Of a stretch of DNA of 64,000 nt, positions 1 to 64,000 are shown piece after piece. Position 1 is the stretch's first letter; the number at the start of each line of letters is the position of its first letter. The DNA is from a candidate division TA06 bacterium B3_TA06 (GTDB taxonomy: Bacteria; Hydrothermota; Tepidihabitantia; B3-TA06): NCBI GenBank assembly GCA_005223075.1, contig NJBO01000001.1:1-64000 (forward strand), read 5' to 3'. The translations under genes were made by a program, and so were the position numbers. Under the pieces are notes generated by a model, which was not told where the DNA came from, ran no database searches, and saw only the letters and a list, made by a program, of their open reading frames with translations.

Positions 1-451
1 ATACCCCGAAGAGCTTTTCGGTTTTCAGATTGCAGATATCGGCAAGCTCGGGCACCGCCCCGTAGAGCTCGCCGGGCGTGAATGCAGGGATCACCGCGCC
101 GGTGCGATAATCCAGTCTTGAGGCAATAGTACCACCCGTGCCCAGAAGGGTAACGTTCGGCTTGGCAGGGTCGTAAGGGAACTCCTGCTCCGGAATCTTG
201 TAGTGAGCCTTGCGGAAGCCCTTCTCCTTTATCGATTTTATCCTGTCTACCGCCAGACCTATGTTGTAGCCGGTGAAGAGTTTGAGCACCACGTGCAGGT
301 CGTCTGCCTGCTCCGAGCGCGGCAGGATTATGCCTTCAAAGATTCCCTTGTCCGTTTCTATCTCAACCTCCGCCCACACCCTTGCACCCATATACTCAAG
401 CACCTTGCGTGCCCTTCCCCTGTAGCCCTTGAGTTGATCCTTTTCATCCAT
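1..451 (-). CDS. gatD: Glutamyl-tRNA(Gln) amidotransferase subunit D, partial (N-terminal 150 residues)
   Basis: The reading frame starts at ATG 451, behind an AAAGGAAG ribosome site, and runs off the left edge of the window. It has the GatD N-terminal domain (residues about 10-75, with ILPRSE and FTGYNIGL) followed by the start of an asparaginase-like domain with the catalytic-Thr motif LLGTGGTIAS and then AFTPGEL. In Archaea, GatD with GatE converts Glu-tRNA(Gln) to Gln-tRNA(Gln); GatD releases ammonia from glutamine or asparagine. The N-terminal domain and the GTGGTIAS context distinguish it from plain L-asparaginase. GatDE is an archaeal-type enzyme, so its presence among clearly bacterial genes is notable. 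GatE is not in the window. An overlapping forward frame at 203-601 is a shadow of this gene. Confidence 0.88.
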   Translation of the reverse strand, partial: MDEKDQLKGYRGRARKVLEYMGARVWAEVEIETDKGIFEGIILPRSEQADDLHVVLKLFTGYNIGLAVDRIKSIKEKGFRKAHYKIPEQEFPYDPAKPNVTLLGTGGTIASRLDYRTGAVIPAFTPGELYGAVPELADICNLKTEKLFGV

Positions 452-490
452 CACATGCTTCCTTTAAGCCGGGTGTTGATACTGAGAGTG

Positions 491-518
491 ATGATAGTCG
501 GATGTAGCAAAATGTCAA
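491..518 (-). promoter_or_regulatory. Promoter of gatD
   Basis: On the minus strand there is a -35 TTGACA (518-513), a 16-bp spacer and a -10 TATCAT (496-491). The predicted start of transcription near 484 leaves a leader of about 33 nt that contains the gatD ribosome site. The spacer matches the other promoters in the window. Confidence 0.65.
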
Positions 519-542
519 TCCAGCTTGTGGTTGTGGTTGGAG

Positions 543-570
543 TTGAATACTTCAATCTTGTCAGTAGACT
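543..570 (+). promoter_or_regulatory. Promoter of the CaCA exchanger
   Basis: There is a -35 TTGAAT (543-548), a 16-bp spacer and a -10 TAGACT (565-570). The leader of about 25 nt carries an AAGGA ribosome site upstream of ATG 602. Confidence 0.5.
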
Positions 571-601
571 CCTGCGTGGTTTCTACAAGGATTGTGATTA
601 G

Positions 602-1621
602 ATGATCTGGTTGTGGGTGGAGTTTCTTGCATGTGCTGCTGTGATAGTCGCCGCTGGCTACTTCCTGGTGCGCTTCGGGGATGTGATTGCGGAGCGAACC
701 GGCCTCGGACGATTGTGGGCCGGGGTAATCCTTATTGCTACCGCCACCTCATTGCCTGAGCTATTCACCGGGGTTAGCTCCGTTCTCATCTTCGACGTCC
801 CGGATATCGCGGTGGGTTCTCTGCTCGGCTCCTGCGTCTTCAATCTGCTTCTTCTGGTCATCCTCGACTTTGCCTCGAAGAAGCGTTCGTTCTTCGACGG
901 GGTTAATCCGGCATACATCGTGGAAACATCTTTCTCGTTGGTTATGGTAGCAATCGTTGCTCTGGGGTTGTTCTTGTGCAATGCTTTGGAGTGCTTCCCT
1001 TGGGTTTGGCCCGGGAGCCTTCTTATTCCGATTATATACGTCTTTGCTGTACGCGTCACTGTGAGGGAAGGCAGGTATCCTCCTTATACCCAAGAGATGG
1101 TTGCCAGAGAAGAACCCAAGTCGAAGAAACGCTCCAAACAGAGACCTGTCAGTTTAGGCAAAGCTATACTTGGCTATGCGATCTCGGCTGTTCTGGTTAT
1201 TGGTGCCTCGATGTGGTTGCCTGGAGTGGCTGGAAAGATCGCTCAGCGTACTGGTTTGGGCTCTAGTTTCATCGGGGGGATACTTATTGCCCTTACTACC
1301 TCTCTTCCTGAGATCGTTACTACCCTTGTCGCGTTCCGTATAGGTGCGTCTGAGATGGCGTTCTCAAATATCATCGGTTCGAACATGTTCAACATGCTGA
1401 TACTTTCCGTAGACGACATGCTTTACGTGCGTGGCCCGATTTTCTCTGCAGTCTCCGGTGTGCATCTTGCGACCGCGATTATAGTCATGGGTATGACCGG
1501 GGTGGTGATCACCGCGCTTGCCATCCGCAAGCAGCGTCAATTTCTGAGACTTTCCTGGGCAAGCTGGGTGCTTGTAGCAGGTTTCCTTCTAAACACCCTT
1601 ATCTTGGCCCTACTGCGATAG
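602..1621 (+). CDS. Sodium/calcium exchanger family (CaCA, YrbG-like) cation antiporter
   Basis: This 339-residue polytopic inner-membrane protein has the two inverted alpha-repeats of the CaCA superfamily. The first repeat (about residues 35-85) contains ATATSLPELFTG and GSLLGSCVFNLLLL. The second (about 205-265) contains ALTTSLPEIVTTL and NIIGSNMFNMLIL. The two acidic SLPE motifs form the cation-binding site in this family. A basic hydrophilic loop (about residues 165-185, Lys/Arg rich) separates the halves, as expected for a cytoplasmic linker. The family exchanges Ca2+ for Na+ or H+; the substrate of this member cannot be told from sequence. The gene is a single transcription unit with its own promoter. 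Confidence 0.9.
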   Translation: MIWLWVEFLACAAVIVAAGYFLVRFGDVIAERTGLGRLWAGVILIATATSLPELFTGVSSVLIFDVPDIAVGSLLGSCVFNLLLLVILDFASKKRSFFDGVNPAYIVETSFSLVMVAIVALGLFLCNALECFPWVWPGSLLIPIIYVFAVRVTVREGRYPPYTQEMVAREEPKSKKRSKQRPVSLGKAILGYAISAVLVIGASMWLPGVAGKIAQRTGLGSSFIGGILIALTTSLPEIVTTLVAFRIGASEMAFSNIIGSNMFNMLILSVDDMLYVRGPIFSAVSGVHLATAIIVMGMTGVVITALAIRKQRQFLRLSWASWVLVAGFLLNTLILALLR

Positions 1622-1731
1622 GCTTCGTTTCTTGCCCCCACGTAGCGACAGGGATAAGGTGCAGAATTCATAATACTCTATTCGATTACAATATGGCTTA
1701 AAGCCCCAAATTCTCCCGAGAGCCCTTCCCC

Positions 1732-1759
1732 TTGACAATGAAAGGTAGGTGGCTATTAT
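1732..1759 (+). promoter_or_regulatory. Leaderless promoter of the GlmS-like gene
   Basis: A consensus -35 TTGACA (1732-1737), 16-bp spacer and -10 TATTAT (1754-1759) end 8 nt before ATG 1768. The transcript should therefore begin at or next to the start codon, with no ribosome-binding site. Confidence 0.75.
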
Positions 1760-1767
1760 TATCTTCA

Positions 1768-3576
1768 ATGTGCGGGTTCTTCGCAATCTCTTTTTCCAGC
1801 CAACGTTCCGATCTCGGTAAAATCCTCTACCGCGCCGGAACAAGGCTGGCCTACCGTGGATACGACACCGCAGGGGTGGCTACAATCTCTGAAGATGGTA
1901 TCCTTGATCTACGCAAGGACGCGGGAGAGGTTGAGGATCTCAACGAGCGTTTGGGGTTCTCACAGATGACGGGGCAGCGCGGGATCATCCAGCTTCGCTG
2001 GGCAACCTTCGGGTTCCCCAATAAGGCAAACTCCCAGCCCCATCACGATTGCCGTCGCTTTCTGGTAGGTGCCCATAATGGGAATATCATCAACACCCGT
2101 AGCCTGCGCAAGGAGCTTTCCGAGGACGGACACACCCTTATTGGCGAGAACGACGGGGAGGTGATCCTGCATCTTCTTGAGGAACCTTTTTATCGTACCC
2201 GCAATCTTGCCTATGCTGCCCAGGAAGCTGCGGCCAGGATGAAGGGGGCCTATGCTTACGTAACCACCTCCCTTGATGGCGACGGATTTGTCTCTGTCAA
2301 GAACGGTTCCTCCCTCTTTGTAGGTATAGGGGATGGGTTCCGCTGTGTGTCAAGCGATCTGGTGGCTATCCTTGAACTTACCCGAAACGTGATTCAGTTA
2401 CAGGATGGCGATCTTGTTCACTTTACGTGCGATTCCCATAGGGTTTGCAATATTCGGGATCTAGAGGTAGAGATCAATCGCGAGGTGCAGGAGCTTTCGA
2501 TTACTCCTGAGAAGATAACCAAGGGGAACTACCCGCACTTCATGCTCAAGGAGATTCATGAGATCCCTTCGAAGGCTCAGGAACTCATACGTTATCTACC
2601 TAAGGCCGAGCACACCTGTACGGTGATTGAGAAGCTTGCATCGGCACGAAGGATTTTCTTCGTGGGTGCGGGCTCCTCGCACTTTGCAGGATTGCTTGGG
2701 TCCTTCTACTTTGGACGCTTGGCCAAGATACCGGTTACGCCCGCCTTTGGTAGCGAGTTCCTTGAAAAATATCCTGGTTGTGTGGATGAGCGCGACGTGG
2801 TTCTTTTGATCTCCCAGAGCGGGGAGACCAAGGATATAAAGAACGTCCTTGACGCAATCCAGAACCGAACCCAGGTAATCTCCCTTGTTAACAACATCGG
2901 CTCAACCCTTGCCATGCGCTCGAACTACGTAATACCTATAGCCTCGGATTTGGAGATCGCCGTGCCTGCGACCAAGACCTATGTGAACCAGGTGATAGCC
3001 CTGCTTTACCTTGCACTCAAGATTGCACAAACTAAAGGTACTAACGGGCTTTCGGCGCGTGAGTTCCTCTCATTGCCAGATTTACTGCATAGTGTCCTAC
3101 AGGATGAAAGCAAGGTTGCTCCTTTTGCAGAAGAACTTGCCCGCTGGCCCGACGCCTACTACCTAGGCTACGGGATGAGCTATCCGGTGGTGCTGGAGGG
3201 GGCGTTGAAGATGAAGGAGATAACCTATTTGCACGTTGAAGGTATGTATTCCGGGGAGTTTAAGCACGGATCCATCTCCCGGCTTGAGGAGGGATATCCG
3301 GTTCTCTTTGTTGTATCTGAACCTGAGAAGTACTACGTTCTTTCCCACGTAAATGAGGTTCGCACACGCAAGGGTAAAGTTCTGACCATAGGTCCTCCCG
3401 ACGAAGAACTTAAAGCCGAAAGTGACTTGTACTTCAAGCTGCCCGAGGCGCACCCGGTGCTTATGCCTATCCTTTCGACCGTTCCCCTGTATATGATTGC
3501 CTATCGGACCGCGGTAGACAGAGGGTGCAACCCCGATCGGCCTCGCAACATCTCCAAGACCATTACCGTCGATTGA
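1768..3576 (+). CDS. glmS: Glutamine--fructose-6-phosphate aminotransferase (isomerizing)-like
   Basis: The protein makes glucosamine-6-phosphate from fructose-6-phosphate and glutamine, the first step towards UDP-GlcNAc for peptidoglycan and lipid A. I place the start at ATG 1768 because the next codon is Cys2, the N-terminal nucleophile of class II glutamine amidotransferases (MCGFFAI); a longer frame from TTG 1732 would bury it and would start inside the -35 box. The N-terminal glutaminase domain spans about residues 2-215 (RLAYRGYDTAG, GENDGEV). Two SIS sugar-isomerase domains follow (about 280-410 with GAGSSHFAG and LISQSGETKD; about 450-590). It ends in PRNISKTITVD, close to the family C-terminus. 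The length, 602 residues, is normal. It heads a long run of forward genes. Confidence 0.9.
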   Translation: MCGFFAISFSSQRSDLGKILYRAGTRLAYRGYDTAGVATISEDGILDLRKDAGEVEDLNERLGFSQMTGQRGIIQLRWATFGFPNKANSQPHHDCRRFLVGAHNGNIINTRSLRKELSEDGHTLIGENDGEVILHLLEEPFYRTRNLAYAAQEAAARMKGAYAYVTTSLDGDGFVSVKNGSSLFVGIGDGFRCVSSDLVAILELTRNVIQLQDGDLVHFTCDSHRVCNIRDLEVEINREVQELSITPEKITKGNYPHFMLKEIHEIPSKAQELIRYLPKAEHTCTVIEKLASARRIFFVGAGSSHFAGLLGSFYFGRLAKIPVTPAFGSEFLEKYPGCVDERDVVLLISQSGETKDIKNVLDAIQNRTQVISLVNNIGSTLAMRSNYVIPIASDLEIAVPATKTYVNQVIALLYLALKIAQTKGTNGLSAREFLSLPDLLHSVLQDESKVAPFAEELARWPDAYYLGYGMSYPVVLEGALKMKEITYLHVEGMYSGEFKHGSISRLEEGYPVLFVVSEPEKYYVLSHVNEVRTRKGKVLTIGPPDEELKAESDLYFKLPEAHPVLMPILSTVPLYMIAYRTAVDRGCNPDRPRNISKTITVD

Positions 3577-3580
3577 TCTT

Positions 3581-6397
3581 ATGAGGTTGGCGCAGTCCGG
3601 ACGGGTTCTGTTCCTTATTCTTCTTACGGCTGGCTCGCTTACTGCCCAGTACTACTACGGTAAAAACAAGGTTCAGCGGGAGGTTGAGCCTACGTATACC
3701 TATGAGACCGAGCACTTCTCCATATATATCCAGGAGGGGGGGGAGCCCTTAGCTCGTTTCGCCGCCCAGGTAATTGAGGAGGCCTACAAGCAACACTCAT
3801 CTGACTTCGGGTTTGAGATCGGGGTAAAGATCCCGGTTATTATCTACAAATCCCAGCCTGACTTCGCCGCCACCAACATCATCCTTGAGCCGATTGAGGA
3901 GTCCATAGGCGGTTTCTCCGAACTCTTCAAGAACAGAGTTGTTGTGCCCTTCACCGGCTCCTACAAAGAGTTGCACCACGTGCTTTACCACGAGCTTACC
4001 CACATCTTCCAGTTCGAGCTTTACTTCTCGCTTGCCATCTCGAACATCTTTTCGCTCATCCCAGGCTTTATGCCGCCTCTCTGGATTATGGAAGGCTCTG
4101 CCGAGTTCTGTTCAACCCACGGTGATGAGGATGCAGACGCCTTCATGCGTGACCTGCTCGTATCCAACAATATTATTCCCTTAGAGGAGCTTGAGAACTG
4201 GTTGGGCTACATCGTCTACCGCCAGGGTGAGAGTGTGTTCCTTTTCATCGAGGAGCGTTACGGCCGGGAGAAGGTCTTTGAACTCCTGCATGCCATAAAA
4301 CTTCGGAGCAACATGGACGCGGCCTTTGCAAAGGTCTTTGGGATGGACGTGGAGGATTTTGGCACCGAGTGGCTCAACTGGCTCAGGCTGCGTTACCTGC
4401 CGGATATGGAGAATCTTGAAAACCTCAAAACCCAGGCCCGGCTTCTTACCGACCACGAGAAGGATTTCAGCTACTATAACGGAAGCGTGGCGCTTTCACC
4501 CTCAGGGACCAAGATAGCCTACGCCACCAGCAAAGGCGACTACATCACCGTTAACGTGATAAGCGGTTTTGACGGCAAGCATCTCAAGAAGCTCGTTAAG
4601 GCCGGACGTTCCGCCACATTTGAGCGGTTGCCCCTTCTGCGTAGAACCCTTACATGGTCTGCTGACGAATCTCATCTTGCCGTAGTAGGCTTTTCACGCA
4701 ACAAGCCGGTGCTCCTCTGGGTTGACTATGCTTCTACTAAGATAGAAAAACGCTACAAGCTCAAGGTGGACGACGCCTATGCCCCGGCTGTTTCCGCATC
4801 CGGTAAGCGCGTTGTCTACATAGGCATCAAGGAAGGGCAGAGCGATCTCTATTCCCTCGATCTTGCCTCCGGTCGTATCGAGCGTCTCACTTATGACCTG
4901 TACGAGGAGGCTGATCCTTCCTTTGACGGCGATCTTGTTCTCTACGTATCAGACAAACCTGATGCCGGTGAGGTCTGGGAGGTGGGGCATTACGCTGTAT
5001 GGGAACTGCTTCCATCCGGACGAACCAGACGTATCTCTCCCCGGTTTGCGAATCTTGCTTCGCCGTATCGCATAGAGGGAAAGCTTTACTTCATCGGCCC
5101 GGATTTTCAGCTTTATGCCTTTTCTCAAGACGACTCGACCCTTACTGCGCTCACCAACTGGTTTGAGAAGATAGAAGAGTTTTCCCCATCCTCGAGCGGC
5201 AAGGCCGCGATGCTTATCTACAACAACACCGGCTGGGACGTGGCCATGCTTAACGGTCAAATTACCTCGTTGGTATCCACAGAGGAGGCTGATACATCAG
5301 AGGTTACTTCCGAACCCTACCTTTACGAGGAAGAGGAAGTTACTCTTGAAGATTTTTCCCGTTATCGTGCCTCGTTCTCACCTGACTACATCTACGGCTC
5401 AGGCGCCTACTCCTCTCTTTATGGAGCGATGGGAAACTTCAGTTTAGGCATAAGCGACATGCTGGGTGATCACCGTATCTACATAGATGCAAATCTTTAC
5501 GGGGATATACTTTACTCCGATATTGCAGTCTCCTATTGGTTTCTCAAGCGCAGGGTAGATTTTGCGGTGGGTGCATTTCAGTTTGCCGATTTTTATATGT
5601 ACTGGACCTCGGACTCCACCTTTAACTATATTGAACGTGCGAGACGTGGTGTAAGCACGCTTATCTCCATGCCCGCAAGCAAGTTCTTACGTATCCAGAC
5701 AGGGGCGGATGCGATGGCAGTGACTCAGCACGAATATCTGGGCTGCCGGTTTGTGAGCTACTCGCAGTTTGAGCCGACTTATGACACGGTTTACACCCAA
5801 CCCTTGTTCCAGGCCAACGGTGCGGTTATCTTCGACAACGCCTTGTGGAACTATGCTACGCCTATGCGCGGTCTTAGGTTAAGGCTGGGCGGATACTCCT
5901 CGGTGTTTTCTCCACTTGAGTATCAAACGGTGATGGCCGATCTAAGGGGATATCTGGGGATTACCCGCAGGGCTTGCTTTGCACTACGGAGCTTTGGCGG
6001 CGCAAGCTTTGGGGAGGATAAGGAATACTTCACCTTAGGCGGCGCATACGATGTGCGCGGTTACAGCACATACGAACCTTCGTTCGGGTCAAAGGTGATC
6101 TTTTCAAATCTGGAACTACGTGTGCCATTCATTGATCAACTGGATATGGCCTTTCCCCTCCCTCTTACCCTTGGAGGTATCCGCGGGGTTGTATTTACCG
6201 ATGCAGGGGTCATCTGGGATGATGAGCCGCCTGTGTTATGGGAGAACGGCAATCTTGTGGACCTCAAGGCTAGCTACGGGGGCGGCGTACGATGGCTTTT
6301 CGGCTACTGGATGCTCAAACTCGATTTTGCAAGACCGTATCAAACAGAAGAAGATAAACCATGGCGCGTGCACTTCAGACTGGGAGCGGATTTCTGA
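3581..6397 (+). CDS. Outer-membrane protein: MA-clan-like metalloprotease, TolB-like beta-propeller and Omp85-like barrel
   Basis: This 938-residue protein has a signal peptide (residues 1-22, ending LTAQ). A peptidase_MA-like domain follows (about 40-280) with the zinc motif HELTH at residues 137-141 and a downstream MEGSAEF that may supply the third ligand. Repeats resembling TolB/WD40-like PD40 blades come next (about 300-570: LSPSGTKIAYATS, PAVSASGKRVVYIG, DLYSLDLASG). The last 330 residues alternate polar and aromatic positions and contain GGAYDVRGY near the end, the VRGY/F signature of Omp85/surface-antigen barrels. The start is 4 nt after the previous stop codon. The substrate is unknown. 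The combination suggests a protease anchored at the outer membrane by its own barrel. A cytoplasmic location is excluded by the signal peptide. Confidence 0.8.
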   Translation: MRLAQSGRVLFLILLTAGSLTAQYYYGKNKVQREVEPTYTYETEHFSIYIQEGGEPLARFAAQVIEEAYKQHSSDFGFEIGVKIPVIIYKSQPDFAATNIILEPIEESIGGFSELFKNRVVVPFTGSYKELHHVLYHELTHIFQFELYFSLAISNIFSLIPGFMPPLWIMEGSAEFCSTHGDEDADAFMRDLLVSNNIIPLEELENWLGYIVYRQGESVFLFIEERYGREKVFELLHAIKLRSNMDAAFAKVFGMDVEDFGTEWLNWLRLRYLPDMENLENLKTQARLLTDHEKDFSYYNGSVALSPSGTKIAYATSKGDYITVNVISGFDGKHLKKLVKAGRSATFERLPLLRRTLTWSADESHLAVVGFSRNKPVLLWVDYASTKIEKRYKLKVDDAYAPAVSASGKRVVYIGIKEGQSDLYSLDLASGRIERLTYDLYEEADPSFDGDLVLYVSDKPDAGEVWEVGHYAVWELLPSGRTRRISPRFANLASPYRIEGKLYFIGPDFQLYAFSQDDSTLTALTNWFEKIEEFSPSSSGKAAMLIYNNTGWDVAMLNGQITSLVSTEEADTSEVTSEPYLYEEEEVTLEDFSRYRASFSPDYIYGSGAYSSLYGAMGNFSLGISDMLGDHRIYIDANLYGDILYSDIAVSYWFLKRRVDFAVGAFQFADFYMYWTSDSTFNYIERARRGVSTLISMPASKFLRIQTGADAMAVTQHEYLGCRFVSYSQFEPTYDTVYTQPLFQANGAVIFDNALWNYATPMRGLRLRLGGYSSVFSPLEYQTVMADLRGYLGITRRACFALRSFGGASFGEDKEYFTLGGAYDVRGYSTYEPSFGSKVIFSNLELRVPFIDQLDMAFPLPLTLGGIRGVVFTDAGVIWDDEPPVLWENGNLVDLKASYGGGVRWLFGYWMLKLDFARPYQTEEDKPWRVHFRLGADF

Positions 6398-7590
6398 TGC
6401 GGAGATTGGCTTCTTTTGCGTTTTTTGCGGTAATCGTGGGTGCAGGTTGTGTTCGGGTTGTAAGGCCGCCTTCTGATCTGACCTACGAGGATGTTCCTCA
6501 GTACGCGTGGGAAGGTCTCAGGCAGCAGCGCTCTTTCAGGTTTGATTACTACGTGGCTCGCAGTTCTATGCAGTTTGAGGTTCAGGGCTCTGGGATCGTG
6601 GTTTTGCCGGATGCCCTGCGATTTAAGGGTACATGGCGGTTAGGTGAGGAGGAACGCGTTCTTAATCTGGCCGCCGCCGGAGACTACCAGCTTGAGAGAC
6701 AGGGCAGCGAATGGGTTCCTCACCCCAAAAGCGAGGAGGCCAAACTCCTTGAGCAGGCTGATCGAGTGATCCGCAAGGCGCTTCTTCGCAGGAAGGGGAG
6801 GGGATTTGGGCTGGTTGAAGACGATGGGGAAACGATTACTTACTCATTCCAGCCGAACCTCTTTTATCTTGATCCCGGCTTTGAGAAGAAATACACCGCC
6901 GAGCTTGTGGTGGATGGACGCACGCTTCTTCCTAGAAAGATAAACGCCCGCTCCGAAGATGACGACATCCAGTTCAAATTCAGCGTCTCGGGTGTCAACA
7001 GGCGCAAAAAAATCAGGATTCCGTTTTCGGAAAACTTCAAACTCACCTATGCTCTTGAAGAAGGTAGATTTGCCAGGGCGAAGTCGGTGCTTCGCAAGCG
7101 CCTGAAGGATGTGGGCCGCGCGTCACGTATGCGTGTCAAAGCAGGTAATCTCGAAGCGGCACTCACCTTTCCTGTGGATAAGCAGATGGCGCAGATCCTT
7201 GCAGAACCTGGACAGCTGGTTATTTTGGGTCTTAACCTTGATGGCCCAGGACCTCAGATCAACACGCGTGGAGAGATCTCGGATATCTTCCACATCGCCG
7301 ATACCCTGGCCTTGCCCGAGGTGCGATCCGTAGGGGTTGGATTCGACTCGCTCAGTCGCCCCATGCTTGAGTTAACCCTTGCAAAGGCAGAGCCTCGATC
7401 ACGTGACTTTGACTATCTGGGGGTAGCGGTCGATGGGGTGCTTTATGAGGTCCTTACGGTTGACAATCCCACAGATATCCTTAGGATTGCTAACGTGACC
7501 ACCTACGAGGAAGCCCTTGCATTGAGCATAAAGTTGCGCAGACCCTTTAATGGAGAGCTGCGGTTCCTGGATCAGGAAAGGCTCAGATGA
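6397..7590 (+). CDS. Outer-membrane lipoprotein, DUF4292/LolA-like
   Basis: The start is the ATG at 6397, which overlaps the preceding stop codon (TGATG). A longer frame from 6361 would lack a signal sequence at its N-terminus. The 397-residue product begins with a lipoprotein signal peptide and lipobox (VIVGAGC, Cys about 18). The next 200 residues have the pattern of the LolA/LolB-like half-barrel seen in DUF4292 lipoproteins (predicted strands around FRFDYYVARSSMQFEVQGSG and LFYLDPGF). The C-terminal half is not recognised. Tight coupling to the protease-barrel gene suggests a shared envelope role, perhaps lipid or lipoprotein handling. The family call is by overall pattern only. Confidence 0.6.
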   Translation: MRRLASFAFFAVIVGAGCVRVVRPPSDLTYEDVPQYAWEGLRQQRSFRFDYYVARSSMQFEVQGSGIVVLPDALRFKGTWRLGEEERVLNLAAAGDYQLERQGSEWVPHPKSEEAKLLEQADRVIRKALLRRKGRGFGLVEDDGETITYSFQPNLFYLDPGFEKKYTAELVVDGRTLLPRKINARSEDDDIQFKFSVSGVNRRKKIRIPFSENFKLTYALEEGRFARAKSVLRKRLKDVGRASRMRVKAGNLEAALTFPVDKQMAQILAEPGQLVILGLNLDGPGPQINTRGEISDIFHIADTLALPEVRSVGVGFDSLSRPMLELTLAKAEPRSRDFDYLGVAVDGVLYEVLTVDNPTDILRIANVTTYEEALALSIKLRRPFNGELRFLDQERLR

Positions 7591-9089
7591 GATTCGATTT
7601 TGTTCTTGCTCTCTACGCAGTCGTTATCATGGCCCTTACAATGTATGCCGTGCACGCGTGGATTATGTTCTTCTACTATGTTCGCTCTCGCCGCAAGAAG
7701 CCTCCCCAGGCCAAGGCCATCGAGAAGTTCCCTCTGGTATGCGTCCAGCTGCCGATGTATAATGAGAAGTTTGTGGTTGAGCGTCTTCTGCGACAGATAA
7801 CGCAGCTGGATTGGCCTCGCAACAGGCTTGAGATCCAGGTACTTGACGATTCAACCGACGAGACAACCGAGATATGCCGTCGTCTGGTTAAGTATTACCG
7901 GGCGCAGGGTTTTAGAATCCGTCTCCTGCACCGGACAGACCGTAAGGGCTACAAGGGTGGTGCGCTTACCGAGGGTCTTGCAAGGACCCGCGCTTCCCTG
8001 GTGGCGGTTTTTGATGCCGATTTCCTGCCCGCGCCGGATTTCCTGAAAAGAACCATACCTCATTTCGATGACCCCAAGGTTGCGGTTGTGCAGTCGCGCT
8101 GGGAGCATATAAATCACGACTATTCACTGCTCACTCGGGTACAGGCCATCCTTTTGGATCAGCACTTTGCCATCGAGCAGCAGATGCGCAACCGTTTTGG
8201 TCACTTCATGACCTTTAACGGAACCGCCGGGGTGTGGCGCAAGCGTGCCATCGAGGACGCAGGAGGCTGGGACGGGAACTGTCTTGCCGAGGATGTGGAT
8301 TTAAGCTTCCGTGCCCAGCTTAAAGGATGGAAGTTCATCTATCTCAACGACACGAGAAGTCCCTCAGAACTTCCCATTGATGTCGCAGGGTTCAAGACCC
8401 AGCAGTTCCGTTGGGCAAAGGGAACCATTCAGGCCGGGAAAAAGCTCTTGCCATCTATCTTTTCAAGCAACCTGAGCTTCCTTTCTAAGTTCGAAGCGGT
8501 GGTTCACGTTACAGCACACCTCGTCTATCCGCTTCTATTTATGCTTGCCTTGCTCACCTTCCCCCTTCTTCTGGTACGCACGACCTCCAATATAGACTAC
8601 CGCTCCTACTTTGTATTCATGAGTATCTTTTCTGTTGGTGCTTTGCCTTACTTTCTGCTTTACTTCTTTGCCCAGAAGGATTCCTATCCGGATTGGAAAA
8701 GCCGCTTGGGTGCCATTCCCTTTGCGATCTCGGCGGTAATGGCACTTTGTGTGAATAACAGCATCGCAGTAATTGAAGGTTTCCTGGGCAAGGCGTCTGA
8801 GTTTGTCCGGACCCCAAAGTACAACATCACAGGCCACAACGCCTCTAAAAACAAAAAGGGGTATCGTTCCAAGCTCGAGCCCTCGACCTTTGTCGAGCTT
8901 GGGCTGGGGATTTATCTTACAGCGACCGCCGTCTACGCGCTTGTGACCATGCAGTTGGCTATACTTCCTTTTATTGTGCTTTACACGTTCGGCTTCCTTT
9001 ACTTCAGTTTCTCTGCTATCTCGGCGGCGCTTAAGAAGGATCGGGTGAGTGTAAGGGAACCTGTGTATGATAGAGCTGAAACCCCTTGA
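7587..9089 (+). CDS. Membrane glycosyltransferase family 2, cellulose-synthase/ceramide-glucosyltransferase-like
   Basis: The 500-residue product has one N-terminal transmembrane helix (about 5-30), a cytoplasmic GT2 domain (about 48-300) and four or more C-terminal helices (about 310-400 and 440-480). Catalytic features are visible: LDDSTDET for UDP-sugar binding, VFDADFLP as the D-x-D motif, LAEDVDLSFR for the catalytic base and QQFRWAKG as the Q(Q/R)xRW motif of processive beta-glycosyltransferases. The family polymerises or transfers glucose-type sugars across the inner membrane. The ATG overlaps the previous stop codon by 4 nt (ATGA). The product could be a beta-glucan or a glycolipid; no PilZ domain is seen. 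Confidence 0.85.
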   Translation: MRFDFVLALYAVVIMALTMYAVHAWIMFFYYVRSRRKKPPQAKAIEKFPLVCVQLPMYNEKFVVERLLRQITQLDWPRNRLEIQVLDDSTDETTEICRRLVKYYRAQGFRIRLLHRTDRKGYKGGALTEGLARTRASLVAVFDADFLPAPDFLKRTIPHFDDPKVAVVQSRWEHINHDYSLLTRVQAILLDQHFAIEQQMRNRFGHFMTFNGTAGVWRKRAIEDAGGWDGNCLAEDVDLSFRAQLKGWKFIYLNDTRSPSELPIDVAGFKTQQFRWAKGTIQAGKKLLPSIFSSNLSFLSKFEAVVHVTAHLVYPLLFMLALLTFPLLLVRTTSNIDYRSYFVFMSIFSVGALPYFLLYFFAQKDSYPDWKSRLGAIPFAISAVMALCVNNSIAVIEGFLGKASEFVRTPKYNITGHNASKNKKGYRSKLEPSTFVELGLGIYLTATAVYALVTMQLAILPFIVLYTFGFLYFSFSAISAALKKDRVSVREPVYDRAETP

Positions 9090-9225
9090 AGTTCTTCGTT
9101 CTCCTTGCTGCAACCCCGAATTAAACTATAATCGAGAGGAGTTGGTTTGTAAAAAATGCAGACTGGTTTACCCTTTAGAGGACGATATACCTGTTATACT
9201 TAAAGAGGAGGCCAGGGAGAAATAA
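9067..9225 (+). CDS. Trm112/YcaR (UPF0434)-like small zinc-ribbon protein
   Basis: This is a 52-residue gene. It begins inside the end of the upstream glycosyltransferase gene (23-bp overlap) and its stop shares one base with the next ATG. The sequence has a CC pair (SPCCNPEL) and a CxxC pair (LVCKKCRLVYPL) separated by about 15 residues, followed by EDDIPVIL. This is the usual layout of Trm112p-like/YcaR proteins (Cys pair, Cys pair, yP..dGiP.l). Bacterial members are small and mostly uncharacterised; in eukaryotes and archaea Trm112 activates methyltransferases. The order next to a glycosyltransferase suggests nothing firm about its partner. Confidence 0.8.
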   Translation: MIELKPLEVLRSPCCNPELNYNREELVCKKCRLVYPLEDDIPVILKEEAREK

Positions 9226-12200
9226 TGAGAAGAATCGCTATCTATCTTTTGTTGGTTGCTTCTGGATTGTGGGCGCAGCCGCGAGTTGTTTCAACCTCCC
9301 CCACAGGGGTCAGGGTCAAGATCGATGCTCCTGGTGAGATTGGACTTTTACAATCTCACGGTGAGATAGATCTTGCCTCGCTTTATCCCGAGGCTTGGGT
9401 GGTCGGTGAGCCAGGAGGTCCGGCGTTGCCTCGTTATCGGATCGTACTTGGGGTTCCTACCGAGGGGGATGTGCATTTTAGCTACTCATTCGGCCCCTCG
9501 CGTGAGCTTCGTGGAGTTGGGGTTTCCAGCTACGAGGTCCCGGCAATCGGCCCTGAGCCAGCGCCGGCGCTTGGTTGGGCCGATAGTCTTGAGCCTGTGA
9601 CCTTTAACGTTACACGATGGCGTGGATGTCGGGTGGCCGTCATTGAGGTTACCCCGTTGCGTTACGATTACCGCACCCGGCGGCTGGTGCTCTACGACGG
9701 AGTGAACCTGAACGTAACCTTTGAGAATCCTTCTGGGCTTAAAGGAGCATCTCGGAGGAATGATCCTGCAGAGCGTATCTATGAAGCTACCCTTTTGAAC
9801 TATGAGCAGAGCAAGGATTGGCGTCTTTCTCCCCAGGCCGTTCCTTCCAATCCATTTGGAGGCTCAACCAACTGGATCAAGGTTACTGTTGCAGAAGACG
9901 GTGCTTACAGGATTCGCTTTAGAGACCTTAAAAAGATCGGGGTTGATCCAAAGAAAATAGATCCACGAACCCTGCGGTTGCTCTACCCTGGCCAGCGAGG
10001 CCCTGAGGATCCCTTGCCGGATACTTTGGCAGAACTACCTGTATATGTGCATGGGGAAGGCGACGGAAGGTTCGATCGCCACGACTACGTTGTTTTCTTT
10101 GCACGCGGTGCAAATCGATGGGAGTTTAGAGAGCGAAGCTTTAAGGTCAACCCCTTTGTTCATGAGAACGTCTACTGGTTAACCTGGGGCGGTGGGAAGG
10201 GACGTCGCATGCGCACTCGTGTCGCATATCCTCTATCTGAAGATGCTATAACTACTGCTCAAACCGTGCTCCACTTTGAGGAGAATCATGAATGTCCTGG
10301 TCGTTCCGGGCTTCTATGGCTGTGGAAAGCTATCAAGAAGAGCACTTTGACTGCTGTGGATACCTTCATCCTTAATCTTGCAGGGGTTAGGCGTATTGAT
10401 ACCTTCACCTTTAGAGCCTATGCAACCACCGAGGGTGCGGGATTTCGTTTGCTGGTTGAGGACGACACGCTTTACTACAGGCAGGTAGCGGGATGGGGGG
10501 ATAGCCCACCTTACTATACTGTTGTGTCTCCGGATGTCGTTATCAGGGAAGAGTGGCCGCTCGAGGTAGAGGTGTTCGGAGCTGGTCAGCAAGAGTTATA
10601 TCCTGACTGGATTCGGCTGGTGGCTGAGCGTGAGCTCTCCTTTAAGCATGGAGCGTTCTGGGTCCAGCTGGATGGGCAGGGGACTTATCTTTTAAGCAAC
10701 CTCAGGTCGGCTCCGTTTATCTTCGACGTCAGTGAGCCTTCTGATCCTGTAATCTTGACGGACTGGGAACTTAGCCGTGGGAAGCTCAGGATGAGTGCTC
10801 GGACAGGGAAACCTGTGCCGGTCTGGATAACTGAGGAACGCAAATTACTAACTCCTGGTCTAGCGAAGGCCGAACCAGGAAGACTTTGGAGTGAGGACTG
10901 GGGCGTTGACTATGTAGTTCTCTCCACCAACGAGAACCTGGACGCCGCTCAGGCCTTTGTGGAGTACCGCAGCCAGAATCTGAAGATGAGTGGGGTGAGT
11001 TCCCCAAAGATTAAGGCAGTTGCTTTGGCAGACATAGTTCAAGACTTCGGTTACGGGTTGGCAGAGCCGCAGGCTGTTCGCCACTTCCTTTCCTACGCAT
11101 ACGAGAAAGGTGGTGGGCGTCCGTTCTACGTTTTGATCCTTGGCGACGGTACCTACGACTACAAGAACAACCTCAACTTCTCAGGTCGGGCCGAGTATTT
11201 CCTAATCTACACCTCGGGTTACGTGATCGATCCCAATGTTTACGCGTCTCAGGCCGCCGCTAATGAAGGCTGGTTTGTGGAGTTCGACGAGGAAGGGACG
11301 TTTTTTCCTGAAATGTCGATAGCGCGGATCACCGCACGCGACCTTCGAGAGGCTTACGCGGTCCTTGATAAGATAAAGGCCTACGAATCCGCCCCGCGCG
11401 AGGCTTGGAGTACCAGGGTACTCTTGCTTGCCGACGATTACTACAAGGGCACGCCTTCGGAGATAGACTCAGGGATGAATCATATACCTGCCAACGAAGG
11501 TATTGCCAAACTGCTTTCCCCGGAGTTCGATCCAGTCAAGGTTTATCTTTCCGATTACGCACTCGTCGGTGGAAAGAAGCCCGACGCCGAAAAGGCGCTG
11601 ATTGATGCGTTGAATCAAGGGACATTGCTCTGGTTCTTCTTCGGACATGGTAACGGAAGCCAGTTGACCCATGAGAAGGTGTTCATGAATACCGACGTTC
11701 CAAAGATACGCAACGGTAACAAACTCCCACTTGCCTTGTTCTGTTCGTGCGGAGTGGGTCGTTTCGAGGATACCCGCTGGGAGTGCGTTGCAGAGGAGCT
11801 TTTACGCGCTGAACAAGGAGGTGTGATTGCATCCATAGCGGCCACCAAAGGGACCGGCGCCAGTTCAAACAAGCAGCTCGCGGATAGCCTGGCTCGCGCA
11901 TTCCGTAACATAAAGGATTTGAATGCCGGCGATCTCTTTTTTAGTATAGCTACCCAGAGTAGCCTGTATGTCCTGTTCGGCGATCCTGGTACACCATTGC
12001 TTTTTCCCGCTGCACGCAGTTTAAGTTCACAGGTCGATAGCTTTATTACAGGAGATACCGCAGTGATCTCGTTTGAGCCACCAGTAACTTCGGGGGAATG
12101 GTTTTCCTCTGCTTACGGAAGTTGGGTGAGAAAGACATCCTCCGGAATAACTGAGACTTACTACGCCAAGGGAGAGGTGCTTTACCGCGCCCGTGGTGAG

Positions 12201-13019
12201 CTTGACGGCGGAGAGCGAACCCTGCGGTTTCTTGTTCCAGCAGGGATAAGGCAAGGGGATTCCGCCTACTGGCACGTGGCTTGTGCTGACGGCGACTCAA
12301 TCTATACCTACCTTATCGACGGAATCAGCGTGGACAGTGTTGGCTGGACACCCACCGACGACGAAGGACCTCAAGCTCGGCTTTTGGTCAACGGGCTTGA
12401 GGTCGCCGACAGAGACACGGTGCCGCCGTCTTTTACCCTGACGGTCGAGCTCGAGGATCCATCAGGGATAAACCTTACCGGCCTGGCCGGCTGGGAGGGT
12501 GACTCACTCAGCCTTGTGATCAATAATAAGGTTATCGATCTGGCGAACTATTTCGAGTATGAGGTGACTGGCGATGGTCTTGCAACAAGGGGAACTGCTA
12601 ATATCCCTGTTGACCTTACCAGCGAAGAAAATGATTTCACTCTTTACGCTGTCGATAATCTTTTAAATACAGAGGAGTACAATCTTACCCTCTACACCTC
12701 TTTTGTGCGTGAGCTTGAGATCGCGGACCCGCTGGTTTATCCCAATCCTGTTTCTACCACAGCCGAGTTTACGTTCGAGTTGAGTGCCGCCTCAAGGGTA
12801 ACGATACAGATCTTCACGGTAAGCGGTCGGCTGGTGCGCCGGTTGCCTGGGTTCTCCTATCCTGCCGGATTCGGTGCTTACTCCTGGGACGGCCTTGATG
12901 CGGAGGGCAGGCCTCTGCCCAACGGGGTCTACATCTACCGCTTGAGCGCAGAAAGCGAAGACGCGTGGCTGCCTAACGCACGTACCGCGGTTACCGGAAA
13001 GTTCATCGTCGTTCACTAA
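9225..13019 (+). CDS. Secreted C25 (gingipain-like, PorU-type) cysteine peptidase with FlgD/T9SS-like C-terminal domain
   Basis: This is a 1264-residue secreted protein with a clear signal peptide (1-18, GLWAQ). The N-terminal propeptide-like region (about 20-200) precedes a C25 catalytic domain (about 560-950). His808 lies in FFGHGNG and the nucleophile is Cys840 or Cys842 in ALFCSCGVGRFED; the 32-34 residue spacing matches the His-Cys dyad of gingipains. The C-terminus (about 1165-1264) is a FlgD-like/Por-sorting domain: VYPNPV, then GRLVRR, SWDGLDAEG and NGVYIYRL. In Bacteroidetes, PorU of this family is the T9SS sortase. No other T9SS core gene is in the window, so cargo protease and PorU-like sortase remain equally possible. 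Confidence 0.85.
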   Translation: MRRIAIYLLLVASGLWAQPRVVSTSPTGVRVKIDAPGEIGLLQSHGEIDLASLYPEAWVVGEPGGPALPRYRIVLGVPTEGDVHFSYSFGPSRELRGVGVSSYEVPAIGPEPAPALGWADSLEPVTFNVTRWRGCRVAVIEVTPLRYDYRTRRLVLYDGVNLNVTFENPSGLKGASRRNDPAERIYEATLLNYEQSKDWRLSPQAVPSNPFGGSTNWIKVTVAEDGAYRIRFRDLKKIGVDPKKIDPRTLRLLYPGQRGPEDPLPDTLAELPVYVHGEGDGRFDRHDYVVFFARGANRWEFRERSFKVNPFVHENVYWLTWGGGKGRRMRTRVAYPLSEDAITTAQTVLHFEENHECPGRSGLLWLWKAIKKSTLTAVDTFILNLAGVRRIDTFTFRAYATTEGAGFRLLVEDDTLYYRQVAGWGDSPPYYTVVSPDVVIREEWPLEVEVFGAGQQELYPDWIRLVAERELSFKHGAFWVQLDGQGTYLLSNLRSAPFIFDVSEPSDPVILTDWELSRGKLRMSARTGKPVPVWITEERKLLTPGLAKAEPGRLWSEDWGVDYVVLSTNENLDAAQAFVEYRSQNLKMSGVSSPKIKAVALADIVQDFGYGLAEPQAVRHFLSYAYEKGGGRPFYVLILGDGTYDYKNNLNFSGRAEYFLIYTSGYVIDPNVYASQAAANEGWFVEFDEEGTFFPEMSIARITARDLREAYAVLDKIKAYESAPREAWSTRVLLLADDYYKGTPSEIDSGMNHIPANEGIAKLLSPEFDPVKVYLSDYALVGGKKPDAEKALIDALNQGTLLWFFFGHGNGSQLTHEKVFMNTDVPKIRNGNKLPLALFCSCGVGRFEDTRWECVAEELLRAEQGGVIASIAATKGTGASSNKQLADSLARAFRNIKDLNAGDLFFSIATQSSLYVLFGDPGTPLLFPAARSLSSQVDSFITGDTAVISFEPPVTSGEWFSSAYGSWVRKTSSGITETYYAKGEVLYRARGELDGGERTLRFLVPAGIRQGDSAYWHVACADGDSIYTYLIDGISVDSVGWTPTDDEGPQARLLVNGLEVADRDTVPPSFTLTVELEDPSGINLTGLAGWEGDSLSLVINNKVIDLANYFEYEVTGDGLATRGTANIPVDLTSEENDFTLYAVDNLLNTEEYNLTLYTSFVRELEIADPLVYPNPVSTTAEFTFELSAASRVTIQIFTVSGRLVRRLPGFSYPAGFGAYSWDGLDAEGRPLPNGVYIYRLSAESEDAWLPNARTAVTGKFIVVH

Positions 13020-13023
13020 CCCT

Positions 13024-13851
13024 GTGGCAGAGATACTCTGGTTGGAGCCTACCCGAGAGACTAGCTTGCCTCCTAGTAGTATCTTCTTTGCTTCGGGTAG
13101 ATTTGTTCTTTCCACCTTTGTGCTTGGTGATCTCGATGTGGATAGACGAAGTAAAGCCTACCGGAGGGTTGTTGAGGTTATCCTTAAGCGATCCCAAGAG
13201 CTCGCTGTAGGTGATGTCAGGGTGAAGCACTCCAGGTTGTCCCGCGAGATAGTAGGTTCAGCCTTCCCCCCCTATTCTTTCCCTAAACCCCCGAACGATC
13301 TTTCACCCGCGACATCCTTTCCAGATATTATTGCAGAACAGGAATTACTCCATGGGAAGCTGGAGGAGGCCGACAAACTCAAGCTTATCTTCCAGGCGGT
13401 CTACGGCGGTGAGCATCTCCTTTCCAATCCTGAAGAGGCGTGGAGGTGTCTTCAGAACGAATGGGATTTTCTAAGACCAGAAAGCAAGGCAGGAGAGAAG
13501 TGCGATACGGGTGAGTGTGTTACGGGTACGGGTGTTACGGGTGAGCCGCTTGCAGAGCGTATCTCACCTGAAGGGGGGCTTTACCGAATCAATCTAAGGC
13601 CCTGCAAGGAACTTGGTATCGATCTGCGCAGACTATTTGAAGCGGTGAAGCGGTCGGCAGAGGGAATTGCAAATGACCGCGCAAGGCGTGAGGCTCGCCT
13701 GTTGCCCCAGGCGCTATCGGTGGGGATAGAGCCGGATAAGGTTCCCAAGGGGCCTTTCCACCACTCGAAATCCTATAGAGAGAGGATTTCGCCTGCCTAT
13801 CGCCTGATCCGCGCCGCCGAGATCGCGGGATTGTTGACGTCACTTAATTGA
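13024..13851 (+). CDS. Conserved-looking protein of unknown function
   Basis: The frame of 275 residues opens at GTG 13024, 4 nt after the C25 gene, without a visible ribosome site; the true start may be further in. The first 110 residues are poorly ordered in appearance. From about residue 115 the sequence looks folded (KLIFQAVYGGEHLLSNP, then GLYRINLRPCKELGI, and a basic C-terminus with PFHHSKSYRERISPAYR). Near residues 160-176 a short tandem repeat of tacgggt in the DNA (13506-13542) encodes a Thr-Gly/Val-rich insertion. There is no signal peptide or transmembrane helix, so it is probably cytoplasmic. I do not recognise the family. Confidence 0.6.
   Translation: MAEILWLEPTRETSLPPSSIFFASGRFVLSTFVLGDLDVDRRSKAYRRVVEVILKRSQELAVGDVRVKHSRLSREIVGSAFPPYSFPKPPNDLSPATSFPDIIAEQELLHGKLEEADKLKLIFQAVYGGEHLLSNPEEAWRCLQNEWDFLRPESKAGEKCDTGECVTGTGVTGEPLAERISPEGGLYRINLRPCKELGIDLRRLFEAVKRSAEGIANDRARREARLLPQALSVGIEPDKVPKGPFHHSKSYRERISPAYRLIRAAEIAGLLTSLN
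13506..13542 (+). repeat. Short tandem repeat tacgggt (4 copies, irregular) inside a gene
   Basis: The heptamer tacgggt occurs at 13506, 13521, 13527 and 13536. It lies in the reading frame of the unknown protein and produces a Thr-Gly-rich linker between two better-ordered parts. Confidence 0.6.
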
Positions 13852-13885
13852 TCGGGCGGTTTGACAAACTTAAGGAGGAAGTATT

Positions 13886-14170
13886 ATGACTCAGTCCCTT
13901 GAAGATTCCTTAGTTGAATTCTTCAAGCGCACAAACGTTTCTTGTGCGATCGTAAAGACCCTTTCCGACTCCAAGGGACCCATCAAGTTCGACCAATTAT
14001 TGGAGGCGGTGGGCTTACTTGTTGCTGACCGTATACCGGATTATGCCCTTGAAGGAGCGATTCGTGCCTCTCTTAAGCTCTTGAAGGCTTCAGGCTGGGT
14101 TCGCAAATCCGGTGCAGAGTTCGGGCTAACCGCTCTGGGCCGCGAACTCGCGAAAAGGGTCACGAGTTAA
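13886..14170 (+). CDS. Small winged-helix-like protein
   Basis: This 94-residue protein starts at ATG 13886 behind a strong AAGGAGGAAG ribosome site. It is predicted to be mainly helical, with a C-terminal pattern (LEGAIRASLKLLKASGWVRK, then GLTALGRELAKR) like the recognition helix and wing of a winged-helix domain. A role as a DNA-binding regulator is possible but not shown. It lies 34 nt after the unknown gene and ends the forward run. A TTGACA at 13861 has no correctly spaced -10 in front of the start codon, so I treat the gene as part of the upstream unit. Confidence 0.6.
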   Translation: MTQSLEDSLVEFFKRTNVSCAIVKTLSDSKGPIKFDQLLEAVGLLVADRIPDYALEGAIRASLKLLKASGWVRKSGAEFGLTALGRELAKRVTS

Positions 14171-14229
14171 CTCAAAGAAATATTGGCCGACATCATTGTT
14201 TGCTTCTAATAACAATGTGAGAAAGTAGT

Positions 14230-14276
14230 GCGAGGCTTCAGCCTCGCCAGCCCATCAAGCGAACCTAAAGGTTCGC
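14230..14276. repeat. REP-like double hairpin
   Basis: Two perfect stem-loops stand side by side: GCGAGGCT-TC-AGCCTCGC (230-247 of this kilobase) and GCGAACC-TAAA-GGTTCGC (14259-14276). The flanks TAGTGCG and CGCGCTA also nearly pair, giving a three-way junction. It lies between the convergent winged-helix-like and uvrB genes and has no T-run, so it is not a typical intrinsic terminator. The rest of 14171-14383 holds nothing I can identify. Confidence 0.65.
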
Positions 14277-14383
14277 GCTACATGCTATCTCCTTGATCTG
14301 GCTTTAGAGCAGAGTCCGTAGGGGGTGACGTTGGCGTTTCGGACTCAAGTCAAGCTGGAATCTTATAATTGAAGCAAGTCTCC

Positions 14384-16396
14384 TTAACTCTGGCGGGTCC
14401 CCCGCCTCAGAATCTCCTTGTCTATTTTTAATTTGAGTTCCGAGATCCGGTCGCGGTAGATGACTGCCTTCTCGAAGTCCAACTGATCCGCCGCTTCCTT
14501 CATCTCCTCCTGCAATCTGGCGATCGTCGCCAGACGCTCCTCCTCGTTCTTTGGCTCGTGACCAAGATCAAGCTCTTCTATCTTCCTGGCGTCGGCAACC
14601 CCGGTGGTGGCCATCACCTGCTGGATGGACTTTTTGATGGTCTGAGGGGTGATGCCGTGCTCTTCATTATACTTGATCTGCTTTTTTCGACGGCGCTCGG
14701 ACTCGTCAATCGCCGCCCGCATCGAGTTTGTTACCTTGTCTGCATAAAGGAGCACCAGCCCCTCCACATTGCGGGCGGCGCGTCCTGAGGTCTGGATGAG
14801 CGAGCGTGTATCGCGCAGGAACCCCTCCTTATCCGCATCGAGTATGGCAACAAGCGAGACCTCGGGCAGATCCAGCCCCTCACGCAACAGGTTGATCCCC
14901 ACCAGCACGTCGAACTCGCCTAATCGCAGCCCGCGCAGGAGTTCTACCCTCTCAAGCGCGTTGATCTCCGAGTGCATGTAGTGCACCCGCAGCCCCATCT
15001 CAGCAAGGTAGGTTGCCAAATCCTCGGCCATGCGCTTGGTAAGGGTTGTGACTAGAGTCCTCTCATTGCGTTCAGCTCGTATTCGTATCTCCTCGATAAG
15101 ATCATCCACCTGGTTGGCAGTAGGTCGGATTTCCATGGGAGGATCAACCAGACCGGTAGGCCGTACCACCAGGTCAATCACCCGATCCTTGGAGTTGATA
15201 AGCTCGTAATCACCTGGTGTAGCCGAGGTGTAGATGCGCTGTTCCACGAGGGTTTCGAACTCTGCAAACTTCAAGGGCCGGTTATCCAAAGCCGAAGGCA
15301 GGCGGAAGCCGTGATTTACCAGATTCTCCTTGCGGAAGCGATCGCCCTTGTACATCCCGTCGACCTGAGGCACGCCTACGTGCGATTCGTCCATGATGGT
15401 CAAAAAATCCTTTGGGAAGTAGTCGAGAAGGCACCACGGGCGTGAACCCGGGGCTCTGCCTGAGAGATGTCTTGAGTAGTTCTCGATCCCCGGGCAGTAG
15501 CCGACCTCGCGCAGCATCTCGATGTCATACTTGGTTCGGGTCTTTAGTCTCTGCGCCTCAAGGAGTTTACCCTGGCCTTCCAACTCTGCCACCCGTTCGA
15601 TCATCTCTTGTTCAATTGACCTCAGCGCATCCATCAGAGTCACTTCAGATACCATAAAATGCCGCGCAGGGAAGATCATGACACTTTCCGGCTCATCTAT
15701 CACCTTGCCTGATACCGAGTTGAAGCGCTTGATGGAATCTATCTCCTCGCCGAAGAACTCGATGCGTAAAGCTACATCCTCGTGCGCCGGCCATATCTCA
15801 ACCACGTCGCCCCGAACCCTGAAAGACGAGCGCTTCAGCTCGTAGTCGTTGCGCGAGTACTGCTCACGAACAAGATTAGCCAGAAGGTCCTCTCTGTCCA
15901 GCTCATCGCCTACCTTTACCAGCTTAACCCGGTCGGCGAACTCACGAGGTTCGCCGATGTTGTAGATGCAGGATACAGAGGCAACTATGATTACGTCTTT
16001 GCGTGATAGAAGCGATGCGGTCGCCCTCAGCCTCAGCCGCTCGATCTCCTCGTTGATGTCGGCTTCCTTCTCGATGTAGAGGTCGTACTCTGGTACGTAG
16101 GCCTCGGGCTGGTAGTAGTCATAGTAAGAGATGAAGTACTCCACCGCGTTGTGAGGGAAGAACTGGCGGTACTCGCCGTAAAGCTGTGCGGCAAGGGTCT
16201 TGTTAGGGCTCATCACAAGTGTTGGGCGTTGAACCTGGTTAATTACATTGGCCATAACAAAGGTCTTGCCCGATCCTGTAACCCCCAGAAGGGTTTGATG
16301 CTTATCACCTCTGTTGATCCCATTGACCAGTTCCCTTATCGCCTGGGGCTGATCGCCGGCTGGCGTCATGTCGGTTACCAGCTTGAATTCAGGCAT
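14384..16396 (-). CDS. uvrB: UvrABC excinuclease subunit B
   Basis: UvrB receives damaged DNA from UvrA, verifies the lesion and positions UvrC for dual incision in nucleotide excision repair. The 670-residue product has the full family layout: Walker [10 protein letters not shown] (residues 38-46), the beta-hairpin region that clamps DNA (about 92-125, [12 protein letters not shown]), the helicase Walker B-like motif MDESH (about 340), helicase motifs V-VI ([22 protein letters not shown]) and a C-terminal UVR domain (about 620-655) for UvrC binding. The start codon overlaps the end of hicA by 8 bp, so uvrB appears to be translated from the hicBA transcript. uvrA and uvrC are not in the window. 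Confidence 0.97.
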
Positions 16397-16619
16397 AGAG
16401 TAGTTCCATGACTTCCCTTCTATCCAGGTGGGCCGCCCGCAGGATAGCCTGTATGGTGCCCATTGGCAAGTCCTTTTGGTGGAAAGGGACAGCTACTCGC
16501 GCCCCTCTGGAATCCGAGTGCATAATAACGTGGCTTCCCGAACGATGATCTTCGTGGAATCCCGCGTCTTTCAGGAGGCGCAACAGATCTTTGGATTTTA
16601 ACGCAGGGACCTTATTCAT
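16389..16619 (-). CDS. hicA: HicA-type mRNA interferase toxin
   Basis: The start is the ATG at 16619, inside the end of hicB (8-bp overlap); a longer frame from 16640 adds seven unlikely residues. The 76-residue product has the HicA double-stranded-RNA-binding-like fold pattern: [14 protein letters not shown], then the catalytic His in SGSHVIMH, then RVAVPFH and the C-terminal helix. HicA cleaves mRNA and is neutralised by HicB. Antitoxin precedes toxin here, while hicA comes first in many systems. The module is followed without a gap by uvrB. Confidence 0.9.
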
Positions 16620-16836
16620 CTGCGATATCGATCTCGTCAACCACGCATTCTGAATCGTCAGCGCAGCATTCCCCGTGCTCTTTCATACATTTCAGGTAGC
16701 AGGATATTGCGTCGGCGACCATCTTCTTCGCTTCCTCCAAGGTTTCACCGTACGAGATGCATCCGGGCAGAGAGGGAACAGATGCGGTGTATCCTCCATC
16801 AGGTTCGGGTTTGAACAGTACCTTGAATCTCTTCAT
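16612..16836 (-). CDS. hicB: HicB-type antitoxin
   Basis: The 74-residue product has the HicB partial RNase H fold signature: FKVLFKPEPDGGYTASVPSLPGC followed by GETLEEAKKMVADAI. It ends in an unusual acidic, Cys-bearing tail ([18 protein letters not shown]) and lacks the C-terminal helix-turn-helix or ribbon-helix-helix domain that lets many HicB proteins repress their own promoter. Autoregulation may therefore be weak or absent. The start codon lies 6 nt after a -10 box, so its mRNA should be leaderless. The divergent nadC promoter is only 53 bp away. Confidence 0.9.
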   Translation of the reverse strand: MKRFKVLFKPEPDGGYTASVPSLPGCISYGETLEEAKKMVADAISCYLKCMKEHGECCADDSECVVDEIDIADE

Positions 16837-16842
16837 CCGTTC

Positions 16843-16870
16843 AGTATAGCTCTGAGCAAGGCTTCGTCAA
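16843..16870 (-). promoter_or_regulatory. Leaderless promoter of hicB-hicA-uvrB
   Basis: On the minus strand there is a -35 TTGACG (16870-16865), a 16-bp spacer and a -10 TATACT (16848-16843), which ends 6 nt before ATG 16836. No ribosome-binding site fits between them. Confidence 0.7.
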
Positions 16871-16922
16871 CCTGAAGGAGGAGAGAATCTTGAACTTATC
16901 ATGAATGAATCGCTTAGATTAG

Positions 16923-16950
16923 TTGACCTCTTTAGTTATTCGGCTACAAT
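16923..16950 (+). promoter_or_regulatory. Leaderless promoter of nadC
   Basis: There is a -35 TTGACC (16923-16928), a 16-bp spacer and a -10 TACAAT (16945-16950) ending 6 nt before ATG 16957. Confidence 0.7.
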
Positions 16951-16956
16951 AACGAG

Positions 16957-17814
16957 ATGAATAGTCGTTATTCCTACGAAGACGCGGTAAAGGACAGCGT
17001 TAGAAGAGCGCTTGCCGAGGATATAGGGATCGGCGATGTTACAACTCTTGCCACGGTACCTGCAGGAGCTCAGGCCGAAGCCATTATACTCTGCAAGGAG
17101 GAAGGGGTGCTGGCAGGGGCCCAGGTGGCCAAGGAGGCGTTTCGTCAGGTAGAGGATCGGGTTGAAGTAACCTTCTTGTTTAACAATGGGGAGAGGATAA
17201 ACGTAGGTGATGAGCTGGCCAAGCTTTCCGGACCTGGGAGGGGGATTCTGGTTGCAGAGCGAACAGCGCTTAACTTCCTTCAGCACCTCTCGGGTATCGC
17301 TACCCTCACCTTCCGTTTTGTAGCCGCTGTGGACGGCACCCGTGCTAAGATCCTTGATACCCGAAAGACAACGCCTGGTCTGCGTGCGCTTGAGAAGGCG
17401 GCTGTCCGATGTGGCTGGGGCTACAATCATCGCATGGGGCTCTACGATATGATTCTTATCAAGGATAACCACATCGCGGCTTGTGGTTCGCTTGCGGCCG
17501 CGGTTAAAGCTGCACAGAACTCCCACGGAGATTTAAAGATAGAGGTTGAGTGTGCGACCCTGGATCAGGTCAAGGAAGCTCTCGAGATAGACGGTATTGA
17601 CCGTATTATGCTCGACAACATGAGCCTGGATATGATGCGTGAGGCGGTCCAGCTTGTCAAGGGAAAGGTGGAACTTGAGGCTTCGGGTGGTGTGAGTCTT
17701 GAGACCGTCCGGGATATAGCACTCACAGGGGTTGCCTACATCTCAGTAGGTGCACTTACCCACTCCGCAAAGGCGTTGGATATCTCCCTGGAGATTACCG
17801 CGATTAAGCCTTAA
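16957..17814 (+). CDS. nadC: Nicotinate-nucleotide pyrophosphorylase (quinolinate phosphoribosyltransferase)
   Basis: NadC converts quinolinate and PRPP to nicotinate mononucleotide in de novo NAD synthesis. The 285-residue product has the usual length and motifs: EDIGIGDVTT near the N-terminus, ERTALNFLQHLSGIATLT (about 105-122), the active-site stretch LDTRKTTPGLRALEKAAV and GWGYNHRMGLYDMILIKDNH (about 130-172), and the barrel motifs EVECATLDQ, IMLDNMS and LEASGGV. The gene is alone behind its own leaderless promoter. nadD, a later step of the same pathway, lies in another operon at 47112. Confidence 0.96.
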   Translation: MNSRYSYEDAVKDSVRRALAEDIGIGDVTTLATVPAGAQAEAIILCKEEGVLAGAQVAKEAFRQVEDRVEVTFLFNNGERINVGDELAKLSGPGRGILVAERTALNFLQHLSGIATLTFRFVAAVDGTRAKILDTRKTTPGLRALEKAAVRCGWGYNHRMGLYDMILIKDNHIAACGSLAAAVKAAQNSHGDLKIEVECATLDQVKEALEIDGIDRIMLDNMSLDMMREAVQLVKGKVELEASGGVSLETVRDIALTGVAYISVGALTHSAKALDISLEITAIKP

Positions 17815-17887
17815 CCTCTTCCTCGGATGCGATGGACAAGTTATAAACACTATAATTTCTGGAAAGTAATCGAGGCATCTGTTGTTC

Positions 17888-17915
17888 TTGACATAACCCA
17901 GATTCTGTCTAGACT
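17888..17915 (+). promoter_or_regulatory. Leaderless promoter of the GT9-like/sensor-kinase/trmI unit
   Basis: There is a -35 TTGACA (17888-17893), a 16-bp spacer and a -10 TAGACT (17910-17915) that ends 5 nt before ATG 17921. Confidence 0.7.
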
Positions 17916-17920
17916 TGAGT

Positions 17921-18850
17921 ATGACAGCACTGACAAGAGCAATATACCTTGCGTGGAGTAAGTCGCGTCTTGCCAGGAAAGAGATCTCTTTCCATGCCGA
18001 GTTAAGTGGAGCCAGGAATGTGCTTGTGCGTCTTGCAGAACGAGCACCACATACACTCTTCTCGCTTTATATTACAGGGGCTCTGAAAAAAGCTAAAAAG
18101 GGGCGCAAGATTACTGTGCTTTCGCCGCTGGACGCAGAGCTGCTTTTTTCGGGGCTCAACACCATATTTCAGGAAAAGATTGATCTCACAGAGACACCTT
18201 CTCACGGCTCAAAGGCCTTCAAAGCCCTGAAAGAAAGGTTCGCTAAATCCTCCTTCGATTTATTCGTGGATCTTGACCCATCCCCTTTACCTGAGCTTGC
18301 CATCCTTTCTGAGGCCAAACTACGAATCACCTACCAGGCCGAAGGACTCTTCCCCTACTTTAATATCCTGTTCGTGCCGGACAAGGAAGCGGATCTTCGA
18401 AAGCGGGCCCAGTTTATGAGCAGGTATCTGGCGTGCGGAGGAAAGATCGAGGAAAGCCTCCCCCATCTTCAAGTTACCCAACAAAGGGCCAACGAGTGGC
18501 TAAAGAAACATGGACATAGATCCGGGAACAAAACCCCCTACCTCCTCTCATCAATCTCCATTGATGCTGAACGCCTCGGTGGGATGAAGGTCTTCGGAGC
18601 CGAGAAATGGATGGAAGAAGAACCGCAGATAAAGGCAAGTTTACTTGCATCAGCCTCTGCCTACATAGGTAAACCGGATCGCAGCTTCGAGCTAGCCTAC
18701 CTTTTAGGAACACCGTCCGTTGTTATCCTGCCAGATAAGGCCCGCCTCAATCTGCCTTCCTCACCCTGCATCAAGATAATTACACATCCCCCTAAAGGAA
18801 CACCTCTGCTTGAGGCAATCGAAGAAGCTCTAGTAAGCCTTTCGCTTTGA
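17921..18850 (+). CDS. Glycosyltransferase family 9-like protein (heptosyltransferase fold)
   Basis: The start is ATG 17921; a TTG two codons earlier overlaps the -10 box. The 309-residue product has two Rossmann-like halves: the first includes KITVLSPLDAELLF and SSFDLFVDLDP (about 95-135), the second ends with SASAYIGKPDRSFELAYLLGTPSVVIL (split here as SASAYIGKPDRS and FELAYLLGTPS, about 245-275). That layout resembles the GT9/ADP-heptose:LPS heptosyltransferase pattern, in which the second half binds the nucleotide sugar. Conserved GT9 residues are only partly recognisable, so donor and acceptor are unknown. The stop codon overlaps the kinase start. Confidence 0.55.
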   Translation: MTALTRAIYLAWSKSRLARKEISFHAELSGARNVLVRLAERAPHTLFSLYITGALKKAKKGRKITVLSPLDAELLFSGLNTIFQEKIDLTETPSHGSKAFKALKERFAKSSFDLFVDLDPSPLPELAILSEAKLRITYQAEGLFPYFNILFVPDKEADLRKRAQFMSRYLACGGKIEESLPHLQVTQQRANEWLKKHGHRSGNKTPYLLSSISIDAERLGGMKVFGAEKWMEEEPQIKASLLASASAYIGKPDRSFELAYLLGTPSVVILPDKARLNLPSSPCIKIITHPPKGTPLLEAIEEALVSLSL

Positions 18851-20037
18851 ACCTGCGTAGATTCATTCAGATATACGCCGTGGCCGGACTTCTGGCCTTA
18901 GCGGTATTCTGGGCCTTTTACTCTCAGCGGCTCCTCAAGAAGCTCGAAGAAGAAACCCTTTTCCGTTCAAGACTCTATGCAAGCTACATACGCTCACTGG
19001 CATCACCAGAAACTCAGATGCTCCTTGAAAATCTCCTGTTTGAAGAGATAGTGAGTCAGGTAGACTTCCCGGTGGTGATAACGGATAGCGCCGGCAACCC
19101 TCAGAGCTTTCGAAACGTCCCTCACCGCGATACCATCCCCGATGCACTGCCTCGATTCATACAAAAACTCGACCGCGAACACGAGCCTATCCCTATTCGG
19201 GCAGTAGTACCTGTTACGAACCCACTGACACTAGACACCCTGGGGTTAGATACCCTTACCTTAAGTGTGCTGCACTACGGGTTGCCTAAATCATGGACCA
19301 TGTTGCAGTATTTCCCCCTTATTCAGATATCCTTCATCGTCCTGTTTGTTATCTTAGGATTCGTATTCATTGTGGCCTCAGCACGTCGGGAACAGGAAAA
19401 GCTATGGGTGGCTCTCGCACGTGAGACCGCCCATCAACTGGGAACCCCTGTCTCCTCGCTCCTGGGGTGGAGTGAACTGATTCGCCCCAAGCTGGACGCA
19501 GAGGCATCGAAAGAGATAGGAGCCGATCTTGAACGCATCAAAGGGATCCTGGATCGCTTTGCACGCATCGGAGACAAGCCGCGTCTTGAGCCCCATGAGA
19601 TTGAACCGATAATAAGGAAGACGGTTCGCTTCATGCAGCACCGCGCCCCCTCTCGCATCAACTTTGAGGTGAAGGTCTCTGAGAATGCGCGCCTGCTCAT
19701 TGATCCTACACTCATCTCCTGGACGTTTGAGAACCTTATCCGCAACTCCATCGACGCCATAGGACGCAAGTCGGGGAAGATAGCCGTAGCAGGCAAGAAA
19801 GCAGAAAAGAGCAACTACTACGAGATAACGATAACCGACACCGGAGCGGGGATCCAGGTAAAACACACCCGGGATCTCTTCAGAACCGGATTCTCCACCA
19901 AGAAGCACGGCTGGGGGATCGGGCTTGCACTTTCCCGTCGCGTAATCCAACAGCTCCACCGCGGTAAGCTCAAGGTAAAATCCTCACGGCCGGGCAAAAC
20001 CGTCTTATCCATCTTGCTTAGAATATGGCAGGAATAA
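18847..20037 (+). CDS. Sensor histidine kinase, membrane-bound
   Basis: The 396-residue product starts at TTG 18847, overlapping the preceding TGA. It has two transmembrane helices (about 9-28 and 155-178) flanking a roughly 125-residue periplasmic sensor, then a dimerisation helix with the phospho-acceptor His196 in ARETAHQLGTPVSSLLGW, and a HATPase domain with N box NLIRNSIDAIG, G1 box DTGAGI and G2 box GWGIGLALS. It autophosphorylates on His and passes phosphate to a response regulator, but no regulator gene is nearby. The HQLGTP form of the H box is a known variant of HE.RTPL. The signal is unknown. Confidence 0.9.
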   Translation: MNLRRFIQIYAVAGLLALAVFWAFYSQRLLKKLEEETLFRSRLYASYIRSLASPETQMLLENLLFEEIVSQVDFPVVITDSAGNPQSFRNVPHRDTIPDALPRFIQKLDREHEPIPIRAVVPVTNPLTLDTLGLDTLTLSVLHYGLPKSWTMLQYFPLIQISFIVLFVILGFVFIVASARREQEKLWVALARETAHQLGTPVSSLLGWSELIRPKLDAEASKEIGADLERIKGILDRFARIGDKPRLEPHEIEPIIRKTVRFMQHRAPSRINFEVKVSENARLLIDPTLISWTFENLIRNSIDAIGRKSGKIAVAGKKAEKSNYYEITITDTGAGIQVKHTRDLFRTGFSTKKHGWGIGLALSRRVIQQLHRGKLKVKSSRPGKTVLSILLRIWQE

Positions 20038-20885
20038 CGCCGGGCGAGCAGGTCCTCTTCTACCACGATGAACGCCTTCACTACCTGAGGAGGGTGCTCG
20101 AAAAAGGCGACTTCGAGTGCCACAGGGGACGCATCCCCTGGCTGCAGATCATAGGACGCAACTACGGGGAAGTTGTAAAGACCCACATGGGGACCAGCTT
20201 CACACTTCTGAGCCCATCCTTAGCCGACCTGATGATAGGGGTCAAACGCCGCACAACCATAGCCTATCCCAAGGATGTCGGCTACATGCTTTTGAGGGCA
20301 TCCATCGCCCCTGGGGTTCGCGTAGCAGAGGTTGGTTCCGGCTCAGGCGCTTTAACCTTCATCCTTGCACGCTACGTGCAGCCTCAAGGCCACGTATATT
20401 CCTTTGAGCGCCGTCCGGAGTTCCTTGAGGTAGCCATGGCCAACGTTGCCAGACTGGGTATGGAAGAATTCGTAACCTTCGAGCTGCGGGACGTAGAAAA
20501 ACAGGGGTTCGGGATAAAGGAAGTGGATGTGTGCGTTGTGGACGTGCCAGAACCATGGGGTATCGTTCCTCACGCTGCCAAGGCCCTCGTATGTGCAGGC
20601 CGGTGGGTATCTCTGAGCCCTACAACAGAACAGCTGCAAGAAACCCGCAAGGCTTTAGGAAAGCATGGGTTCACCCGGTTCGAGGTCTGGGAGGTAATGC
20701 TGCGAGAGATGCTGATCCGTCCGCAGGGGGCACGACCGAGGGAAAGGATGATCTCGCATACCGCCTACCTGGCCTTTGCAGAGATTGCAGAACACAACCC
20801 TGATGCATCGAACGCACAACAAAATATTGACAATTCACCTGCGGGCAATAGACTAAGCTTGCAAGATGAGGAAAGTTCCCTATAA
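20025..20885 (+). CDS. trmI: tRNA (adenine-N1)-methyltransferase, TrmI family (m1A58)
   Basis: TrmI methylates A58 (and A57 in some archaea) in the T-loop of tRNAs using S-adenosylmethionine. The 286-residue product has a small N-terminal beta domain with the family signature HMGTSFTLLSPSLADLM (about 65-82), then SAM motif I VAEVGSGSGALT (about 105-116), motif YSFERRPEFLEVA and the catalytic region VDVPEPWG. The last 30 residues (from about HNPD) look unstructured and overlap promoters for the next gene. It overlaps the kinase gene by 13 bp. Homologues are common in thermophiles, Actinobacteria and Archaea. Confidence 0.9.
   Translation: MAGITPGEQVLFYHDERLHYLRRVLEKGDFECHRGRIPWLQIIGRNYGEVVKTHMGTSFTLLSPSLADLMIGVKRRTTIAYPKDVGYMLLRASIAPGVRVAEVGSGSGALTFILARYVQPQGHVYSFERRPEFLEVAMANVARLGMEEFVTFELRDVEKQGFGIKEVDVCVVDVPEPWGIVPHAAKALVCAGRWVSLSPTTEQLQETRKALGKHGFTRFEVWEVMLREMLIRPQGARPRERMISHTAYLAFAEIAEHNPDASNAQQNIDNSPAGNRLSLQDEESSL
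20827..20854 (+). promoter_or_regulatory. Upstream promoter P1 of the TPR/solute-binding unit
   Basis: There is a -35 TTGACA (20827-20832), a 16-bp spacer and a -10 TAGACT (20849-20854), inside the 3' end of trmI. A nine-codon frame (ATG 20866 to TAA 20892, MRKVPYNR) begins 11 nt after the -10 and could act as a leader peptide, although that is speculative. Confidence 0.6.
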
Positions 20886-20886
20886 T
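20859..20886 (+). promoter_or_regulatory. Second promoter P2 of the TPR/solute-binding unit
   Basis: There is a -35 TTGCAA (20859-20864), a 16-bp spacer and a perfect -10 TATAAT (20881-20886). It would start a transcript near 20893 with a leader of about 46 nt containing GGAGGAAAG before ATG 20939. Confidence 0.5.
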
Positions 20887-20938
20887 CGGTAAAGAAAGAG
20901 CATTGGGCCGCTAAAGGCTTAGACGAAGGAGGAAAGAG

Positions 20939-22204
20939 ATGAGACGCCTTGTTGGTCTTTTAGGCATTGGAGTTATGGTCACACTCGCCTTTGCCGCAAG
21001 AGGAAGTCATCTCCTGGAAGGCGGGAAGGTCCACTATCGGGACGGACGTTACGAAAAGGCAGACACTCTTTTCCTGAAATCCATAGAAAAGGGCCTGGCC
21101 GTCACCGAGTCGTATATGTGGCACGGGAAGGCAAGCATAAGAATGAAGAAGCCGGATCTAATTGAAGCGGCCAGGGCGTTCCTCGAGGTGCTTAAACGCG
21201 ACACAACCGCAGAGATAATAAAGAAAGACGAGGAAGCCCATGATCTTGCCCAGATCGCCTTCTACTACGGCGCGCAAAAGATGCTCTATGAGCCTTCAAA
21301 AGCAGATACCCTGATTCTGTTCCTGCGAATGGGCATCAAGCTCGACCCCAAACGCGAACAAAACTACGTGCTCCTGGGCCGTTTCCACCTGCAGAACCAA
21401 GAGCTGGATGAAGCCCTGGACGTAGCTGCAGAACTGGAGAAGATAAACCCGGAGTCCCCTGACGTAGCGTATCTTAAAGGTAGGGTAAATCTGATTAAAG
21501 GAAACAAGGAAGAGGCCGTCGAGTTATTCAAGGTATCAACCGCTAGGTTCAACACCGAGATTGAGAAACTTAAAGAAGGCATAGGTTCACAGCTGGGCAT
21601 TGAGGAGGAAGATATTGACAAGATGGTCAGCGCGATAGAAGAACTCGAAGAGTCAAGGGACAGCGTATCCATGGACGACAAACAGAAACTACTCACAGAG
21701 GAGTTCGGCCTTATTCCCCCACAGGCAACAGCTTTCCTGCGGTGGCAAAGTGGCTATGCAGGCAAAAATCGCCAGCTGAGCGACGCCTATAACTGGCTGG
21801 GAAAGAGCTACATGGAAAACAAAAAATACCCGGAAGCCGATTCAGCTCTTGCCCGCTCTTTAGAGCTTGACCCGGAGAATATCAACGTTATGTGGGACAA
21901 GGCCTTAGCGTCATATTACTTAAGGAAGTATAAGGAAGCTGTGGAGCTCTTGAAGAAGGTTGAAGCAAGCGTTGAGGAAGATTATCTCGTCCACCTGTGG
22001 CTCGGCATATGCTACCTGAAGTTCGATCCTAAGGAACTCGATGAAGCAGAAAAGCATCTGGAAAAAGTGATTGAAATAGACGAAAACATAGCAGATGCTT
22101 ACCGCAACCTAGCCGTTATAGCAAGGGAGCGAGGGGAGATCAAAAAAGCCAGTGAACTGTTAAAGAAATACGACGAGTTGATCAAAAAGGAAGGAGGAAA
22201 TTGA
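20939..22204 (+). CDS. Secreted or periplasmic tetratricopeptide-repeat protein
   Basis: The 421-residue protein starts at ATG 20939 after a strong GAAGGAGGAAAG ribosome site. It has a signal peptide (1-19, LAFAARG) and at least six TPR units in two blocks: about residues 25-180 and 275-415, with typical patterns such as YVLLGRFHLQNQELDEALDVA and NWLGKSYMENKKYPEADSAL (20 residues). An acidic linker (about 200-245, rich in Glu) separates them. TPR arrays bind other proteins, so a scaffold role in the envelope is likely. Its stop codon overlaps the start of the solute-binding gene, so the two are co-translated. Confidence 0.85.
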   Translation: MRRLVGLLGIGVMVTLAFAARGSHLLEGGKVHYRDGRYEKADTLFLKSIEKGLAVTESYMWHGKASIRMKKPDLIEAARAFLEVLKRDTTAEIIKKDEEAHDLAQIAFYYGAQKMLYEPSKADTLILFLRMGIKLDPKREQNYVLLGRFHLQNQELDEALDVAAELEKINPESPDVAYLKGRVNLIKGNKEEAVELFKVSTARFNTEIEKLKEGIGSQLGIEEEDIDKMVSAIEELEESRDSVSMDDKQKLLTEEFGLIPPQATAFLRWQSGYAGKNRQLSDAYNWLGKSYMENKKYPEADSALARSLELDPENINVMWDKALASYYLRKYKEAVELLKKVEASVEEDYLVHLWLGICYLKFDPKELDEAEKHLEKVIEIDENIADAYRNLAVIARERGEIKKASELLKKYDELIKKEGGN

Positions 22205-23193
22205 TGAAGTTAAAACACATCCTCACTGCTGTAATTATCGTACTCGGACTCGCCCTTGCTGCCATACTCATTATACCTCTGGTCAAGCTCTCACGTCCGG
22301 TTCAGGTGAAGGTGCTTGTAGAACCTTCTGTTTCCTCCGTTCCTGTATACTACGCTCAGGAAAAGGGTATCTTTGAAGATAAAGCAGTAAAGGTTGAAGC
22401 AACGATAGAGCGGGTCGAGGATCCCCAAAAGGCGCTTGAGGCTTTGGTTGCAGGTCAAGCCGACTTTGCTTTAGTCCCCTGGCCAGAGGCGTTGCGCTGG
22501 ATGAGCGAGCGTGGTGATACCTTGCTTTGCTTCTTTGCGGTGGAGTTCAAGGTAGCAACACCCCAGGAGGGGCTCTTTCCCCGCAAGGGACTGAGATTCG
22601 ATAAGATAAGCGATCTCGAAGGAAAGACTGTAGGCCTAACCCCGGGAACCGAAACGGCAATGCGGGCTGCTATTGTCTCCACAGAGATAGATCCAGCCAC
22701 GGTCACAATCAAGGTCTATCCTTCAGAGAAGCTCCTTGCAGCACTTGAGTCTGAAGAGGTCGATCTTATCTTACCACTTGAGCCCTACTTCACCTTAGCC
22801 AAGGGCCATCTGAGCGAACCATTTGCAGAAGGTGCCATGTTCCTCAAGTGGATCAACTCTCCCTACCTGGGCTCCGGTCTTTTCGTAACCACCGAGTACT
22901 TTCATGACAATGAACTTGCTGTGAAACGAATGAACAAGGCCATGGAGTTAACCTATCTCGAGATGGCCAAGAATACCGATACCGCTCGTGCTGTCCTTGC
23001 ACGCGCCTTCGGAATCGAAGACAAACCGTTGATCGAACGCCTGAATCTACCCGGCTTCCAGCGGACTCACGAGATCGACCAAAACGCTATCCAGGAACTG
23101 GCCGACAAGCTTGAGATATACGGGGCTATCCCGAAGGGATTGAATACCATGGATATGAAGGTAGTTATCCCTAAAGAGGAACTTCGAGACTAG
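22204..23193 (+). CDS. ABC-type substrate-binding protein, NMT1/SsuA-TauA-like, orphan
   Basis: The start is ATG 22204, overlapping the previous TGA and preceded by AAGGAGGAAA. The 329-residue product has an N-terminal hydrophobic segment (about 5-27) that could be an uncleaved anchor, because no clear cleavage site or lipobox is seen. A periplasmic-binding-protein type 2 domain follows: SVPVYYAQEKGIF, DFALVPWPEA, LEGKTVGLTPGTETAM, LESEEVDLIL. These match the NMT1/SsuA family, which binds nitrate-like, sulfonate or thiamine-precursor ligands. No ABC permease or ATPase gene is adjacent, so the ligand and even a transport role are uncertain. Confidence 0.8.
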   Translation: MKLKHILTAVIIVLGLALAAILIIPLVKLSRPVQVKVLVEPSVSSVPVYYAQEKGIFEDKAVKVEATIERVEDPQKALEALVAGQADFALVPWPEALRWMSERGDTLLCFFAVEFKVATPQEGLFPRKGLRFDKISDLEGKTVGLTPGTETAMRAAIVSTEIDPATVTIKVYPSEKLLAALESEEVDLILPLEPYFTLAKGHLSEPFAEGAMFLKWINSPYLGSGLFVTTEYFHDNELAVKRMNKAMELTYLEMAKNTDTARAVLARAFGIEDKPLIERLNLPGFQRTHEIDQNAIQELADKLEIYGAIPKGLNTMDMKVVIPKEELRD

Positions 23194-23197
23194 TGAG

Positions 23198-23473
23198 GTT
23201 CGGCCGTGCTAGGCGGGAGGCTGGCGGTCTCCTTTACTCGAAACCCGCCATACGCGAGGCTGAAGGGCATCATGAGGCCGGGAGAGCGGGGGCCACTGCG
23301 GGAGCGGACGATGATGAAGATCGGGTCTTTGCTCGCAACGCCCCGCCAACCCCGCCAGGTCCGGAAGGAAGCAACGGTACGCGGACGCTGTTACGGTGCA
23401 AAGTAAGCCTGGTTGGAGTCGCCTCGTTTTTGCAGTCCTTGCCGCCCCGGACGAAGGTGCCGCACGGCCGAAC
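23198..23473 (+). ncRNA. ffs: Signal recognition particle RNA, large bacterial type
   Basis: The conserved S-domain loop region is present at about 23356-23376 (CCAGGTCCGGAAGGAAGCAA), the Ffh-binding signature. The 5' end has GTGCTAGGCGGGAGG, typical of the Alu-domain-containing SRP RNA of Bacillus. Terminal segments GTTCGGCCGTGC (23198-23209) and GCACGGCCGAAC (23462-23473) are perfectly complementary and close the long rod. The length, about 276 nt, fits the large type rather than 4.5S RNA (about 110 nt). It lies just before dnaX, a gene order seen in many bacteria. A promoter is not evident, so it may share the upstream transcript. Open frames across it are accidental. Confidence 0.93.
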
Positions 23474-23505
23474 ACTTTTAAACCAAGGAACCCTCTAGTC
23501 AAAAA

Positions 23506-25050
23506 ATGATGGAACCCCGCACATTCTCTCTGCGCTACCGGCCCCAGACCTTTGATGAATTATTCGACCAGAAGCACATCAAGCGCACCCTAATAAACGC
23601 CATCCAGCGCAACCGGCTCGCACATGCCTATCTTTTCGCAGGCCCAAGAGGGGTTGGTAAGACGACAACGGCAAGAATACTTGCCAAGAGTCTGAACTGC
23701 GTAGAAGGGCCAACAATCCATCCGTGCAACAAGTGCTCGACGTGCCTGGAGATAGCGGGCTCCAAGAGCTTTGACGTGCTTGAGATAGACGGAGCATCCA
23801 ACCGAGGGATAGACCAGATAAGGGAGCTGAGGGAGAACGTCCGCTACAGACCTACAAGTGGGCGCTACCGCATCTATATTATTGATGAGGTTCACATGCT
23901 GACTACCGAGGCGTTCAACGCGCTTCTTAAAACCCTTGAGGAGCCTCCTCGGCATGTGATCTTCATCTTTGCTACCACCCAACCTCACAAGGTTCCTGCA
24001 ACCATCCTCTCGCGCTGCCAGCGGTTCGACTTCAAACGCATAGCGCCTGACGTTATAACCAAGCGCCTTAAGATGATAATCGAGAATGAGAAGCTGGACG
24101 TCGAGGAGAATGCCATACGATTGATCGCGGATATCGCCGACGGCGGCCTGCGCGACGCAGAAGGCGTGCTTGAGCAGATAACCACCTTCAAGCAAGGGAA
24201 GGTCACTGCAAACGACGTAACCGAGCTTTTAGGGATAGTCCCATATGAACGTTTCTCCCATCTTCTCAAGCTGGTTGAAGAGAAAGACGAAGCCGCGCTG
24301 CTTGCGTTCCTGGAGCAGACCTTTTCAGCAGGATACGACGTGGCCGAGTTCTACTTCGGGATGATAGGTTTTCTACGCGTCCTTCTATTTACCAGTTTGG
24401 GCATGACGGCGGATAGATCAGCCTTCCCTGAAAGCGCCTTGAGCGAAACCCAACATTATACCACAAAGCAGCTGGTACGGATACTTGAGCGTTTTCTCAA
24501 AGCCGAAGAGGCCTTCAAGCGCAGCCGCGAGAAGGTTATCTTCATAGAAACCATGGCACTTTCATTACTGGATATGGGAGAAAAGCAACCGGTTCCTAAA
24601 GAATCCTCCCGATCACCAAAAACCTGCCCATCCTCACTGACCTCAAAACCAACCCTTGCAAATGGGAAAGAAAAGGCGGATGAAAAGCTGAAGGAAGCGG
24701 AAGAACCGGCACAAGCCGCATCCCTTAAACAGGTATGGAAACGCTTTATGGAAGAGATAGAAACCGAGGAATCCTTTGTAACCCTGGCGCTTCAGGGATC
24801 AGGGATCATAGAGGCTCAAGACAACCTTTTAACGATAGGGATAAACAACAACCCGGAGCTCAATATAGGCCGTCTTAAAGCGGAACAGGAACACCTCGAG
24901 GAAATGTTTTCAAAGCTCGCAGGGCAAAAGCTACGGCTGGAGTTTAAGGCAAGCAAGCCCCAAAAAGCAGAAAGCCGGGGTTCTAAATCCAAACCTCGCT
25001 CTGCGGTTGAGGATGTGCTGGACATCTTCAAAGGAGAGATAGTTCGATGA
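23506..25050 (+). CDS. dnaX: DNA polymerase III subunits gamma and tau
   Basis: DnaX is the ATPase of the clamp loader that places the beta clamp on primed DNA. The 514-residue product has Walker A GPRGVGKTTTARI (about 46-58), a four-Cys zinc site (NCV..., HPCNKCSTCLE, about 64-85), Walker B DEVHMLT, the sensor region NALLKTLEEPP and an SRC motif (LSRCQRFDF). The region after about residue 365 is low-complexity and Lys/Glu rich, followed by a short tau-like C-terminal domain (about 405-480). There is no obvious slippery A-run in the expected place that would generate a separate gamma form. Confidence 0.96.
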   Translation: MMEPRTFSLRYRPQTFDELFDQKHIKRTLINAIQRNRLAHAYLFAGPRGVGKTTTARILAKSLNCVEGPTIHPCNKCSTCLEIAGSKSFDVLEIDGASNRGIDQIRELRENVRYRPTSGRYRIYIIDEVHMLTTEAFNALLKTLEEPPRHVIFIFATTQPHKVPATILSRCQRFDFKRIAPDVITKRLKMIIENEKLDVEENAIRLIADIADGGLRDAEGVLEQITTFKQGKVTANDVTELLGIVPYERFSHLLKLVEEKDEAALLAFLEQTFSAGYDVAEFYFGMIGFLRVLLFTSLGMTADRSAFPESALSETQHYTTKQLVRILERFLKAEEAFKRSREKVIFIETMALSLLDMGEKQPVPKESSRSPKTCPSSLTSKPTLANGKEKADEKLKEAEEPAQAASLKQVWKRFMEEIETEESFVTLALQGSGIIEAQDNLLTIGINNNPELNIGRLKAEQEHLEEMFSKLAGQKLRLEFKASKPQKAESRGSKSKPRSAVEDVLDIFKGEIVR

Positions 25051-25343
25051 GACAAGCCGACTTATTACGCAAAGCCCAGGAGATCCAGAATAAAATAGCC
25101 GATATCATGGCTGCGGCACGAGGCCAGGCAGCCTCTGGCGGGGGGATGGTCAAAGCCGTAGCCGACGGAAACGGCACCATACTTGAGCTTAAGATAGAGC
25201 GAGAAGTAATCGATCCAGAAGAAAGCCAGATGCTTGAGGACCTCGTGATCGCTGCGGTCAACGAAGCGCGACGCAAGGCAAAACAGGCAGCGCAAGCCGA
25301 GGTCCAAAAGGTTATAGGCATTCCTTTTCCAGGTCTTTTCTGA
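25047..25343 (+). CDS. ybaB: Nucleoid-associated protein, YbaB/EbfC family
   Basis: The 98-residue protein overlaps the dnaX stop by 4 nt. It has the family pattern: an N-terminal helix (LLRKAQEIQNKIADIMAAAR), the central GGGMVKAVADGNGTILELKI-type beta strands (shown here in part: GGMVKAVADGNG) and the ending EDLVIAAVNEARRKA. YbaB dimers bind DNA without strong sequence preference. The gene order dnaX-ybaB-recR is widely conserved and supports the assignment. Confidence 0.95.
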   Translation: MRQADLLRKAQEIQNKIADIMAAARGQAASGGGMVKAVADGNGTILELKIEREVIDPEESQMLEDLVIAAVNEARRKAKQAAQAEVQKVIGIPFPGLF

Positions 25344-25349
25344 TTCCGA

Positions 25350-25955
25350 ATGACTGCATTAGCCAGGCTGATCCAACGCTTTAAGCAACTGCCCGGTATA
25401 GGCGAAAAAAGCGCACAGCGTATCGCACGCTACATCTTGCGTATTGAGCATGAAGATGCCGCTAGGCTCAGCGAAGCGATACTTGAGGCGCGCAGCCGGA
25501 CCCGTACCTGTAGGCGCTGCGGCAACCTGACAGAAGATGAGTTTTGTGAGATCTGCAAAGACCCCTCACGCGTACAGACCGAGATCTGCGTTGTAGAGGA
25601 GGCTTTTGATATACCGCTGATCGAGCGTGCCGGGGCCTACCAAGGACTTTATCACGTGCTTGGCGGGGTGCTTTCCCCTATGGAGGATGTATCTGCAGAC
25701 GAGCTGCGTATCACGGAACTCGTAGAACGTGTCAAGAATGAAGGGACAAAGGAGGTGATACTTGCAACCTCGGCGACAACCGAGGGAGAAACCACCGCCC
25801 TTTACGTGGCCGGACAACTTAAGGGCATGGGTATACGCGTATCAAGAATCGCAAGGGGCATCCCAGTAGGTGCGGACCTTGGACTCGCAGACGAGGTTAC
25901 TATCAGCAAGGCTATTCGCGGTCGTGAAAGCCTGGACAGCGGAGAGCGGACTTGA
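25350..25955 (+). CDS. recR: Recombination mediator protein RecR
   Basis: RecR works with RecO and RecF to load RecA on gapped DNA. The 201-residue product has the helix-hairpin-helix (LIQRFKQLPGIGEKSAQRIA, residues 6-25), the four-Cys zinc finger CRRCGNLTEDEFCEIC (about 52-67) and a Toprim domain (about 76-175, CVVEEAFDIPLIE and LATSATTEGETTALY). It starts at ATG 25350, 6 nt after ybaB. Its stop overlaps the TTG start of the next gene by 4 nt. Confidence 0.97.
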   Translation: MTALARLIQRFKQLPGIGEKSAQRIARYILRIEHEDAARLSEAILEARSRTRTCRRCGNLTEDEFCEICKDPSRVQTEICVVEEAFDIPLIERAGAYQGLYHVLGGVLSPMEDVSADELRITELVERVKNEGTKEVILATSATTEGETTALYVAGQLKGMGIRVSRIARGIPVGADLGLADEVTISKAIRGRESLDSGERT

Positions 25956-26797
25956 AGTTCGGCTTCCACGTAAGCATCGCCGGAGGTTTTACCAACGTTA
26001 TCGAGCGTGCAAACCGTCTGGGGTGTGAGACGGTGCAGATATTTACCGCCTCCAACAAGCAGTGGAAGCGCACCCCTCTTGATCCTGATGTGGTCGCTGG
26101 TTTTCGGGCATCACTAAAAGAGGCTCAACTCCATCCGCTAACCGTTCACCTGTTTTATCTCCCTAACCTTGCAACGCCTGACGAAGAGCTGCTCGAGCGT
26201 TCGCGGCAGGTGCTTTCAGCAGAGCTTGGACGCTCATCCATCCTGGGCGCTGATTTCCTGGTTCTTCATCCCGGCGCTTATAAAAACTCCAGTCCGGATA
26301 AAGGAATCAGTCGTGTGAGCCAATCGTTGAATCGTGCGATTTTAGCTGCAGATGAAGAGAAGGTAAAGATACTTGTCGAGAATACCTCGGGCGGCGGCAC
26401 ACGCCTTGGGGGAAGTTTTGATGATCTGGCAAGGATAATAGATGGGGTTGATAAGAAGGATTCCGTGGGTATCTGCCTTGATACCGCTCACGCCTTCCAG
26501 GCAGGCTACCCCCTTCATACCAGCAAGGGATTGGAAGAAACCCTGGCCCAGATAGATCACCTGATAGGTCTTGAGAAACTTCTACTACTCCACCTGAATG
26601 ATTCCAAGACCCCATTAGGCAGTAACAACGACCGTCACTGGCATATAGGTAAGGGCGAGATGGGTATCCAGGCGTTCCGCAGGATAATCAACCATCCTAA
26701 ACTTAAGCACCTGTCTGCGGTCATGGAGACCCCAAGCGCACCAGATGGCGACGTCCGCAACATGGCTATGGTCAAGAAATTGAGAGAAGAAGGTTGA
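25952..26797 (+). CDS. nfo: Deoxyribonuclease IV (AP endonuclease, Nfo family)
   Basis: The enzyme nicks DNA 5' of abasic sites in base-excision repair using three zinc ions. The 281-residue product is a complete TIM-barrel AP endonuclease 2: FGFHVSIAGG (residues 3-12), ADFLVLHPGAYK (about 93-104), ILVENTSGGG, CLDTAHAFQAGYP (about 175-187), HLNDSKTPLGSNNDRHWHIG and the closing MET. All metal-binding His/Glu/Asp positions of these motifs are present. Translation starts at TTG 25952 overlapping recR, so this repair gene is in the dnaX-ybaB-recR operon. Confidence 0.96.
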   Translation: MKFGFHVSIAGGFTNVIERANRLGCETVQIFTASNKQWKRTPLDPDVVAGFRASLKEAQLHPLTVHLFYLPNLATPDEELLERSRQVLSAELGRSSILGADFLVLHPGAYKNSSPDKGISRVSQSLNRAILAADEEKVKILVENTSGGGTRLGGSFDDLARIIDGVDKKDSVGICLDTAHAFQAGYPLHTSKGLEETLAQIDHLIGLEKLLLLHLNDSKTPLGSNNDRHWHIGKGEMGIQAFRRIINHPKLKHLSAVMETPSAPDGDVRNMAMVKKLREEG

Positions 26798-27480
26798 TTG
26801 AGCTCAAAGATGTAGCCATAGTCATTCCCGCCTATGAGGTTGCAGATACATTAGAAAAGGTGCTGGCGGATTGGTTTCGCTTCGGTGCTGTATCTTATCA
26901 GATCTGGGTGGTTGACGACGGCTCACCTGATGGAACCGGCGATGCGGCGCGATGTATGGGGGTAGGCGTTTTGAACCATAAGAAAAACCGGGGCAAAGGA
27001 GCGGCGCACAAGACAGGGTTCGCTGCGGCAATCAAAGCAGGCTATGAATGGATCATGACCATTGACGCGGATACCCAACACGACGTAGGGGAGGCCTCAA
27101 GGTTTCTTGCCCTGAACCCGGCAGAATTCGACATGGCGATAGGCACACGACGCCACAACATGGCCGGTATGCCCTTCGACCGCTGGTTCATTAACCGTCT
27201 GACATCGATGGTACTCTCGATCTTTGGGGCACATAAACCGGTCACCGACTCACAGTGCGGATACAGGCTCATCTCCGCAGAAGTCCTGCGGAAAGTACCT
27301 CTAAGGACGAACCACTTCGACACCGAGTCCGAGCTTGTGGCCCGGGCTTTACGGGCAGGTTATCGGATAGCCGAGGTACCCATCACCACACTCTACACCT
27401 CGCCACGCTCACACATCAATCCATTCCTGGATACCCTGCGTTTCATAAGGCTCTGCTTCCGCTACCTATTCTGGTGGTAG
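26794..27480 (+). CDS. Glycosyltransferase family 2, dolichol-phosphate mannosyltransferase-like
   Basis: The 228-residue product has the GT-A core motifs: VIPAYEVADTLEKVL, WVVDDGSPDGTGD, NRGKGAAHKTGF and MTIDADTQHD (about residues 8-95), the acceptor-side GYRLI and FDTESELVARAL, and a basic C-terminus. It resembles bacterial Dpm1/polyprenyl-phosphate sugar transferases but has only a weak hydrophobic C-terminal end rather than a membrane domain. It starts at TTG 26794, overlapping nfo by 4 nt. The lipid-linked sugar it makes is unknown; a polysaccharide cluster follows about 4 kb further. Confidence 0.88.
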   Translation: MIELKDVAIVIPAYEVADTLEKVLADWFRFGAVSYQIWVVDDGSPDGTGDAARCMGVGVLNHKKNRGKGAAHKTGFAAAIKAGYEWIMTIDADTQHDVGEASRFLALNPAEFDMAIGTRRHNMAGMPFDRWFINRLTSMVLSIFGAHKPVTDSQCGYRLISAEVLRKVPLRTNHFDTESELVARALRAGYRIAEVPITTLYTSPRSHINPFLDTLRFIRLCFRYLFWW

Positions 27481-27551
27481 CCCTCCTCATTCGATAGTTT
27501 AATATCCCAATATCCAAATCAAAGATTGCCCATTTAGGAATCTACACGCAC

Positions 27552-27580
27552 AAAAAAAGCCGCCCCTTGGTCGGGGCGGC
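27552..27580 (-). terminator. Rho-independent terminator of the 27602-29320 gene
   Basis: A perfect GC-rich hairpin, GCCGCCCC-GACCAA-GGGGCGGC on the minus strand (27580-27559), is followed directly by seven T (27558-27552). It lies 21 nt after the stop codon of the minus-strand gene. It could act weakly on the converging forward transcript too. Confidence 0.88.
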
Positions 27581-27601
27581 AAATCTTTAAGAATTATGTG
27601 C

Positions 27602-29320
27602 TTAGCGCACGAATACAGTCTTACGCGTCAGGTTAGCTGCAGGCGAAGAGAACTTGATGAAGTAAACACCGCTAGGAAGCGCACTTTCGTCAAGCGTGAA
27701 CTCGTGCACACCCGCCGCAAGGTTGCCTTCATGAAGGGTCAGCCTGCGGCGACCGACCACGTCAAGCACGTAAAGCTCACCATCGGTAAGGGCAGGCAAC
27801 GAAAGCATAACCGCTCCACCGGTAACTGAAAGTTCATAAGTAGTCGGGGCAATCTCCTTCTCTTTCACAGCCGCAGAAGTGCAGTAGACCGAGTCGTAGA
27901 TGGTATCGTTGTCCGGTACCGAGTCGCCAGCAAGTAATGTGTAAACCCGGATGTCGTACCAGGCACTATCGTGATGAGGAATGTTCAGCCACCCATTAAA
28001 GGTAACCTCTGCTTCCTCGTCCACACCCAGCGGGCCAACGGTCTTCGTGCTTGAGTAGTCCTGAAACCCGGAGTAGAAGATCTTGAACTCCACATTAAAC
28101 GTAGCTGGCGTGTTGCTCTGATTGCGAACCGTGGCCACAGGAGTATACGTGGAGTCGGGATGGATCTGTCGGAGATCCGGCGGGTGACCTTGGAACCACC
28201 ACGTTACGGGTAAGACGTCCTTGATGATCTTGGTGACGTATTTTAGATCACCGTTGGTCGCATCATAGTAGGAGATGTGGGGAAAGCTGGCATCACCTTG
28301 ATAGCTGAGGGCAATGGATGTATACTTTCCAACGTTACCTGTTGTATCCACCTTCTCGGTATGCCAGCCGAGGTAGTTCTCGGAGTAGGCGTACTTGAGA
28401 TCGCCATTCGCTTCACTGTAGTAGCTGGCGTGGGTAGAACCAAGCGCCTGAGATCCGTATGACCCTTGATCTATTACATCGATTGCCCATGTCGATCCGG
28501 TCCAGCGAGCATACGTGAGGTATCCGTTTGTAGCATTGAAGTAGCTGATGTAGGGGAGGCTGCCTGCATCTTCGTTGATGACGATATCAGGCCAGGCTCC
28601 TATGTTATCACCGGGAACCATCTCAACGGTATCTATCATCCAGTTACCTGAAACAAGATACGCATACTTCAGGTAACCGGTGCCGGTCAAGGGGTCGCCG
28701 TCCCAGGCGTAGTAGGCGATGTAGGGGGTGCCGATGGAATCAAGAGTGATCGAGGTGCCGGATATATCGGTCCAGAATATAGGAAGCGGCCCTACGCTGT
28801 CCACTGTATCGCGCACCCATCCTGTAGCCGAGGATCGAACGTAGAGGAGATAGTTCGTGGTAGCATCATAGTAGGATATATGAGCATAATCATCTTGATC
28901 CACCGCTATATCGCATCCCTGGCCCACATCGTTGTCGCTGGGATCCGGAGTGCCGACAATCCAGTGTCCTGAACCATCAAGGCTCGCCCATTTGAGATTG
29001 GCGTTCGCCACGTCGTAGTATGCGATCTGAGGCAGGTCGGTCAGCGGACCAAGAGCCAGTGAGGCGAAGATGCCGACTCCGCCCAGGCCGCCGTTATCGT
29101 CGACAACCTCTATATCCCAATCCGTGCCGTTCCAGGCAGCATACTTGAGAAACGCACTGTCCGCGTATAAGTAGGCGATGTGTGGGCTATTCTCCGAGTC
29201 GATCGCCAGTGAGGTAAATAGCCCGACGTTGCCGGTGGTATCCACTGCCTTGATGTCCCACGCTTGCCCGAAGGCGCTAACCACCCCTATTACGAGAAGC
29301 ACACTTATCCATTTCTTCAT
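27602..29320 (-). CDS. Secreted beta-propeller-like repeat protein with T9SS-type C-terminal sorting domain
   Basis: I take ATG 29320 as the start: it follows AAGGAGGTC and opens a signal peptide (MKKWISVLLVIGVVSAFGQ). The 572-residue product has about eight repeats of some 45 residues with a core like PHISYYDATNGDLKYV and IAYYDVANANLKWA, probably propeller blades. A C-terminal domain (about 500-572) has GELYVLDVVGRR, LPSGVYFIKF and a final TRKTVFVR, the pattern of Por secretion C-terminal domains. It is likely exported and surface-attached. The internal repeats make accidental frames on the opposite strand. Substrate or ligand is unknown. Confidence 0.85.
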   Translation of the reverse strand: MKKWISVLLVIGVVSAFGQAWDIKAVDTTGNVGLFTSLAIDSENSPHIAYLYADSAFLKYAAWNGTDWDIEVVDDNGGLGGVGIFASLALGPLTDLPQIAYYDVANANLKWASLDGSGHWIVGTPDPSDNDVGQGCDIAVDQDDYAHISYYDATTNYLLYVRSSATGWVRDTVDSVGPLPIFWTDISGTSITLDSIGTPYIAYYAWDGDPLTGTGYLKYAYLVSGNWMIDTVEMVPGDNIGAWPDIVINEDAGSLPYISYFNATNGYLTYARWTGSTWAIDVIDQGSYGSQALGSTHASYYSEANGDLKYAYSENYLGWHTEKVDTTGNVGKYTSIALSYQGDASFPHISYYDATNGDLKYVTKIIKDVLPVTWWFQGHPPDLRQIHPDSTYTPVATVRNQSNTPATFNVEFKIFYSGFQDYSSTKTVGPLGVDEEAEVTFNGWLNIPHHDSAWYDIRVYTLLAGDSVPDNDTIYDSVYCTSAAVKEKEIAPTTYELSVTGGAVMLSLPALTDGELYVLDVVGRRRLTLHEGNLAAGVHEFTLDESALPSGVYFIKFSSPAANLTRKTVFVR

Positions 29321-29370
29321 AAAGACCTCCTTGGGTTTAGATGTTCGTAACAACTCCATATATCCGTATA

Positions 29371-29398
29371 ATCGTAAGGATTTTAGGGCGTTTGTCAA
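29371..29398 (-). promoter_or_regulatory. Promoter of the 27602-29320 gene
   Basis: On the minus strand there is a -35 TTGACA (29398-29393), a 16-bp spacer and a -10 TACGAT (29376-29371). The leader of about 44 nt ends in AAGGAGGTC (29332-29324). Confidence 0.7.
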
Positions 29399-29461
29399 GT
29401 GGTAAGGTTAATAAAGAACCGCTCTTAAAAAATCCACTCGTGCCACAGAAGACAAGGGACT

Positions 29462-31546
29462 TCATCGAGAGGAAGGAGCTTTCACGACCTTGCAGTACCA
29501 GTTCTTGCCCCGAATAAAATACACCCCAGCAAGCAGCTCGGAGGCGTCAAACCTGGCCCCATGAATGTTCGCCTGAAGTCTGCCCGAGGCGTCGTAGAGC
29601 CGGGCCTGGACCGGTCTGCTGAAATACAAAACGGAACTAAATGGATTTGGCCATACATCCAATACAGAGGCAGGCAACGCCGAGGATTCATCTATCCCTA
29701 ATCCAAGGAAAAGCACACGCAGCAACCCATCATATCCGTCTGCAACCAATAGGGTATCGCCGAGAGAAACGACATCCCGTGCCTCGCCGCCGGTGTTCAA
29801 ACTCCCAACAAGATGCGGAAAGGATGGGTTGGCTACGTCGTATGCGTAGATTCCGGCCGCTCCATGTGCTAAAAAAAGATTGCAAGCCTCCAAGACAAGG
29901 GAAAAGTTAACGTGCTCGGTCGGGATGGTAGATAGCAGTTGCCAATCCAATCCAGAGATGTCGTAGATAGCCGCACCTTCGGTTGCTTGGGCTACGAAAA
30001 GTAGCGAGTCCTGCAAGGCCATATCAAGCACACCGCCTGCAGTAGGTTTAACTCCCAGAAGAAGCGGGGAGGCAGGCACCCTGACATCAACCACGGCTAT
30101 ACCGGACTCCTCGAACCCCACATACACCGTATCTCCGCTCTTGAGTACCGCAAGCGCGCGAGCATCCAGGTGAATACGCGTCGCCTCGCTTGGAAAGGAC
30201 GGATTGGAAAGGTCAACCACAATAAGTCCGGAATCGCCGCAGGCAAGGTAGGCAAAACTTGAATCAACTTCCAAAGCCCAGACATGGACCTCATCCATAC
30301 TAAGGCGAGAGATCAAGTTGACCACGCTTACCGGATCATCCATATGATAAAGTCCAAGCCCGGCCCAGCTCTCGGCTACGTAAAGCGTATCGTCGTGAAT
30401 TTCGAGATCTCGCGGCCAGTCTTGCGTTGAAAAAAATCGCGTGAGGAAAAACGAATCGCTTCTCGGAAAGAATGCAAGTGTTCCGCCTTGCATACCCAGC
30501 ACAATCCAGTCATCATTACAGGCTACTGCCTGCGATGATCCACCAAGAACCGCGTCGTCTGTATGAGAAGGAGTGGCAGGATCGGAAAGATCGAACAACC
30601 ACCAAGAGCCAAGGTGACCGGCCAGTGCAGCATAATCACCTGCGATCGAGATATCGTAAGGCCATACATCAACCTCTCCGAATCCCAGGCTGGCTATCTC
30701 GTTATGCGAAACCAGATCGACGACATGGACCGAATCGTCCCATGAAGCCACGCAGGCGAGTGTATCGTCCAGATCAACATCCCACGCACCGAATATCGGT
30801 ATCGAAGCAAAAAGAACAGGATCATAAGGCGCTGAAATGTCAACAACATGCATACCTCCGTCGAACGAACACACCACCGCCTTATCGCGCAATGAATCGA
30901 GTGCAAGCCCGTAGTGCTGGCCTGTAAGGTCGAGTCCTGCGATAGAACGTGGCTCACAAGGATCGGAGACGTCCAGCACCAAAAGGCCTTTAGAGACATC
31001 TGTGGCGTAGAGGAAGTCTTCGTAAAGCTCAAGCGAACGAAGATTAAAACCGGAAAGAGAACCTAGGAGCTGGGGATTAGACGGGTTGCGGCAGTCGTAT
31101 ATCTCAAGACCTTCTGAACCCATCGCAGTGTAAAGGGTATCGCCGCGGGTTGCAAGACCGAAGACTCGCCCGCCGGTGGAAAAGAGATTAAGTAGTTGGG
31201 GATCGTTAAGGGATAAGACATCCACAATCGCAACGCCCCGGTCGTCTATAGCAACATAAAGACGACTGTTGGATTTTATACAAGTGTAGGCCATCCCTGG
31301 AAAAATAATCTCGGAAAGCCAGAAGACTTCCCCTGAGGAGCTAACCTCACCAATTTGCAGCACCGCACCGTTTGTGTAGAAGAGGTAGTCACCATCGCGC
31401 AGCACCGAGAACCCCGACCCGTACGGCCAGTGGTCAAGAACCTCGAAGTTATAATCGGTACGAGAACGTGAATATGAAGGCATATCTAAAACATCAGGGG
31501 AACGTCCACCCCATGCAAGAAGAAGTGAAACTAACAAAGCAATCAC
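29462..31546 (-). CDS. Secreted LVIVD-repeat protein with T9SS-like C-terminal domain
   Basis: The 694-residue product starts at GTG 31546, 6 nt after a -10 box. A short signal sequence (MIALLVSLLLAWGG) is followed by about twelve LVIVD-type repeats of 40-45 residues (GVAIVDVLSLNDPQLLN, GLLVLDVSDPCEP, GLIVVDLSNPSFP), expected to fold as beta-propellers. The end (about 620-694) has DVWPNPFSSVLYF, ARLYDASGRLQ and LLAGVYFIRG, a compact Por-like sorting domain that finishes in a basic tail. It is transcribed in the same direction as the gene at 27602, about 60 nt upstream of that gene's promoter. The repeats suggest a surface binding role; no catalytic motif is seen. Confidence 0.85.
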   Translation of the reverse strand: MIALLVSLLLAWGGRSPDVLDMPSYSRSRTDYNFEVLDHWPYGSGFSVLRDGDYLFYTNGAVLQIGEVSSSGEVFWLSEIIFPGMAYTCIKSNSRLYVAIDDRGVAIVDVLSLNDPQLLNLFSTGGRVFGLATRGDTLYTAMGSEGLEIYDCRNPSNPQLLGSLSGFNLRSLELYEDFLYATDVSKGLLVLDVSDPCEPRSIAGLDLTGQHYGLALDSLRDKAVVCSFDGGMHVVDISAPYDPVLFASIPIFGAWDVDLDDTLACVASWDDSVHVVDLVSHNEIASLGFGEVDVWPYDISIAGDYAALAGHLGSWWLFDLSDPATPSHTDDAVLGGSSQAVACNDDWIVLGMQGGTLAFFPRSDSFFLTRFFSTQDWPRDLEIHDDTLYVAESWAGLGLYHMDDPVSVVNLISRLSMDEVHVWALEVDSSFAYLACGDSGLIVVDLSNPSFPSEATRIHLDARALAVLKSGDTVYVGFEESGIAVVDVRVPASPLLLGVKPTAGGVLDMALQDSLLFVAQATEGAAIYDISGLDWQLLSTIPTEHVNFSLVLEACNLFLAHGAAGIYAYDVANPSFPHLVGSLNTGGEARDVVSLGDTLLVADGYDGLLRVLFLGLGIDESSALPASVLDVWPNPFSSVLYFSRPVQARLYDASGRLQANIHGARFDASELLAGVYFIRGKNWYCKVVKAPSSR

Positions 31547-31552
31547 TCTACT

Positions 31553-31580
31553 ATCCTAGTGGTTTGACCAACGTTGTCAA
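31553..31580 (-). promoter_or_regulatory. Leaderless promoter of the LVIVD-repeat gene
   Basis: On the minus strand there is a -35 TTGACA (31580-31575), a 16-bp spacer and a -10 TAGGAT (31558-31553), ending 6 nt before GTG 31546. Confidence 0.68.
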
Positions 31581-31614
31581 CTCAAGACCCGGAAATTGAA
31601 GACCGACCTACTCA

Positions 31615-31642
31615 TTGACGGGAACCGAATTCCGGCTAAAAT
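31615..31642 (+). promoter_or_regulatory. Leaderless promoter of the polysaccharide cluster
   Basis: There is a -35 TTGACG (31615-31620), a 16-bp spacer and a -10 TAAAAT (31637-31642), ending 6 nt before ATG 31649. It is divergent from the LVIVD-gene promoter. Confidence 0.7.
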
Positions 31643-31648
31643 GGCTTA

Positions 31649-32839
31649 ATGAAACCAGCGATTGAGGGCGGGAAGCCCGTACGTGAAGAGCCTCTTGTCT
31701 TCGGCAAACCTGACATCCGAATGGAAGATATAGCCGAGGTCGTGGACACCCTGCGTTCGGGCTGGATAGGCCAAGGTCCGAAAACCGAGCGCTTCGAGCA
31801 GATGTTTGCCGAATATACCGGAGCAAAGCACGCAATCGCGGTAAACTCATGCACAGCCGCGCTTTACCTCTCGCTTGGTATGCTTGAGCTGGGACCTGAA
31901 GACGAGGTCATAACATCTCCCATGACCTATCCCTCGACCGCCAACGTTATACTTCATCACGGGGCAAAGGTTCGCTTCGCAGACGTTGATGAACGAAGCG
32001 GAAATATTGATCCGGTTAATGTCCAGGAGCAAATCACCACCAAAACCAGGGCGGTTATTCCAGTGCATCTTCATGGCTACCCCGTTGACATGGAGGCGAT
32101 ACTCTATCTGGCAGAGTATGCCAGCATTGCCGTCATAGTTGACGCGGCACATGCAATCGAGGCTCGTTACATGGACAAGCACGTTGGGGTGCTGGGGGAT
32201 GCGGCCTGCTTCAGCTTCTACGCCACCAAGAACGTCACTTCTGCCGATGGTGGTATGATCACCACCGATCGAGACGACTGGGCCAAGAGATTCAAGCTTC
32301 TAAGGATGCACGGGATAACCCGAACCGCGTGGAACAGATTCAAGGAAGAAGGTTTCAAGTTCTACGATACGGTGACTCCCGGCTACAAGCTAAACCTTAC
32401 CGACCTGCAGTCTGCGATGGCTCTGCACCAGATGGAGCGCATCGAGGATAGCTGGAAGAGGCGGACTGAGGTGTGGAAGGCATACGATGCCGCGCTCAGC
32501 CAGATGAAAGGAATAGAAACCCCGCCTGAGCCTGGAGAAGGTCGTCACGCCCACCACCTCTACCCGGTGAGGCTGAAGTTGGAGCAACTGAGTATAACAA
32601 GGGACGAGTTTCTCGAGGCGCTCAAGGCGGAAGGCATCGGTGCCGGCATCCACTTCATCTCGCTTCATCTGCACAGCTTCTACAAAAACACCTTCGGATT
32701 TAAGCCGGATGATTTCCCGGTAGCGGCAAGGATATCACAGCGCACCCTGTCATTACCCCTCTCCCCAGCCCTCACAGATACCGACGTAGAGGATGTGATA
32801 GCCGCTGTCCGCAAGCTTCTTTCCTACTATGCCCGTTGA
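31649..32839 (+). CDS. DegT/DnrJ/EryC1/StrS-family sugar aminotransferase
   Basis: This PLP enzyme transaminates a nucleotide keto-sugar, giving an amino sugar for surface polysaccharide. The 396-residue product has the family motifs: EPLVFGKPDI near the start, VDTLRSGWIGQGPKTERFE, HAIAVNSCTAALYLSL, the cofactor region VIVDAAHAIEARY and the catalytic Lys in CFSFYATKNVTSADGGM (about residues 188-205). GYKLNLTDLQSAM and HHLYPVRL follow. It resembles ArnB/PseC/PglE-type enzymes, but the sugar cannot be told. It is first in a run with FemAB-like, glycosyltransferase and flippase genes. Confidence 0.94.
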   Translation: MKPAIEGGKPVREEPLVFGKPDIRMEDIAEVVDTLRSGWIGQGPKTERFEQMFAEYTGAKHAIAVNSCTAALYLSLGMLELGPEDEVITSPMTYPSTANVILHHGAKVRFADVDERSGNIDPVNVQEQITTKTRAVIPVHLHGYPVDMEAILYLAEYASIAVIVDAAHAIEARYMDKHVGVLGDAACFSFYATKNVTSADGGMITTDRDDWAKRFKLLRMHGITRTAWNRFKEEGFKFYDTVTPGYKLNLTDLQSAMALHQMERIEDSWKRRTEVWKAYDAALSQMKGIETPPEPGEGRHAHHLYPVRLKLEQLSITRDEFLEALKAEGIGAGIHFISLHLHSFYKNTFGFKPDDFPVAARISQRTLSLPLSPALTDTDVEDVIAAVRKLLSYYAR

Positions 32840-33743
32840 TTTCAAACCCTGGAAGGGGATCTGGGACGCCTGTCCGTGGGCTACCCCGTTCGCCTCCCCC
32901 CTATGGCATGCGGTGACCGAAGAGATCGAGCCCGAAGATGCGAGTTTTGAGTGGAAGGGGATCATTACCCCCTTACGTAAGATCAAACTGGCCAAAGGGC
33001 TGCTCTCCGGATATGAATCTTCCGTACCCGGAGTCCCGGCAGGACCCATCGCTCTTAAAGTACCCGATGCCGCCACGATCGAGGCCTACTGGCAAGAACT
33101 ACTACGTAGAACAGGGGGCAAGTTCCTTATCCACCTCCCGCCAAACTCTCCATTCATCAACGCTGTCTTCAGAAAAACAGAGATCTATACTCATATTCTT
33201 AATATCTCTGAGAAGGACAGAAAGATGTCCAAACACCATAGGGATCGAATGAAAAAAGCCCAAAAGGCAGGGGTATATGTAACCCCTGGCCTGCGTGATG
33301 AGGACTTTGAGGCCTACATGGATATGTATAACGCGTCGCTGCAACGATGGAAAACCAAACCTGCAAGGATATATCCACAAGACTTCTTCCAGCGGGTACG
33401 GGAGATACTTGTGCCGGCTGACTCGGCAGGCTTCTTTATAGCATGGAAAGACATAAAACCCCAGGCAGGATCCCTTGTGCTTTACGGGCATAAAAGAGCG
33501 GTATCCTGGCATACGGTAAGGGCCGATGACTCTGTGCGGGGTGCGAATCAACTCCTGAACTGGACGATTATGGAACAAGCGGCAAAACGGGGGATAACCG
33601 AATTCGACTTCGGACCAAGCCCTAGAATGGAGGGGGTAGCGAAATTCAAAGAGAGATTCGGCGCTGAGCTGGAATCTCAAATAACGATAGTAGGACCTGC
33701 CCGTTTATTTTCCTCCTACTTTCTACGCAGAGTAAGACAATGA
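32829..33743 (+). CDS. FemAB/GNAT-fold acyltransferase (peptidoglycan-bridge or exopolysaccharide type)
   Basis: The 304-residue product overlaps the aminotransferase gene by 11 bp. It contains a C-terminal GNAT-like domain of the FemAB family: KMSKHHRDRMKKAQKAGV (about 134-151), FFIAWKDIKPQAGSLVLYGHKR split as FFIAWKDIKPQ and AGSLVLYGHK, SWHTVRADDSVRGANQLLNW and EFDFGPSPRMEGVAKFKERF (20 residues). The family transfers aminoacyl groups from tRNA or acyl groups to sugars. Next to a sugar aminotransferase, N-acylation of the new amino sugar is a plausible task, but this is inference. Confidence 0.82.
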   Translation: MPVDFKPWKGIWDACPWATPFASPLWHAVTEEIEPEDASFEWKGIITPLRKIKLAKGLLSGYESSVPGVPAGPIALKVPDAATIEAYWQELLRRTGGKFLIHLPPNSPFINAVFRKTEIYTHILNISEKDRKMSKHHRDRMKKAQKAGVYVTPGLRDEDFEAYMDMYNASLQRWKTKPARIYPQDFFQRVREILVPADSAGFFIAWKDIKPQAGSLVLYGHKRAVSWHTVRADDSVRGANQLLNWTIMEQAAKRGITEFDFGPSPRMEGVAKFKERFGAELESQITIVGPARLFSSYFLRRVRQ

Positions 33744-34870
33744 TATCGATAGGGCATTTCCACTACTGTTTCTTTGAACGTTCCGAGACGTTCATCCACC
33801 ATCAGCTTGCGTCCTTAAAACGCTACCGACCGGTGGCTATATCTTTGATATCTCGGAACCTGGATGAGTTTTCTTTACCCAACGGAGTCCACTACGATGT
33901 TGGCTTGGCCCTTCCTAGACCTGGCCTGCAGTTCCTCGCCCCCTTCAGGTATTCGGCACTAAAACTGGCAGCGGAGCTTTTCTGCAGAGAGCAAATCGCC
34001 CTCCTGCATGCTCACTTCGGCACCTGGGGAGCCTACGCCCTGCCTTTGCAAAAAAGCCTGCGCGTGCCGATGGCAGTTACCTTCTATGGACAAGACATGT
34101 CCCTGCTCCCTAAAAGGACGATATGGCGAAATCGGTTCCAGAAGTTATGGAAGAAGGGAGACCTGTTTCTTGTCGAAGGTCCCCACATGATGGCGGAACT
34201 CATTAAACTCGGCGCTCCTCGAGAAAAGGTAGCTCTCCAGCGCATCGGGGTTCCGGTATCGGGGATAGGGTTTCGCATACCCAAGATCAAATCCGATCCC
34301 CACACCGCCCTATGGGCAGGCCGCATGGTTGAAAAGAAAGGACTGATGGATGCTCTCAAAGCGCTAGGGATACTGAGCAATAAAGGGATCGGTCTCGATC
34401 TGCGGGTGATAGGAGACGGCCAGGAAAGAGCCAAGGCGAAAAGATTTGTTCAAGAGAAAGGACTTGAGGATAAAGTGAGGTTTCTGGGCTTTCTTGATTA
34501 CCAAGGCTATCTTAGAGAGCTCAAGCAGGCGGATTTCCTCATCGCCCCAAGCAGAACATCAAGCAAGGGTGAAACCGAAGGTGGAGCGCCTACCACCATA
34601 CTGGAAGCCCAAGCACGCGGCCTGCCGGTCGTAGCCACCCGTCATGCCGACATCCCGTTTATCCTACCACAGAATTACCCCTATCTAGCCAACGAAGCCG
34701 ATCCCGCAGATCTTGCCCGCGTGATAAAACTACTGCTCGATGATCGAAAAAGATGGCCCCAAATCGCACGTGAAGGTCGCAAACACGTTGAGCGTTTCCA
34801 TGATCTCAAAGCAACCACTCAATCGCTAGAGAAACACTACGACCGCCTTTTAACCGAACGAATCCGGTAG
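33740..34870 (+). CDS. Glycosyltransferase family 4 (group 1)
   Basis: The 376-residue GT-B enzyme overlaps the previous stop by 4 nt. The N-terminal half has LLHAHFGTWGAYALPL (about 90-105) and VEGPHMMAELIKLGAP. The C-terminal half has AGRMVEKKGLMDALKAL, DLRVIGDGQERAKAK, FLGFLDYQGYLRELKQADF and the donor-binding motif GGAPTTILEAQARGLPVVAT (about 281-300), typical of GT4. It retains its sugar-nucleotide Glu in the E-x7-E region (EGGAPTTILE). It belongs to the polysaccharide run; donor and acceptor are unknown. Confidence 0.9.
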   Translation: MISIGHFHYCFFERSETFIHHQLASLKRYRPVAISLISRNLDEFSLPNGVHYDVGLALPRPGLQFLAPFRYSALKLAAELFCREQIALLHAHFGTWGAYALPLQKSLRVPMAVTFYGQDMSLLPKRTIWRNRFQKLWKKGDLFLVEGPHMMAELIKLGAPREKVALQRIGVPVSGIGFRIPKIKSDPHTALWAGRMVEKKGLMDALKALGILSNKGIGLDLRVIGDGQERAKAKRFVQEKGLEDKVRFLGFLDYQGYLRELKQADFLIAPSRTSSKGETEGGAPTTILEAQARGLPVVATRHADIPFILPQNYPYLANEADPADLARVIKLLLDDRKRWPQIAREGRKHVERFHDLKATTQSLEKHYDRLLTERIR

Positions 34871-34871
34871 G

Positions 34872-36170
34872 ATGAAGCGCAAAGGCGATTTCCTGGCCAA
34901 GGCCACGGGAACGTTCCTGACAATGGGATTCAGCACGTGTTTAGGTTTCATCGTGAACCTGATCCTGGCTCGTGTGCTAGGTCCGGCTGGGAAAGGAACA
35001 ATCGCACCTGCCTTGTCGGTGGCGACCATCGGGATAACCATAGCCTCACTGGGGCTCGATCACTCCGCAGCCTACTTCCTGGACAAGAAACCTTTCAGGG
35101 CGAAGGATGTACTCCTGACCTCTTTTCTGTTTGCTATCATATCAGGCGTTCTGGCGTCCATGGGTATACTCCTGGCACTTGAGTATGTAATCCCGGAAGC
35201 CACCTCGCTAACCCGCCTGTTCTTTGCGGGCGGCGTCTTCTTCACCGTTATCTACAACATATCCCACAGCGGTCTTCTGGGACGCAACCGACTCGGTCTC
35301 ATAAATCTTGGACGAGTGGCCTCGGATGTCTTAAGAACCATCCTAGCGACGCTTTTCCTCTATTCCCTGTGGCCGACGATAGAGGGGTTTGCCTTCGCAT
35401 ATATGATCGCTCAGGCTCTGAACGCAATCCTTGTAACCGTCTTTGCCTTTAGAGAAGTAGGAATTATCGGTGCCAAGATAGACCTCTCGTTTCTCAGCAG
35501 AGCGGTAGGATTCGGAGTGGCGGTTTTCTTGGCTTCGCTTACCTTGCAGGCCAACCGGCAGATAGGGGTGCTGATTCTCAAAATGCTTAGATCGGTGGAG
35601 GAAACCGGTCTCTACGCACAGGCACAAACCTTTGCCAACCTCCTGCTTCTTCTACCCCAGGCGCTCTCCTTTGCCCTTTACGGAGCGGTGGTAGGGGAAC
35701 GGGGCAAAGAGGAGTTCACTGCAAGAATCGTAAGGCTGTCGATTTTTTCTCTGCTTGTGCTCTCTGGGATTGTAGCTTTGATCGCCCCCTGGCTTATCCC
35801 CGCCCTGTTTACCGAAAAGTTTACTCCAAGCATTCCATATCTCTGGGGGCTTCTGCCCGGCGTGGTGATCTACGCCCTGCCTCAGCTTTACGCCTCATTC
35901 ATAATCGCAAGCTGGGGCAAGCCCTGGTACGTTTTTGCCGCGAGTATCCTTGGACTTTCCTTGAATGTCCTGCTCAACCTGTTGCTTATCCCCTATCTTG
36001 GGGCGTGGGGAACGGTTATCGCCTTCGACGCCGCCAGCATCGCGATGGCTCTTTACTATGTCGTATTCCTTAAAAAGCAGACTGGAATAAGTATAAGAGG
36101 GCTACTGCTGCCCTCTGGAGAGGATTTCCGCTTTCTGTTAAGACGCCTCAAGTCTTTCTTTAAACGGTAA
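34872..36170 (+). CDS. Polysaccharide flippase, Wzx/MviN-like (MATE superfamily)
   Basis: This 432-residue protein has about 12-14 predicted transmembrane helices and the oligosaccharide-flippase pattern: FSTCLGFIVNLILARVLGPA near the N-terminus, LGRVASDVLRTI and FGVAVFLASLTLQANRQIGV in the middle, and a C-terminus rich in hydrophobic helices. It should move undecaprenyl-linked oligosaccharides across the inner membrane for polymerisation. No Wzy polymerase is present in the window. It follows the GT4 gene by one base and ends in a basic cytoplasmic tail. Confidence 0.88.
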   Translation: MKRKGDFLAKATGTFLTMGFSTCLGFIVNLILARVLGPAGKGTIAPALSVATIGITIASLGLDHSAAYFLDKKPFRAKDVLLTSFLFAIISGVLASMGILLALEYVIPEATSLTRLFFAGGVFFTVIYNISHSGLLGRNRLGLINLGRVASDVLRTILATLFLYSLWPTIEGFAFAYMIAQALNAILVTVFAFREVGIIGAKIDLSFLSRAVGFGVAVFLASLTLQANRQIGVLILKMLRSVEETGLYAQAQTFANLLLLLPQALSFALYGAVVGERGKEEFTARIVRLSIFSLLVLSGIVALIAPWLIPALFTEKFTPSIPYLWGLLPGVVIYALPQLYASFIIASWGKPWYVFAASILGLSLNVLLNLLLIPYLGAWGTVIAFDAASIAMALYYVVFLKKQTGISIRGLLLPSGEDFRFLLRRLKSFFKR

Positions 36171-36184
36171 ACCGGAGTCTCGGC

Positions 36185-37372
36185 TTATACCGAGGAAGAA
36201 CTGATAAATCGCCGGTAGATAGCAACCTCCTGGTTTAGCCTTTCGGGCCAGGTTAGAAGAATCCTACGGGAGAATTCTTTTGCCCGTCTGCCGAGGTCTT
36301 TTCTGAAGGATTTCTCGCGCATGAGCCGCTCGATCCCTCGCGCCGCGCCTTCGAGGTCATAGGGTTTATAGAGCAGCCCGGTCTGGCCGTGACGGATAAA
36401 CTTGCGGGTGCAGCCGACGTCCAGGGTAACGACCGGTTTACCCAAAACTAGCGCCTCAAGAACGGTGTTGTTGATGTTGGATACCTCCTGGGTGGAAAGA
36501 ACCACGCTAGCCCCGGAAAGCATTTCGTGTACCTTGGCTCGCGAAACGTTTCCCAAAAAATGCACGTTGGATGAGACCCCCAGCTTCCTTGTAAGCTTTT
36601 CCAGCATCCGCCGCCGTGGGCCATCACCAAGAATGATAAACTGAACCTCAGGCAGACTCTTCTTACATAAGGCGGCTATCCGGATAAATCTATCAACGCG
36701 CTTCTCCTCAATCAGACGTGTGGCAGTCAAAACATAAGGAGGAGAAGATTCCTTGCAGTCCATGGACAAAAGAGATGGGGAGTAGCCGTTGATAAGAAAG
36801 TCGTAGTTATCCTGTGGGACACCAAATATACGCAGGGCCTCATCCCCGCAGGTCCCGTCATCGGTAAGAACGATGTGATCCGGCGGATTACGAAGGATAA
36901 AGAGCAAATCGAAGTAGCGCTCGCGAAGCAGACCTCCCCTGAGTTGCTCTATGGGAGCGCTTATGCCGTATAGCCTTGAGATCGCGGGAACCCCGAGATA
37001 ACGAGCGGCGCGGCGCAAGGCAAAGGCATTCTCCAACCCGTGTCCCACCACGAGATCGAAACGCTCGCCGGATTTTCTCAGCCAATCCGACACAAGCACC
37101 GACCATGCACTGACCGCAGGCAGGCGGTATATAAACGCGATCCCCGTCTTAAGAAGGGGGCGGAAACGTACGAATGGATTAGAGATCCGGACAAAACGGA
37201 CGTCACCCTTTTCTTCAATATGCGGTAGTCCCGCAGCATGCGGCGTAAGGTGCGTTACCTCAAATCCCGCCTTCACCAAGGCTTGTATTGCGTAACCCTC
37301 TGACGGCGATCCCCCACCCTGACCCATCACCCAGATGGAAGGCCACGGCGAGATGGAAAGCACCCTTCTCAA
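36185..37372 (-). CDS. Glycosyltransferase family 4
   Basis: The 395-residue product starts at TTG 37372 behind GAGGAGAA. It is a GT-B enzyme with PWPSIWVMGQGGGSPSEGYA near the N-terminus (a glycine-rich acceptor loop), FDLVVGHGLENAFALRRAAR (about 105-124), VLTATRLIEEKRVDRFIRIA, QFIILGDGPRRRMLEKL and the donor motif NINNTVLEALVLGKPVVTLD (about 300-319). It is convergent with the flippase gene (15 bp between them) and lies downstream of the aldolase gene, separated by a strong hairpin. The sugar is unknown, but the neighbours imply surface polysaccharide. Confidence 0.9.
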   Translation of the reverse strand: MRRVLSISPWPSIWVMGQGGGSPSEGYAIQALVKAGFEVTHLTPHAAGLPHIEEKGDVRFVRISNPFVRFRPLLKTGIAFIYRLPAVSAWSVLVSDWLRKSGERFDLVVGHGLENAFALRRAARYLGVPAISRLYGISAPIEQLRGGLLRERYFDLLFILRNPPDHIVLTDDGTCGDEALRIFGVPQDNYDFLINGYSPSLLSMDCKESSPPYVLTATRLIEEKRVDRFIRIAALCKKSLPEVQFIILGDGPRRRMLEKLTRKLGVSSNVHFLGNVSRAKVHEMLSGASVVLSTQEVSNINNTVLEALVLGKPVVTLDVGCTRKFIRHGQTGLLYKPYDLEGAARGIERLMREKSFRKDLGRRAKEFSRRILLTWPERLNQEVAIYRRFISSSSV

Positions 37373-37393
37373 CCTGTTCTCCTCAAAATATTT

Positions 37394-37425
37394 AGAGTGA
37401 TTTTGCCTTCGGGCAAAATCACTCT
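37394..37425 (-). terminator. Strong stem-loop at the end of the aldolase gene
   Basis: A perfect 14-bp stem, AGAGTGATTTTGCC and GGCAAAATCACTCT, closes a 4-nt TTCG (plus strand) or CGAA (minus strand) loop. It contains the aldolase stop codon in its first arm and ends 21 nt before the TTG start of the next gene. The sequence after it is A/T-rich (AAATATTTTG on the minus strand) but lacks a full U-run. It may attenuate readthrough or protect the upstream mRNA. Confidence 0.6.
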
Positions 37426-38078
37426 ATCGAGAAACCGGTCTTCTCCCAGTCGTCTAGAAACCGTTTGAGACCGATGTCGGTTAGTGGGTGCTTTACCATC
37501 TGACGGAAAACCCTGGCAGGCATGGTGCAGATATCCGCACCGATCAGTGCCGCTTGCATCACGTGCTCGGGATGACGGGTGCTGGCAAAGATGATCTGGG
37601 TATCGATGCCGTAGTTGTCAAATATCTCTCTTATGCGAGCCACCTGATTGATGCCCTCATGGCCTATGTCGTCAAGGCGGCCCACAAATGGTGAAACGTA
37701 TGCGGCACCGGCATTCGCCGCAAGGATCGCCTGAAGCGGAGAGAAGGTAAGGGTCATGTTCACGTGGATTCCTTCCTCGAAGAGCACACCTGTCGCCTTA
37801 AGTCCCTCAGGGATGCAGGGGATCTTGACCACTATGTGTTCTGATATCTTGGAAAGTGATTGTGCCTGCCTCACCATACCATCGGCATCGAGAGCTGTAA
37901 CCTCTGCAGAGACAGGTCCTTGAACAACGTCGCATATCTCTTTAAGGAGCGCGCGGTAGTCGCCGCGGTCGCGCTCCCTGGAAAGCAACGTAGGGTTGGT
38001 GGTTACCCCATCAACCACCCCCCAACCGGCTATCTCACGTATCTCGTCTATGTTTCCTGTGTCAAGGTAAAGTTCCAT
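37419..38078 (-). CDS. Fructose-6-phosphate aldolase / transaldolase-like (FSA family)
   Basis: The 219-residue protein belongs to the short transaldolases that form an (alpha/beta)8 barrel decamer. Motifs: LYLDTGNIDEIREI and GVVDGVTTNPTLL (residues 3-30), the Schiff-base Lys in VVKIPCIPEG (about 82-91), MTLTFSPLQAILAANAGA, YVSPFVGRLDDIG and IIFASTRHPEHVMQAALIGA. Members either interconvert pentose-pathway sugars or cleave fructose-6-phosphate; the sequence alone does not separate the two. The ATG overlaps the truA stop by one base, so it is co-translated with truA. Confidence 0.92.
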   Translation of the reverse strand: MELYLDTGNIDEIREIAGWGVVDGVTTNPTLLSRERDRGDYRALLKEICDVVQGPVSAEVTALDADGMVRQAQSLSKISEHIVVKIPCIPEGLKATGVLFEEGIHVNMTLTFSPLQAILAANAGAAYVSPFVGRLDDIGHEGINQVARIREIFDNYGIDTQIIFASTRHPEHVMQAALIGADICTMPARVFRQMVKHPLTDIGLKRFLDDWEKTGFSIE

Positions 38079-38806
38079 TACGCCTCCTTAGGATAGACTA
38101 CTTTCACAAGCACCAGGCCGTTTGCAGGGGCAGTGATGGTCTGCACAGGTTTGGTGCGGTTGAACAATTCTGGTATGATCTGCGGTTCTATCATACCGCG
38201 TCCACACTCGGTCATAACCCCCACCATCCTTCGAACCATCTTGTAAAGGAAGGATCTCCCCTTCACCTCTATGATTATCTCATCGCCCTCCTCTCTGATA
38301 TCCACTGAGCCTACGGTGATAGAAGGGCGTGGATCCTCGACCTCACAGAGTGCTGCGTAGTCGTGCTCCCCGACCAAGAGATCGATGGCGGCTCGCATCT
38401 TAGATATATCCAGAGGGTAGTGATACTCCCAGGCGGCGGCTCTCCGCAAAGGCGAGCGAGCACGGATGATACGGTAGCGATAGAGTTTAGATGCAGCATC
38501 CCGCTTCGCATCAAAGGAATCCGAAACCTCCTCAATAGATTTGATGAAGATCGATCTGGGTAAAACCGAGTTCAATGCTATCTGGAGGCGATCAGGAGGA
38601 AGCGATTCCTTGTAATCGAAAGACGCCACCTGAGCCAGGGCGTGTACCCCTGCATCGGTGCGTCCGGCGCCGGTTATTCGAATCTCTTCTCCTGTAATCT
38701 GCTTAAGGGCGTTCTCGATCTCGCCCTGCACCGTTACCCGCTCCGGCTGAATCTGCCAGCCGAAGAGGTTTGTGCCGTCGTATTCTATAACAGCCGCAAG
38801 CCTCAT
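38078..38806 (-). CDS. truA: tRNA pseudouridine(38-40) synthase
   Basis: The start is ATG 38806 (MRLAAVIEYDGT), which fits the family N-terminus; a longer frame to 38953 adds 49 low-quality residues that belong to the antisense of the next gene. TruA isomerises uridines 38-40 in the anticodon arm. The 242-residue product has the catalytic Asp in GAGRTDAGVHALAQV (about 49-63), FDAKRDAASKLYRYRI, and KGRSFLYKMVRRMVG. The gene overlaps the end of the EcfT-like gene by 4 nt. Confidence 0.95.
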   Translation of the reverse strand: MRLAAVIEYDGTNLFGWQIQPERVTVQGEIENALKQITGEEIRITGAGRTDAGVHALAQVASFDYKESLPPDRLQIALNSVLPRSIFIKSIEEVSDSFDAKRDAASKLYRYRIIRARSPLRRAAAWEYHYPLDISKMRAAIDLLVGEHDYAALCEVEDPRPSITVGSVDIREEGDEIIIEVKGRSFLYKMVRRMVGVMTECGRGMIEPQIIPELFNRTKPVQTITAPANGLVLVKVVYPKEA

Positions 38807-39420
38807 CTCACCACCACGGCTGCAGCCAGAAGAACCACACTCGCTGAAAACAGCACCCATCCGGGCTGCTTGCCTTTGATCTCGATAGGATGGGTAACGA
38901 TACCCTGTGCATCCCCGAAGACACCCGCGACGGCTTCGGGAACCTCCTTCCATCTCCTGACCTTGGATAAAGACTCAAGAAAAAACGGTATGGAGAGAAG
39001 CGCCAAAGCAAGAACTTCACCGATGACGGGGCGGCGAAAAAGCTTCTCAGAGAGCTTTGCCAGGCCCCATACCAGCTCTTCGCGGGTACAGACGTAAACG
39101 AGGAGCAAGGAGAAGAAAAGCGCCAAAGCGAAACGAGCGCCTATTATTGACGCAGTCCAAACCGCGTCTGCACCCTTGGAGCGGTTGAGAAACCAGTTGA
39201 AGAAAACGCTGAGCACGATCAGGGGAAGTGATATCTTGAGGTATCTTCCCCAGAATCTCCATCCTGCGCGGCCTAAAAATGCAAGCACGACGCAGAGCGC
39301 ACCGGCTCCGGCAAACTCCTCCCACCGGGATAAAAAGGGCACGATGGTTATAAACAAGATCGTGACAGCGATAAGCATCACCGGAGAGATTCGGGACAGC
39401 GGGGGGCGAGTTGTTCTCAT
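38803..39420 (-). CDS. EcfT/CbiQ-like membrane protein
   Basis: The 205-residue polytopic membrane protein has about six hydrophobic helices and the cytoplasmic segment EVLALALLSIPFFLESLSKV followed by RRW (about 137-160), similar to the coupling helices of CbiQ/EcfT, the transmembrane T component of ECF vitamin or metal importers. The two A-R-x signatures usual for EcfT are not obvious, so the call is tentative. No EcfA ATPase or substrate-binding S component is nearby. It has its own leaderless promoter and is followed by truA and the aldolase. Confidence 0.55.
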   Translation of the reverse strand: MRTTRPPLSRISPVMLIAVTILFITIVPFLSRWEEFAGAGALCVVLAFLGRAGWRFWGRYLKISLPLIVLSVFFNWFLNRSKGADAVWTASIIGARFALALFFSLLLVYVCTREELVWGLAKLSEKLFRRPVIGEVLALALLSIPFFLESLSKVRRWKEVPEAVAGVFGDAQGIVTHPIEIKGKQPGWVLFSASVVLLAAAVVVR

Positions 39421-39426
39421 AGACCG

Positions 39427-39454
39427 AGAATAGGGAAAGCAAGCCAGATGTCAA
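39427..39454 (-). promoter_or_regulatory. Leaderless promoter of the EcfT-like/truA/aldolase unit
   Basis: On the minus strand there is a -35 TTGACA (39454-39449), a 16-bp spacer and a -10 TATTCT (39432-39427) that ends 6 nt before ATG 39420. Confidence 0.7.
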
Positions 39455-39463
39455 TAAGATTTA

Positions 39464-40189
39464 TCATTGGCTCGATCGGCGGACGATGATGCCCCAGTTA
39501 CGCCCTGCCCCCCGCTCACGTCGGTGAGAGTAGAACCGGCGACGTTCACATGAGGTGCAGAGATCAAGCGACGCGCCCTCAACCGCTCCAACGGATGAAA
39601 GGAGGAAGCGATTGGCCGAGCGCAAGTCAAGATAAAGCCCCTTAGATGTCTTGCTAAAAAACCGATTCGCCTCAGGCCAGGTCTTTCGAAATGCCTCAAG
39701 AACCTCTTCATCCACCCTGTAACAGCACTTGCCGATCGAGGGACCAAGTGAGTAGCGTAGACGATGGGAAGATATGCCCTCCTTCTGGATCTTCTCAACG
39801 AACCGCAGGACTATCTTTGAAAGCGTCCCTCGCTGACCGGCATGGATCACACCGATCAGCGATCTCTTCTCGCTCCATACGAAGATTGGCACACAATCCG
39901 CAACCCGGACCGAGAGTGCAAGGTTTTCCTGGGTGGTAAAACATCCATCAGCCTTGATCTCACCAGGGCCATCCACATGAACTACGTGATTGGAATGGGT
40001 CTGATTCATGGTTACCAAGGAATCATTCCAGCCCGCAGATAGAAGCTGACCGTCCAAATCGAGGTTGTGATCCGGATCGTTGTCTCTGCTCCGGCGCGTC
40101 GTGAACAAAAGTTTTACGTCCGGTGAAGGATCAAGAAGGTAGAACCTCAATCCGTCCTTGGAAATCAAGCGCCACGCCTTCTCAGGCAT
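39464..40189 (-). CDS. pgeF: Laccase-domain multicopper-like purine nucleosidase/polyphenol oxidase (YfiH/PgeF family)
   Basis: The start is ATG 40189, inside the end of recJ (8-bp overlap). The 241-residue product has the YfiH/PgeF metal-binding motifs: MNQTHSNHVVHVD (about 60-72), ADGCFTTQENLAL, RVADCVPIFVW with the Cys ligand, VIHAGQRGTLSKIV (His ligand, usually HAGWRG), and SLGPSIGKCCYRVD. The final C-terminal region has LDLCTSCERRRFYSHRRERG. Enzymes of this family act on nucleosides and cleave or deaminate adenosine; in E. coli the protein also edits wrongly built peptidoglycan. The Gln in HAGQRG instead of Trp is unusual. Confidence 0.93.
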   Translation of the reverse strand: MPEKAWRLISKDGLRFYLLDPSPDVKLLFTTRRSRDNDPDHNLDLDGQLLSAGWNDSLVTMNQTHSNHVVHVDGPGEIKADGCFTTQENLALSVRVADCVPIFVWSEKRSLIGVIHAGQRGTLSKIVLRFVEKIQKEGISSHRLRYSLGPSIGKCCYRVDEEVLEAFRKTWPEANRFFSKTSKGLYLDLRSANRFLLSSVGAVEGASLDLCTSCERRRFYSHRRERGAGRNWGIIVRRSSQ

Positions 40190-41924
40190 CAAAATCCTCC
40201 GGTTCGTAGCGCAGCTTGAGGTCTTGAGCTATAAGCTGCATTCTTTTCTTTCCCCAGTAACTATCTTCAGCGATCCGGTAGGCAAGATCCACTGCTTCCT
40301 TGCGTCCGGCCTCGAGCTTAAGGATAAGGTCGGATTTACCGAACGCAAGAACGGGCATGGTGGTTTTATCCTTGCGCACGGTAAACTTGAGATGGTTACG
40401 CCCAAACACCCGTGGAGTCCCAACCACCTCCAGCCCACGAGTGGCAAAAGAAGGCCCAGGATTACCCACACCGAAAGGACGAAAGCGCTCGAAACAGGCG
40501 GTGGTTTCAGCATCAAGATCGCCAAGCTGGACCTCGGCCTCAAGATAGAGCCGGGGTTCGAAAACCTCACGAGGGTATCCCATGGCATGTTCGTTTATCG
40601 CCTGGGTGAAGCGGGCAAGTTTTGCCTTTTCCAGAACCAGCCCTGCCGCGGCCTCGTGCCCGCCGAAGGTAACCAGATGCTCGTGCACTGCAACCAGGGC
40701 ATCATAAAGGTGAAATCCATGTACACTTCTAGCTGATCCCTTAAGCCTGCCTTCTTTTTCCGCAAACATGATGGTTGGTCGGTAGAAATCATCCACCAGA
40801 CGAGAGGCGACTATCCCGATGACACCCTCATGCCAGTTGGGACGATAGCAAACAAGCACGCGTGGATCAGTTTCCCTGATCTGGTGTTCGGCGAGAATCC
40901 GAGCCTCTTCAAGGATCAAATCCTCGGTCTGTCTGCGGTTGCGGTTAAGGTGATCCAGCTTGAGTGCAAGGGACTGTGCAACTTCAGGGTCGGTGGTGAG
41001 AAGTAACCTCAGAGCCTCTAGGGCGTCTGCCATACGACCTGAGGCGTTCAAGCGAGGTGCTAAGCCGAAGGCTACATTGGAGGCGGTTATAGGCTTCCCG
41101 GCGAGTCTGGAGACGTCAAGAAGCGCTTTAACACCCACCTTATCGGTTTTTGGGATATGTTGGAGTCCGAAGCTTGCAAAGACCCGATTCTCGTCAATCA
41201 AGGGTGCTACATCGGCGATGGTGCCGAGGGCAACAAGATCGAGATCTTGGTTGAGAGCATCCAGAGATTCCCCCGCACGCCCAGAAAGCGCGGCAAGAAG
41301 CTTGTATGCCACACCAACCCCGGCAAGCTCTGCAAAGGGATAGGTTGAGTCCGCTCTCTTGGGATCAACCACAGCAATGGCTTCGGGCCATTCCTCGCCG
41401 GGCTCGTGATGATCGGTGATCACAAGATCGATCCCGGCCTCTTTTGCCAGCAGTGCTTCCTCGATCGCCGTGATACCACAGTCCACCGTGAGAATCACCG
41501 ATGTCTGGTGTTCTTTGGCTGCATCTATCGCCTTGGCAGAGAGCCCGTAGCCCTCGCGCATCCGGTGAGGAAGATAGAAATCAGCCCCGATCCCTAACCT
41601 GGCAAGTCCACGCACCAGAAGGGCAGTCCCTGTAACGCCGTCAACGTCGTAGTCGCCGTGAACCAGAACCTTCTCTCCCTTACTCCGCGCATCAAGCAAT
41701 CTCTCAACCCCTCGCTCCATATCGGGCAACCCGTAGGGATCGTGCAGATGCTCTAAAGATGGATTCAGAAACCTAGTAACCGCATCCTCATCCCTGTAGC
41801 CGCGCTTCCACAAAACCAATGCAGGCAGATATGGAATACCCTGGTGGGAAGCAAAATCTCTCACCAGCCGATCGTCCACAGACTCACTGATCCAGCGCCG
41901 TGTCTTGTAGATAGATGGGGACAT
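40182..41924 (-). CDS. recJ: Single-stranded-DNA-specific exonuclease RecJ
   Basis: RecJ digests single-stranded DNA 5'-3' in recombination and mismatch repair. The 580-residue product has DHH phosphoesterase motifs: VHGDYDVDGVTGTALLVRGL (about 77-96), ILTVDCGITAIEEA, DLVITDHHEPGEEWPEA (DHH, about 157-173) and VDPKRADSTYPFAELAGVGV. The DHHA1 region contains VCYRPNWHEGVIGIVASRL, RLKGSARSVHGFHLYDAL and TFGGHEAAAGL. The start is ATG 41924, directly after a leaderless promoter; a TTG one codon earlier is also possible. It is co-translated with pgeF. Confidence 0.95.
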   Translation of the reverse strand: MSPSIYKTRRWISESVDDRLVRDFASHQGIPYLPALVLWKRGYRDEDAVTRFLNPSLEHLHDPYGLPDMERGVERLLDARSKGEKVLVHGDYDVDGVTGTALLVRGLARLGIGADFYLPHRMREGYGLSAKAIDAAKEHQTSVILTVDCGITAIEEALLAKEAGIDLVITDHHEPGEEWPEAIAVVDPKRADSTYPFAELAGVGVAYKLLAALSGRAGESLDALNQDLDLVALGTIADVAPLIDENRVFASFGLQHIPKTDKVGVKALLDVSRLAGKPITASNVAFGLAPRLNASGRMADALEALRLLLTTDPEVAQSLALKLDHLNRNRRQTEDLILEEARILAEHQIRETDPRVLVCYRPNWHEGVIGIVASRLVDDFYRPTIMFAEKEGRLKGSARSVHGFHLYDALVAVHEHLVTFGGHEAAAGLVLEKAKLARFTQAINEHAMGYPREVFEPRLYLEAEVQLGDLDAETTACFERFRPFGVGNPGPSFATRGLEVVGTPRVFGRNHLKFTVRKDKTTMPVLAFGKSDLILKLEAGRKEAVDLAYRIAEDSYWGKKRMQLIAQDLKLRYEPEDFDA

Positions 41925-41930
41925 CAATGA

Positions 41931-41959
41931 ATTCTAGTCAATACCCCCAGCTATGTCAA
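41931..41959 (-). promoter_or_regulatory. Leaderless promoter of recJ-pgeF
   Basis: On the minus strand there is a -35 TTGACA (41959-41954), a 17-bp spacer and a -10 TAGAAT (41936-41931), ending 6 nt before ATG 41924. Confidence 0.72.
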
Positions 41960-41996
41960 ACTTACCCCACCATGAGGATAGAAGATTCCCTCACAC

Positions 41997-42025
41997 TTGA
42001 CAGAAGGGGCTAAGGACGTTATTAT
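41997..42025 (+). promoter_or_regulatory. Leaderless promoter of the TonB-C-like gene
   Basis: There is a -35 TTGACA (41997-42002), a 17-bp spacer and a -10 TATTAT (42020-42025), ending 6 nt before GTG 42032. It is divergent from the recJ promoter. Confidence 0.7.
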
Positions 42026-42031
42026 TCCATC

Positions 42032-42829
42032 GTGATTGCATTGATTTTATTAACACTCATGGGTTCTGAGAAGGACAGCACCCGTGAGCTTATCCCCTAT
42101 CTTGGGGGAGCCCAAGGCAGCGGGTTCATCCTCTGGGGTGATGCCGCATCCGACGAGCTGATTACAACAATCTTCCCTACGGTAACAGAAGGGATGAAAG
42201 CTGATACCTCCCGAACCTTCAGCGCAGTTGCTTTTATACAGATAGATCGCTCAGGAGCGATCGTAAAGGAGCCGGTGCTTTTAGAGGAAAGCAAAGTCCC
42301 TGAATGGGACACAACGATTATCACGACCTTACGCGGCTGGTTGTTTAGATCATCTCGCGACAGCCTGCGCCTGGATACGGTCGAGTTCCGCTACATAGCG
42401 CGCAAACCCGGGAAGGGTGGCACCTCCATTATCAAAGCGAAGGGACGGGAAGACTTCCACCCAGCCGCCTTCACCTCGGTGGATGAGATCCTGGCTAACC
42501 AGACGAAAATGCCTCCTCCTCGGGACAGCACCGCTCCAATGGGCATCAACTTCACCCTCTCAGGTGAGCTAGGTTTTAACGATCTGGAGAGCCACATCCT
42601 GCCTGATCTTGAAGAAAACATGAAGGAGAAGGACATCGCCTATGTCACCGCACGTTTTGCGATAGTGGTGAACGATAAAGGTCTAATCGAGGATGTCACG
42701 GTTATCCAATCAAGCGGGAGAACTGCCTGGGATTCGGAACTTGAGAAAGCCATGCTTCAGTGGCGATTCAAGCCCTCCTACAGGCTACAGCGTAAAACCG
42801 ACGTGATATTCGTAGTAACCCTGGAGTGA
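42032..42829 (+). CDS. Protein with two TonB C-terminal-like domains
   Basis: The 265-residue product starts at GTG 42032. A short hydrophobic start (MIALILLTLMG) may serve as a weak signal or anchor. Two similar halves follow, each with the TonB-C pattern of beta strands ending in a tryptophan helix: FIQIDRSGAIVKEPVLLEES then PEWDTTIITTLRGWLF (about 70-110), and FAIVVNDKGLIEDVTVIQSS then TAWDSELEKAMLQWRFKP (about 210-250). The second copy is closer to consensus. TonB-C domains touch outer-membrane receptors or peptidoglycan. No ExbB/ExbD genes are near, so energy transduction is unproven. Confidence 0.75.
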   Translation: MIALILLTLMGSEKDSTRELIPYLGGAQGSGFILWGDAASDELITTIFPTVTEGMKADTSRTFSAVAFIQIDRSGAIVKEPVLLEESKVPEWDTTIITTLRGWLFRSSRDSLRLDTVEFRYIARKPGKGGTSIIKAKGREDFHPAAFTSVDEILANQTKMPPPRDSTAPMGINFTLSGELGFNDLESHILPDLEENMKEKDIAYVTARFAIVVNDKGLIEDVTVIQSSGRTAWDSELEKAMLQWRFKPSYRLQRKTDVIFVVTLE

Positions 42830-42945
42830 GGAATTTACAACCCATTCGTTACGTTCACGCAGGGAAAACTCACCCCCAGCGTTATCAGCAATAAAATTCA
42901 CCATCTCGGTTGGTGGACTCTTCCATGGTGGGGATTGTTTTTAAC

Positions 42946-42973
42946 TTGACACCTTCATTATCCTCGTTAGAAT
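42946..42973 (+). promoter_or_regulatory. Promoter of the TatD-family gene
   Basis: There is a -35 TTGACA (42946-42951), a 16-bp spacer and a -10 TAGAAT (42968-42973). The leader of about 60 nt contains TTGGAGAGA just before GTG 43040. Confidence 0.65.
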
Positions 42974-43039
42974 AATTTTCTTGAGTCCCCTTTCTCATGG
43001 ATCAGAGGAATTGGAGGGCAAAAACGATTGGAGAGATAA

Positions 43040-43825
43040 GTGGTTGGTATCCGCTATATAGACGCACATGCTCATCTTTTTGGAAGGGATAGAGAAGACA
43101 TCAACGATGCTCAGCTACGCATAGGTCGTGCGGCCGAGTTGGGGGTTACGATAATCGCAATCGCGCAGGTTCCGAGGTTCTGGGAGGCGACCCTTAAGCT
43201 GGCAGAAAAACATGACAATCTGTTTGTTGTCTTGGCTGCCGCACATCCTGATGATTCAATGACCGAGACCTTTGAGCGCCTGGTTCGCTTATGCAGGGAT
43301 GAACCGCGTGTTGTAGGTATAGGAGAGATCGGTCTCGATTACCGGCAAGGCAAACCTCCGGATCTTGCCAGGCGTAAGGATCAACTTTGCGAGCACATCC
43401 AGATTGCACGGGAGGTTAACCTGCCCATTGTGATCCACGACGGTAAAGCCACCAACGACGTCCTTAAGATCCTGGATGAAGAGGCGGCGAGTGATGTGGG
43501 AGGGATGATTCATTTCTTCACCGGTACCCCCAGACAGGCTCAGCGCGCTATTGAGCTGGGTTTCTTCATCTCTTTCGGTGGCCCACATACCTATGCCAAG
43601 CCGCTTGCAGAACTTGTTCGCATCGTGCCGCTTGAGAGTGTACTTGTGGAGACAGACTCCCCTATGTTGGCGCCACCCAAGCATCACAAGGACGAAGCCA
43701 ACGAACCGGCTTTGGTGGTGGACGTGATGAGAGGGATAGCCGAAGTGCGTGGTATGAACCCAGAGGAGTTACGAGAGGCGACGACCGCGAACGCGATCCG
43801 CCTCTTCCGGCTGGACGAGGACTGA
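43040..43825 (+). CDS. TatD-family metal-dependent hydrolase
   Basis: The 261-residue protein is a TIM-barrel amidohydrolase. It starts at GTG 43040 after GGAGAGA. Metal-binding motifs are present: YIDAHAHLFG (residues 6-15), VGIGEIGLDYRQGK (about 96-109), NLPIVIHDGKATNDVLKIL, MIHFFTGTPRQAQRAIEL and LVETDSPMLAPP (about 205-216), which carry the His/Glu/Asp ligands. TatD enzymes act as 3'-5' DNases or D-aminoacyl-tRNA deacylase-like hydrolases; the substrate is not known here. It stands alone between two promoters. Confidence 0.92.
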   Translation: MVGIRYIDAHAHLFGRDREDINDAQLRIGRAAELGVTIIAIAQVPRFWEATLKLAEKHDNLFVVLAAAHPDDSMTETFERLVRLCRDEPRVVGIGEIGLDYRQGKPPDLARRKDQLCEHIQIAREVNLPIVIHDGKATNDVLKILDEEAASDVGGMIHFFTGTPRQAQRAIELGFFISFGGPHTYAKPLAELVRIVPLESVLVETDSPMLAPPKHHKDEANEPALVVDVMRGIAEVRGMNPEELREATTANAIRLFRLDED

Positions 43826-44164
43826 TATAACGCCCTAACCGAGCCTTATTTCGTAACTGCAATGCCTTATCTAAAGTCGTCCAGGGTCAACACATCGTTA
43901 CCAGGTAGTAGGGGGTTGAGGTCGCCGAGAAGGGGGGAGTGGATAAAGCTTTCATCAAGGTGAGCGTAGCCTAAAGATCGGAGCAATCATATTCTGAACG
44001 GAGTGGGGAGTCCGTGCCACATTCGAGCTTTGAACGCCTTGCATACGGAGAGGTGGGTGATAAACACTTAGAGATAAGCCTTCGGATACTGCCCCCTATG
44101 AGATCGCCACCATCCCTTCGGTCTGCGCCTGGTAACTATCTGTCGGCGCACAGACCAGACGGCA
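43826..44164. other. Intergenic region with a truncated repeat
   Basis: No convincing gene is visible in this stretch of about 340 bases. A short forward frame at 44014-44202 lacks codon bias and a ribosome site and overlaps the divIVA promoter. At 44100-44123 there is a 24-base copy (one mismatch) of the left arm of the inverted-repeat element at 62236-62378. A nearby imperfect dyad, GGTCTGCGCC with GGCGCACAGACC, follows it. Confidence 0.6.
44100..44123 (-). repeat. Fragment of the dispersed inverted-repeat element
   Basis: The segment matches the reverse complement of the left arm at 62249-62272 at 23 of 24 positions. The right arm of the element is not found here, so this looks like a truncated copy. 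Confidence 0.7.
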
Positions 44165-44192
44165 TTGACAGCGAGCTTCTTGTCGGTAGACT
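44165..44192 (+). promoter_or_regulatory. Leaderless promoter of divIVA and the purine/TPR/nadD unit
   Basis: There is a -35 TTGACA (44165-44170), a 16-bp spacer and a -10 TAGACT (44187-44192), ending 6 nt before ATG 44199. Confidence 0.72.
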
Positions 44193-44198
44193 TTATAG

Positions 44199-44672
44199 AT
44201 GAAGATATCACCGACTGAGATACGGAAAAAACAGTTCCGTTCCGCGTTGCGTGGTGCAGATCTCAAGGAGGTACGTGAGTTTCTCTACGAAGTCGCAACG
44301 GTGTTGGAGGGACTTGAGACCGAGAGAGAGCTTCTTAATAGCAAGGTCTCCGAGTTGGAGGAACGGGCTACCGAGTTCCGCCAGATGGAACAAGTGCTGA
44401 CGCAAACACTTGAAGAAGCCCACGAGACAGCCGAGCGACTGCGAAAAAGTGCCGAAGAGGACGCTGAGCGAATTAAAGAACAGGCCAAACAGGAGGCAGA
44501 AACAATCTTAAGTCACGCAAAGGAGGAATTTGAAGGAATCAAGTCCGCTGTCCGCAGTCTCAACGGCCAGAGGCTTGCATTCCTTGAAGAGATGGAAACC
44601 ACACTTGACAGCTACAGAAGGATACTTGAAAGATTGAAGAAGGAAACCCTCAGCGATGAAGCCGCAAATTGA
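44199..44672 (+). CDS. divIVA: DivIVA-domain coiled-coil protein
   Basis: The 157-residue protein has the DivIVA N-terminal membrane-curvature domain (MKISPTEIRKKQFRSALRG, then DLKEVREFLYEVATVL, about residues 1-37) followed by a long parallel coiled coil (about 40-150, rich in Glu/Lys/Ala heptads). DivIVA proteins sit at the cell poles or septum of many bacteria and recruit partners. It is shorter than B. subtilis DivIVA (164) by a few residues, so complete. It overlaps the next gene by 17 bp and heads an operon. Confidence 0.88.
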   Translation: MKISPTEIRKKQFRSALRGADLKEVREFLYEVATVLEGLETERELLNSKVSELEERATEFRQMEQVLTQTLEEAHETAERLRKSAEEDAERIKEQAKQEAETILSHAKEEFEGIKSAVRSLNGQRLAFLEEMETTLDSYRRILERLKKETLSDEAAN

Positions 44673-45489
44673 AGAAAGCCTGAAGTTTATCCGTTCCACA
44701 ACCGATCTTGTCCCTAAAGGAGCGGTGGTTTTGGGCACCGGATTGCGAGACGCAATCGGCGAGTTAGACGAGGCGGTCACAATCCCTTACTCCCACATCC
44801 CTCATTTCCCCACCCCGACCGCACCCTCACACCCGGGCGAACTTGTGATCGGTCGCATGGGCAACTATCCACTTGCCGTGATGCGTGGCAGGGTACACTT
44901 CTACGAAGGCTATCAAATGGCCGAGATCACATATCCCCTGCGTGTGTTGCACACCCTCGGAGTAAGAACACTTCTCGTAACCAACGCAGCCGGAGCACTC
45001 AACATCAACTTCAAGGTCGGAGATATCGTAATCATATCCGACCACATCAACCTCATGGGAGCGAATCCCTTGCGAGGCTTCATGCATGAGGATAGCAGAT
45101 CACGATTCCCTGTAATGACTCAAACCTACGACCCGGGCCTTATGGATATCTTCACCGCCGCATGTCTTAAGAAGAAGATACTCCCTCGTTCCGGGGTATA
45201 CGTGGCAGTTGCCGGCCCTAGCCTTGAAACGCCTGCCGAGCTACGGTTCCTGCACACTATTGGAGGTGATCTGGTCGGGATGTCTACCGTTCCGGAGGCA
45301 ATAGTCGCAGCCCAACTTGGCGTTCGCGTTCTTGGCATCTCCGTTGTCTCCAACATAGCACTCTTTCTTCCTCAGCCTACTAAGGGCGAGACTTTGGAAG
45401 AGATTACCTCCACAGCGACACAAGCCGCGAGTTCTCTGGCACGTATATTTAAACTCTTCTTCAAGGAGCTGGCGAATGAAGGGGCTTAA
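44656..45489 (+). CDS. Purine-nucleoside phosphorylase (PNP/MTAP family)
   Basis: The 277-residue enzyme cleaves purine nucleosides with phosphate to base and ribose-1-phosphate. Family motifs: VVLGTGLRDAIGEL (about 24-37; the usual form is GSGL), SHPGELVIGRMG, MRGRVHFYEGYQMAE (about 76-90), LLVTNAAGALN, IISDHINLMGANPL and GPSLETPAELRFLHTIGGD followed by VGMSTVPEAIVA. These match the class I trimeric PNP family. It overlaps divIVA and the following lipoprotein gene (14 bp), so translation is coupled. Confidence 0.94.
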   Translation: MKPQIEESLKFIRSTTDLVPKGAVVLGTGLRDAIGELDEAVTIPYSHIPHFPTPTAPSHPGELVIGRMGNYPLAVMRGRVHFYEGYQMAEITYPLRVLHTLGVRTLLVTNAAGALNINFKVGDIVIISDHINLMGANPLRGFMHEDSRSRFPVMTQTYDPGLMDIFTAACLKKKILPRSGVYVAVAGPSLETPAELRFLHTIGGDLVGMSTVPEAIVAAQLGVRVLGISVVSNIALFLPQPTKGETLEEITSTATQAASSLARIFKLFFKELANEGA

Positions 45490-46369
45490 GACCCTCTTAC
45501 CCGCGGCACTGCTTTTGTTGCTTGCGTGCGGCTCTAGTAACAAGCAAGCTCTGGACAGGGCCCGTGAGGCTTTGGATAAACGTGACTTCTCGCGTGCCCT
45601 TGCTGAACTAGTGGTCCTGCGCAACAGCGAAGAAGAATTGAGCACAGAGGCAAGATATCTGCTTGGCCGGGCATACCTCGGGCTTAAGGACCTTCCCGAG
45701 ACCGAGATGCACTTCAAGGCCCTATTGGCCGAAGACACCATCTACGAGGACAGCGTCGCCTTGGCCTACAAACAGAGGGGGCTTGAGCTCGGCAAGGTAG
45801 GTGAACGCGAGCTGGCACTGGAGTGTTTTGAGGAGGCGATGCGGACATCTACTGCTATAGATATGAGCGATGCCTACGCCCTTATGGGCGAGCTCTACTC
45901 AAAATACGGTGAACTTGGTCGTGCGGTATACTACTACCGCAAGACACTTGCCACACTCTCAGACTCTACTACCCGTGCATTTACGTGGGAGAAGTTGATA
46001 CTTATCCTTGAGCGACTTGGCGATCCTGGAGATGCGTTTATCGCTACTGAAGAGGCCATGCATGAACACCACTACTACCTTGAACCCCGCTATTGTCAAA
46101 ACGGCTATCTCTACGCAAAGGACCTCTTATATCGAGGCCAGTTGGACAGCGCCGAGCTCATTATCACCCGGGTCCTGCAAGTACCCCTTTCCCCTCTGCT
46201 TCGGGATGATATCTACTTTATCGCAGGTGAGATAAGACTCAAGAATGGGGATATTGAAGGTGCACGGGCGGCTTACCGTGAGGTTCTTAAGCTCAGCGTG
46301 AACGCGTCCAGCGCCCTTGTCCAACGAGCACGCGAGCGCCTTGCCCTGCTTGGCGAGGAAGTACCATGA
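45476..46369 (+). CDS. TPR lipoprotein
   Basis: The 297-residue product has a lipoprotein signal with lipobox LLLLACG (Cys at about 18). Behind it lie about six TPR-like helix pairs: ALDKRDFSRALAELVVL, YLLGRAYLGLKDLPETEMHF, YALMGELYSKYGELGRAVYY and GEIRLKNGDIEGARAAYREV (20 residues each or shorter). It is expected to be anchored in a membrane on the periplasmic side and to bind other envelope proteins. It lies between the PNP gene and a BamD-like gene, with 4-nt overlap to the latter. A specific function cannot be named. Confidence 0.82.
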   Translation: MKGLKTLLPAALLLLLACGSSNKQALDRAREALDKRDFSRALAELVVLRNSEEELSTEARYLLGRAYLGLKDLPETEMHFKALLAEDTIYEDSVALAYKQRGLELGKVGERELALECFEEAMRTSTAIDMSDAYALMGELYSKYGELGRAVYYYRKTLATLSDSTTRAFTWEKLILILERLGDPGDAFIATEEAMHEHHYYLEPRYCQNGYLYAKDLLYRGQLDSAELIITRVLQVPLSPLLRDDIYFIAGEIRLKNGDIEGARAAYREVLKLSVNASSALVQRARERLALLGEEVP

Positions 46370-47112
46370 GATGCACAGGATTAGTCATACTTTCCATCGC
46401 TCTCCTGCTGGTCATTGGATACGCAAAACCTCCCAAGCCTGAGAAGCTCCCCGCAGACAGCGTGTTACTCGTCGGTGAAGCGTTGTATAATGAAGGTAGA
46501 TACGGGAAGGCGGCCAAATATCTTAACCACTTCGTCCTAAACTACCCGCTCAAGGCTGAAGTAGCGCTGGCCCAATATCACCTCGCAGACTGCTACTACA
46601 AACTCAAGCGCTTCCAGGAGGCATCCGTCGAGTACGAGTTCCTCTACAAGCAGTTTTCCAACTCTGCTTTTGCCGAGGAGGCCCAGTTAAAAGCAGCACA
46701 GGCCACATTCGAGATATCAGAGCCATACTACCGCGAACAAAACCTCACCCTGGACTCAAGGCGCATGGCCGAAGATTTCCTCACGCGCTATCCCAACTCC
46801 GAGTTTTCCTCCCAGGCACGCAACCTGTTGGGTCGGATTGAAAACAAGCTTGCGCGCAAGGAACTTGAAGCAGCCAAGCTGTATTTCAAGTTCAAGGAGT
46901 ACGAGGCGGCCATAATGATGCTTGAATATACCGTCGGTACATATCCGCTTGCCCGCGCCACGAACGCCGAAATAAACTACTACCTGGCCCTTTCCAAAGC
47001 CAGACTCGGAGAAGAAGAAGAGGCAGAAGCCATACTGGAAGAGCTGCTTGAGAATCCCAAGTGGTCAAAAAAAGCTCAAAAAACCCTGGATCGTCTGGCT
47101 GAAGATAAATAA
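46366..47112 (+). CDS. BamD/YfiO-like TPR protein
   Basis: The 248-residue protein resembles the outer-membrane assembly lipoprotein BamD: LVGEALYNEGRYGKAAKYL (about 30-48), YHLADCYYKLKRFQEASVEY, YKQFSNSAFAEEAQLKAAQ and FLTRYPNSEFSSQARNLLGR. BamD helps the BamA barrel insert outer-membrane proteins. However, this copy has a signal peptide but no lipobox Cys at the end of it (LLVIGYAKPP), so it may be periplasmic rather than lipid-anchored. The TPR units cover most of the chain. It overlaps the TPR lipoprotein and nadD by 4 and 1 nt. BamA is not in the window. Confidence 0.85.
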   Translation: MRCTGLVILSIALLLVIGYAKPPKPEKLPADSVLLVGEALYNEGRYGKAAKYLNHFVLNYPLKAEVALAQYHLADCYYKLKRFQEASVEYEFLYKQFSNSAFAEEAQLKAAQATFEISEPYYREQNLTLDSRRMAEDFLTRYPNSEFSSQARNLLGRIENKLARKELEAAKLYFKFKEYEAAIMMLEYTVGTYPLARATNAEINYYLALSKARLGEEEEAEAILEELLENPKWSKKAQKTLDRLAEDK

Positions 47113-47681
47113 TGGAACGCATCGGTGTATTCGGGGGCCGGTTCGATCCACCTCACGCAGCTCACCTGATACATGCGAGACTGGTGCTTGAGATGTTTGA
47201 ACTTGATAAAGTTCTCTTCGTCCCGGCCGCGAACCCGCCTCACAGGGAAGTATACGCATCCTTCAGTGATCGAGCCGAGATGCTGCGACTGGCGATCGAG
47301 GATGAGGCTTCATTCGAGGTATCCAACATCGAGTGGAAGGAAGATCTTTCCTACACCGTTGACACATTAGCCCGGTTGAAAGCGCTTTTTGCCCCAACTC
47401 AACTCTTCTTGATCATCGGCCTGGACGAGTACGAGTGCTTGAACACCTGGCATGAGCCGGAACGGATTATGAAGATGGCCGAGCTCGTGGTTTTGCCCAG
47501 AGGGATGAGGGGAGGTAGAAGCTCGAAGCCCGGCATCCACTTTCCTGACCTGCCGCTTCTTGAGATATCCTCTTCCCTCATCCGTAAACGCATAGCGATG
47601 GGGAGATCCATACACAACTGGGTGCCGCCAATGGTGGAGACCTATATCAGGCAGGAGAAACTTTACAAGGAGAATCCATGA
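47112..47681 (+). CDS. nadD: Nicotinate-nucleotide adenylyltransferase
   Basis: NadD adenylates nicotinate mononucleotide to deamido-NAD, a shared step of NAD synthesis. The 189-residue product has the nucleotidyltransferase fold: IGVFGGRFDPPHAAHLIHAR (residues 4-23, HxxH motif), VLFVPAANPPHR, DRAEMLRLAIED, LFLIIGLDEYECLNTWH and the C-terminal LEISSSLIRKRIAMGRSIHN (the ISSTxIR motif). The HAAH version differs from the usual HxGH by Ala for Gly, a minor variation. It overlaps the Lys-tail gene by 4 nt. Confidence 0.93.
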   Translation: MERIGVFGGRFDPPHAAHLIHARLVLEMFELDKVLFVPAANPPHREVYASFSDRAEMLRLAIEDEASFEVSNIEWKEDLSYTVDTLARLKALFAPTQLFLIIGLDEYECLNTWHEPERIMKMAELVVLPRGMRGGRSSKPGIHFPDLPLLEISSSLIRKRIAMGRSIHNWVPPMVETYIRQEKLYKENP

Positions 47682-48073
47682 GTAATTTGTGGAAGGAAGT
47701 TACAAATTGGCTTTCGGAGACTACCAAGTCAGCAATCAAGGAGACAGAGGATCTTGCGCGGCGTGGACGCGTAAATATGGAGATCCTCGGAATCAATACA
47801 GCGTTGAGCGACAAGTTCGCGGCTTTAGGCGGTGTGGTTTATGAGATAATCAAGAAGGGCGGACGCAGCTCTATCAAGGCTAATGCCAAGGTGAAGAAAC
47901 TGCTAGCCGAGATAGCCAGGTTGGAAGCTCAACTGCGCGCCAAAAAGACAACTACTGGAGCAGCCAAGAAAACGCAGGGAGCGAAGAAATCTGCAACCAA
48001 GGCTTCCGGTAAGAAGCCTTCTTCGACAAAGAAGACAACCGCCAAGACTAAAGCAAAACCGAAGAAAAAGTAG
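47678..48073 (+). CDS. Small helical protein with histone H1-like Lys/Ala-rich tail
   Basis: The 131-residue product overlaps nadD by 4 nt. Residues 1-85 are helical and include NWLSETTKSAIKETEDLARR and AEIARLEAQLRAK, probably a coiled coil. From about residue 90 the chain is Lys, Ala, Thr and Ser only (KKTTTGAAKKTQGAKK and similar), ending in KAKPKKK. Such tails bind nucleic acid in H1-like proteins and in some bacterial proteins. It may be nucleoid- or ribosome-associated. The N-terminal part is unlike known histones, so the function is unknown. It converges on pyrE with 6 nt between the stops. Confidence 0.75.
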   Translation: MSNLWKEVTNWLSETTKSAIKETEDLARRGRVNMEILGINTALSDKFAALGGVVYEIIKKGGRSSIKANAKVKKLLAEIARLEAQLRAKKTTTGAAKKTQGAKKSATKASGKKPSSTKKTTAKTKAKPKKK

Positions 48074-48079
48074 AATGGT

Positions 48080-48646
48080 TCAGGATGAGCCGCCCAAACG
48101 TAACAGCGGCAAGTCCTTGGCGCACAAGGGACATTCCTCAGGTTTGTAAGCGGGAAGAATGTAGCGCAGAGCTGACACGTAGGAGAAATCACGAGGGGGG
48201 TCAGCAGCCCTGTCCACCAACACACCAACCCGGGCAATTTCACCACCACGTTCCCGAACAGCAGCTATGGTTTTACGTACCGAGCCGCCGGTGGTCATAA
48301 CATCATCTACTACCAGTACGCGCTCACCTTTAGATACCCCATGACCTCGACGTATTACAAATTCTTCATCCGGGCCTTTTTCCGCGTAACTGGCAGGTAT
48401 TCCTAGCTGACTGGCAACCTCGTAGGCCACGATCATACCACCAAGCGCAGGACCTACCACACGGTCAAAGGGCCCTTCAAGTTTTGGCAGGAGGGCTTCA
48501 ACGAACTCGGAGAGTATTTCAGGATATTCCAGCAGATGAAACTTTTCCACGTATACCCCGGAGTGCAGGCCGGATGTAAGAAGGAAGTGCCCCTCCTTCA
48601 CCGCCCCACATTTTTTGGCAAGCATCAAAAGATCAGCCGGACTCAC
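48080..48646 (-). CDS. pyrE: Orotate phosphoribosyltransferase
   Basis: PyrE converts orotate and PRPP to orotidine monophosphate. Motifs in the 188-residue product: SGLHSGVYVEKFHLLE (about 25-40), DRVVGPALGGMIVAYEVA, SYAEKGPDEEFVIRRG and the PRPP loop ERVLVVDDVMTTGGSVRKTI (about 108-127). A CPLC pair near the C-terminus is unusual. I prefer the GTG start at 48646, which follows AAGGGG and overlaps pyrF by 14 bp; a TTG at 48673 would extend the protein by nine residues. It ends the thrS-pyr gene run. Confidence 0.93.
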   Translation of the reverse strand: MSPADLLMLAKKCGAVKEGHFLLTSGLHSGVYVEKFHLLEYPEILSEFVEALLPKLEGPFDRVVGPALGGMIVAYEVASQLGIPASYAEKGPDEEFVIRRGHGVSKGERVLVVDDVMTTGGSVRKTIAAVRERGGEIARVGVLVDRAADPPRDFSYVSALRYILPAYKPEECPLCAKDLPLLRLGGSS

Positions 48647-49340
48647 TCTTAAGCCCCTTTTTATATCGCTCAATCACCGCCACCGGATCGTCGGCGTGGA
48701 GTATCGGGCGTCCCACCACTATAAAGTCCGCGCCTGCCGCAGCAGCACCCGCCGGGGTATCAACACGCATCTGATCACCGACATCCTCATCCGGCAGCCT
48801 TATCCCGGGTGATACGACAACGAAATCATCACCGCATACATCCTTGATCTTTTTGATCTCCTGAGCCGAGGCGACCACCCCGGAAAGCCCTGCACTCTTG
48901 GCAAGCCGAGCCAGAAGTAGAACGTGTTCCTCCAGACTATTGGAAGGCGAACCAAAGAGATCTCGAAACGCCGCCTCGTCGATTGAGGTAAGGATAGTAA
49001 CACCGAGGATAAGCGGTGCGCCATTGTGAAAACTCCAGGTCTCCTTCACCACAGCCTCCATCATCGCAAAACCGCCCATTGCGTGCACGTTGAACATATC
49101 CACCCCAAGCTCCATGCAACAAGCCGCTGCGCGGGCCACCGTTGAGGGGATATCGTGTAACTTAAGATCCAAAAATACCTTCTTGCCCTCGTCCTTTATG
49201 AGCTTTACCGCAGCAGGGCCTGCTTTGGTATAGAGTCCTGAATCAATCTTGTAGTAGGAGACATGATCTTTTGTTTTCTTAACGAAAGCCGCCAACTCCT
49301 CAAAAGATGGCAGGTTAGCTGCAACAATCAACTCTGTCAT
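48633..49340 (-). CDS. pyrF: Orotidine 5'-phosphate decarboxylase
   Basis: PyrF decarboxylates orotidine monophosphate to UMP, the last step of de novo pyrimidine synthesis. The 235-residue TIM barrel has the catalytic motif VFLDLKLHDIPSTVARAA (about 56-73; Lys, Asp and Lys-like positions), MFNVHAMGGFAMMEAVV, GVTILTSIDEAAF, VVSPGIRLPDEDVGDQMRV and the phosphate-binding FIVVGRPILHADDP. This is a typical single-domain subfamily 1 enzyme. It overlaps pyrD by 4 nt. Confidence 0.95.
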   Translation of the reverse strand: MTELIVAANLPSFEELAAFVKKTKDHVSYYKIDSGLYTKAGPAAVKLIKDEGKKVFLDLKLHDIPSTVARAAACCMELGVDMFNVHAMGGFAMMEAVVKETWSFHNGAPLILGVTILTSIDEAAFRDLFGSPSNSLEEHVLLLARLAKSAGLSGVVASAQEIKKIKDVCGDDFVVVSPGIRLPDEDVGDQMRVDTPAGAAAAGADFIVVGRPILHADDPVAVIERYKKGLKSESG

Positions 49341-50239
49341 ATTCCCTCCAATCTTCCGATAAGTTCGGAAACAGAAATAATGCCTTCACGCTCTAACCAA
49401 CCCTCTAACCCCTTAAGGATACGCAGAGAAGCCTGGGGGTCAACCAGATTGATGCTACCTATCTGTACCAGGCTTGCCCCTGCCAGAAGGTACTCAACCA
49501 CATCGGTGCCTGAGGTAACTCCTCCAGATGCGATCACAGGTATATTTATCTGTCGAGACACCTCTTTAACGATGTAGAGAACGTATGGTTTTATAGCAGG
49601 ACCGGAAAGCCCGCCAGAGCCAGCGCCCAGAAAAGGCTTCCTTCCTTTGATGTCGATGACGAGTGCATTAAGGGTGTTTATTAGAACCAAAGCGTCTGCG
49701 CCGGCATCGGCCGCAGCCGCAGCCGTCTCACGAACGTCACAGAAGTTTGAGGTAAGCTTGACCCAGATAGACTTGGTGGTAAGGGATCGGGCAAGTGAGG
49801 CAACCTTTCTTACTCGATCTGCCGATTGTCCCAATGCCGCTCCACCCTCTTTAACGTTGGGACACGAAAGGTTGAGCTCAAAGCCTGCGACCTTTTCTTC
49901 GTCGCGTAAGCCCTCAATCAGGATACGGAAATCATCGATGGTGACGCCGGCGAGATTGACGTAAAGCGGTGTTGAGGTATTTATCCGGGGAAGAATCTCT
50001 TCCTTGAAACGCTTTAACCCGACATTCTCAAGTCCGACGGAGTTAACCACGGTCTCTTTGGTGTCCCAGATGCGGGGCGGAGGATTGCCAACACGTTCCT
50101 GGACGGTGATCCCCTTAGTAACGAATGCACCTACCCGATCTATAACATCGGTATAGGTCAGTCCATAGCCGAATGTGCCGGATGCAAGAACCAAGGGGTT
50201 GCGGAAACGGGACTTGCCAAGAAAGACCTCCAGGTTCAC
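49337..50239 (-). CDS. pyrD: Dihydroorotate dehydrogenase B (NAD+), catalytic subunit
   Basis: PyrD oxidises dihydroorotate to orotate using FMN. The 300-residue product is class 1B: FRNPLVLASGTFGYG (about 12-26), NPPPRIWDTKETVVNSVGLE with the following residues binding FMN, the catalytic Cys in ELNLSCPNVKEGG (about 128-140), KLTSNFCDVRETA and VIASGGVTSGTDVVEYLLAG (about 238-257). It starts at GTG 50239, overlapping pyrK, its electron-transfer partner. The class 1B call rests on the pyrK neighbour and the Cys catalytic base. Confidence 0.95.
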   Translation of the reverse strand: MNLEVFLGKSRFRNPLVLASGTFGYGLTYTDVIDRVGAFVTKGITVQERVGNPPPRIWDTKETVVNSVGLENVGLKRFKEEILPRINTSTPLYVNLAGVTIDDFRILIEGLRDEEKVAGFELNLSCPNVKEGGAALGQSADRVRKVASLARSLTTKSIWVKLTSNFCDVRETAAAAADAGADALVLINTLNALVIDIKGRKPFLGAGSGGLSGPAIKPYVLYIVKEVSRQINIPVIASGGVTSGTDVVEYLLAGASLVQIGSINLVDPQASLRILKGLEGWLEREGIISVSELIGRLEGI

Positions 50240-50982
50240 AACTCGATCTCCTCAAGGTCAAACACAGGCCCATCGGTACAGACCCTGCGATAGCGGCCGT
50301 CTCGGCCACGAACAGCACACCCCATACATAAACCTCTCCCACATCCCATGCGGGATTCAAGAAATGCGTATACAGGCTTTCTGAAATTCAGACGTTTAAG
50401 CGCTACAAACATCGCCTCAGGACCACAGGCGTAGAATATTTCAACATCCTGGATGGCAGGGAGAGTAGGCAGGATATCGGTTAGAAGACCCTTCTGCCCG
50501 CACGAGCCGTCGTCTGTCGCAAGTATCACCTCACGGCAAAGGGAGCCGAACTCCTCGGCAAGTATAAGCTCCTCTTCGGTGCCTGCGGCAAGCAAAGCAT
50601 CAACCTCTACTCTTTGCTCGTTGAGCTTTCGAGCCAGATAAAGAAGCGGCGCTGCCCCCACCCCACCGGCCAAAAGCATAACCGGCCCAGAAGAAGGCAT
50701 CCTTGTTCCTTCTCCGAGCGGGCCAAGCAGGTCAAGCTTGCTACCCGCAGATAACCCTGCCAGCCACCGGGTTCCTGAACCTACAACTTTCACAACGAAA
50801 CGCAGCCGATCACCGTCACGATCCGCCAAAGAGAAAGCCCTGCGCAGGAACCTTGTGTCGGTAGCAAACTCAAAGAACTGCCCGGGTTTGACCTCTCCAA
50901 GATCTGCAATCTTCACCCAAAGTGAGTAGATTTCTGGACCCAGCAGGCGGTTCTCAAGTAGAGTCGCTTGATACTTCTTCAT
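50236..50982 (-). CDS. pyrK: Dihydroorotate dehydrogenase B, electron-transfer subunit
   Basis: PyrK passes electrons from PyrD through FAD and a [2Fe-2S] cluster to NAD+. The start is ATG 50982 (MKKYQATLLENRLLG); a longer frame to 51057 adds residues from the antisense of the next gene. The 248-residue product has the FAD-binding RAFSLADRDGDRL-type strand, the NAD domain with LLAGGVGAAPLLYLARKL (about 100-117) and FYACGPEAMFVAL, and the four-Cys cluster MGCGRGLCMGCAVRG followed by RVCTDGPVF at the C-terminus. It overlaps the TPR lipoprotein gene by 29 bp. Confidence 0.94.
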   Translation of the reverse strand: MKKYQATLLENRLLGPEIYSLWVKIADLGEVKPGQFFEFATDTRFLRRAFSLADRDGDRLRFVVKVVGSGTRWLAGLSAGSKLDLLGPLGEGTRMPSSGPVMLLAGGVGAAPLLYLARKLNEQRVEVDALLAAGTEEELILAEEFGSLCREVILATDDGSCGQKGLLTDILPTLPAIQDVEIFYACGPEAMFVALKRLNFRKPVYAFLESRMGCGRGLCMGCAVRGRDGRYRRVCTDGPVFDLEEIEL

Positions 50983-52279
50983 CGCCAAGAAGCTCACGGG
51001 CGTCCTTTGCCTCTTTACTTTCCGGATAAAGCTCAAGCAGGCGCTCGAACTCCTCATGCCAGAGCGTATCGTTCAAACGATATCTGCGTAACCAGGCCAT
51101 CCCGTAAAGCGCCTTGGGAGCGTACTCGCTTTCAGGATACTCATCAATAACTTTTGCGTACTCCTCAAGGGCCCGCTCAAAATCCCCAAGACTCAGAAGG
51201 TAGGTCTGCGCCAAAAGAAACTGTTCCTTTGCAGGATCAACCTCGGTGGTATCCGCGGAATCCGGCTCCAAAACGCGCGCTTGGAGCAGCGTCTTCTTAC
51301 GTTCTGCAAGCGCGGCGTAGTCCGAGCGTCTCTCACGGCTTGTTAAGGTATCGTAGTAAGCAAGGGCAAGATCGTATTCCCCCTGAACCTCGTAGAGATT
51401 TGCCAGTATAAAAAACGCCTCCGCCCTAGAGTTACCGGAAGGAATCTGGGCAAGAAGCTTCTCTGCCTGACTGCTGTCTCCTTCAGCTAATTCGATCTTG
51501 GCTGTCAAGAGATCGCTTCTCTCGTCGATATCCCTGTAGCGCCCATTGATCTTCCTCAAGGTTCGACGTGCCGTGACGTAGTCTTTCTGCAGATAGTGAA
51601 GCTCAGCCAAGGTAAGAAGACGTTCGAAGTTCTCCTTGGACGTCTCTGCACGCTTAAGATAGCGCTCATAGGTATTGATAGCTGAAAGGGTATCCCCGCC
51701 TGCAAGCTCTATCTCGGCAAGGTGGAGTCGTGTATCACTGGCAAGATCACCTTGCGGGTAACGATCGAGGAACTCCTTGAATGCGCTACGCGCTGCATCC
51801 CAATCCTCTTCCTCCTTAAAGGCCAAAGCCCACCTGAAACGAGCGCCTCGCCTGAAACGTTTCGAATCAAACATCTGTTGAAGAACCAGGCGCCCCTCGG
51901 AGTACTGCTTAAGTTCTGTAAGCGTCAAAGCGTAATGGTAACGGGCTTCCTCAGTAAAAGGACTATCGGAGAAATGTTCAAGGAATCCCTCAAACTGGTT
52001 GTGAGCCTTCTCGTAGTTCTCCATCCAGTAGTAGTTCATAGCGATGAGAAAGAAGGCATCGTCTATCCAGCGCGAATCCGGATAATCACGCGCTACAATC
52101 ACCGCCTTCTCAAGCGATTTCTTGAACTGGGCTTTACCCGAGCCCTTTTTTGACTCCTCATACTTTAACCCCTCCTTGTAATAACGCTTAGCGTTGTAAA
52201 ACGTGTTAAAGTAAGCGCATCCTGAGGATAGTACCAAGATGATTAAGGGAAGAATCCTACGTAATCCTGAACGTATCAT
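50954..52279 (-). CDS. TPR lipoprotein, BamD-like envelope protein
   Basis: The 441-residue protein begins with a lipoprotein signal and lipobox LSSGC (Cys at about 21), followed by the conserved-looking CAYFNTFYNAKRYYKEGL. About ten TPR units follow (ARDYPDSRWIDDAFFLIAM, YRYHYALTL-like elements, AEQLLAQIPSGNSRAEAFFI in part). The last units resemble BamD/YfiO and YbgF-type repeats (YAKVIDEYPESEYAPKALYG). It is expected on the periplasmic face of the outer membrane. It sits between pheS and pyrK, with 104 nt to pheS and overlap with pyrK, so it is probably part of the same transcript. Confidence 0.85.
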   Translation of the reverse strand: MIRSGLRRILPLIILVLSSGCAYFNTFYNAKRYYKEGLKYEESKKGSGKAQFKKSLEKAVIVARDYPDSRWIDDAFFLIAMNYYWMENYEKAHNQFEGFLEHFSDSPFTEEARYHYALTLTELKQYSEGRLVLQQMFDSKRFRRGARFRWALAFKEEEDWDAARSAFKEFLDRYPQGDLASDTRLHLAEIELAGGDTLSAINTYERYLKRAETSKENFERLLTLAELHYLQKDYVTARRTLRKINGRYRDIDERSDLLTAKIELAEGDSSQAEKLLAQIPSGNSRAEAFFILANLYEVQGEYDLALAYYDTLTSRERRSDYAALAERKKTLLQARVLEPDSADTTEVDPAKEQFLLAQTYLLSLGDFERALEEYAKVIDEYPESEYAPKALYGMAWLRRYRLNDTLWHEEFERLLELYPESKEAKDARELLGDEEVSSDST

Positions 52280-52382
52280 TATGGTAATGAAGGATTATCG
52301 AGTAAAGCCTCAGGTTCCGACGCCACAACAGGCCGAGAAACCAACCACTCCCAACAGAGAAATAATTCACAGGAAAACCCGC

Positions 52383-53402
52383 TCATGTCTCACGGAACTG
52401 TCTGAGGAAACGAAGATCGTTGGAGTAGAAGTGGCGGATATCATCGATACGGTAATGTATCATCGCGATCCGCTCTACCCCCATACCGAAGGCAAAACCA
52501 CTGACCCGCTCAGGATCATAACCCACGTTTCTGAGCACCTGAGGATGAACCATACCGCAGCCAAGGATCTCAACCCAGCCGGTATGAGCACAGACCTTAC
52601 ATCCTTCACCGCCACAGATAACGCAGGAGATGGAAAGCTCAGCCGAAGGTTCTGTAAAGGGAAAGTAGGAGGGCGAGAACCGAACCCCGATATCCGAGCC
52701 GAATATCTCCTGCGAGAAGACCTCAAGGGTACCCTTTAGGTCTGCAAGACTCACACCCTCATCCACATAGAGCCCTTCCACCTGGTAGAAAACAGGTGAG
52801 TGCGAGGAATCGAACGCATCGCGTCTGTAGACCCGACCCGGTGCGATCACCCTAACCGGAGGAGGCATCTTCTCCATAACGCGAATCTGCACAGGGGAGG
52901 TATGAGAACGCAGAAGTAGCCCTCCTGGTAGATAGAAGTTTCCGAACATCTCGCCCCGAGCCGGATGGCCCTCAGGGATGTTCAGCGCCTCGAAGTTATA
53001 CCAGTCAGTTTCAATCTCGGGACCGAGTATCTCCTCAAAACCCATACCTACGAAGATCTCTACGATCCGATCGGTCACAAGGGTAATGGGATGTTTATAC
53101 CCAATGAAACGCTTGCGACCCGGCAGGGTTAGATCTATCGCCTCGCTCGCTGATTTAGTCTCCAGTTGGGCTCGACGTTTCTCTAGGGCCTCAGCCAACT
53201 CATTCTTCAGGGCGTTTGCCGTCTGACCCACGCTGCGGCGTTCCTTCTCGGATAAGCCTTCAAGTGAACGCAGCACCAAGGTAAGTTCCCCCGCCTTACG
53301 CCCCATATAGCGAATCCTCAGCCTCTCCAGTTCGGCAGGGGTACTTGCCGCAGCTATCTCGGCAAGGGCCTGCTTTTTAAGAAGAGCTAGCCTTTCCTGC
53401 AT
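52383..53402 (-). CDS. pheS: Phenylalanine--tRNA ligase alpha subunit
   Basis: PheS charges tRNA(Phe) in an alpha2beta2 enzyme with PheT. The 339-residue product has the N-terminal coiled-coil arm (about 1-85) and class II catalytic motifs: motif 1 near [15 protein letters not shown] (about 113-127), motif 2 around [25 protein letters not shown] (given in parts: [27 protein letters not shown]) and motif 3 [20 protein letters not shown] (20 residues). Start: ATG 53402 after GAAGGAAGG, overlapping rplT by 26 bp. A Cys-rich insertion [16 protein letters not shown] (about 262-277) looks like a zinc site, uncommon in E. coli PheS. pheT does not follow, unlike in most bacteria. Confidence 0.95.
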
Positions 53403-53754
53403 CAAGACCTTCCTTCACCTTCCCGACGAGAGCACCGAAATCCTCCGGATTCTCAACTGCAAGCTGGGCAAGGGTCTTGCGGGAGAGCTCGATCCCCTCT
53501 TGCTTGAGACCGTAGATGAAGCGGCTGTAGTTAAGACCTAATGGCCTTAAGGCTGCGTTGATGCGGATATTCCAAAGTGCACGCATCTGGCGCTTCTTGC
53601 GCCTGCGGTCACGATAGCTCATCTCCCAGGCCTTCTGAACCGCGTTGCGTATGCTGCGGGTCAGACGGTGTCTCGCGCCCCAATAGCCTTTTGCATGGCG
53701 ACGCCACTTCTTAATGCGAGCATGACCTGTAGGTCCACCTTTCACTCGTGGCAT
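53377..53754 (-). CDS. rplT: Large ribosomal subunit protein bL20
   Basis: The 125-residue protein starts at ATG 53754 and has the L20 sequence pattern: [17 protein letters not shown] (residues 1-17), [40 protein letters not shown] and [20 protein letters not shown] (each 20 residues). L20 binds 23S rRNA early in 50S assembly and in some bacteria represses the rpmI-rplT operon. The order infC-rpmI-rplT is conserved. The C-terminus is slightly longer than usual (from VGKVKEGL) and overlaps pheS. Confidence 0.97.
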
Positions 53755-53780
53755 TCCGTCTCCTTCTTCCTAAATCCTTT

Positions 53781-53990
53781 TCACTTACTCCGCCCTACCT
53801 TAGGCAGAAGCTTCTTCATACGTCTTTCGTTACTACCCTCCACGGTAGTCGACTGACGAAGTCTGCGTTTACGGGTTTTGCTCTTTGAGGTAAGTAGGTG
53901 ACTGTGCCCTGATTTATAACGTTTCAGCTTACCCTTGCCGGTCACCTTCACACGCTTAGCCAATGATCGCTTTGTCTTCATCTTCGGCAT
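53781..53990 (-). CDS. rpmI: Large ribosomal subunit protein bL35
   Basis: The 69-residue, very basic protein has the L35 pattern: [20 protein letters not shown] (1-20), [20 protein letters not shown] (20) and a C-terminal [20 protein letters not shown]. It is an intact L35 with a slightly long C-terminal segment. It lies between infC and rplT, as in most bacteria, 27 nt before rplT. Confidence 0.96.
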
Positions 53991-54017
53991 CTTATCTCCT
54001 TATAATCTCAGCTTTCT

Positions 54018-54662
54018 TTAGCTCTTCCCTTCTTCACTCACTGCGGTGAGCCTCTTTTCAGAACCACTCTTCTTGCCCTCAGGTTTTTTTTGCTTAACGT
54101 CTCGTTTCGAACCCTTGATAGGAACGAACATGGCTTGCCATGAAAGCCTCGTAGTCCCTTCAAGGAACGGTTTCCCTTCAAGCATAGCGATGTCTGAGAG
54201 CCTTTCCTGGATGCGCTCTATCATCTCCAGGCCGCGATCCTTGTGAACCACCTCTCGTCCTCGCAACCTGACCGTTACCTTAACGCGATCCTTGGCCTCG
54301 AGGAACTCACTCATCTTGCGTATCTTGGTGCCGAAGTCATGTTCGCTTATCTTTAATGTGAGCCGCATCTGCCGTACGGACACGGTATGCTGATGTTTCT
54401 TAGCCTCCTGTTGCTTGGCCTTCTCCTCGTAGAGGAACCTTCCATAATCAAGGATCCGGCAAACAGGAGGGTCGGCGTTGGAGACCATCTCCACCAGATC
54501 ATACCCCTGAGCAGAGGCCATTCGCATCGCCTCCCTGATGGGAAGGATACCTATCATCTTCTTGTCTATGCCGATTACTCGTACGTAGTCGGCTCTGATC
54601 TCGTGATTTATGCGGTGACGGCGTCTTGGTTTGGGCGGAGGCCCGGTAAAACGTCTTCTAAT
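54018..54662 (-). CDS. infC: Translation initiation factor IF-3 (ATT start codon)
   Basis: I place the start at ATT 54662, not the first downstream ATG (54557), because the extra 35 residues (INHEIRADYVRVIGIDKK) are the conserved N-terminal domain start of IF-3 and because a perfect GGAGGTGAT ribosome site lies 4 nt before the ATT. The AUU start is a known feature of infC that lets IF-3 repress its own translation. The 214-residue product has the N-terminal domain (about 20-95), a helical linker rich in Lys/Glu, and the C-terminal rRNA-binding domain (about 110-190, RQMRLTLKISEHDFGTKI and MIERIQERLSDIAMLEGKP). A basic tail of about 25 residues extends beyond the usual end. The ribosome site is inside the last codons of thrS. 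Confidence 0.95.
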   Translation of the reverse strand: MRRRFTGPPPKPRRRHRINHEIRADYVRVIGIDKKMIGILPIREAMRMASAQGYDLVEMVSNADPPVCRILDYGRFLYEEKAKQQEAKKHQHTVSVRQMRLTLKISEHDFGTKIRKMSEFLEAKDRVKVTVRLRGREVVHKDRGLEMIERIQERLSDIAMLEGKPFLEGTTRLSWQAMFVPIKGSKRDVKQKKPEGKKSGSEKRLTAVSEEGKS

Positions 54663-54665
54663 CTA

Positions 54666-56561
54666 TCACCTCCGTTGTTTGATTTCCTTCTTAAGACGTT
54701 TAATCGCTCCAGACAGCGAAAACGCTCCCAGATCACCCTCTCCGTGCCTTCGCAGGGTGAGGGTACCTTCTTTGGCCTCTCGTGCTCCCAGCACGATCAT
54801 GTAGGGAACCTTCTCGATCTCGAACCGCCGTATCTTTGCACCTATCTTCTCTGCCGAGAACTCGGTTACTACCCGGATCCCTTCGTCTATAAGCTCGGCT
54901 GCCACCTCGGATGCGTATTCCTTGGCTGCATCTGTAACCGTGAGAACGGCTACCTGATACGGGGCGAGCCAGAGAGGAAAGTTCCCTTTGTAAAACTCTA
55001 TCAAACCTCCCACAAAGCGCTCCATGGCACCCAGTATCGCACGATGGATCACCCTTACCTCGTGTTCGGCACCGTCTTCTCCCACGTAGCGAAGGCCGAA
55101 TCTCTCGGGCAGGTTGAAATCGAACTGGATGGTCGATCCCTGCCATGGACGTCCCAGCGCATCTACAAACTTTATATCGATCTTCGGCCCGTAGAACACA
55201 GCCTCACCCGCCATCTCCTTGTAGGCAACCTTGTTGTCAACAAGCACCCTCTCAAGGATTGCCTGCGCCTCTTCCCACTTCTGGGGGGTGCCTGCGTACT
55301 TCTCACACTTGCGAGGGTCCCAAAGCGAAAGCTCGACCTTGATATCCTTGTAGCCGAAGGCCCTGATCATATACAGACAGAAGTCAAGGACACCGGCGAT
55401 CTCATCCGGAGCTTGTTCGGGTGTGCAGAAGATGTGACCGTCGTCGATGGTGAAACCGCGCACGCGCAGCATACCGTGCAGAACACCTGAGCGCTCGTTG
55501 CGGTAGACGGTGCCGAGCTCGGCGTAGCGTATGGGAAGCTCACGGTAGCTGTGCTTGGTAGCAAGGTAAAGCATCATGTGAGCCGGACAGTTCATCGGCT
55601 TGATGGCGTACTCCTGGTCCTCGATAGTGGTAAAGAACATGTTTTTCTTGTAGTAATCATAGTGTCCTGAGATCTTCCAGAGCTCGGCACGGGCGATGTG
55701 AGGGGTGGATACCAGCTGGTAACCGCGTTTGATGTGTTCAGCGGTCCAGAAGTCTTCGATAACACGACGGATAATAGCTCCCTTTGGCTTCCAGAGGATC
55801 AGACCAGGCCCCACCTCTTCAAATATCTCGTAAAGACCAAGCTGACGACCAAGCACGCGGTGATCTGACGCCTTGGCCTCCTCAAGACGAGCAAGATAGG
55901 CATCCAGTTCTTCCTGGGTTGGGAAGGATATACCGTAGATGCGCTGAAGCATCTGTTTTGTCTCATCACCACGCCAGTAAGCGCCCGCGACCGAGAGGAG
56001 CTTGAACGCGGCGATCTTGGAGGTGTCGTCCAGATGCGGACCCCGGCAGAGATCAAGGAACTCACCCTGTTCGTAGAGGCTTACCTCCTCGTCGGCGATC
56101 TCTGAAAGCAGCTCAAGCTTAAGGTCTTCACCCACGAATCGGTAGTAGTGCTCAAGCTTTGCCTTTGGGAATAAACGACGCCGGATAGGCAAATCTTGTG
56201 CGGCAAGTTTGCGCATCTCCTTCTCGATCCTGCGAAGATCCTCGTCAGTGAACGGACGGGCGACCTGGAAGTCGTAGTAGAATCCCTCTTCGATCGGAGG
56301 ACCAATCGCAAGCTTAGCCCTGGGGAAAAGCCGTTTGACGGCGTGCGCCAGAAGATGCGAGGAGGAGTGCCAGAAGACCTCGCGTCCTTCCTCGTCTGAG
56401 AACGTAAGCCAGCGAATTTCGGCATCTTCCTTAAGTGATGTGGCAAGATCCACCGGCCTGCCGTTCACCACGGCGGCAAATGCCCCATCGGGGGCCAGAT
56501 CGCGAAGACGAACACCGTCTTCAACGTCACGAGCAACACCATCAAGCGTTATCTTAACCAT
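54666..56561 (-). CDS. thrS: Threonine--tRNA ligase
   Basis: ThrS charges tRNA(Thr). The 631-residue product has an N-terminal TGS domain (about 1-60), an editing domain with the zinc-like motif HSSSHLLAHAVKRLFP (about 66-81), the class II catalytic core (about 240-530) with zinc-binding Cys and His residues at MNCPAHMMLY, motif 2 RNERSGVLHGMLRVRGFTID (20), DGHIFC, and a C-terminal anticodon-binding domain (about 535-631, VAVLTVTDAAKEYA). ATG 56561 is 7 nt after a -10, so the mRNA is leaderless. In E. coli the long leader of thrS folds into an operator that ThrRS represses; that regulation cannot occur here. Confidence 0.97.
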   Translation of the reverse strand: MVKITLDGVARDVEDGVRLRDLAPDGAFAAVVNGRPVDLATSLKEDAEIRWLTFSDEEGREVFWHSSSHLLAHAVKRLFPRAKLAIGPPIEEGFYYDFQVARPFTDEDLRRIEKEMRKLAAQDLPIRRRLFPKAKLEHYYRFVGEDLKLELLSEIADEEVSLYEQGEFLDLCRGPHLDDTSKIAAFKLLSVAGAYWRGDETKQMLQRIYGISFPTQEELDAYLARLEEAKASDHRVLGRQLGLYEIFEEVGPGLILWKPKGAIIRRVIEDFWTAEHIKRGYQLVSTPHIARAELWKISGHYDYYKKNMFFTTIEDQEYAIKPMNCPAHMMLYLATKHSYRELPIRYAELGTVYRNERSGVLHGMLRVRGFTIDDGHIFCTPEQAPDEIAGVLDFCLYMIRAFGYKDIKVELSLWDPRKCEKYAGTPQKWEEAQAILERVLVDNKVAYKEMAGEAVFYGPKIDIKFVDALGRPWQGSTIQFDFNLPERFGLRYVGEDGAEHEVRVIHRAILGAMERFVGGLIEFYKGNFPLWLAPYQVAVLTVTDAAKEYASEVAAELIDEGIRVVTEFSAEKIGAKIRRFEIEKVPYMIVLGAREAKEGTLTLRRHGEGDLGAFSLSGAIKRLKKEIKQRR

Positions 56562-56568
56562 TAACGTA

Positions 56569-56596
56569 AGTCTACACGATCTAGGGCTTGTGTCAA
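56569..56596 (-). promoter_or_regulatory. Leaderless promoter of the thrS-infC-rpmI-rplT-pheS operon
   Basis: On the minus strand there is a -35 TTGACA (56596-56591), a 16-bp spacer and a -10 TAGACT (56574-56569), ending 7 nt before ATG 56561. Confidence 0.75.
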
Positions 56597-56661
56597 GCCA
56601 ACTAAGTCCTTGAAGCCAAAGAGGATGCCTTCAAAATGAGAGTGGGGAGTTATGGCTTGCA

Positions 56662-57072
56662 ATGGGATCCAACGCCCTCTACTTTGGCATCGAACTCATT
56701 GCTGTTTATCACTTCCTCTCGCCCCACCCCTGCCTGAGCGTGGACTTCTACGACGATGAACACGGCTACGTAGGCTGCGGGTGTGGCTACGTGCTGTACT
56801 CAAATACACACGGTGAGAGCTGGTATGCGTTGGGCGACACCCTGCTTCCAAAGAAGCCGCCTTGGGACAGCGTGGGGTTTCACATAGGCTCCATCCCCCG
56901 CGGCTACCACCCAGGAGAAGGCTACTACAACCACTTCGGCGACTGGTACTGGGATATAAAGACGCACCATAACGGCAGCGACGTCTACGTGGCCATCGAC
57001 AACAACGGCGTGTTCTTTGAAAGCACAGATAGCAGGACCTTTCTCCCGATCTCCGAAATATCCAGTAACTAA
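56662..57072 (+). CDS. Short protein with one or two BNR/YCF48-like repeats, possible gene remnant
   Basis: The 136-residue frame has VDFYDDEHGYVGCGCGYVLY followed by a short SNTHGESWYALGD (about 28-58), like the F-x-D-x-GxAVGxxG-x-T-x-DGG-x-x-W repeat of YCF48/BNR proteins, and NNGVFFESTDSRTF near the end. A full protein of this kind has 5-7 blades and a signal peptide; both are missing, and no ribosome site or promoter is clear. I think it is a remnant of a larger secreted protein, but a small functional protein is possible. It is divergent from thrS. Confidence 0.4.
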   Translation: MGSNALYFGIELIAVYHFLSPHPCLSVDFYDDEHGYVGCGCGYVLYSNTHGESWYALGDTLLPKKPPWDSVGFHIGSIPRGYHPGEGYYNHFGDWYWDIKTHHNGSDVYVAIDNNGVFFESTDSRTFLPISEISSN

Positions 57073-57323
57073 GTCTTTAACCCCCATTTAACAAACAACT
57101 TACATTCTTCATCGCTTTTCTTTACCCTCTGAAGGACATCAACTATCTTGTTTTTAAGTATGCAAAGCAGAGGAAAAGTTGGTAGATTTCATTGCCTGGC
57201 TCGGTCTGGGGAAGTAGGTGTATCCGATTCCTCACACAAACACCGCGTGAATACCCCTTGAACCTGCTTCGTGTACCTCCAGGGACTTTGGGGTAGTTGG
57301 CGTGCTATTTATCGATTAAGGTT

Positions 57324-58406
57324 TTACTGGGGCTTACTCCTGATGGTGCGCCCTCTGCCGGAGCGGATACGCTCCAGGGTTTCGATCAAAGCGGTGACCT
57401 CTTCTACGTCTTCCCTGGCGCGTGCGGCAAGATCGTTTGAAGGATCAAGCCGAATCACCTCACTCCAGGCCGCAATTGCATCCTCGTAGTGCTGGGCCGC
57501 GTAGTAACGGTTCGCCTTGCCCATAAGGCGCTCCTGTTTCTTGCGAACCTCACGCGAAACCACACGGGTAGTGGTATCCTGATCAAGTGGTTCAGCCTCG
57601 GCAAGATAGACCGTATCCACACGCCCGGGAAGATTGCGATATACAATCACCTCCCTGGTTCTTTGAGCGCGTACGTTTCTCACGTATGCGATGCCGAACT
57701 GCCAGGTCTCCTCCATGAAGCCCTTGCGAACCCAGAGACCGCCGCGGTCATCTACGTTGTCTAAAAGAAGGCCTGCCCCCCACTCCTCGGTTGTAACAAC
57801 AGTCTGTATCTTTACCCCACCAAATGGCTCGTAAGCTAACCCGCCGCCTATGCGGAAGTGGGGAGGCCCGATCTCGCCCGCGGCCCCAACAAGAAAATCC
57901 AATCCTTCAACCTGTGGGACTGGAATCGGCACCGCGGCCCCTACTTGTGCCATAACGCTTAAGTGACCGGTATCCTGCGCGTTCCAGAACTTCGGGCCCA
58001 GAGAGACCCCCACGTACTCCCTCCACTGAAGCCCAAAACGCAAAGAGAAGGTTTGATCATGACCCAGGGTATCAAAGGAAGCGCTGAAGGCACCTCCCAT
58101 TGCAAGGGGACGTGTCAGATGACCGGCACCGAGCGAGAAACCCCAGTCATGGATATTCTTGTGTACCGAGGCAGCTAAGGGCCAGTCTTGATACCTGTAT
58201 GCGACCCCTGCGAGATTGTAACGGAACAAACCCTCGGCCGCCACACCGACCTGGAGCAAATCCAGCCACGCCAAACCGGCAGGGTTATACTCAACGGCAA
58301 AGACCCCCTGCTCAAGCATCATCCCGGCATCCGACGCCGAGGCAGGGCCGGTTCCGAACCAGCCGTTGGGATAGCTAACTAGGAGGAGCGCTAGAAGGAT
58401 GCTCAT
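57324..58406 (-). CDS. PorV/UPF0164-like outer-membrane barrel with C-terminal TPR segment
   Basis: The 360-residue protein starts at ATG 58406, overlapping the cyclase gene by 4 nt. It has a signal peptide (MSILLALLLVSYPNGWFG), then ASASDAGMMLEQGVFAVEYN (about 24-43) and PAGLAWLDLLQVG, the N-terminal pattern of the PorV/FadL-related UPF0164 barrels. Alternating strands continue to about residue 245. The last 75 residues are different: helical, with YYAAQHYEDAIAAWSEVIRL (about 310-329), a single TPR-like unit. PorV in Bacteroidetes shuttles T9SS cargo to the attachment complex. Several T9SS-like cargo genes in the window make that role attractive here but unproved. Confidence 0.65.
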   Translation of the reverse strand: MSILLALLLVSYPNGWFGTGPASASDAGMMLEQGVFAVEYNPAGLAWLDLLQVGVAAEGLFRYNLAGVAYRYQDWPLAASVHKNIHDWGFSLGAGHLTRPLAMGGAFSASFDTLGHDQTFSLRFGLQWREYVGVSLGPKFWNAQDTGHLSVMAQVGAAVPIPVPQVEGLDFLVGAAGEIGPPHFRIGGGLAYEPFGGVKIQTVVTTEEWGAGLLLDNVDDRGGLWVRKGFMEETWQFGIAYVRNVRAQRTREVIVYRNLPGRVDTVYLAEAEPLDQDTTTRVVSREVRKKQERLMGKANRYYAAQHYEDAIAAWSEVIRLDPSNDLAARAREDVEEVTALIETLERIRSGRGRTIRSKPQ

Positions 58407-59770
58407 CTTTCTAAGGCAAGGACTGTCGAGCGGTTGCGGCCGTTTTCTTTTGCCAGATAAAGTGCGCGGTCCGCGGTAGCGATCAGACGATCCAGACTCG
58501 TTGCTTCCCTCACGGTGGTTACCCCGACTGAGATGGTTACCGTAATCTGATCTTTCCTGCTCCCCTCCATACTCTCCATAGAAATCGGTTCCGATCCCAC
58601 GGCTTTCCGCACCCTCTCAGCGATAACCCACGCCGTCTCCTCGTCCGTCTCGGGCAGCATCACCGCAAACTCTTCGCCTCCGTAACGCCCGATGAGATCT
58701 ATACCCTCGCGGGTAGCGACGGAGAGTCGACGAGCTATAGAACGAAGCACAACGTCACCTGCGGGATGGCCGTAGGTGTCATTGATTCGTTTGAAGTGAT
58801 CTATGTCGCACATCAAAAGCGAGAGGGGCCTCTCGTAGCGTATGGAGCGGCGCAGCTCGCCTGCCAGGAGCTCAAGGAAGTAGCGTTTGACGTAAAGCCC
58901 GGTCAGGCCGTCCTCGGTGGCCATCTTAAAGAGCCGTCTTATCTCCGCCAGCTTCTCCTGAATTTCATCGTAGGTGCGCTGAAGGTTATGGGCCATCTTG
59001 TTAAAAACCCGACCCAAGAGACCCAACTCGTCCCGTGAACGCACCTTGACACGGACGGAAAGGTCGCCTTTCGCGAGCTCAAGGGCATGCTTCTTTAACC
59101 TTGATACGGGCACCGTAAAGAACATGCTGAATAACAAGGATAAGAGCACGCTTACCCCAAGGATACCGCCGAGCACAGGTAGAACCTTCATCAAGGCGTC
59201 GCGGATCGCGCGGTCAAGAACGCTGGGATCGATACGTACCTGGGCGAAGCCCAGGGTATCGAAACCTATAAGCAGAGGCGAGGTAAACGTAAATCCGTCC
59301 GCAGGTTCGCCCAAGACTGAATGGATAGAGTCGGGATGTTGGAAAAGGGAGCCCCCCCCTTCTGAACCCACGTCCTCTTCGATTTCATCCTCCAGCTCTG
59401 CGGCAGTAGCCGCATCAAGGTAGAGCACGGGAAAGCCGTCCCAATCAAAAAAAACGGCCTCCTGAACCCCACGGCTTTCAACAGCCTCGCTTAAAGCGGC
59501 ACTCAGGACGCGCTCCTTCTCAAAAGACGATGAAGAACGCTTAAACGAGAGGGTCGAATCACCAAAACGCAGGTGTTCGGCATCACGTGCTATAAGATTA
59601 AACGCCACCCTGTCAACACCGGCCAGCTGCTTGGCCAACAACTCACCCCTGCGGGTAAGCTCCTCTCCAAGCACCTTTTGTTCATAACGAATGAGAAAGT
59701 AGCCAACCCCAGCAACGCTTAGGAGAACCAGCAGACTCACCACCAGCGGAAGCTTAATCTTTAGACTCAC
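58403..59770 (-). CDS. Membrane diguanylate cyclase with HAMP and GGDEF domains
   Basis: I choose GTG 59770 as the start because a promoter -10 ends 7 nt before it; a longer frame to 59872 has no promoter in front and its first 34 residues overlap the promoter. The 455-residue product has two transmembrane helices (about 8-28 and 210-235), a periplasmic sensor between them, a HAMP domain (VPVSRLKKHALELAKGDLSV, about 240-290) and a GGDEF domain (about 310-455) with MCDIDHFKRINDTYGHPAGD and the active-site RYGGEEFAVML. The GGEEF motif is intact, so it should make cyclic di-GMP. No RxxD inhibitory site is visible near it. It is followed by a PorV-like gene. Confidence 0.92.
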   Translation of the reverse strand: MSLKIKLPLVVSLLVLLSVAGVGYFLIRYEQKVLGEELTRRGELLAKQLAGVDRVAFNLIARDAEHLRFGDSTLSFKRSSSSFEKERVLSAALSEAVESRGVQEAVFFDWDGFPVLYLDAATAAELEDEIEEDVGSEGGGSLFQHPDSIHSVLGEPADGFTFTSPLLIGFDTLGFAQVRIDPSVLDRAIRDALMKVLPVLGGILGVSVLLSLLFSMFFTVPVSRLKKHALELAKGDLSVRVKVRSRDELGLLGRVFNKMAHNLQRTYDEIQEKLAEIRRLFKMATEDGLTGLYVKRYFLELLAGELRRSIRYERPLSLLMCDIDHFKRINDTYGHPAGDVVLRSIARRLSVATREGIDLIGRYGGEEFAVMLPETDEETAWVIAERVRKAVGSEPISMESMEGSRKDQITVTISVGVTTVREATSLDRLIATADRALYLAKENGRNRSTVLALER

Positions 59771-59777
59771 AAGGTGA

Positions 59778-59805
59778 ATAATAGGGAAAGGGGCCTGCTT
59801 GTCAA
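59778..59805 (-). promoter_or_regulatory. Leaderless promoter of the diguanylate cyclase/PorV-like unit
   Basis: On the minus strand there is a -35 TTGACA (59805-59800), a 16-bp spacer and a -10 TATTAT (59783-59778), ending 7 nt before GTG 59770. Confidence 0.72.
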
Positions 59806-60344
59806 CGTTTAGGGAACGAAGGATCTTCAGGGAGTACCAGATACTTACTTTGACCTGCTGAGCTATACCCATGGATCGGTTTTTATGCCTTTGACAAAGC
59901 TAAGGTCGGGGTCTTTCTTTTAGGAATTGACTACAATAGCGGACTAAGTATGCTTATTGCAGGTGAGTATATTAGATCGTTCGAGGCTATTAGCGAGTGA
60001 GAGTCGAACCAGCGTGCTTTGGAGTGCAACAACCGTGTTGTTGCCGTTCTGAAATGACATGGTCATTGCACTCCATAATCATAATCTTAATCCAAAGGCT
60101 TCGCCTTCTTTTTGGGACCCCTGATTTAGTCCAAAGGACAAAAGATCGCAAGGCTTGGTCCACGTACGAGCGTGGAGCGGTCGTGTGGGGTGCATTTGCT
60201 TATCAGTTCGCAACTGGTTAAACCAGTCCGCTGTTGTGCCTAATTCCCTTTCCTTTTTACGCCTCTCTCAGAAACGTTCGAGCACTTTCTCCAGGAAATC
60301 AAACACCCAGAAGCACAATCACCACAAGGCGTCAAGAATTTCGC
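59806..60344. other. Intergenic region of about 540 bases without a gene
   Basis: No convincing reading frame is visible. Two overlapping forward frames (60155-60505 and 60234-60584) have no ribosome site or recognisable sequence and run over the prsW gene. The stretch contains the three-way-junction repeat at 60020-60075, smaller dyads (CCACG-TACGAG-CGTGG near 60160 and ACTGGTT-AAACCAGT near 60213) and otherwise non-coding DNA. Confidence 0.6.
60020..60075. repeat. Palindromic unit that folds as a three-way junction
   Basis: Outer arms TGGAGTGCAA (60020-60029) and TTGCACTCCA (60066-60075) are perfectly complementary. Inside, GCAACAAC-CGT-GTTGTTGC (60026-60044) and ATGAC-ATG-GTCAT (60054-60066) form two further hairpins. 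It is an intergenic REP-like or structured element. A single copy is seen in this window. Confidence 0.65.
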
Positions 60345-61403
60345 TCATTCATCCTTCTCCGGCCGCGAGTAGTCCTTTGGAGTATCAGGGCCTTTTTTCT
60401 GAGCCGGCGGCTCCTTCGGACTCTCGTAGCCAAAACCGGGTTCAGTGGGAGTGGTTGGAGGTTCCGGTGCAGGAAGCGGGGATTCTTCCTTCCTCGCGGG
60501 CTTGAAGTATTCGTCAAGGAAGTATGGGGTTGCGGCCTTGGTCTCCGGCTTGGCAGGCTGCTTTCGCACCTCAGGCTTGGGTAGCACAGGTTTTTGCCCG
60601 GATTCCGTGGGTACAAAATCTTCTGGGGGAAGCCGAGGCTCCACTCCAAGCTTGGCAGCGACCTTGGGGGGAAGAGGTCTTCCTGAGACGGTGTAGCCGG
60701 TATAGCGACCGTATTCATCAACCGCAGGTTTGAAGGGTGAACGATTTCGGGCATCACGTATGAAAAGAAGGGATGCAACAACCATAACCCCCAGGAGTGG
60801 GAAAAGCCACAACCAGGCAAGACGGTGATAGGGCCACATCGCGATCAGATCGTAAAGTCCGTGTAAGAACACAGCGATGGAAAACCCCGTAAGTATCAAA
60901 AACGGCTTGACCCATTTACGTTTTGCGAACTTGGCCCTTCCGGCAAAGTAGCCTATGAAAAGCCCCATCATCGCGTGAGCAGGCACAGCTGTGAGGGCCC
61001 TTACAAAGGCGGCAGGGACTCCTCCCATCAACACATACATCACATTCTCTATAGCTGCGAACCCTAAGGCGGCAGCAACCGCGTACATAATCCCGTCGTA
61101 AGGTTCGTTCATGTGCTTGCTCCAGTAAGCCGTGGCAAAGAATGCAACCGCTTTGAAAAACTCCTCGGTCAGTCCTATCTCTATGAACGTCATGAATGCA
61201 AGTTCGCCTGTGGTAAGTGCCGAGATGTCATACGATATATGCACCCATAAAATCTCAACTATTATGACGGGGATGGCCGCGACCACCCCCGCACACAGTG
61301 TAAGAAGCAGGTATTTGAGTGGTTCCCGTTCATAACGATCCTTAATCCATAAGAAGAAAAGAATCGCCACCACCGGTCCAAGAGCGAGTGCAAAGATATT
61401 CAT
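60345..61403 (-). CDS. PrsW-family intramembrane protease with proline-rich tail
   Basis: The 352-residue protein has about eight transmembrane helices in its first 220 residues and the PrsW (abi/CAAX-protease-related glutamic protease) motifs: TEEFFKAVAFFATAYW (EE pair, about 78-93), ALGFAAIENVMYVLMGG (about 112-128), AVPAHAMMGLFIGYF with the catalytic His, and a later FLHGLYDLI. PrsW cleaves anti-sigma factors in Bacillus. The C-terminal 130 residues (from about 222) are unusual: a Pro/Lys/Glu-rich, disordered cytoplasmic tail. The start overlaps the rnc stop by 4 nt. No anti-sigma factor is in the window. Confidence 0.88.
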   Translation of the reverse strand: MNIFALALGPVVAILFFLWIKDRYEREPLKYLLLTLCAGVVAAIPVIIVEILWVHISYDISALTTGELAFMTFIEIGLTEEFFKAVAFFATAYWSKHMNEPYDGIMYAVAAALGFAAIENVMYVLMGGVPAAFVRALTAVPAHAMMGLFIGYFAGRAKFAKRKWVKPFLILTGFSIAVFLHGLYDLIAMWPYHRLAWLWLFPLLGVMVVASLLFIRDARNRSPFKPAVDEYGRYTGYTVSGRPLPPKVAAKLGVEPRLPPEDFVPTESGQKPVLPKPEVRKQPAKPETKAATPYFLDEYFKPARKEESPLPAPEPPTTPTEPGFGYESPKEPPAQKKGPDTPKDYSRPEKDE

Positions 61404-62065
61404 GACTTCTCCTTAAGTGCTTCCAGATAGGCCTCTGCTGCCCGCACCTCAGCCTGTTTTTTGCTTCCTGCTTCGCCCGATGCAACAAGTTCCCCCTCCA
61501 CATAGAGTCCCACACGAAAGCAAGGACGGTGGTCTTCACCCTCCTTTGCAAGAATCCTATACTCGAAGGATTGCCCTGAAAGACGGATGTTGAGTCTGGA
61601 CTTTGCATCGAAAGGAATTTTCGAAAGATCGATTTGTGGGGCCACATGAATGCGAAACCAACGCCGGCATCTGCGTAATCCACGGTCAAGGTAAAGAGCT
61701 CCCATAAGCGCCTCAAAGGTGCTTGCCAGTATAGAAGTCTTTGCCCGCCCCTCACTCTCCTCGCTGTGGCCCAAACGCAACGCTCTGTCTAGCCCCAACT
61801 TACGTGCAAGCTCGGCCATGAATGCCCCGGACGAATAGCGGTTCTTGAGCTTGGAAAGCATCCCTTCATCTGCTTGATCCAAAGCTTCATAGAAGTATTC
61901 GCGCAGAAGCATCTCATAAACCGCATCCCCCAAGAACTCAAGCCGCTCATAAGACATGCGGCGATCCCCTGTCTGCTCATGAGCATAGGAGGGATGAGTT
62001 AACGCCCTCTCCAGAAGATCCTTACGTCGAAAGGATATCTTGAGCTTTTTTTGAAGTTCTCGCAC
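61400..62065 (-). CDS. rnc: Ribonuclease III
   Basis: RNase III cuts double-stranded RNA, including rRNA precursors. The 221-residue product has the endonuclease signature ERLEFLGDAVYEMLL (about 39-53), the catalytic Glu and Asp positions and a C-terminal dsRNA-binding domain (about 155-221, EYRILAKEGEDHRPCFRVGL and the ending EVRAAEAYLEAL). GTG 62065 is the only plausible start: no ATG, GTG or TTG occurs in frame in the next 24 codons. It lies 2 nt after the tRNA-Leu gene, so it has no Shine-Dalgarno site. It is co-translated with prsW. Confidence 0.94.
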   Translation of the reverse strand: MRELQKKLKISFRRKDLLERALTHPSYAHEQTGDRRMSYERLEFLGDAVYEMLLREYFYEALDQADEGMLSKLKNRYSSGAFMAELARKLGLDRALRLGHSEESEGRAKTSILASTFEALMGALYLDRGLRRCRRWFRIHVAPQIDLSKIPFDAKSRLNIRLSGQSFEYRILAKEGEDHRPCFRVGLYVEGELVASGEAGSKKQAEVRAAEAYLEALKEKS

Positions 62066-62066
62066 A

Positions 62067-62150
62067 TGCCGGGAGCCGGATTCGAACCGGCACGGAGTTT
62101 CCTCCGAGGGATTTTAAGTCCCTTGTGTCTGCCAATTTCACCATCCCGGC
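62067..62150 (-). tRNA. tRNA-Leu (anticodon TAA)
   Basis: The 84-nt gene on the minus strand has the acceptor stem GCCGGGA/TCCCGGC, D-arm region TGGTGAAATTGGCAGACA, anticodon loop ACTTAAAAT with anticodon TAA, a long variable arm (TCGGAGGAAACTCCG) and a T-arm GCCGGTTCGAATCCGGC. The discriminator base is A (62067). CCA is not encoded. The long variable arm and the anticodon identify it as leucine. It is transcribed together with rnc. Confidence 0.95.
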
Positions 62151-62159
62151 CTAAGGCTG

Positions 62160-62188
62160 ATTTTAACGGGAGAATACTGAGATGTCAA
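62160..62188 (-). promoter_or_regulatory. Promoter of tRNA-Leu-rnc-prsW
   Basis: On the minus strand there is a -35 TTGACA (62188-62183), a 17-bp spacer and a -10 TAAAAT (62165-62160). The tRNA 5' end lies 9 nt after the -10, so the primary transcript begins within a few bases of the mature tRNA. Confidence 0.7.
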
Positions 62189-62194
62189 TGTCAG

Positions 62195-62229
62195 AACCAA
62201 CCACAGATTTCGCAGATTACACAGATTAA
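62195..62229. repeat. Short imperfect direct repeats (AGATT units)
   Basis: Three copies of an about 10-base unit ending in AGATT (ccacAGATTt, cgcAGATTa, cacAGATTa) stand in line. They border the inverted-repeat element. I have seen similar runs in environmental genomes but cannot search here. Confidence 0.5.
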
Positions 62230-62235
62230 ATAAGA

Positions 62236-62378
62236 TGTCATCGCGACCGACCGAAGGGAGGGTGGCGATCTCCTAGCACCATCCTATAAGCATAAGGGTT
62301 GATGCTATGAATCAAAGGTCTCTGCTATGAGATTGCTTCGTCCTGCATCCCTTCGGTCTACAGGCCTCGCAACGACAA
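62236..62378. repeat. Imperfect inverted-repeat element, MITE-like
   Basis: The ends TGTCATCGCGA (62236-62246) and the reverse of CGCAACGACA (62369-62378) pair imperfectly. Inner blocks CGAAGGGA and GATCTC (left, 62252-62272) match GAGATTGC and CCCTTCGG (right, 62330-62356). The element is about 143 bp and non-coding. It lies between the 62387 gene and tRNA-Leu. A truncated left arm recurs at 44100. It has the look of the intergenic palindromes TGTCATTGCGAGC...GAAGCAATCTC that are common in environmental genomes. Confidence 0.7.
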
Positions 62379-62386
62379 TAAGGTGG

Positions 62387-63739
62387 CTACCGAATCAGAA
62401 TCACCTTCTGAGTTTTGTGTACCGCGCCACACTCAAGTCTGAAGAAGTAAACTCCGGGTGAGAAGTCATGGTGTGTTACGGGCCAGGTGATGGTGCCGGA
62501 CGCGCCAGTTGCATGTACCTCATCCACCTTCCTGCCAGTCACGTCGAAGACCTGGGCGTGAAAGCCTTGGGGTTGATCCGTGTAACGCAGCACTATCTGT
62601 GGGCCGATGGAAGTTACCAGCTTCCAGCCCCATGTTTCAATAACCGGTTCCTCGATAGCAGCATCCACGTAACCCAGGGAATCGGTCTTGATTAACCAAA
62701 GGTCATAATCTTCGGTATCTGAATAGTAGGTAGATCCTGCCATAATGTAGCCGCTATCCGAAATTTGCTCCACCCACCACAGGTAACCCATTCCATAAGT
62801 ATTTGTCCATAGCGTACTCCACTCGGCATCGATCTTCATCAATATGGGACTATAGCCCGCTAGGACGTAGCCTCCGTCTTCTGTCGCGACTAGAGGCTTA
62901 AGCTCTGCTGGAAACATCTCTTCCCAGTGCCGAGTATAAAGAATCTCTCCAGATGCATTTGCCCTGAGCAAACAAATGCACATATGGAAAGGCTCTATCT
63001 CCGTGGAACCAGCAATAATGTAGCCACCATCATCCATTTCCTCAACGTAGATCCCTCTATCGAGACCTTCGGCAACACAGGTACTCTCCCAAAGAATATC
63101 TCCTATAGAATCGGTCTTCACTAGAAAAAGATCGAACTCGCTTGTAGCCCCTGTAATTATATAGCCTCCATCCGAGGTCTGCTTAACGCACGAAGACATT
63201 TCATATTCGTATCCTTCGCCCTTATAGGTTCTCTCCCAGATAACCTCCCCGAGAGAATCAATCTTGATGAGGCAAACCTCACTACTTTTTGCTCCCGCAA
63301 TTATGTAATTACCCCCTGTGATTGGCTCTATCCAGTAACCTCCTTCATATGTTCGCGTCCACAAAGTATCCCCAAAGGAATCGGTTTTAAGAAGCCAAGA
63401 TATAGGCTTCTCTAACCCGAATGAACAAGTTACCCCAAGAATAATGTAACCTCCATCTGCAGTTTGATGCACAACTCTCCCCACGTCATGTTCTTCTCCT
63501 CCGTAGATTCGCGTCCATAGAGTATCTCCCTCCGCATCGGTTTTAAGCAACCAAAGATTGTTCTTTTCAGCGCCAAAGGAACGTGTAAATCCTGTAATGA
63601 TATAGCCCCCATCAGAAGTTTGCTGCACGCAGTAACCCCCATCGGCTTCTTCTCCTCCGTATGTCCGTATCCAACCAGCGGCGGCTGTGGTAGATACAAG
63701 GACTGCGGCCATGACCACCAGCAAGCTAAATCTTTTCAT
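62387..63739 (-). CDS. Secreted repeat protein with T9SS-like C-terminal sorting domain
   Basis: The 450-residue protein starts at ATG 63739 after GGAGGTGC. It has a signal peptide (MKRFSLLVVMAAVLVSTTAA) and about seven repeats of some 50 residues with the core TSDGGYIITGFTRSFG and LLKTDAEGDTLWTRIYGG, expected as propeller blades. The C-terminal domain (about 375-450) has FHAQVFDVTGRKVDEVHATG and FSPGVYFFRLECG, ending in KTQKVILIR, a Por-type sorting signal. It is likely exported and anchored at the cell surface. The repeat family is common in surface proteins of this kind of bacterium; no catalytic residues are seen. Confidence 0.87.
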   Translation of the reverse strand: MKRFSLLVVMAAVLVSTTAAAGWIRTYGGEEADGGYCVQQTSDGGYIITGFTRSFGAEKNNLWLLKTDAEGDTLWTRIYGGEEHDVGRVVHQTADGGYIILGVTCSFGLEKPISWLLKTDSFGDTLWTRTYEGGYWIEPITGGNYIIAGAKSSEVCLIKIDSLGEVIWERTYKGEGYEYEMSSCVKQTSDGGYIITGATSEFDLFLVKTDSIGDILWESTCVAEGLDRGIYVEEMDDGGYIIAGSTEIEPFHMCICLLRANASGEILYTRHWEEMFPAELKPLVATEDGGYVLAGYSPILMKIDAEWSTLWTNTYGMGYLWWVEQISDSGYIMAGSTYYSDTEDYDLWLIKTDSLGYVDAAIEEPVIETWGWKLVTSIGPQIVLRYTDQPQGFHAQVFDVTGRKVDEVHATGASGTITWPVTHHDFSPGVYFFRLECGAVHKTQKVILIR

Positions 63740-63764
63740 CTTTGCACCTCCAAGTTACATTAAA

Positions 63765-63792
63765 ATATTACCTTAGTATTGAGGCTTGTCAA
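63765..63792 (-). promoter_or_regulatory. Promoter of the 62387-63739 gene
   Basis: On the minus strand there is a -35 TTGACA (63792-63787), a 16-bp spacer and a -10 TAATAT (63770-63765). The leader of about 20 nt has GGAGGTGC upstream of ATG 63739. Confidence 0.7.
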
Positions 63793-63858
63793 GTCTTTTT
63801 ACCCCACACGTCTGCTTCACCCAACTGGGGCACAGGCGCAGCCGCGCGGGGACCACGA

Positions 63859-63931
63859 CGCTCCGTCCAAAGACGGAGCGCATAGATCTTGCACAGGCTG
63901 GAGCACCCGACTGGGCACGCTGAACCTGTGC
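63859..63931. repeat. REP-like hairpins between the last two genes
   Basis: A perfect 9-bp stem, CGCTCCGTC-CAAA-GACGGAGCG (63859-63880), is followed by GCACAGG and CCTGTGC (63891-63897 and 63925-63931) which can pair. On the minus strand the pattern TGTAGCACAGGTTCAGC resembles the hairpin unit at 14230. There is no T-run after the first stem, so it is not a standard terminator. Confidence 0.5.
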
Positions 63932-63947
63932 TACATTAGCAACTGGG

Positions 63948-64000
63948 TTACGGTTTGAACACAACCTTGATGCCGCGGCGGTGGATAACCGTGCGGATGG
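63948..64000 (-). CDS. C-terminal end of a protein entering from the right edge
   Basis: The last 53 bases contain an open minus-strand frame of 17 codons that ends in TAA (63950-63948). The readable end is IRTVIHRRGIKVVFKP. The basic, hydrophobic pattern and the clean stop before an intergenic hairpin suggest a real gene end, but the family cannot be identified from this piece. Confidence 0.4.
   Translation of the reverse strand, partial: IRTVIHRRGIKVVFKP

Follow-up and report, generated by a model that had tools for sequence, protein, structure and literature searches.

The window analyzed here is a stretch of 64,000 nucleotides whose base 1 is base 1 of contig C1 in the genome of a WOR-3/Stahlbacteria-type MAG. 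Its left edge carries the beginning of a gatD gene and, beside it, two genes on the opposite strand:

2 to 451, minus strand: 5' part of gatD, residues 1-150 counted from the ATG, with the remainder beyond the contig end
Residues about 28-75 of the gatD open reading frame, minus strand: GatD N-terminal domain (GatD_N, Pfam match)
GTGGTIASRLDYRTGAV, minus strand: first asparaginase motif of gatD, within the window fragment
1 to 127: stretch base-for-base identical to the gatD gene on contig C26 (L007 10754-10880)
602 to 1621, plus strand: calcium/sodium antiporter-like gene, divergent neighbor of gatD
1732 to 3576, plus strand: gene that we take from its sequence to be a glmS homologue (glutamine--fructose-6-phosphate aminotransferase)

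The open reading frame of the window gatD spans 2-454 on the minus strand, with a GTG at 454 and an ATG at 451, and is open to the left edge; the ATG agrees with the end coordinate given earlier by a sequence-only reading of this DNA. As the window starts at the first base of the contig, it is the assembly that cuts the gene, rather than a frameshift. In Pfam, the frame matches GatD_N (E = 1.1e-13; residues 28-75) and the asparaginase N-terminal domain (1.2e-7), while its top NCBIfam matches are two GatD equivalog models (E about 2e-30), with a GatD equivalog score roughly 60 bits above that of the type I asparaginase model. The closest solved structures are GatD of M. thermautotrophicus (1.2e-30) and of P. 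abyssi (2.9e-23), and every L-asparaginase falls far behind these archaeal enzymes. Taken alone, the window fragment scores about 106 bits on the GatD equivalog model, being too short for the cut-off, and includes the catalytic residue T108. The GatD of a sister species (G057) matches it across all 151 residues, is complete, and is followed by gatE. These matches bear out the sequence-only reading, which had recognized a partial GatD with its N-terminal domain and an asparaginase-type region.

The same genome encodes a full-length pair on another contig:

L007 7891-9816 (contig C26), minus strand: gatE, 641 aa
L007 9816-11204 (contig C26), minus strand: full-length gatD, all three domains found

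GatD of C26 is 89% identical to the window fragment over the shared stretch, matches Pfam GatD_N together with both asparaginase domains (N and C), and reaches 516 bits on TIGR02153 (cut-off 324) and 510 bits on NF003217 (cut-off 310). Its partner GatE scores 515 bits on NF003107 (cut-off 456) and 445 bits on TIGR00134 (cut-off 319.55). In Pfam, GatB_N is matched, PF02637 stays under its gathering score (23.2 versus 27), and the AspRS-like insert domain gives no match as a Pfam family of its own; the full-length equivalog match indicates a complete GatE architecture, including insert, helical and tail region. The earlier preference for GatD over L-asparaginase is thus upheld by a full-length gene of the same genome that exceeds the GatD equivalog cut-offs and adjoins gatE. 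In alignments with about 90 relatives, GatD residues T108, T184, D185, and K263 are invariant in the bacterial clade described below and in both canonical archaeal sequences, and this clade shares the catalytic motifs of GatE with the solved archaeal enzymes. Structure models were built with clade alignments as input for a WOR-3 orthologue (L089) rather than for the window gene. The GatD model (pLDDT 76.5) has archaeal GatD 2d6f and 1zq1 as top PDB matches, and the GatE model (pLDDT 84.5) has 1zq1_C as its top match (TM 0.66/0.81), with 2d6f also found. Judged from these modeled close orthologues, GatD and GatE of the window genome are predicted to fold like the solved archaeal GatD and GatE. 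As far as sequences and models can tell, the C26 pair is best read as a bacterial Glu-tRNA(Gln) amidotransferase whose catalytic residues are intact.

Beyond the first 127 bases, the gatD genes of C1 and C26 diverge in patches. An exact overlap of 127 bases at a contig end is what an assembly-graph fork at k=127 leaves, and the window edge probably represents such a fork between two gatD versions. The patchy identity within gatD resembles recombination or gene conversion. The antiporter-like gene also adjoins gatD on C26 and in the sister genomes G057, G058, and G059, and the position of the glmS homologue is kept in order in G057, G058, and G061. Each sister genome has one gatDE locus, with two flank versions among them: the antiporter followed by glmS (G057 and G058), or a WbuX-like gene followed by the antiporter (G059; G060 shows WbuX alone). 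Both flank versions occur together in the bin that contains the window (L007 7891-13771 versus window 1-3576). The tetranucleotide correlation of C26 with the window is 0.92. Individual pieces of the window give 0.94-0.97, and two further genomes from the family give 0.76 and 0.74. Since the composition of C26 fits the window and both flank versions exist among the sisters, the two gatD versions probably represent haplotypes within a single population; a real duplication is possible.

About 60 loci from different phyla have gatD and gatE side by side on one strand. No universal neighbor besides gatE was found around them; glutamine synthetase accompanies a minority, and other neighbors are lineage-specific. 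Seven loci, from several phyla and both domains (WOR-3, Krumholzibacteriota, Latescibacterota, and Thermoplasmatota), have a glutamine synthetase gene next to or near gatDE, and some loci carry tRNA genes for glutamine or glutamate:

L093 4347-5876: glutamine synthetase near gatDE
L098 2313-3677: glutamine synthetase near gatDE
L104 2546-3967: glutamine synthetase near gatDE
L118 1650-3146: glutamine synthetase near gatDE
L083 3465-4970: glutamine synthetase near gatDE
L098 3755-3828, minus strand: tRNA-Gln(CUG) adjoining gatDE, archaeal locus
L161 269-340, minus strand: tRNA-Gln(CUG) adjoining gatDE, archaeal locus
L081 4251-4327, plus strand: tRNA-Glu(CUC) upstream of gatE, WOR-3 genome

Three of five glutamine synthetases tested score above the GlnA cut-off, and the divergent ones of L083 and L093 score below it. 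The tRNA-Glu gene, in G133, is separated from the downstream gatE by about 150 bases. Three of the five credible tRNAs near gatDE are specific for Glu or Gln (chance probability about 0.006, in a test made post hoc), an excess that is at most suggestive of a glutamine/tRNA role. Neighboring glutamine synthetase, tRNA-Gln, and tRNA-Glu genes fit such a role of gatDE. An Rfam scan of 12 gatDE loci returned nothing beyond one tRNA already found, and a tRNA-Glu called by ARAGORN near gatDE of a Caldithrix locus (L138) was rejected as not credible.

Presence and absence in the window genome were called from family (profile) searches. PF02934 detects one GatB (on C33) and one GatE (on C26). The gatB gene is adjoined by gatA, and the frame directly upstream of gatA ends like GatC; this 72-aa frame is likely the C-terminus of GatC, and its Pfam GatC match (16.9 bits) stays under the cut-off because the frame is a fragment. 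GatDE is thus additional to GatCAB in this genome and does not replace it. The genome further encodes a single GluRS of the bacterial type and an AsnRS that is truncated by a contig end and scores above the equivalog cut-off; no GlnRS was found by the family search. With AsnRS present, Asn-tRNA needs no amidotransferase, and a lone GluRS in a genome without GlnRS would have to be non-discriminating, as the sequence-only reading had anticipated. We infer that the bacterium forms Asn-tRNA directly and Gln-tRNA indirectly, via a GluRS that accepts tRNA-Gln and an amidotransferase, two kinds of which are available. Of the genes that the earlier reading proposed to look for, gatE, gatA, gatB, and the GluRS gene were found, gatC is represented by its probable C-terminus, and GlnRS was not detected. 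Its suggestion of a lineage with GatDE instead of GatCAB or GlnRS is not supported, since GatA, GatB, and the probable GatC end are present and GatB occurs together with GatE in all eight genomes of the family.

Two candidate diagnostic features proved uninformative. Position 358 of GluRS (T. thermophilus numbering), tried as a test of discrimination, is Arg in nearly all enzymes; it is not diagnostic because the GluRS of the window genome, which should necessarily be non-discriminating, also has Arg, and Arg358 has been described as phylum-specific (PMC3927822). The 1-72 pair of tRNA-Gln, tried as a test of GatCAB versus GatDE, is U1-A72 in nearly all bacteria with or without GatDE, and both tRNA-Gln genes of the window genome have this bacterial-type pair. 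Several GatDE-bearing genomes encode a second, divergent GluRS without the Arg358-equivalent residue (L194, L229, L230, and L231).

Of the 147 genomes of the home phylum, 13 have a GatD_N match, namely the entire window family (8 of 8 genomes, 3 genera) and five scattered others. No GlnRS was found in any of the eight family genomes. Eleven of the 13 GatD genomes have GatB and lack GlnRS, G084 and G133 have GlnRS and lack GatB, and GatDE is the sole route in none of them. GatE-like matches without GatD_N occur in three further genomes, all with GlnRS, as a full-length frame in G103 (C4:2690-3502) and as fragments in G012 (C52:3802-4182) and G128 (C27:2-235). For a broader survey, genome_contigs was scanned with the clade alignment and the best 80 loci were taken; this query picks relatives of the WOR-3 clade, and the frequency of canonical GatDE is outside its reach. 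These 80 loci are mostly bacterial, covering more than 20 bacterial phyla; the others come from a few Thermoplasmata and a single MAG labelled Euryarchaeota. GatB/GatE and GlnRS were searched in 50 of these genomes, 49 of which are bacterial. Twelve of the 49 have GlnRS and GatB, 9 GatB only, 25 GlnRS only, and 3 neither—genome completeness being unreported, the absences are soft and the presences firm. GlnRS, GatB, or both thus accompany GatD in 46 of 49 bacteria, and GlnRS does so in 37. The three bacteria with neither are two Coatesbacteria and one Planctomycetota, all with fragmentary genomes. Coatesbacteria were considered as a GatDE-only lineage and rejected as such: neither GlnRS nor a full GatB was found in G152 and G165, but GatB is present in two of four genomes of this phylum, which makes incompleteness an equally likely explanation for G152 and G165.

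In the GatD tree, a long, fully supported branch divides all 88 clade members from the GatDs of the two solved archaeal structures, and the sequences of the window family nest among Caldisericota, Zixibacteria, Eisenbacteria, and other bacteria. The GatE tree shows the same split, with the second GatE of an archaeal genome discussed below (G153) grouping with canonical archaeal GatEs; these trees hold only two or three canonical archaeal sequences. Phyla are intermixed inside the bacterial clade, so transfers between bacteria are likely, and its few archaeal members look like guests. Across the phyla of this clade (more than 20 bacterial ones and a few Thermoplasmata), GatD is about 70% identical and GatE about 48%, compared to 57% and 55%, respectively, for the two solved enzymes as the canonical archaeal pair. 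More than 40 positions in GatD and more than 35 in GatE are fixed in the clade and differ from the canonical sequences in the alignment. Judged from these trees and alignments, the window gatD belongs to a distinct, widespread bacterial GatDE clade and is not a recent import from a known archaeon. The earlier idea of a recent or isolated transfer from Archaea thus finds no support in the GatD tree.

Textbooks and reviews treat GatDE as a marker by which archaeal and bacterial Gln-tRNA synthesis are told apart. According to a 2022 review, GatDE is today confined to archaea and archaea universally lack GlnRS, and the restriction of GatDE to Archaea underpins arguments about the last common ancestor (PMC9499178). 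Both statements of the review are contradicted by the sequences reported here. A complete chromosome labelled as that of a Thermoplasmata archaeon (CP070751; G153 C1) encodes a full GlnRS (755 bits; L232 4999-6699, minus strand; about 3.897-3.899 Mb on C1). Close to it lies a gene that presumably encodes a class I LysRS. The same chromosome has two GatE loci (L093 and L171), of which one is canonical and the other belongs to the bacterial clade. A search of open-access full text, with the subscription literature outside its scope, found no paper on bacterial GatDE. The widespread bacterial clade is apparently undescribed, and NCBI automatic annotation may already be naming its genes.

We consider it probable that GatDE amidates Glu-tRNA(Gln) alongside GatCAB in the window bacterium, as a member of this widespread clade, and its function there is likely conventional. 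The lone non-discriminating GluRS would charge tRNA(Gln) with Glu, GatD would hydrolyze glutamine, and the freed ammonia would pass to GatE for the ATP-dependent amidation of Glu on what should be tRNA(Gln), yielding Gln-tRNA(Gln). Several observations argue against this conventional role: GatCAB is present and should suffice for the same job, little Glu-tRNA(Gln) is expected in the 25 of 49 surveyed bacteria that have GlnRS and no detected GatB, and the U1-A72 pair of the host tRNA-Gln differs from the A1-U72 pair reported for archaeal GatDE (PMC9499178). It is a tentative possibility that the bacterial clade instead has a different job from bulk Gln-tRNA synthesis. It might, for instance, repair tRNA(Gln) mischarged with Glu, serve a single isoacceptor or a second GluRS, or act under stress or nitrogen limitation in a mode tied to glutamine synthetase. 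The other Gln-tRNA routes in 46 of the 49 surveyed genomes and in all 13 GatD genomes of the home phylum speak for such a job, as do the archaeal chromosome with GlnRS and two GatE genes, the strong conservation of GatD relative to GatE, the many clade-fixed positions, and the second GluRS of some GatDE-bearing genomes. Yet the enzyme has the catalytic and cradle residues of a Glu-tRNA amidotransferase, redundancy by itself is no proof of a new function, and Thermus and Deinococcus, which have GlnRS, also retain GatCAB for Asn (PMC4206432). It seems rather unlikely that GatDE of this clade, found in more than 20 bacterial phyla and in a few archaea, has given up bulk Gln-tRNA production for a distinct task, for instance removing Glu-tRNA(Gln) errors or acting on one particular tRNA or in one particular condition; if true, this would explain the coexistence with GlnRS.

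The remaining alternatives concern the origin and identity of the gene. A recent transfer of gatD from an archaeon into the window lineage could draw on the fact that GatDE was otherwise described only from Archaea (PMC9499178) and on close homologues in some Thermoplasmata, but it is very unlikely given that GatD is present in every genome of the family across its three genera and that these sequences nest with bacteria, with canonical archaeal GatDs on a very long, fully supported branch. The asparaginase fold of GatD and the incomplete window copy might be taken to indicate an ordinary L-asparaginase/glutaminase or a decaying relic. This is highly improbable in view of the GatD-specific N-terminal domain, the gatE partner, the equivalog scores, and strong conservation, and the truncation is a contig end, with full-length copies on C26 and in G057. 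Archaeal contamination of the bin is hardly credible as the source of an archaeal-looking gene: the genome is a MAG with two gatD versions within one bin, but the gene is flanked by bacterial genes in an order that several independent MAGs of the family share, and the composition of C26 fits the window far better than that of two family genomes does. Conventional amidation beside GatCAB is our preferred reading of the window gene. Bacterial GatDE, usually redundant with GlnRS or GatCAB, raises the question of why a cell has two amidotransferases, or one beside GlnRS; should it turn out to repair mischarged tRNA, it would represent a previously undescribed fidelity factor.

Compared to known systems, L-asparaginases I and II share the fold of the catalytic part of GatD, but they are without GatD_N and a gatE partner, and asparaginase models score lower on the window GatD. 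Bacterial GatCAB catalyzes the same class of reaction, and GatE shares the catalytic domain and YqeY-like tail of GatB; in contrast, the glutaminase subunit GatA is an amidase, whereas GatD is asparaginase-like. The A1-U72 pair of tRNA-Gln is a substrate feature of canonical GatDE systems rather than a feature of the protein family. Archaeal GatDE reportedly reads this pair and the tRNA D-loop (PMC9499178), whereas tRNA-Gln of the window genome has U1-A72, as do nearly all other bacterial tRNA-Gln genes examined. The closest likeness is to archaeal GatDE itself (Methanothermobacter, 2d6f; Pyrococcus abyssi, 1zq1), with the same two subunits, domains, catalytic residues, fold, and adjacent genes. 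However, the bacterial enzymes are only 47-50% (GatD) and 37-38% (GatE) identical to the archaeal ones, form a separate clade on a long branch, and occur in bacteria with U1-A72 tRNA-Gln, beside GatCAB or GlnRS.
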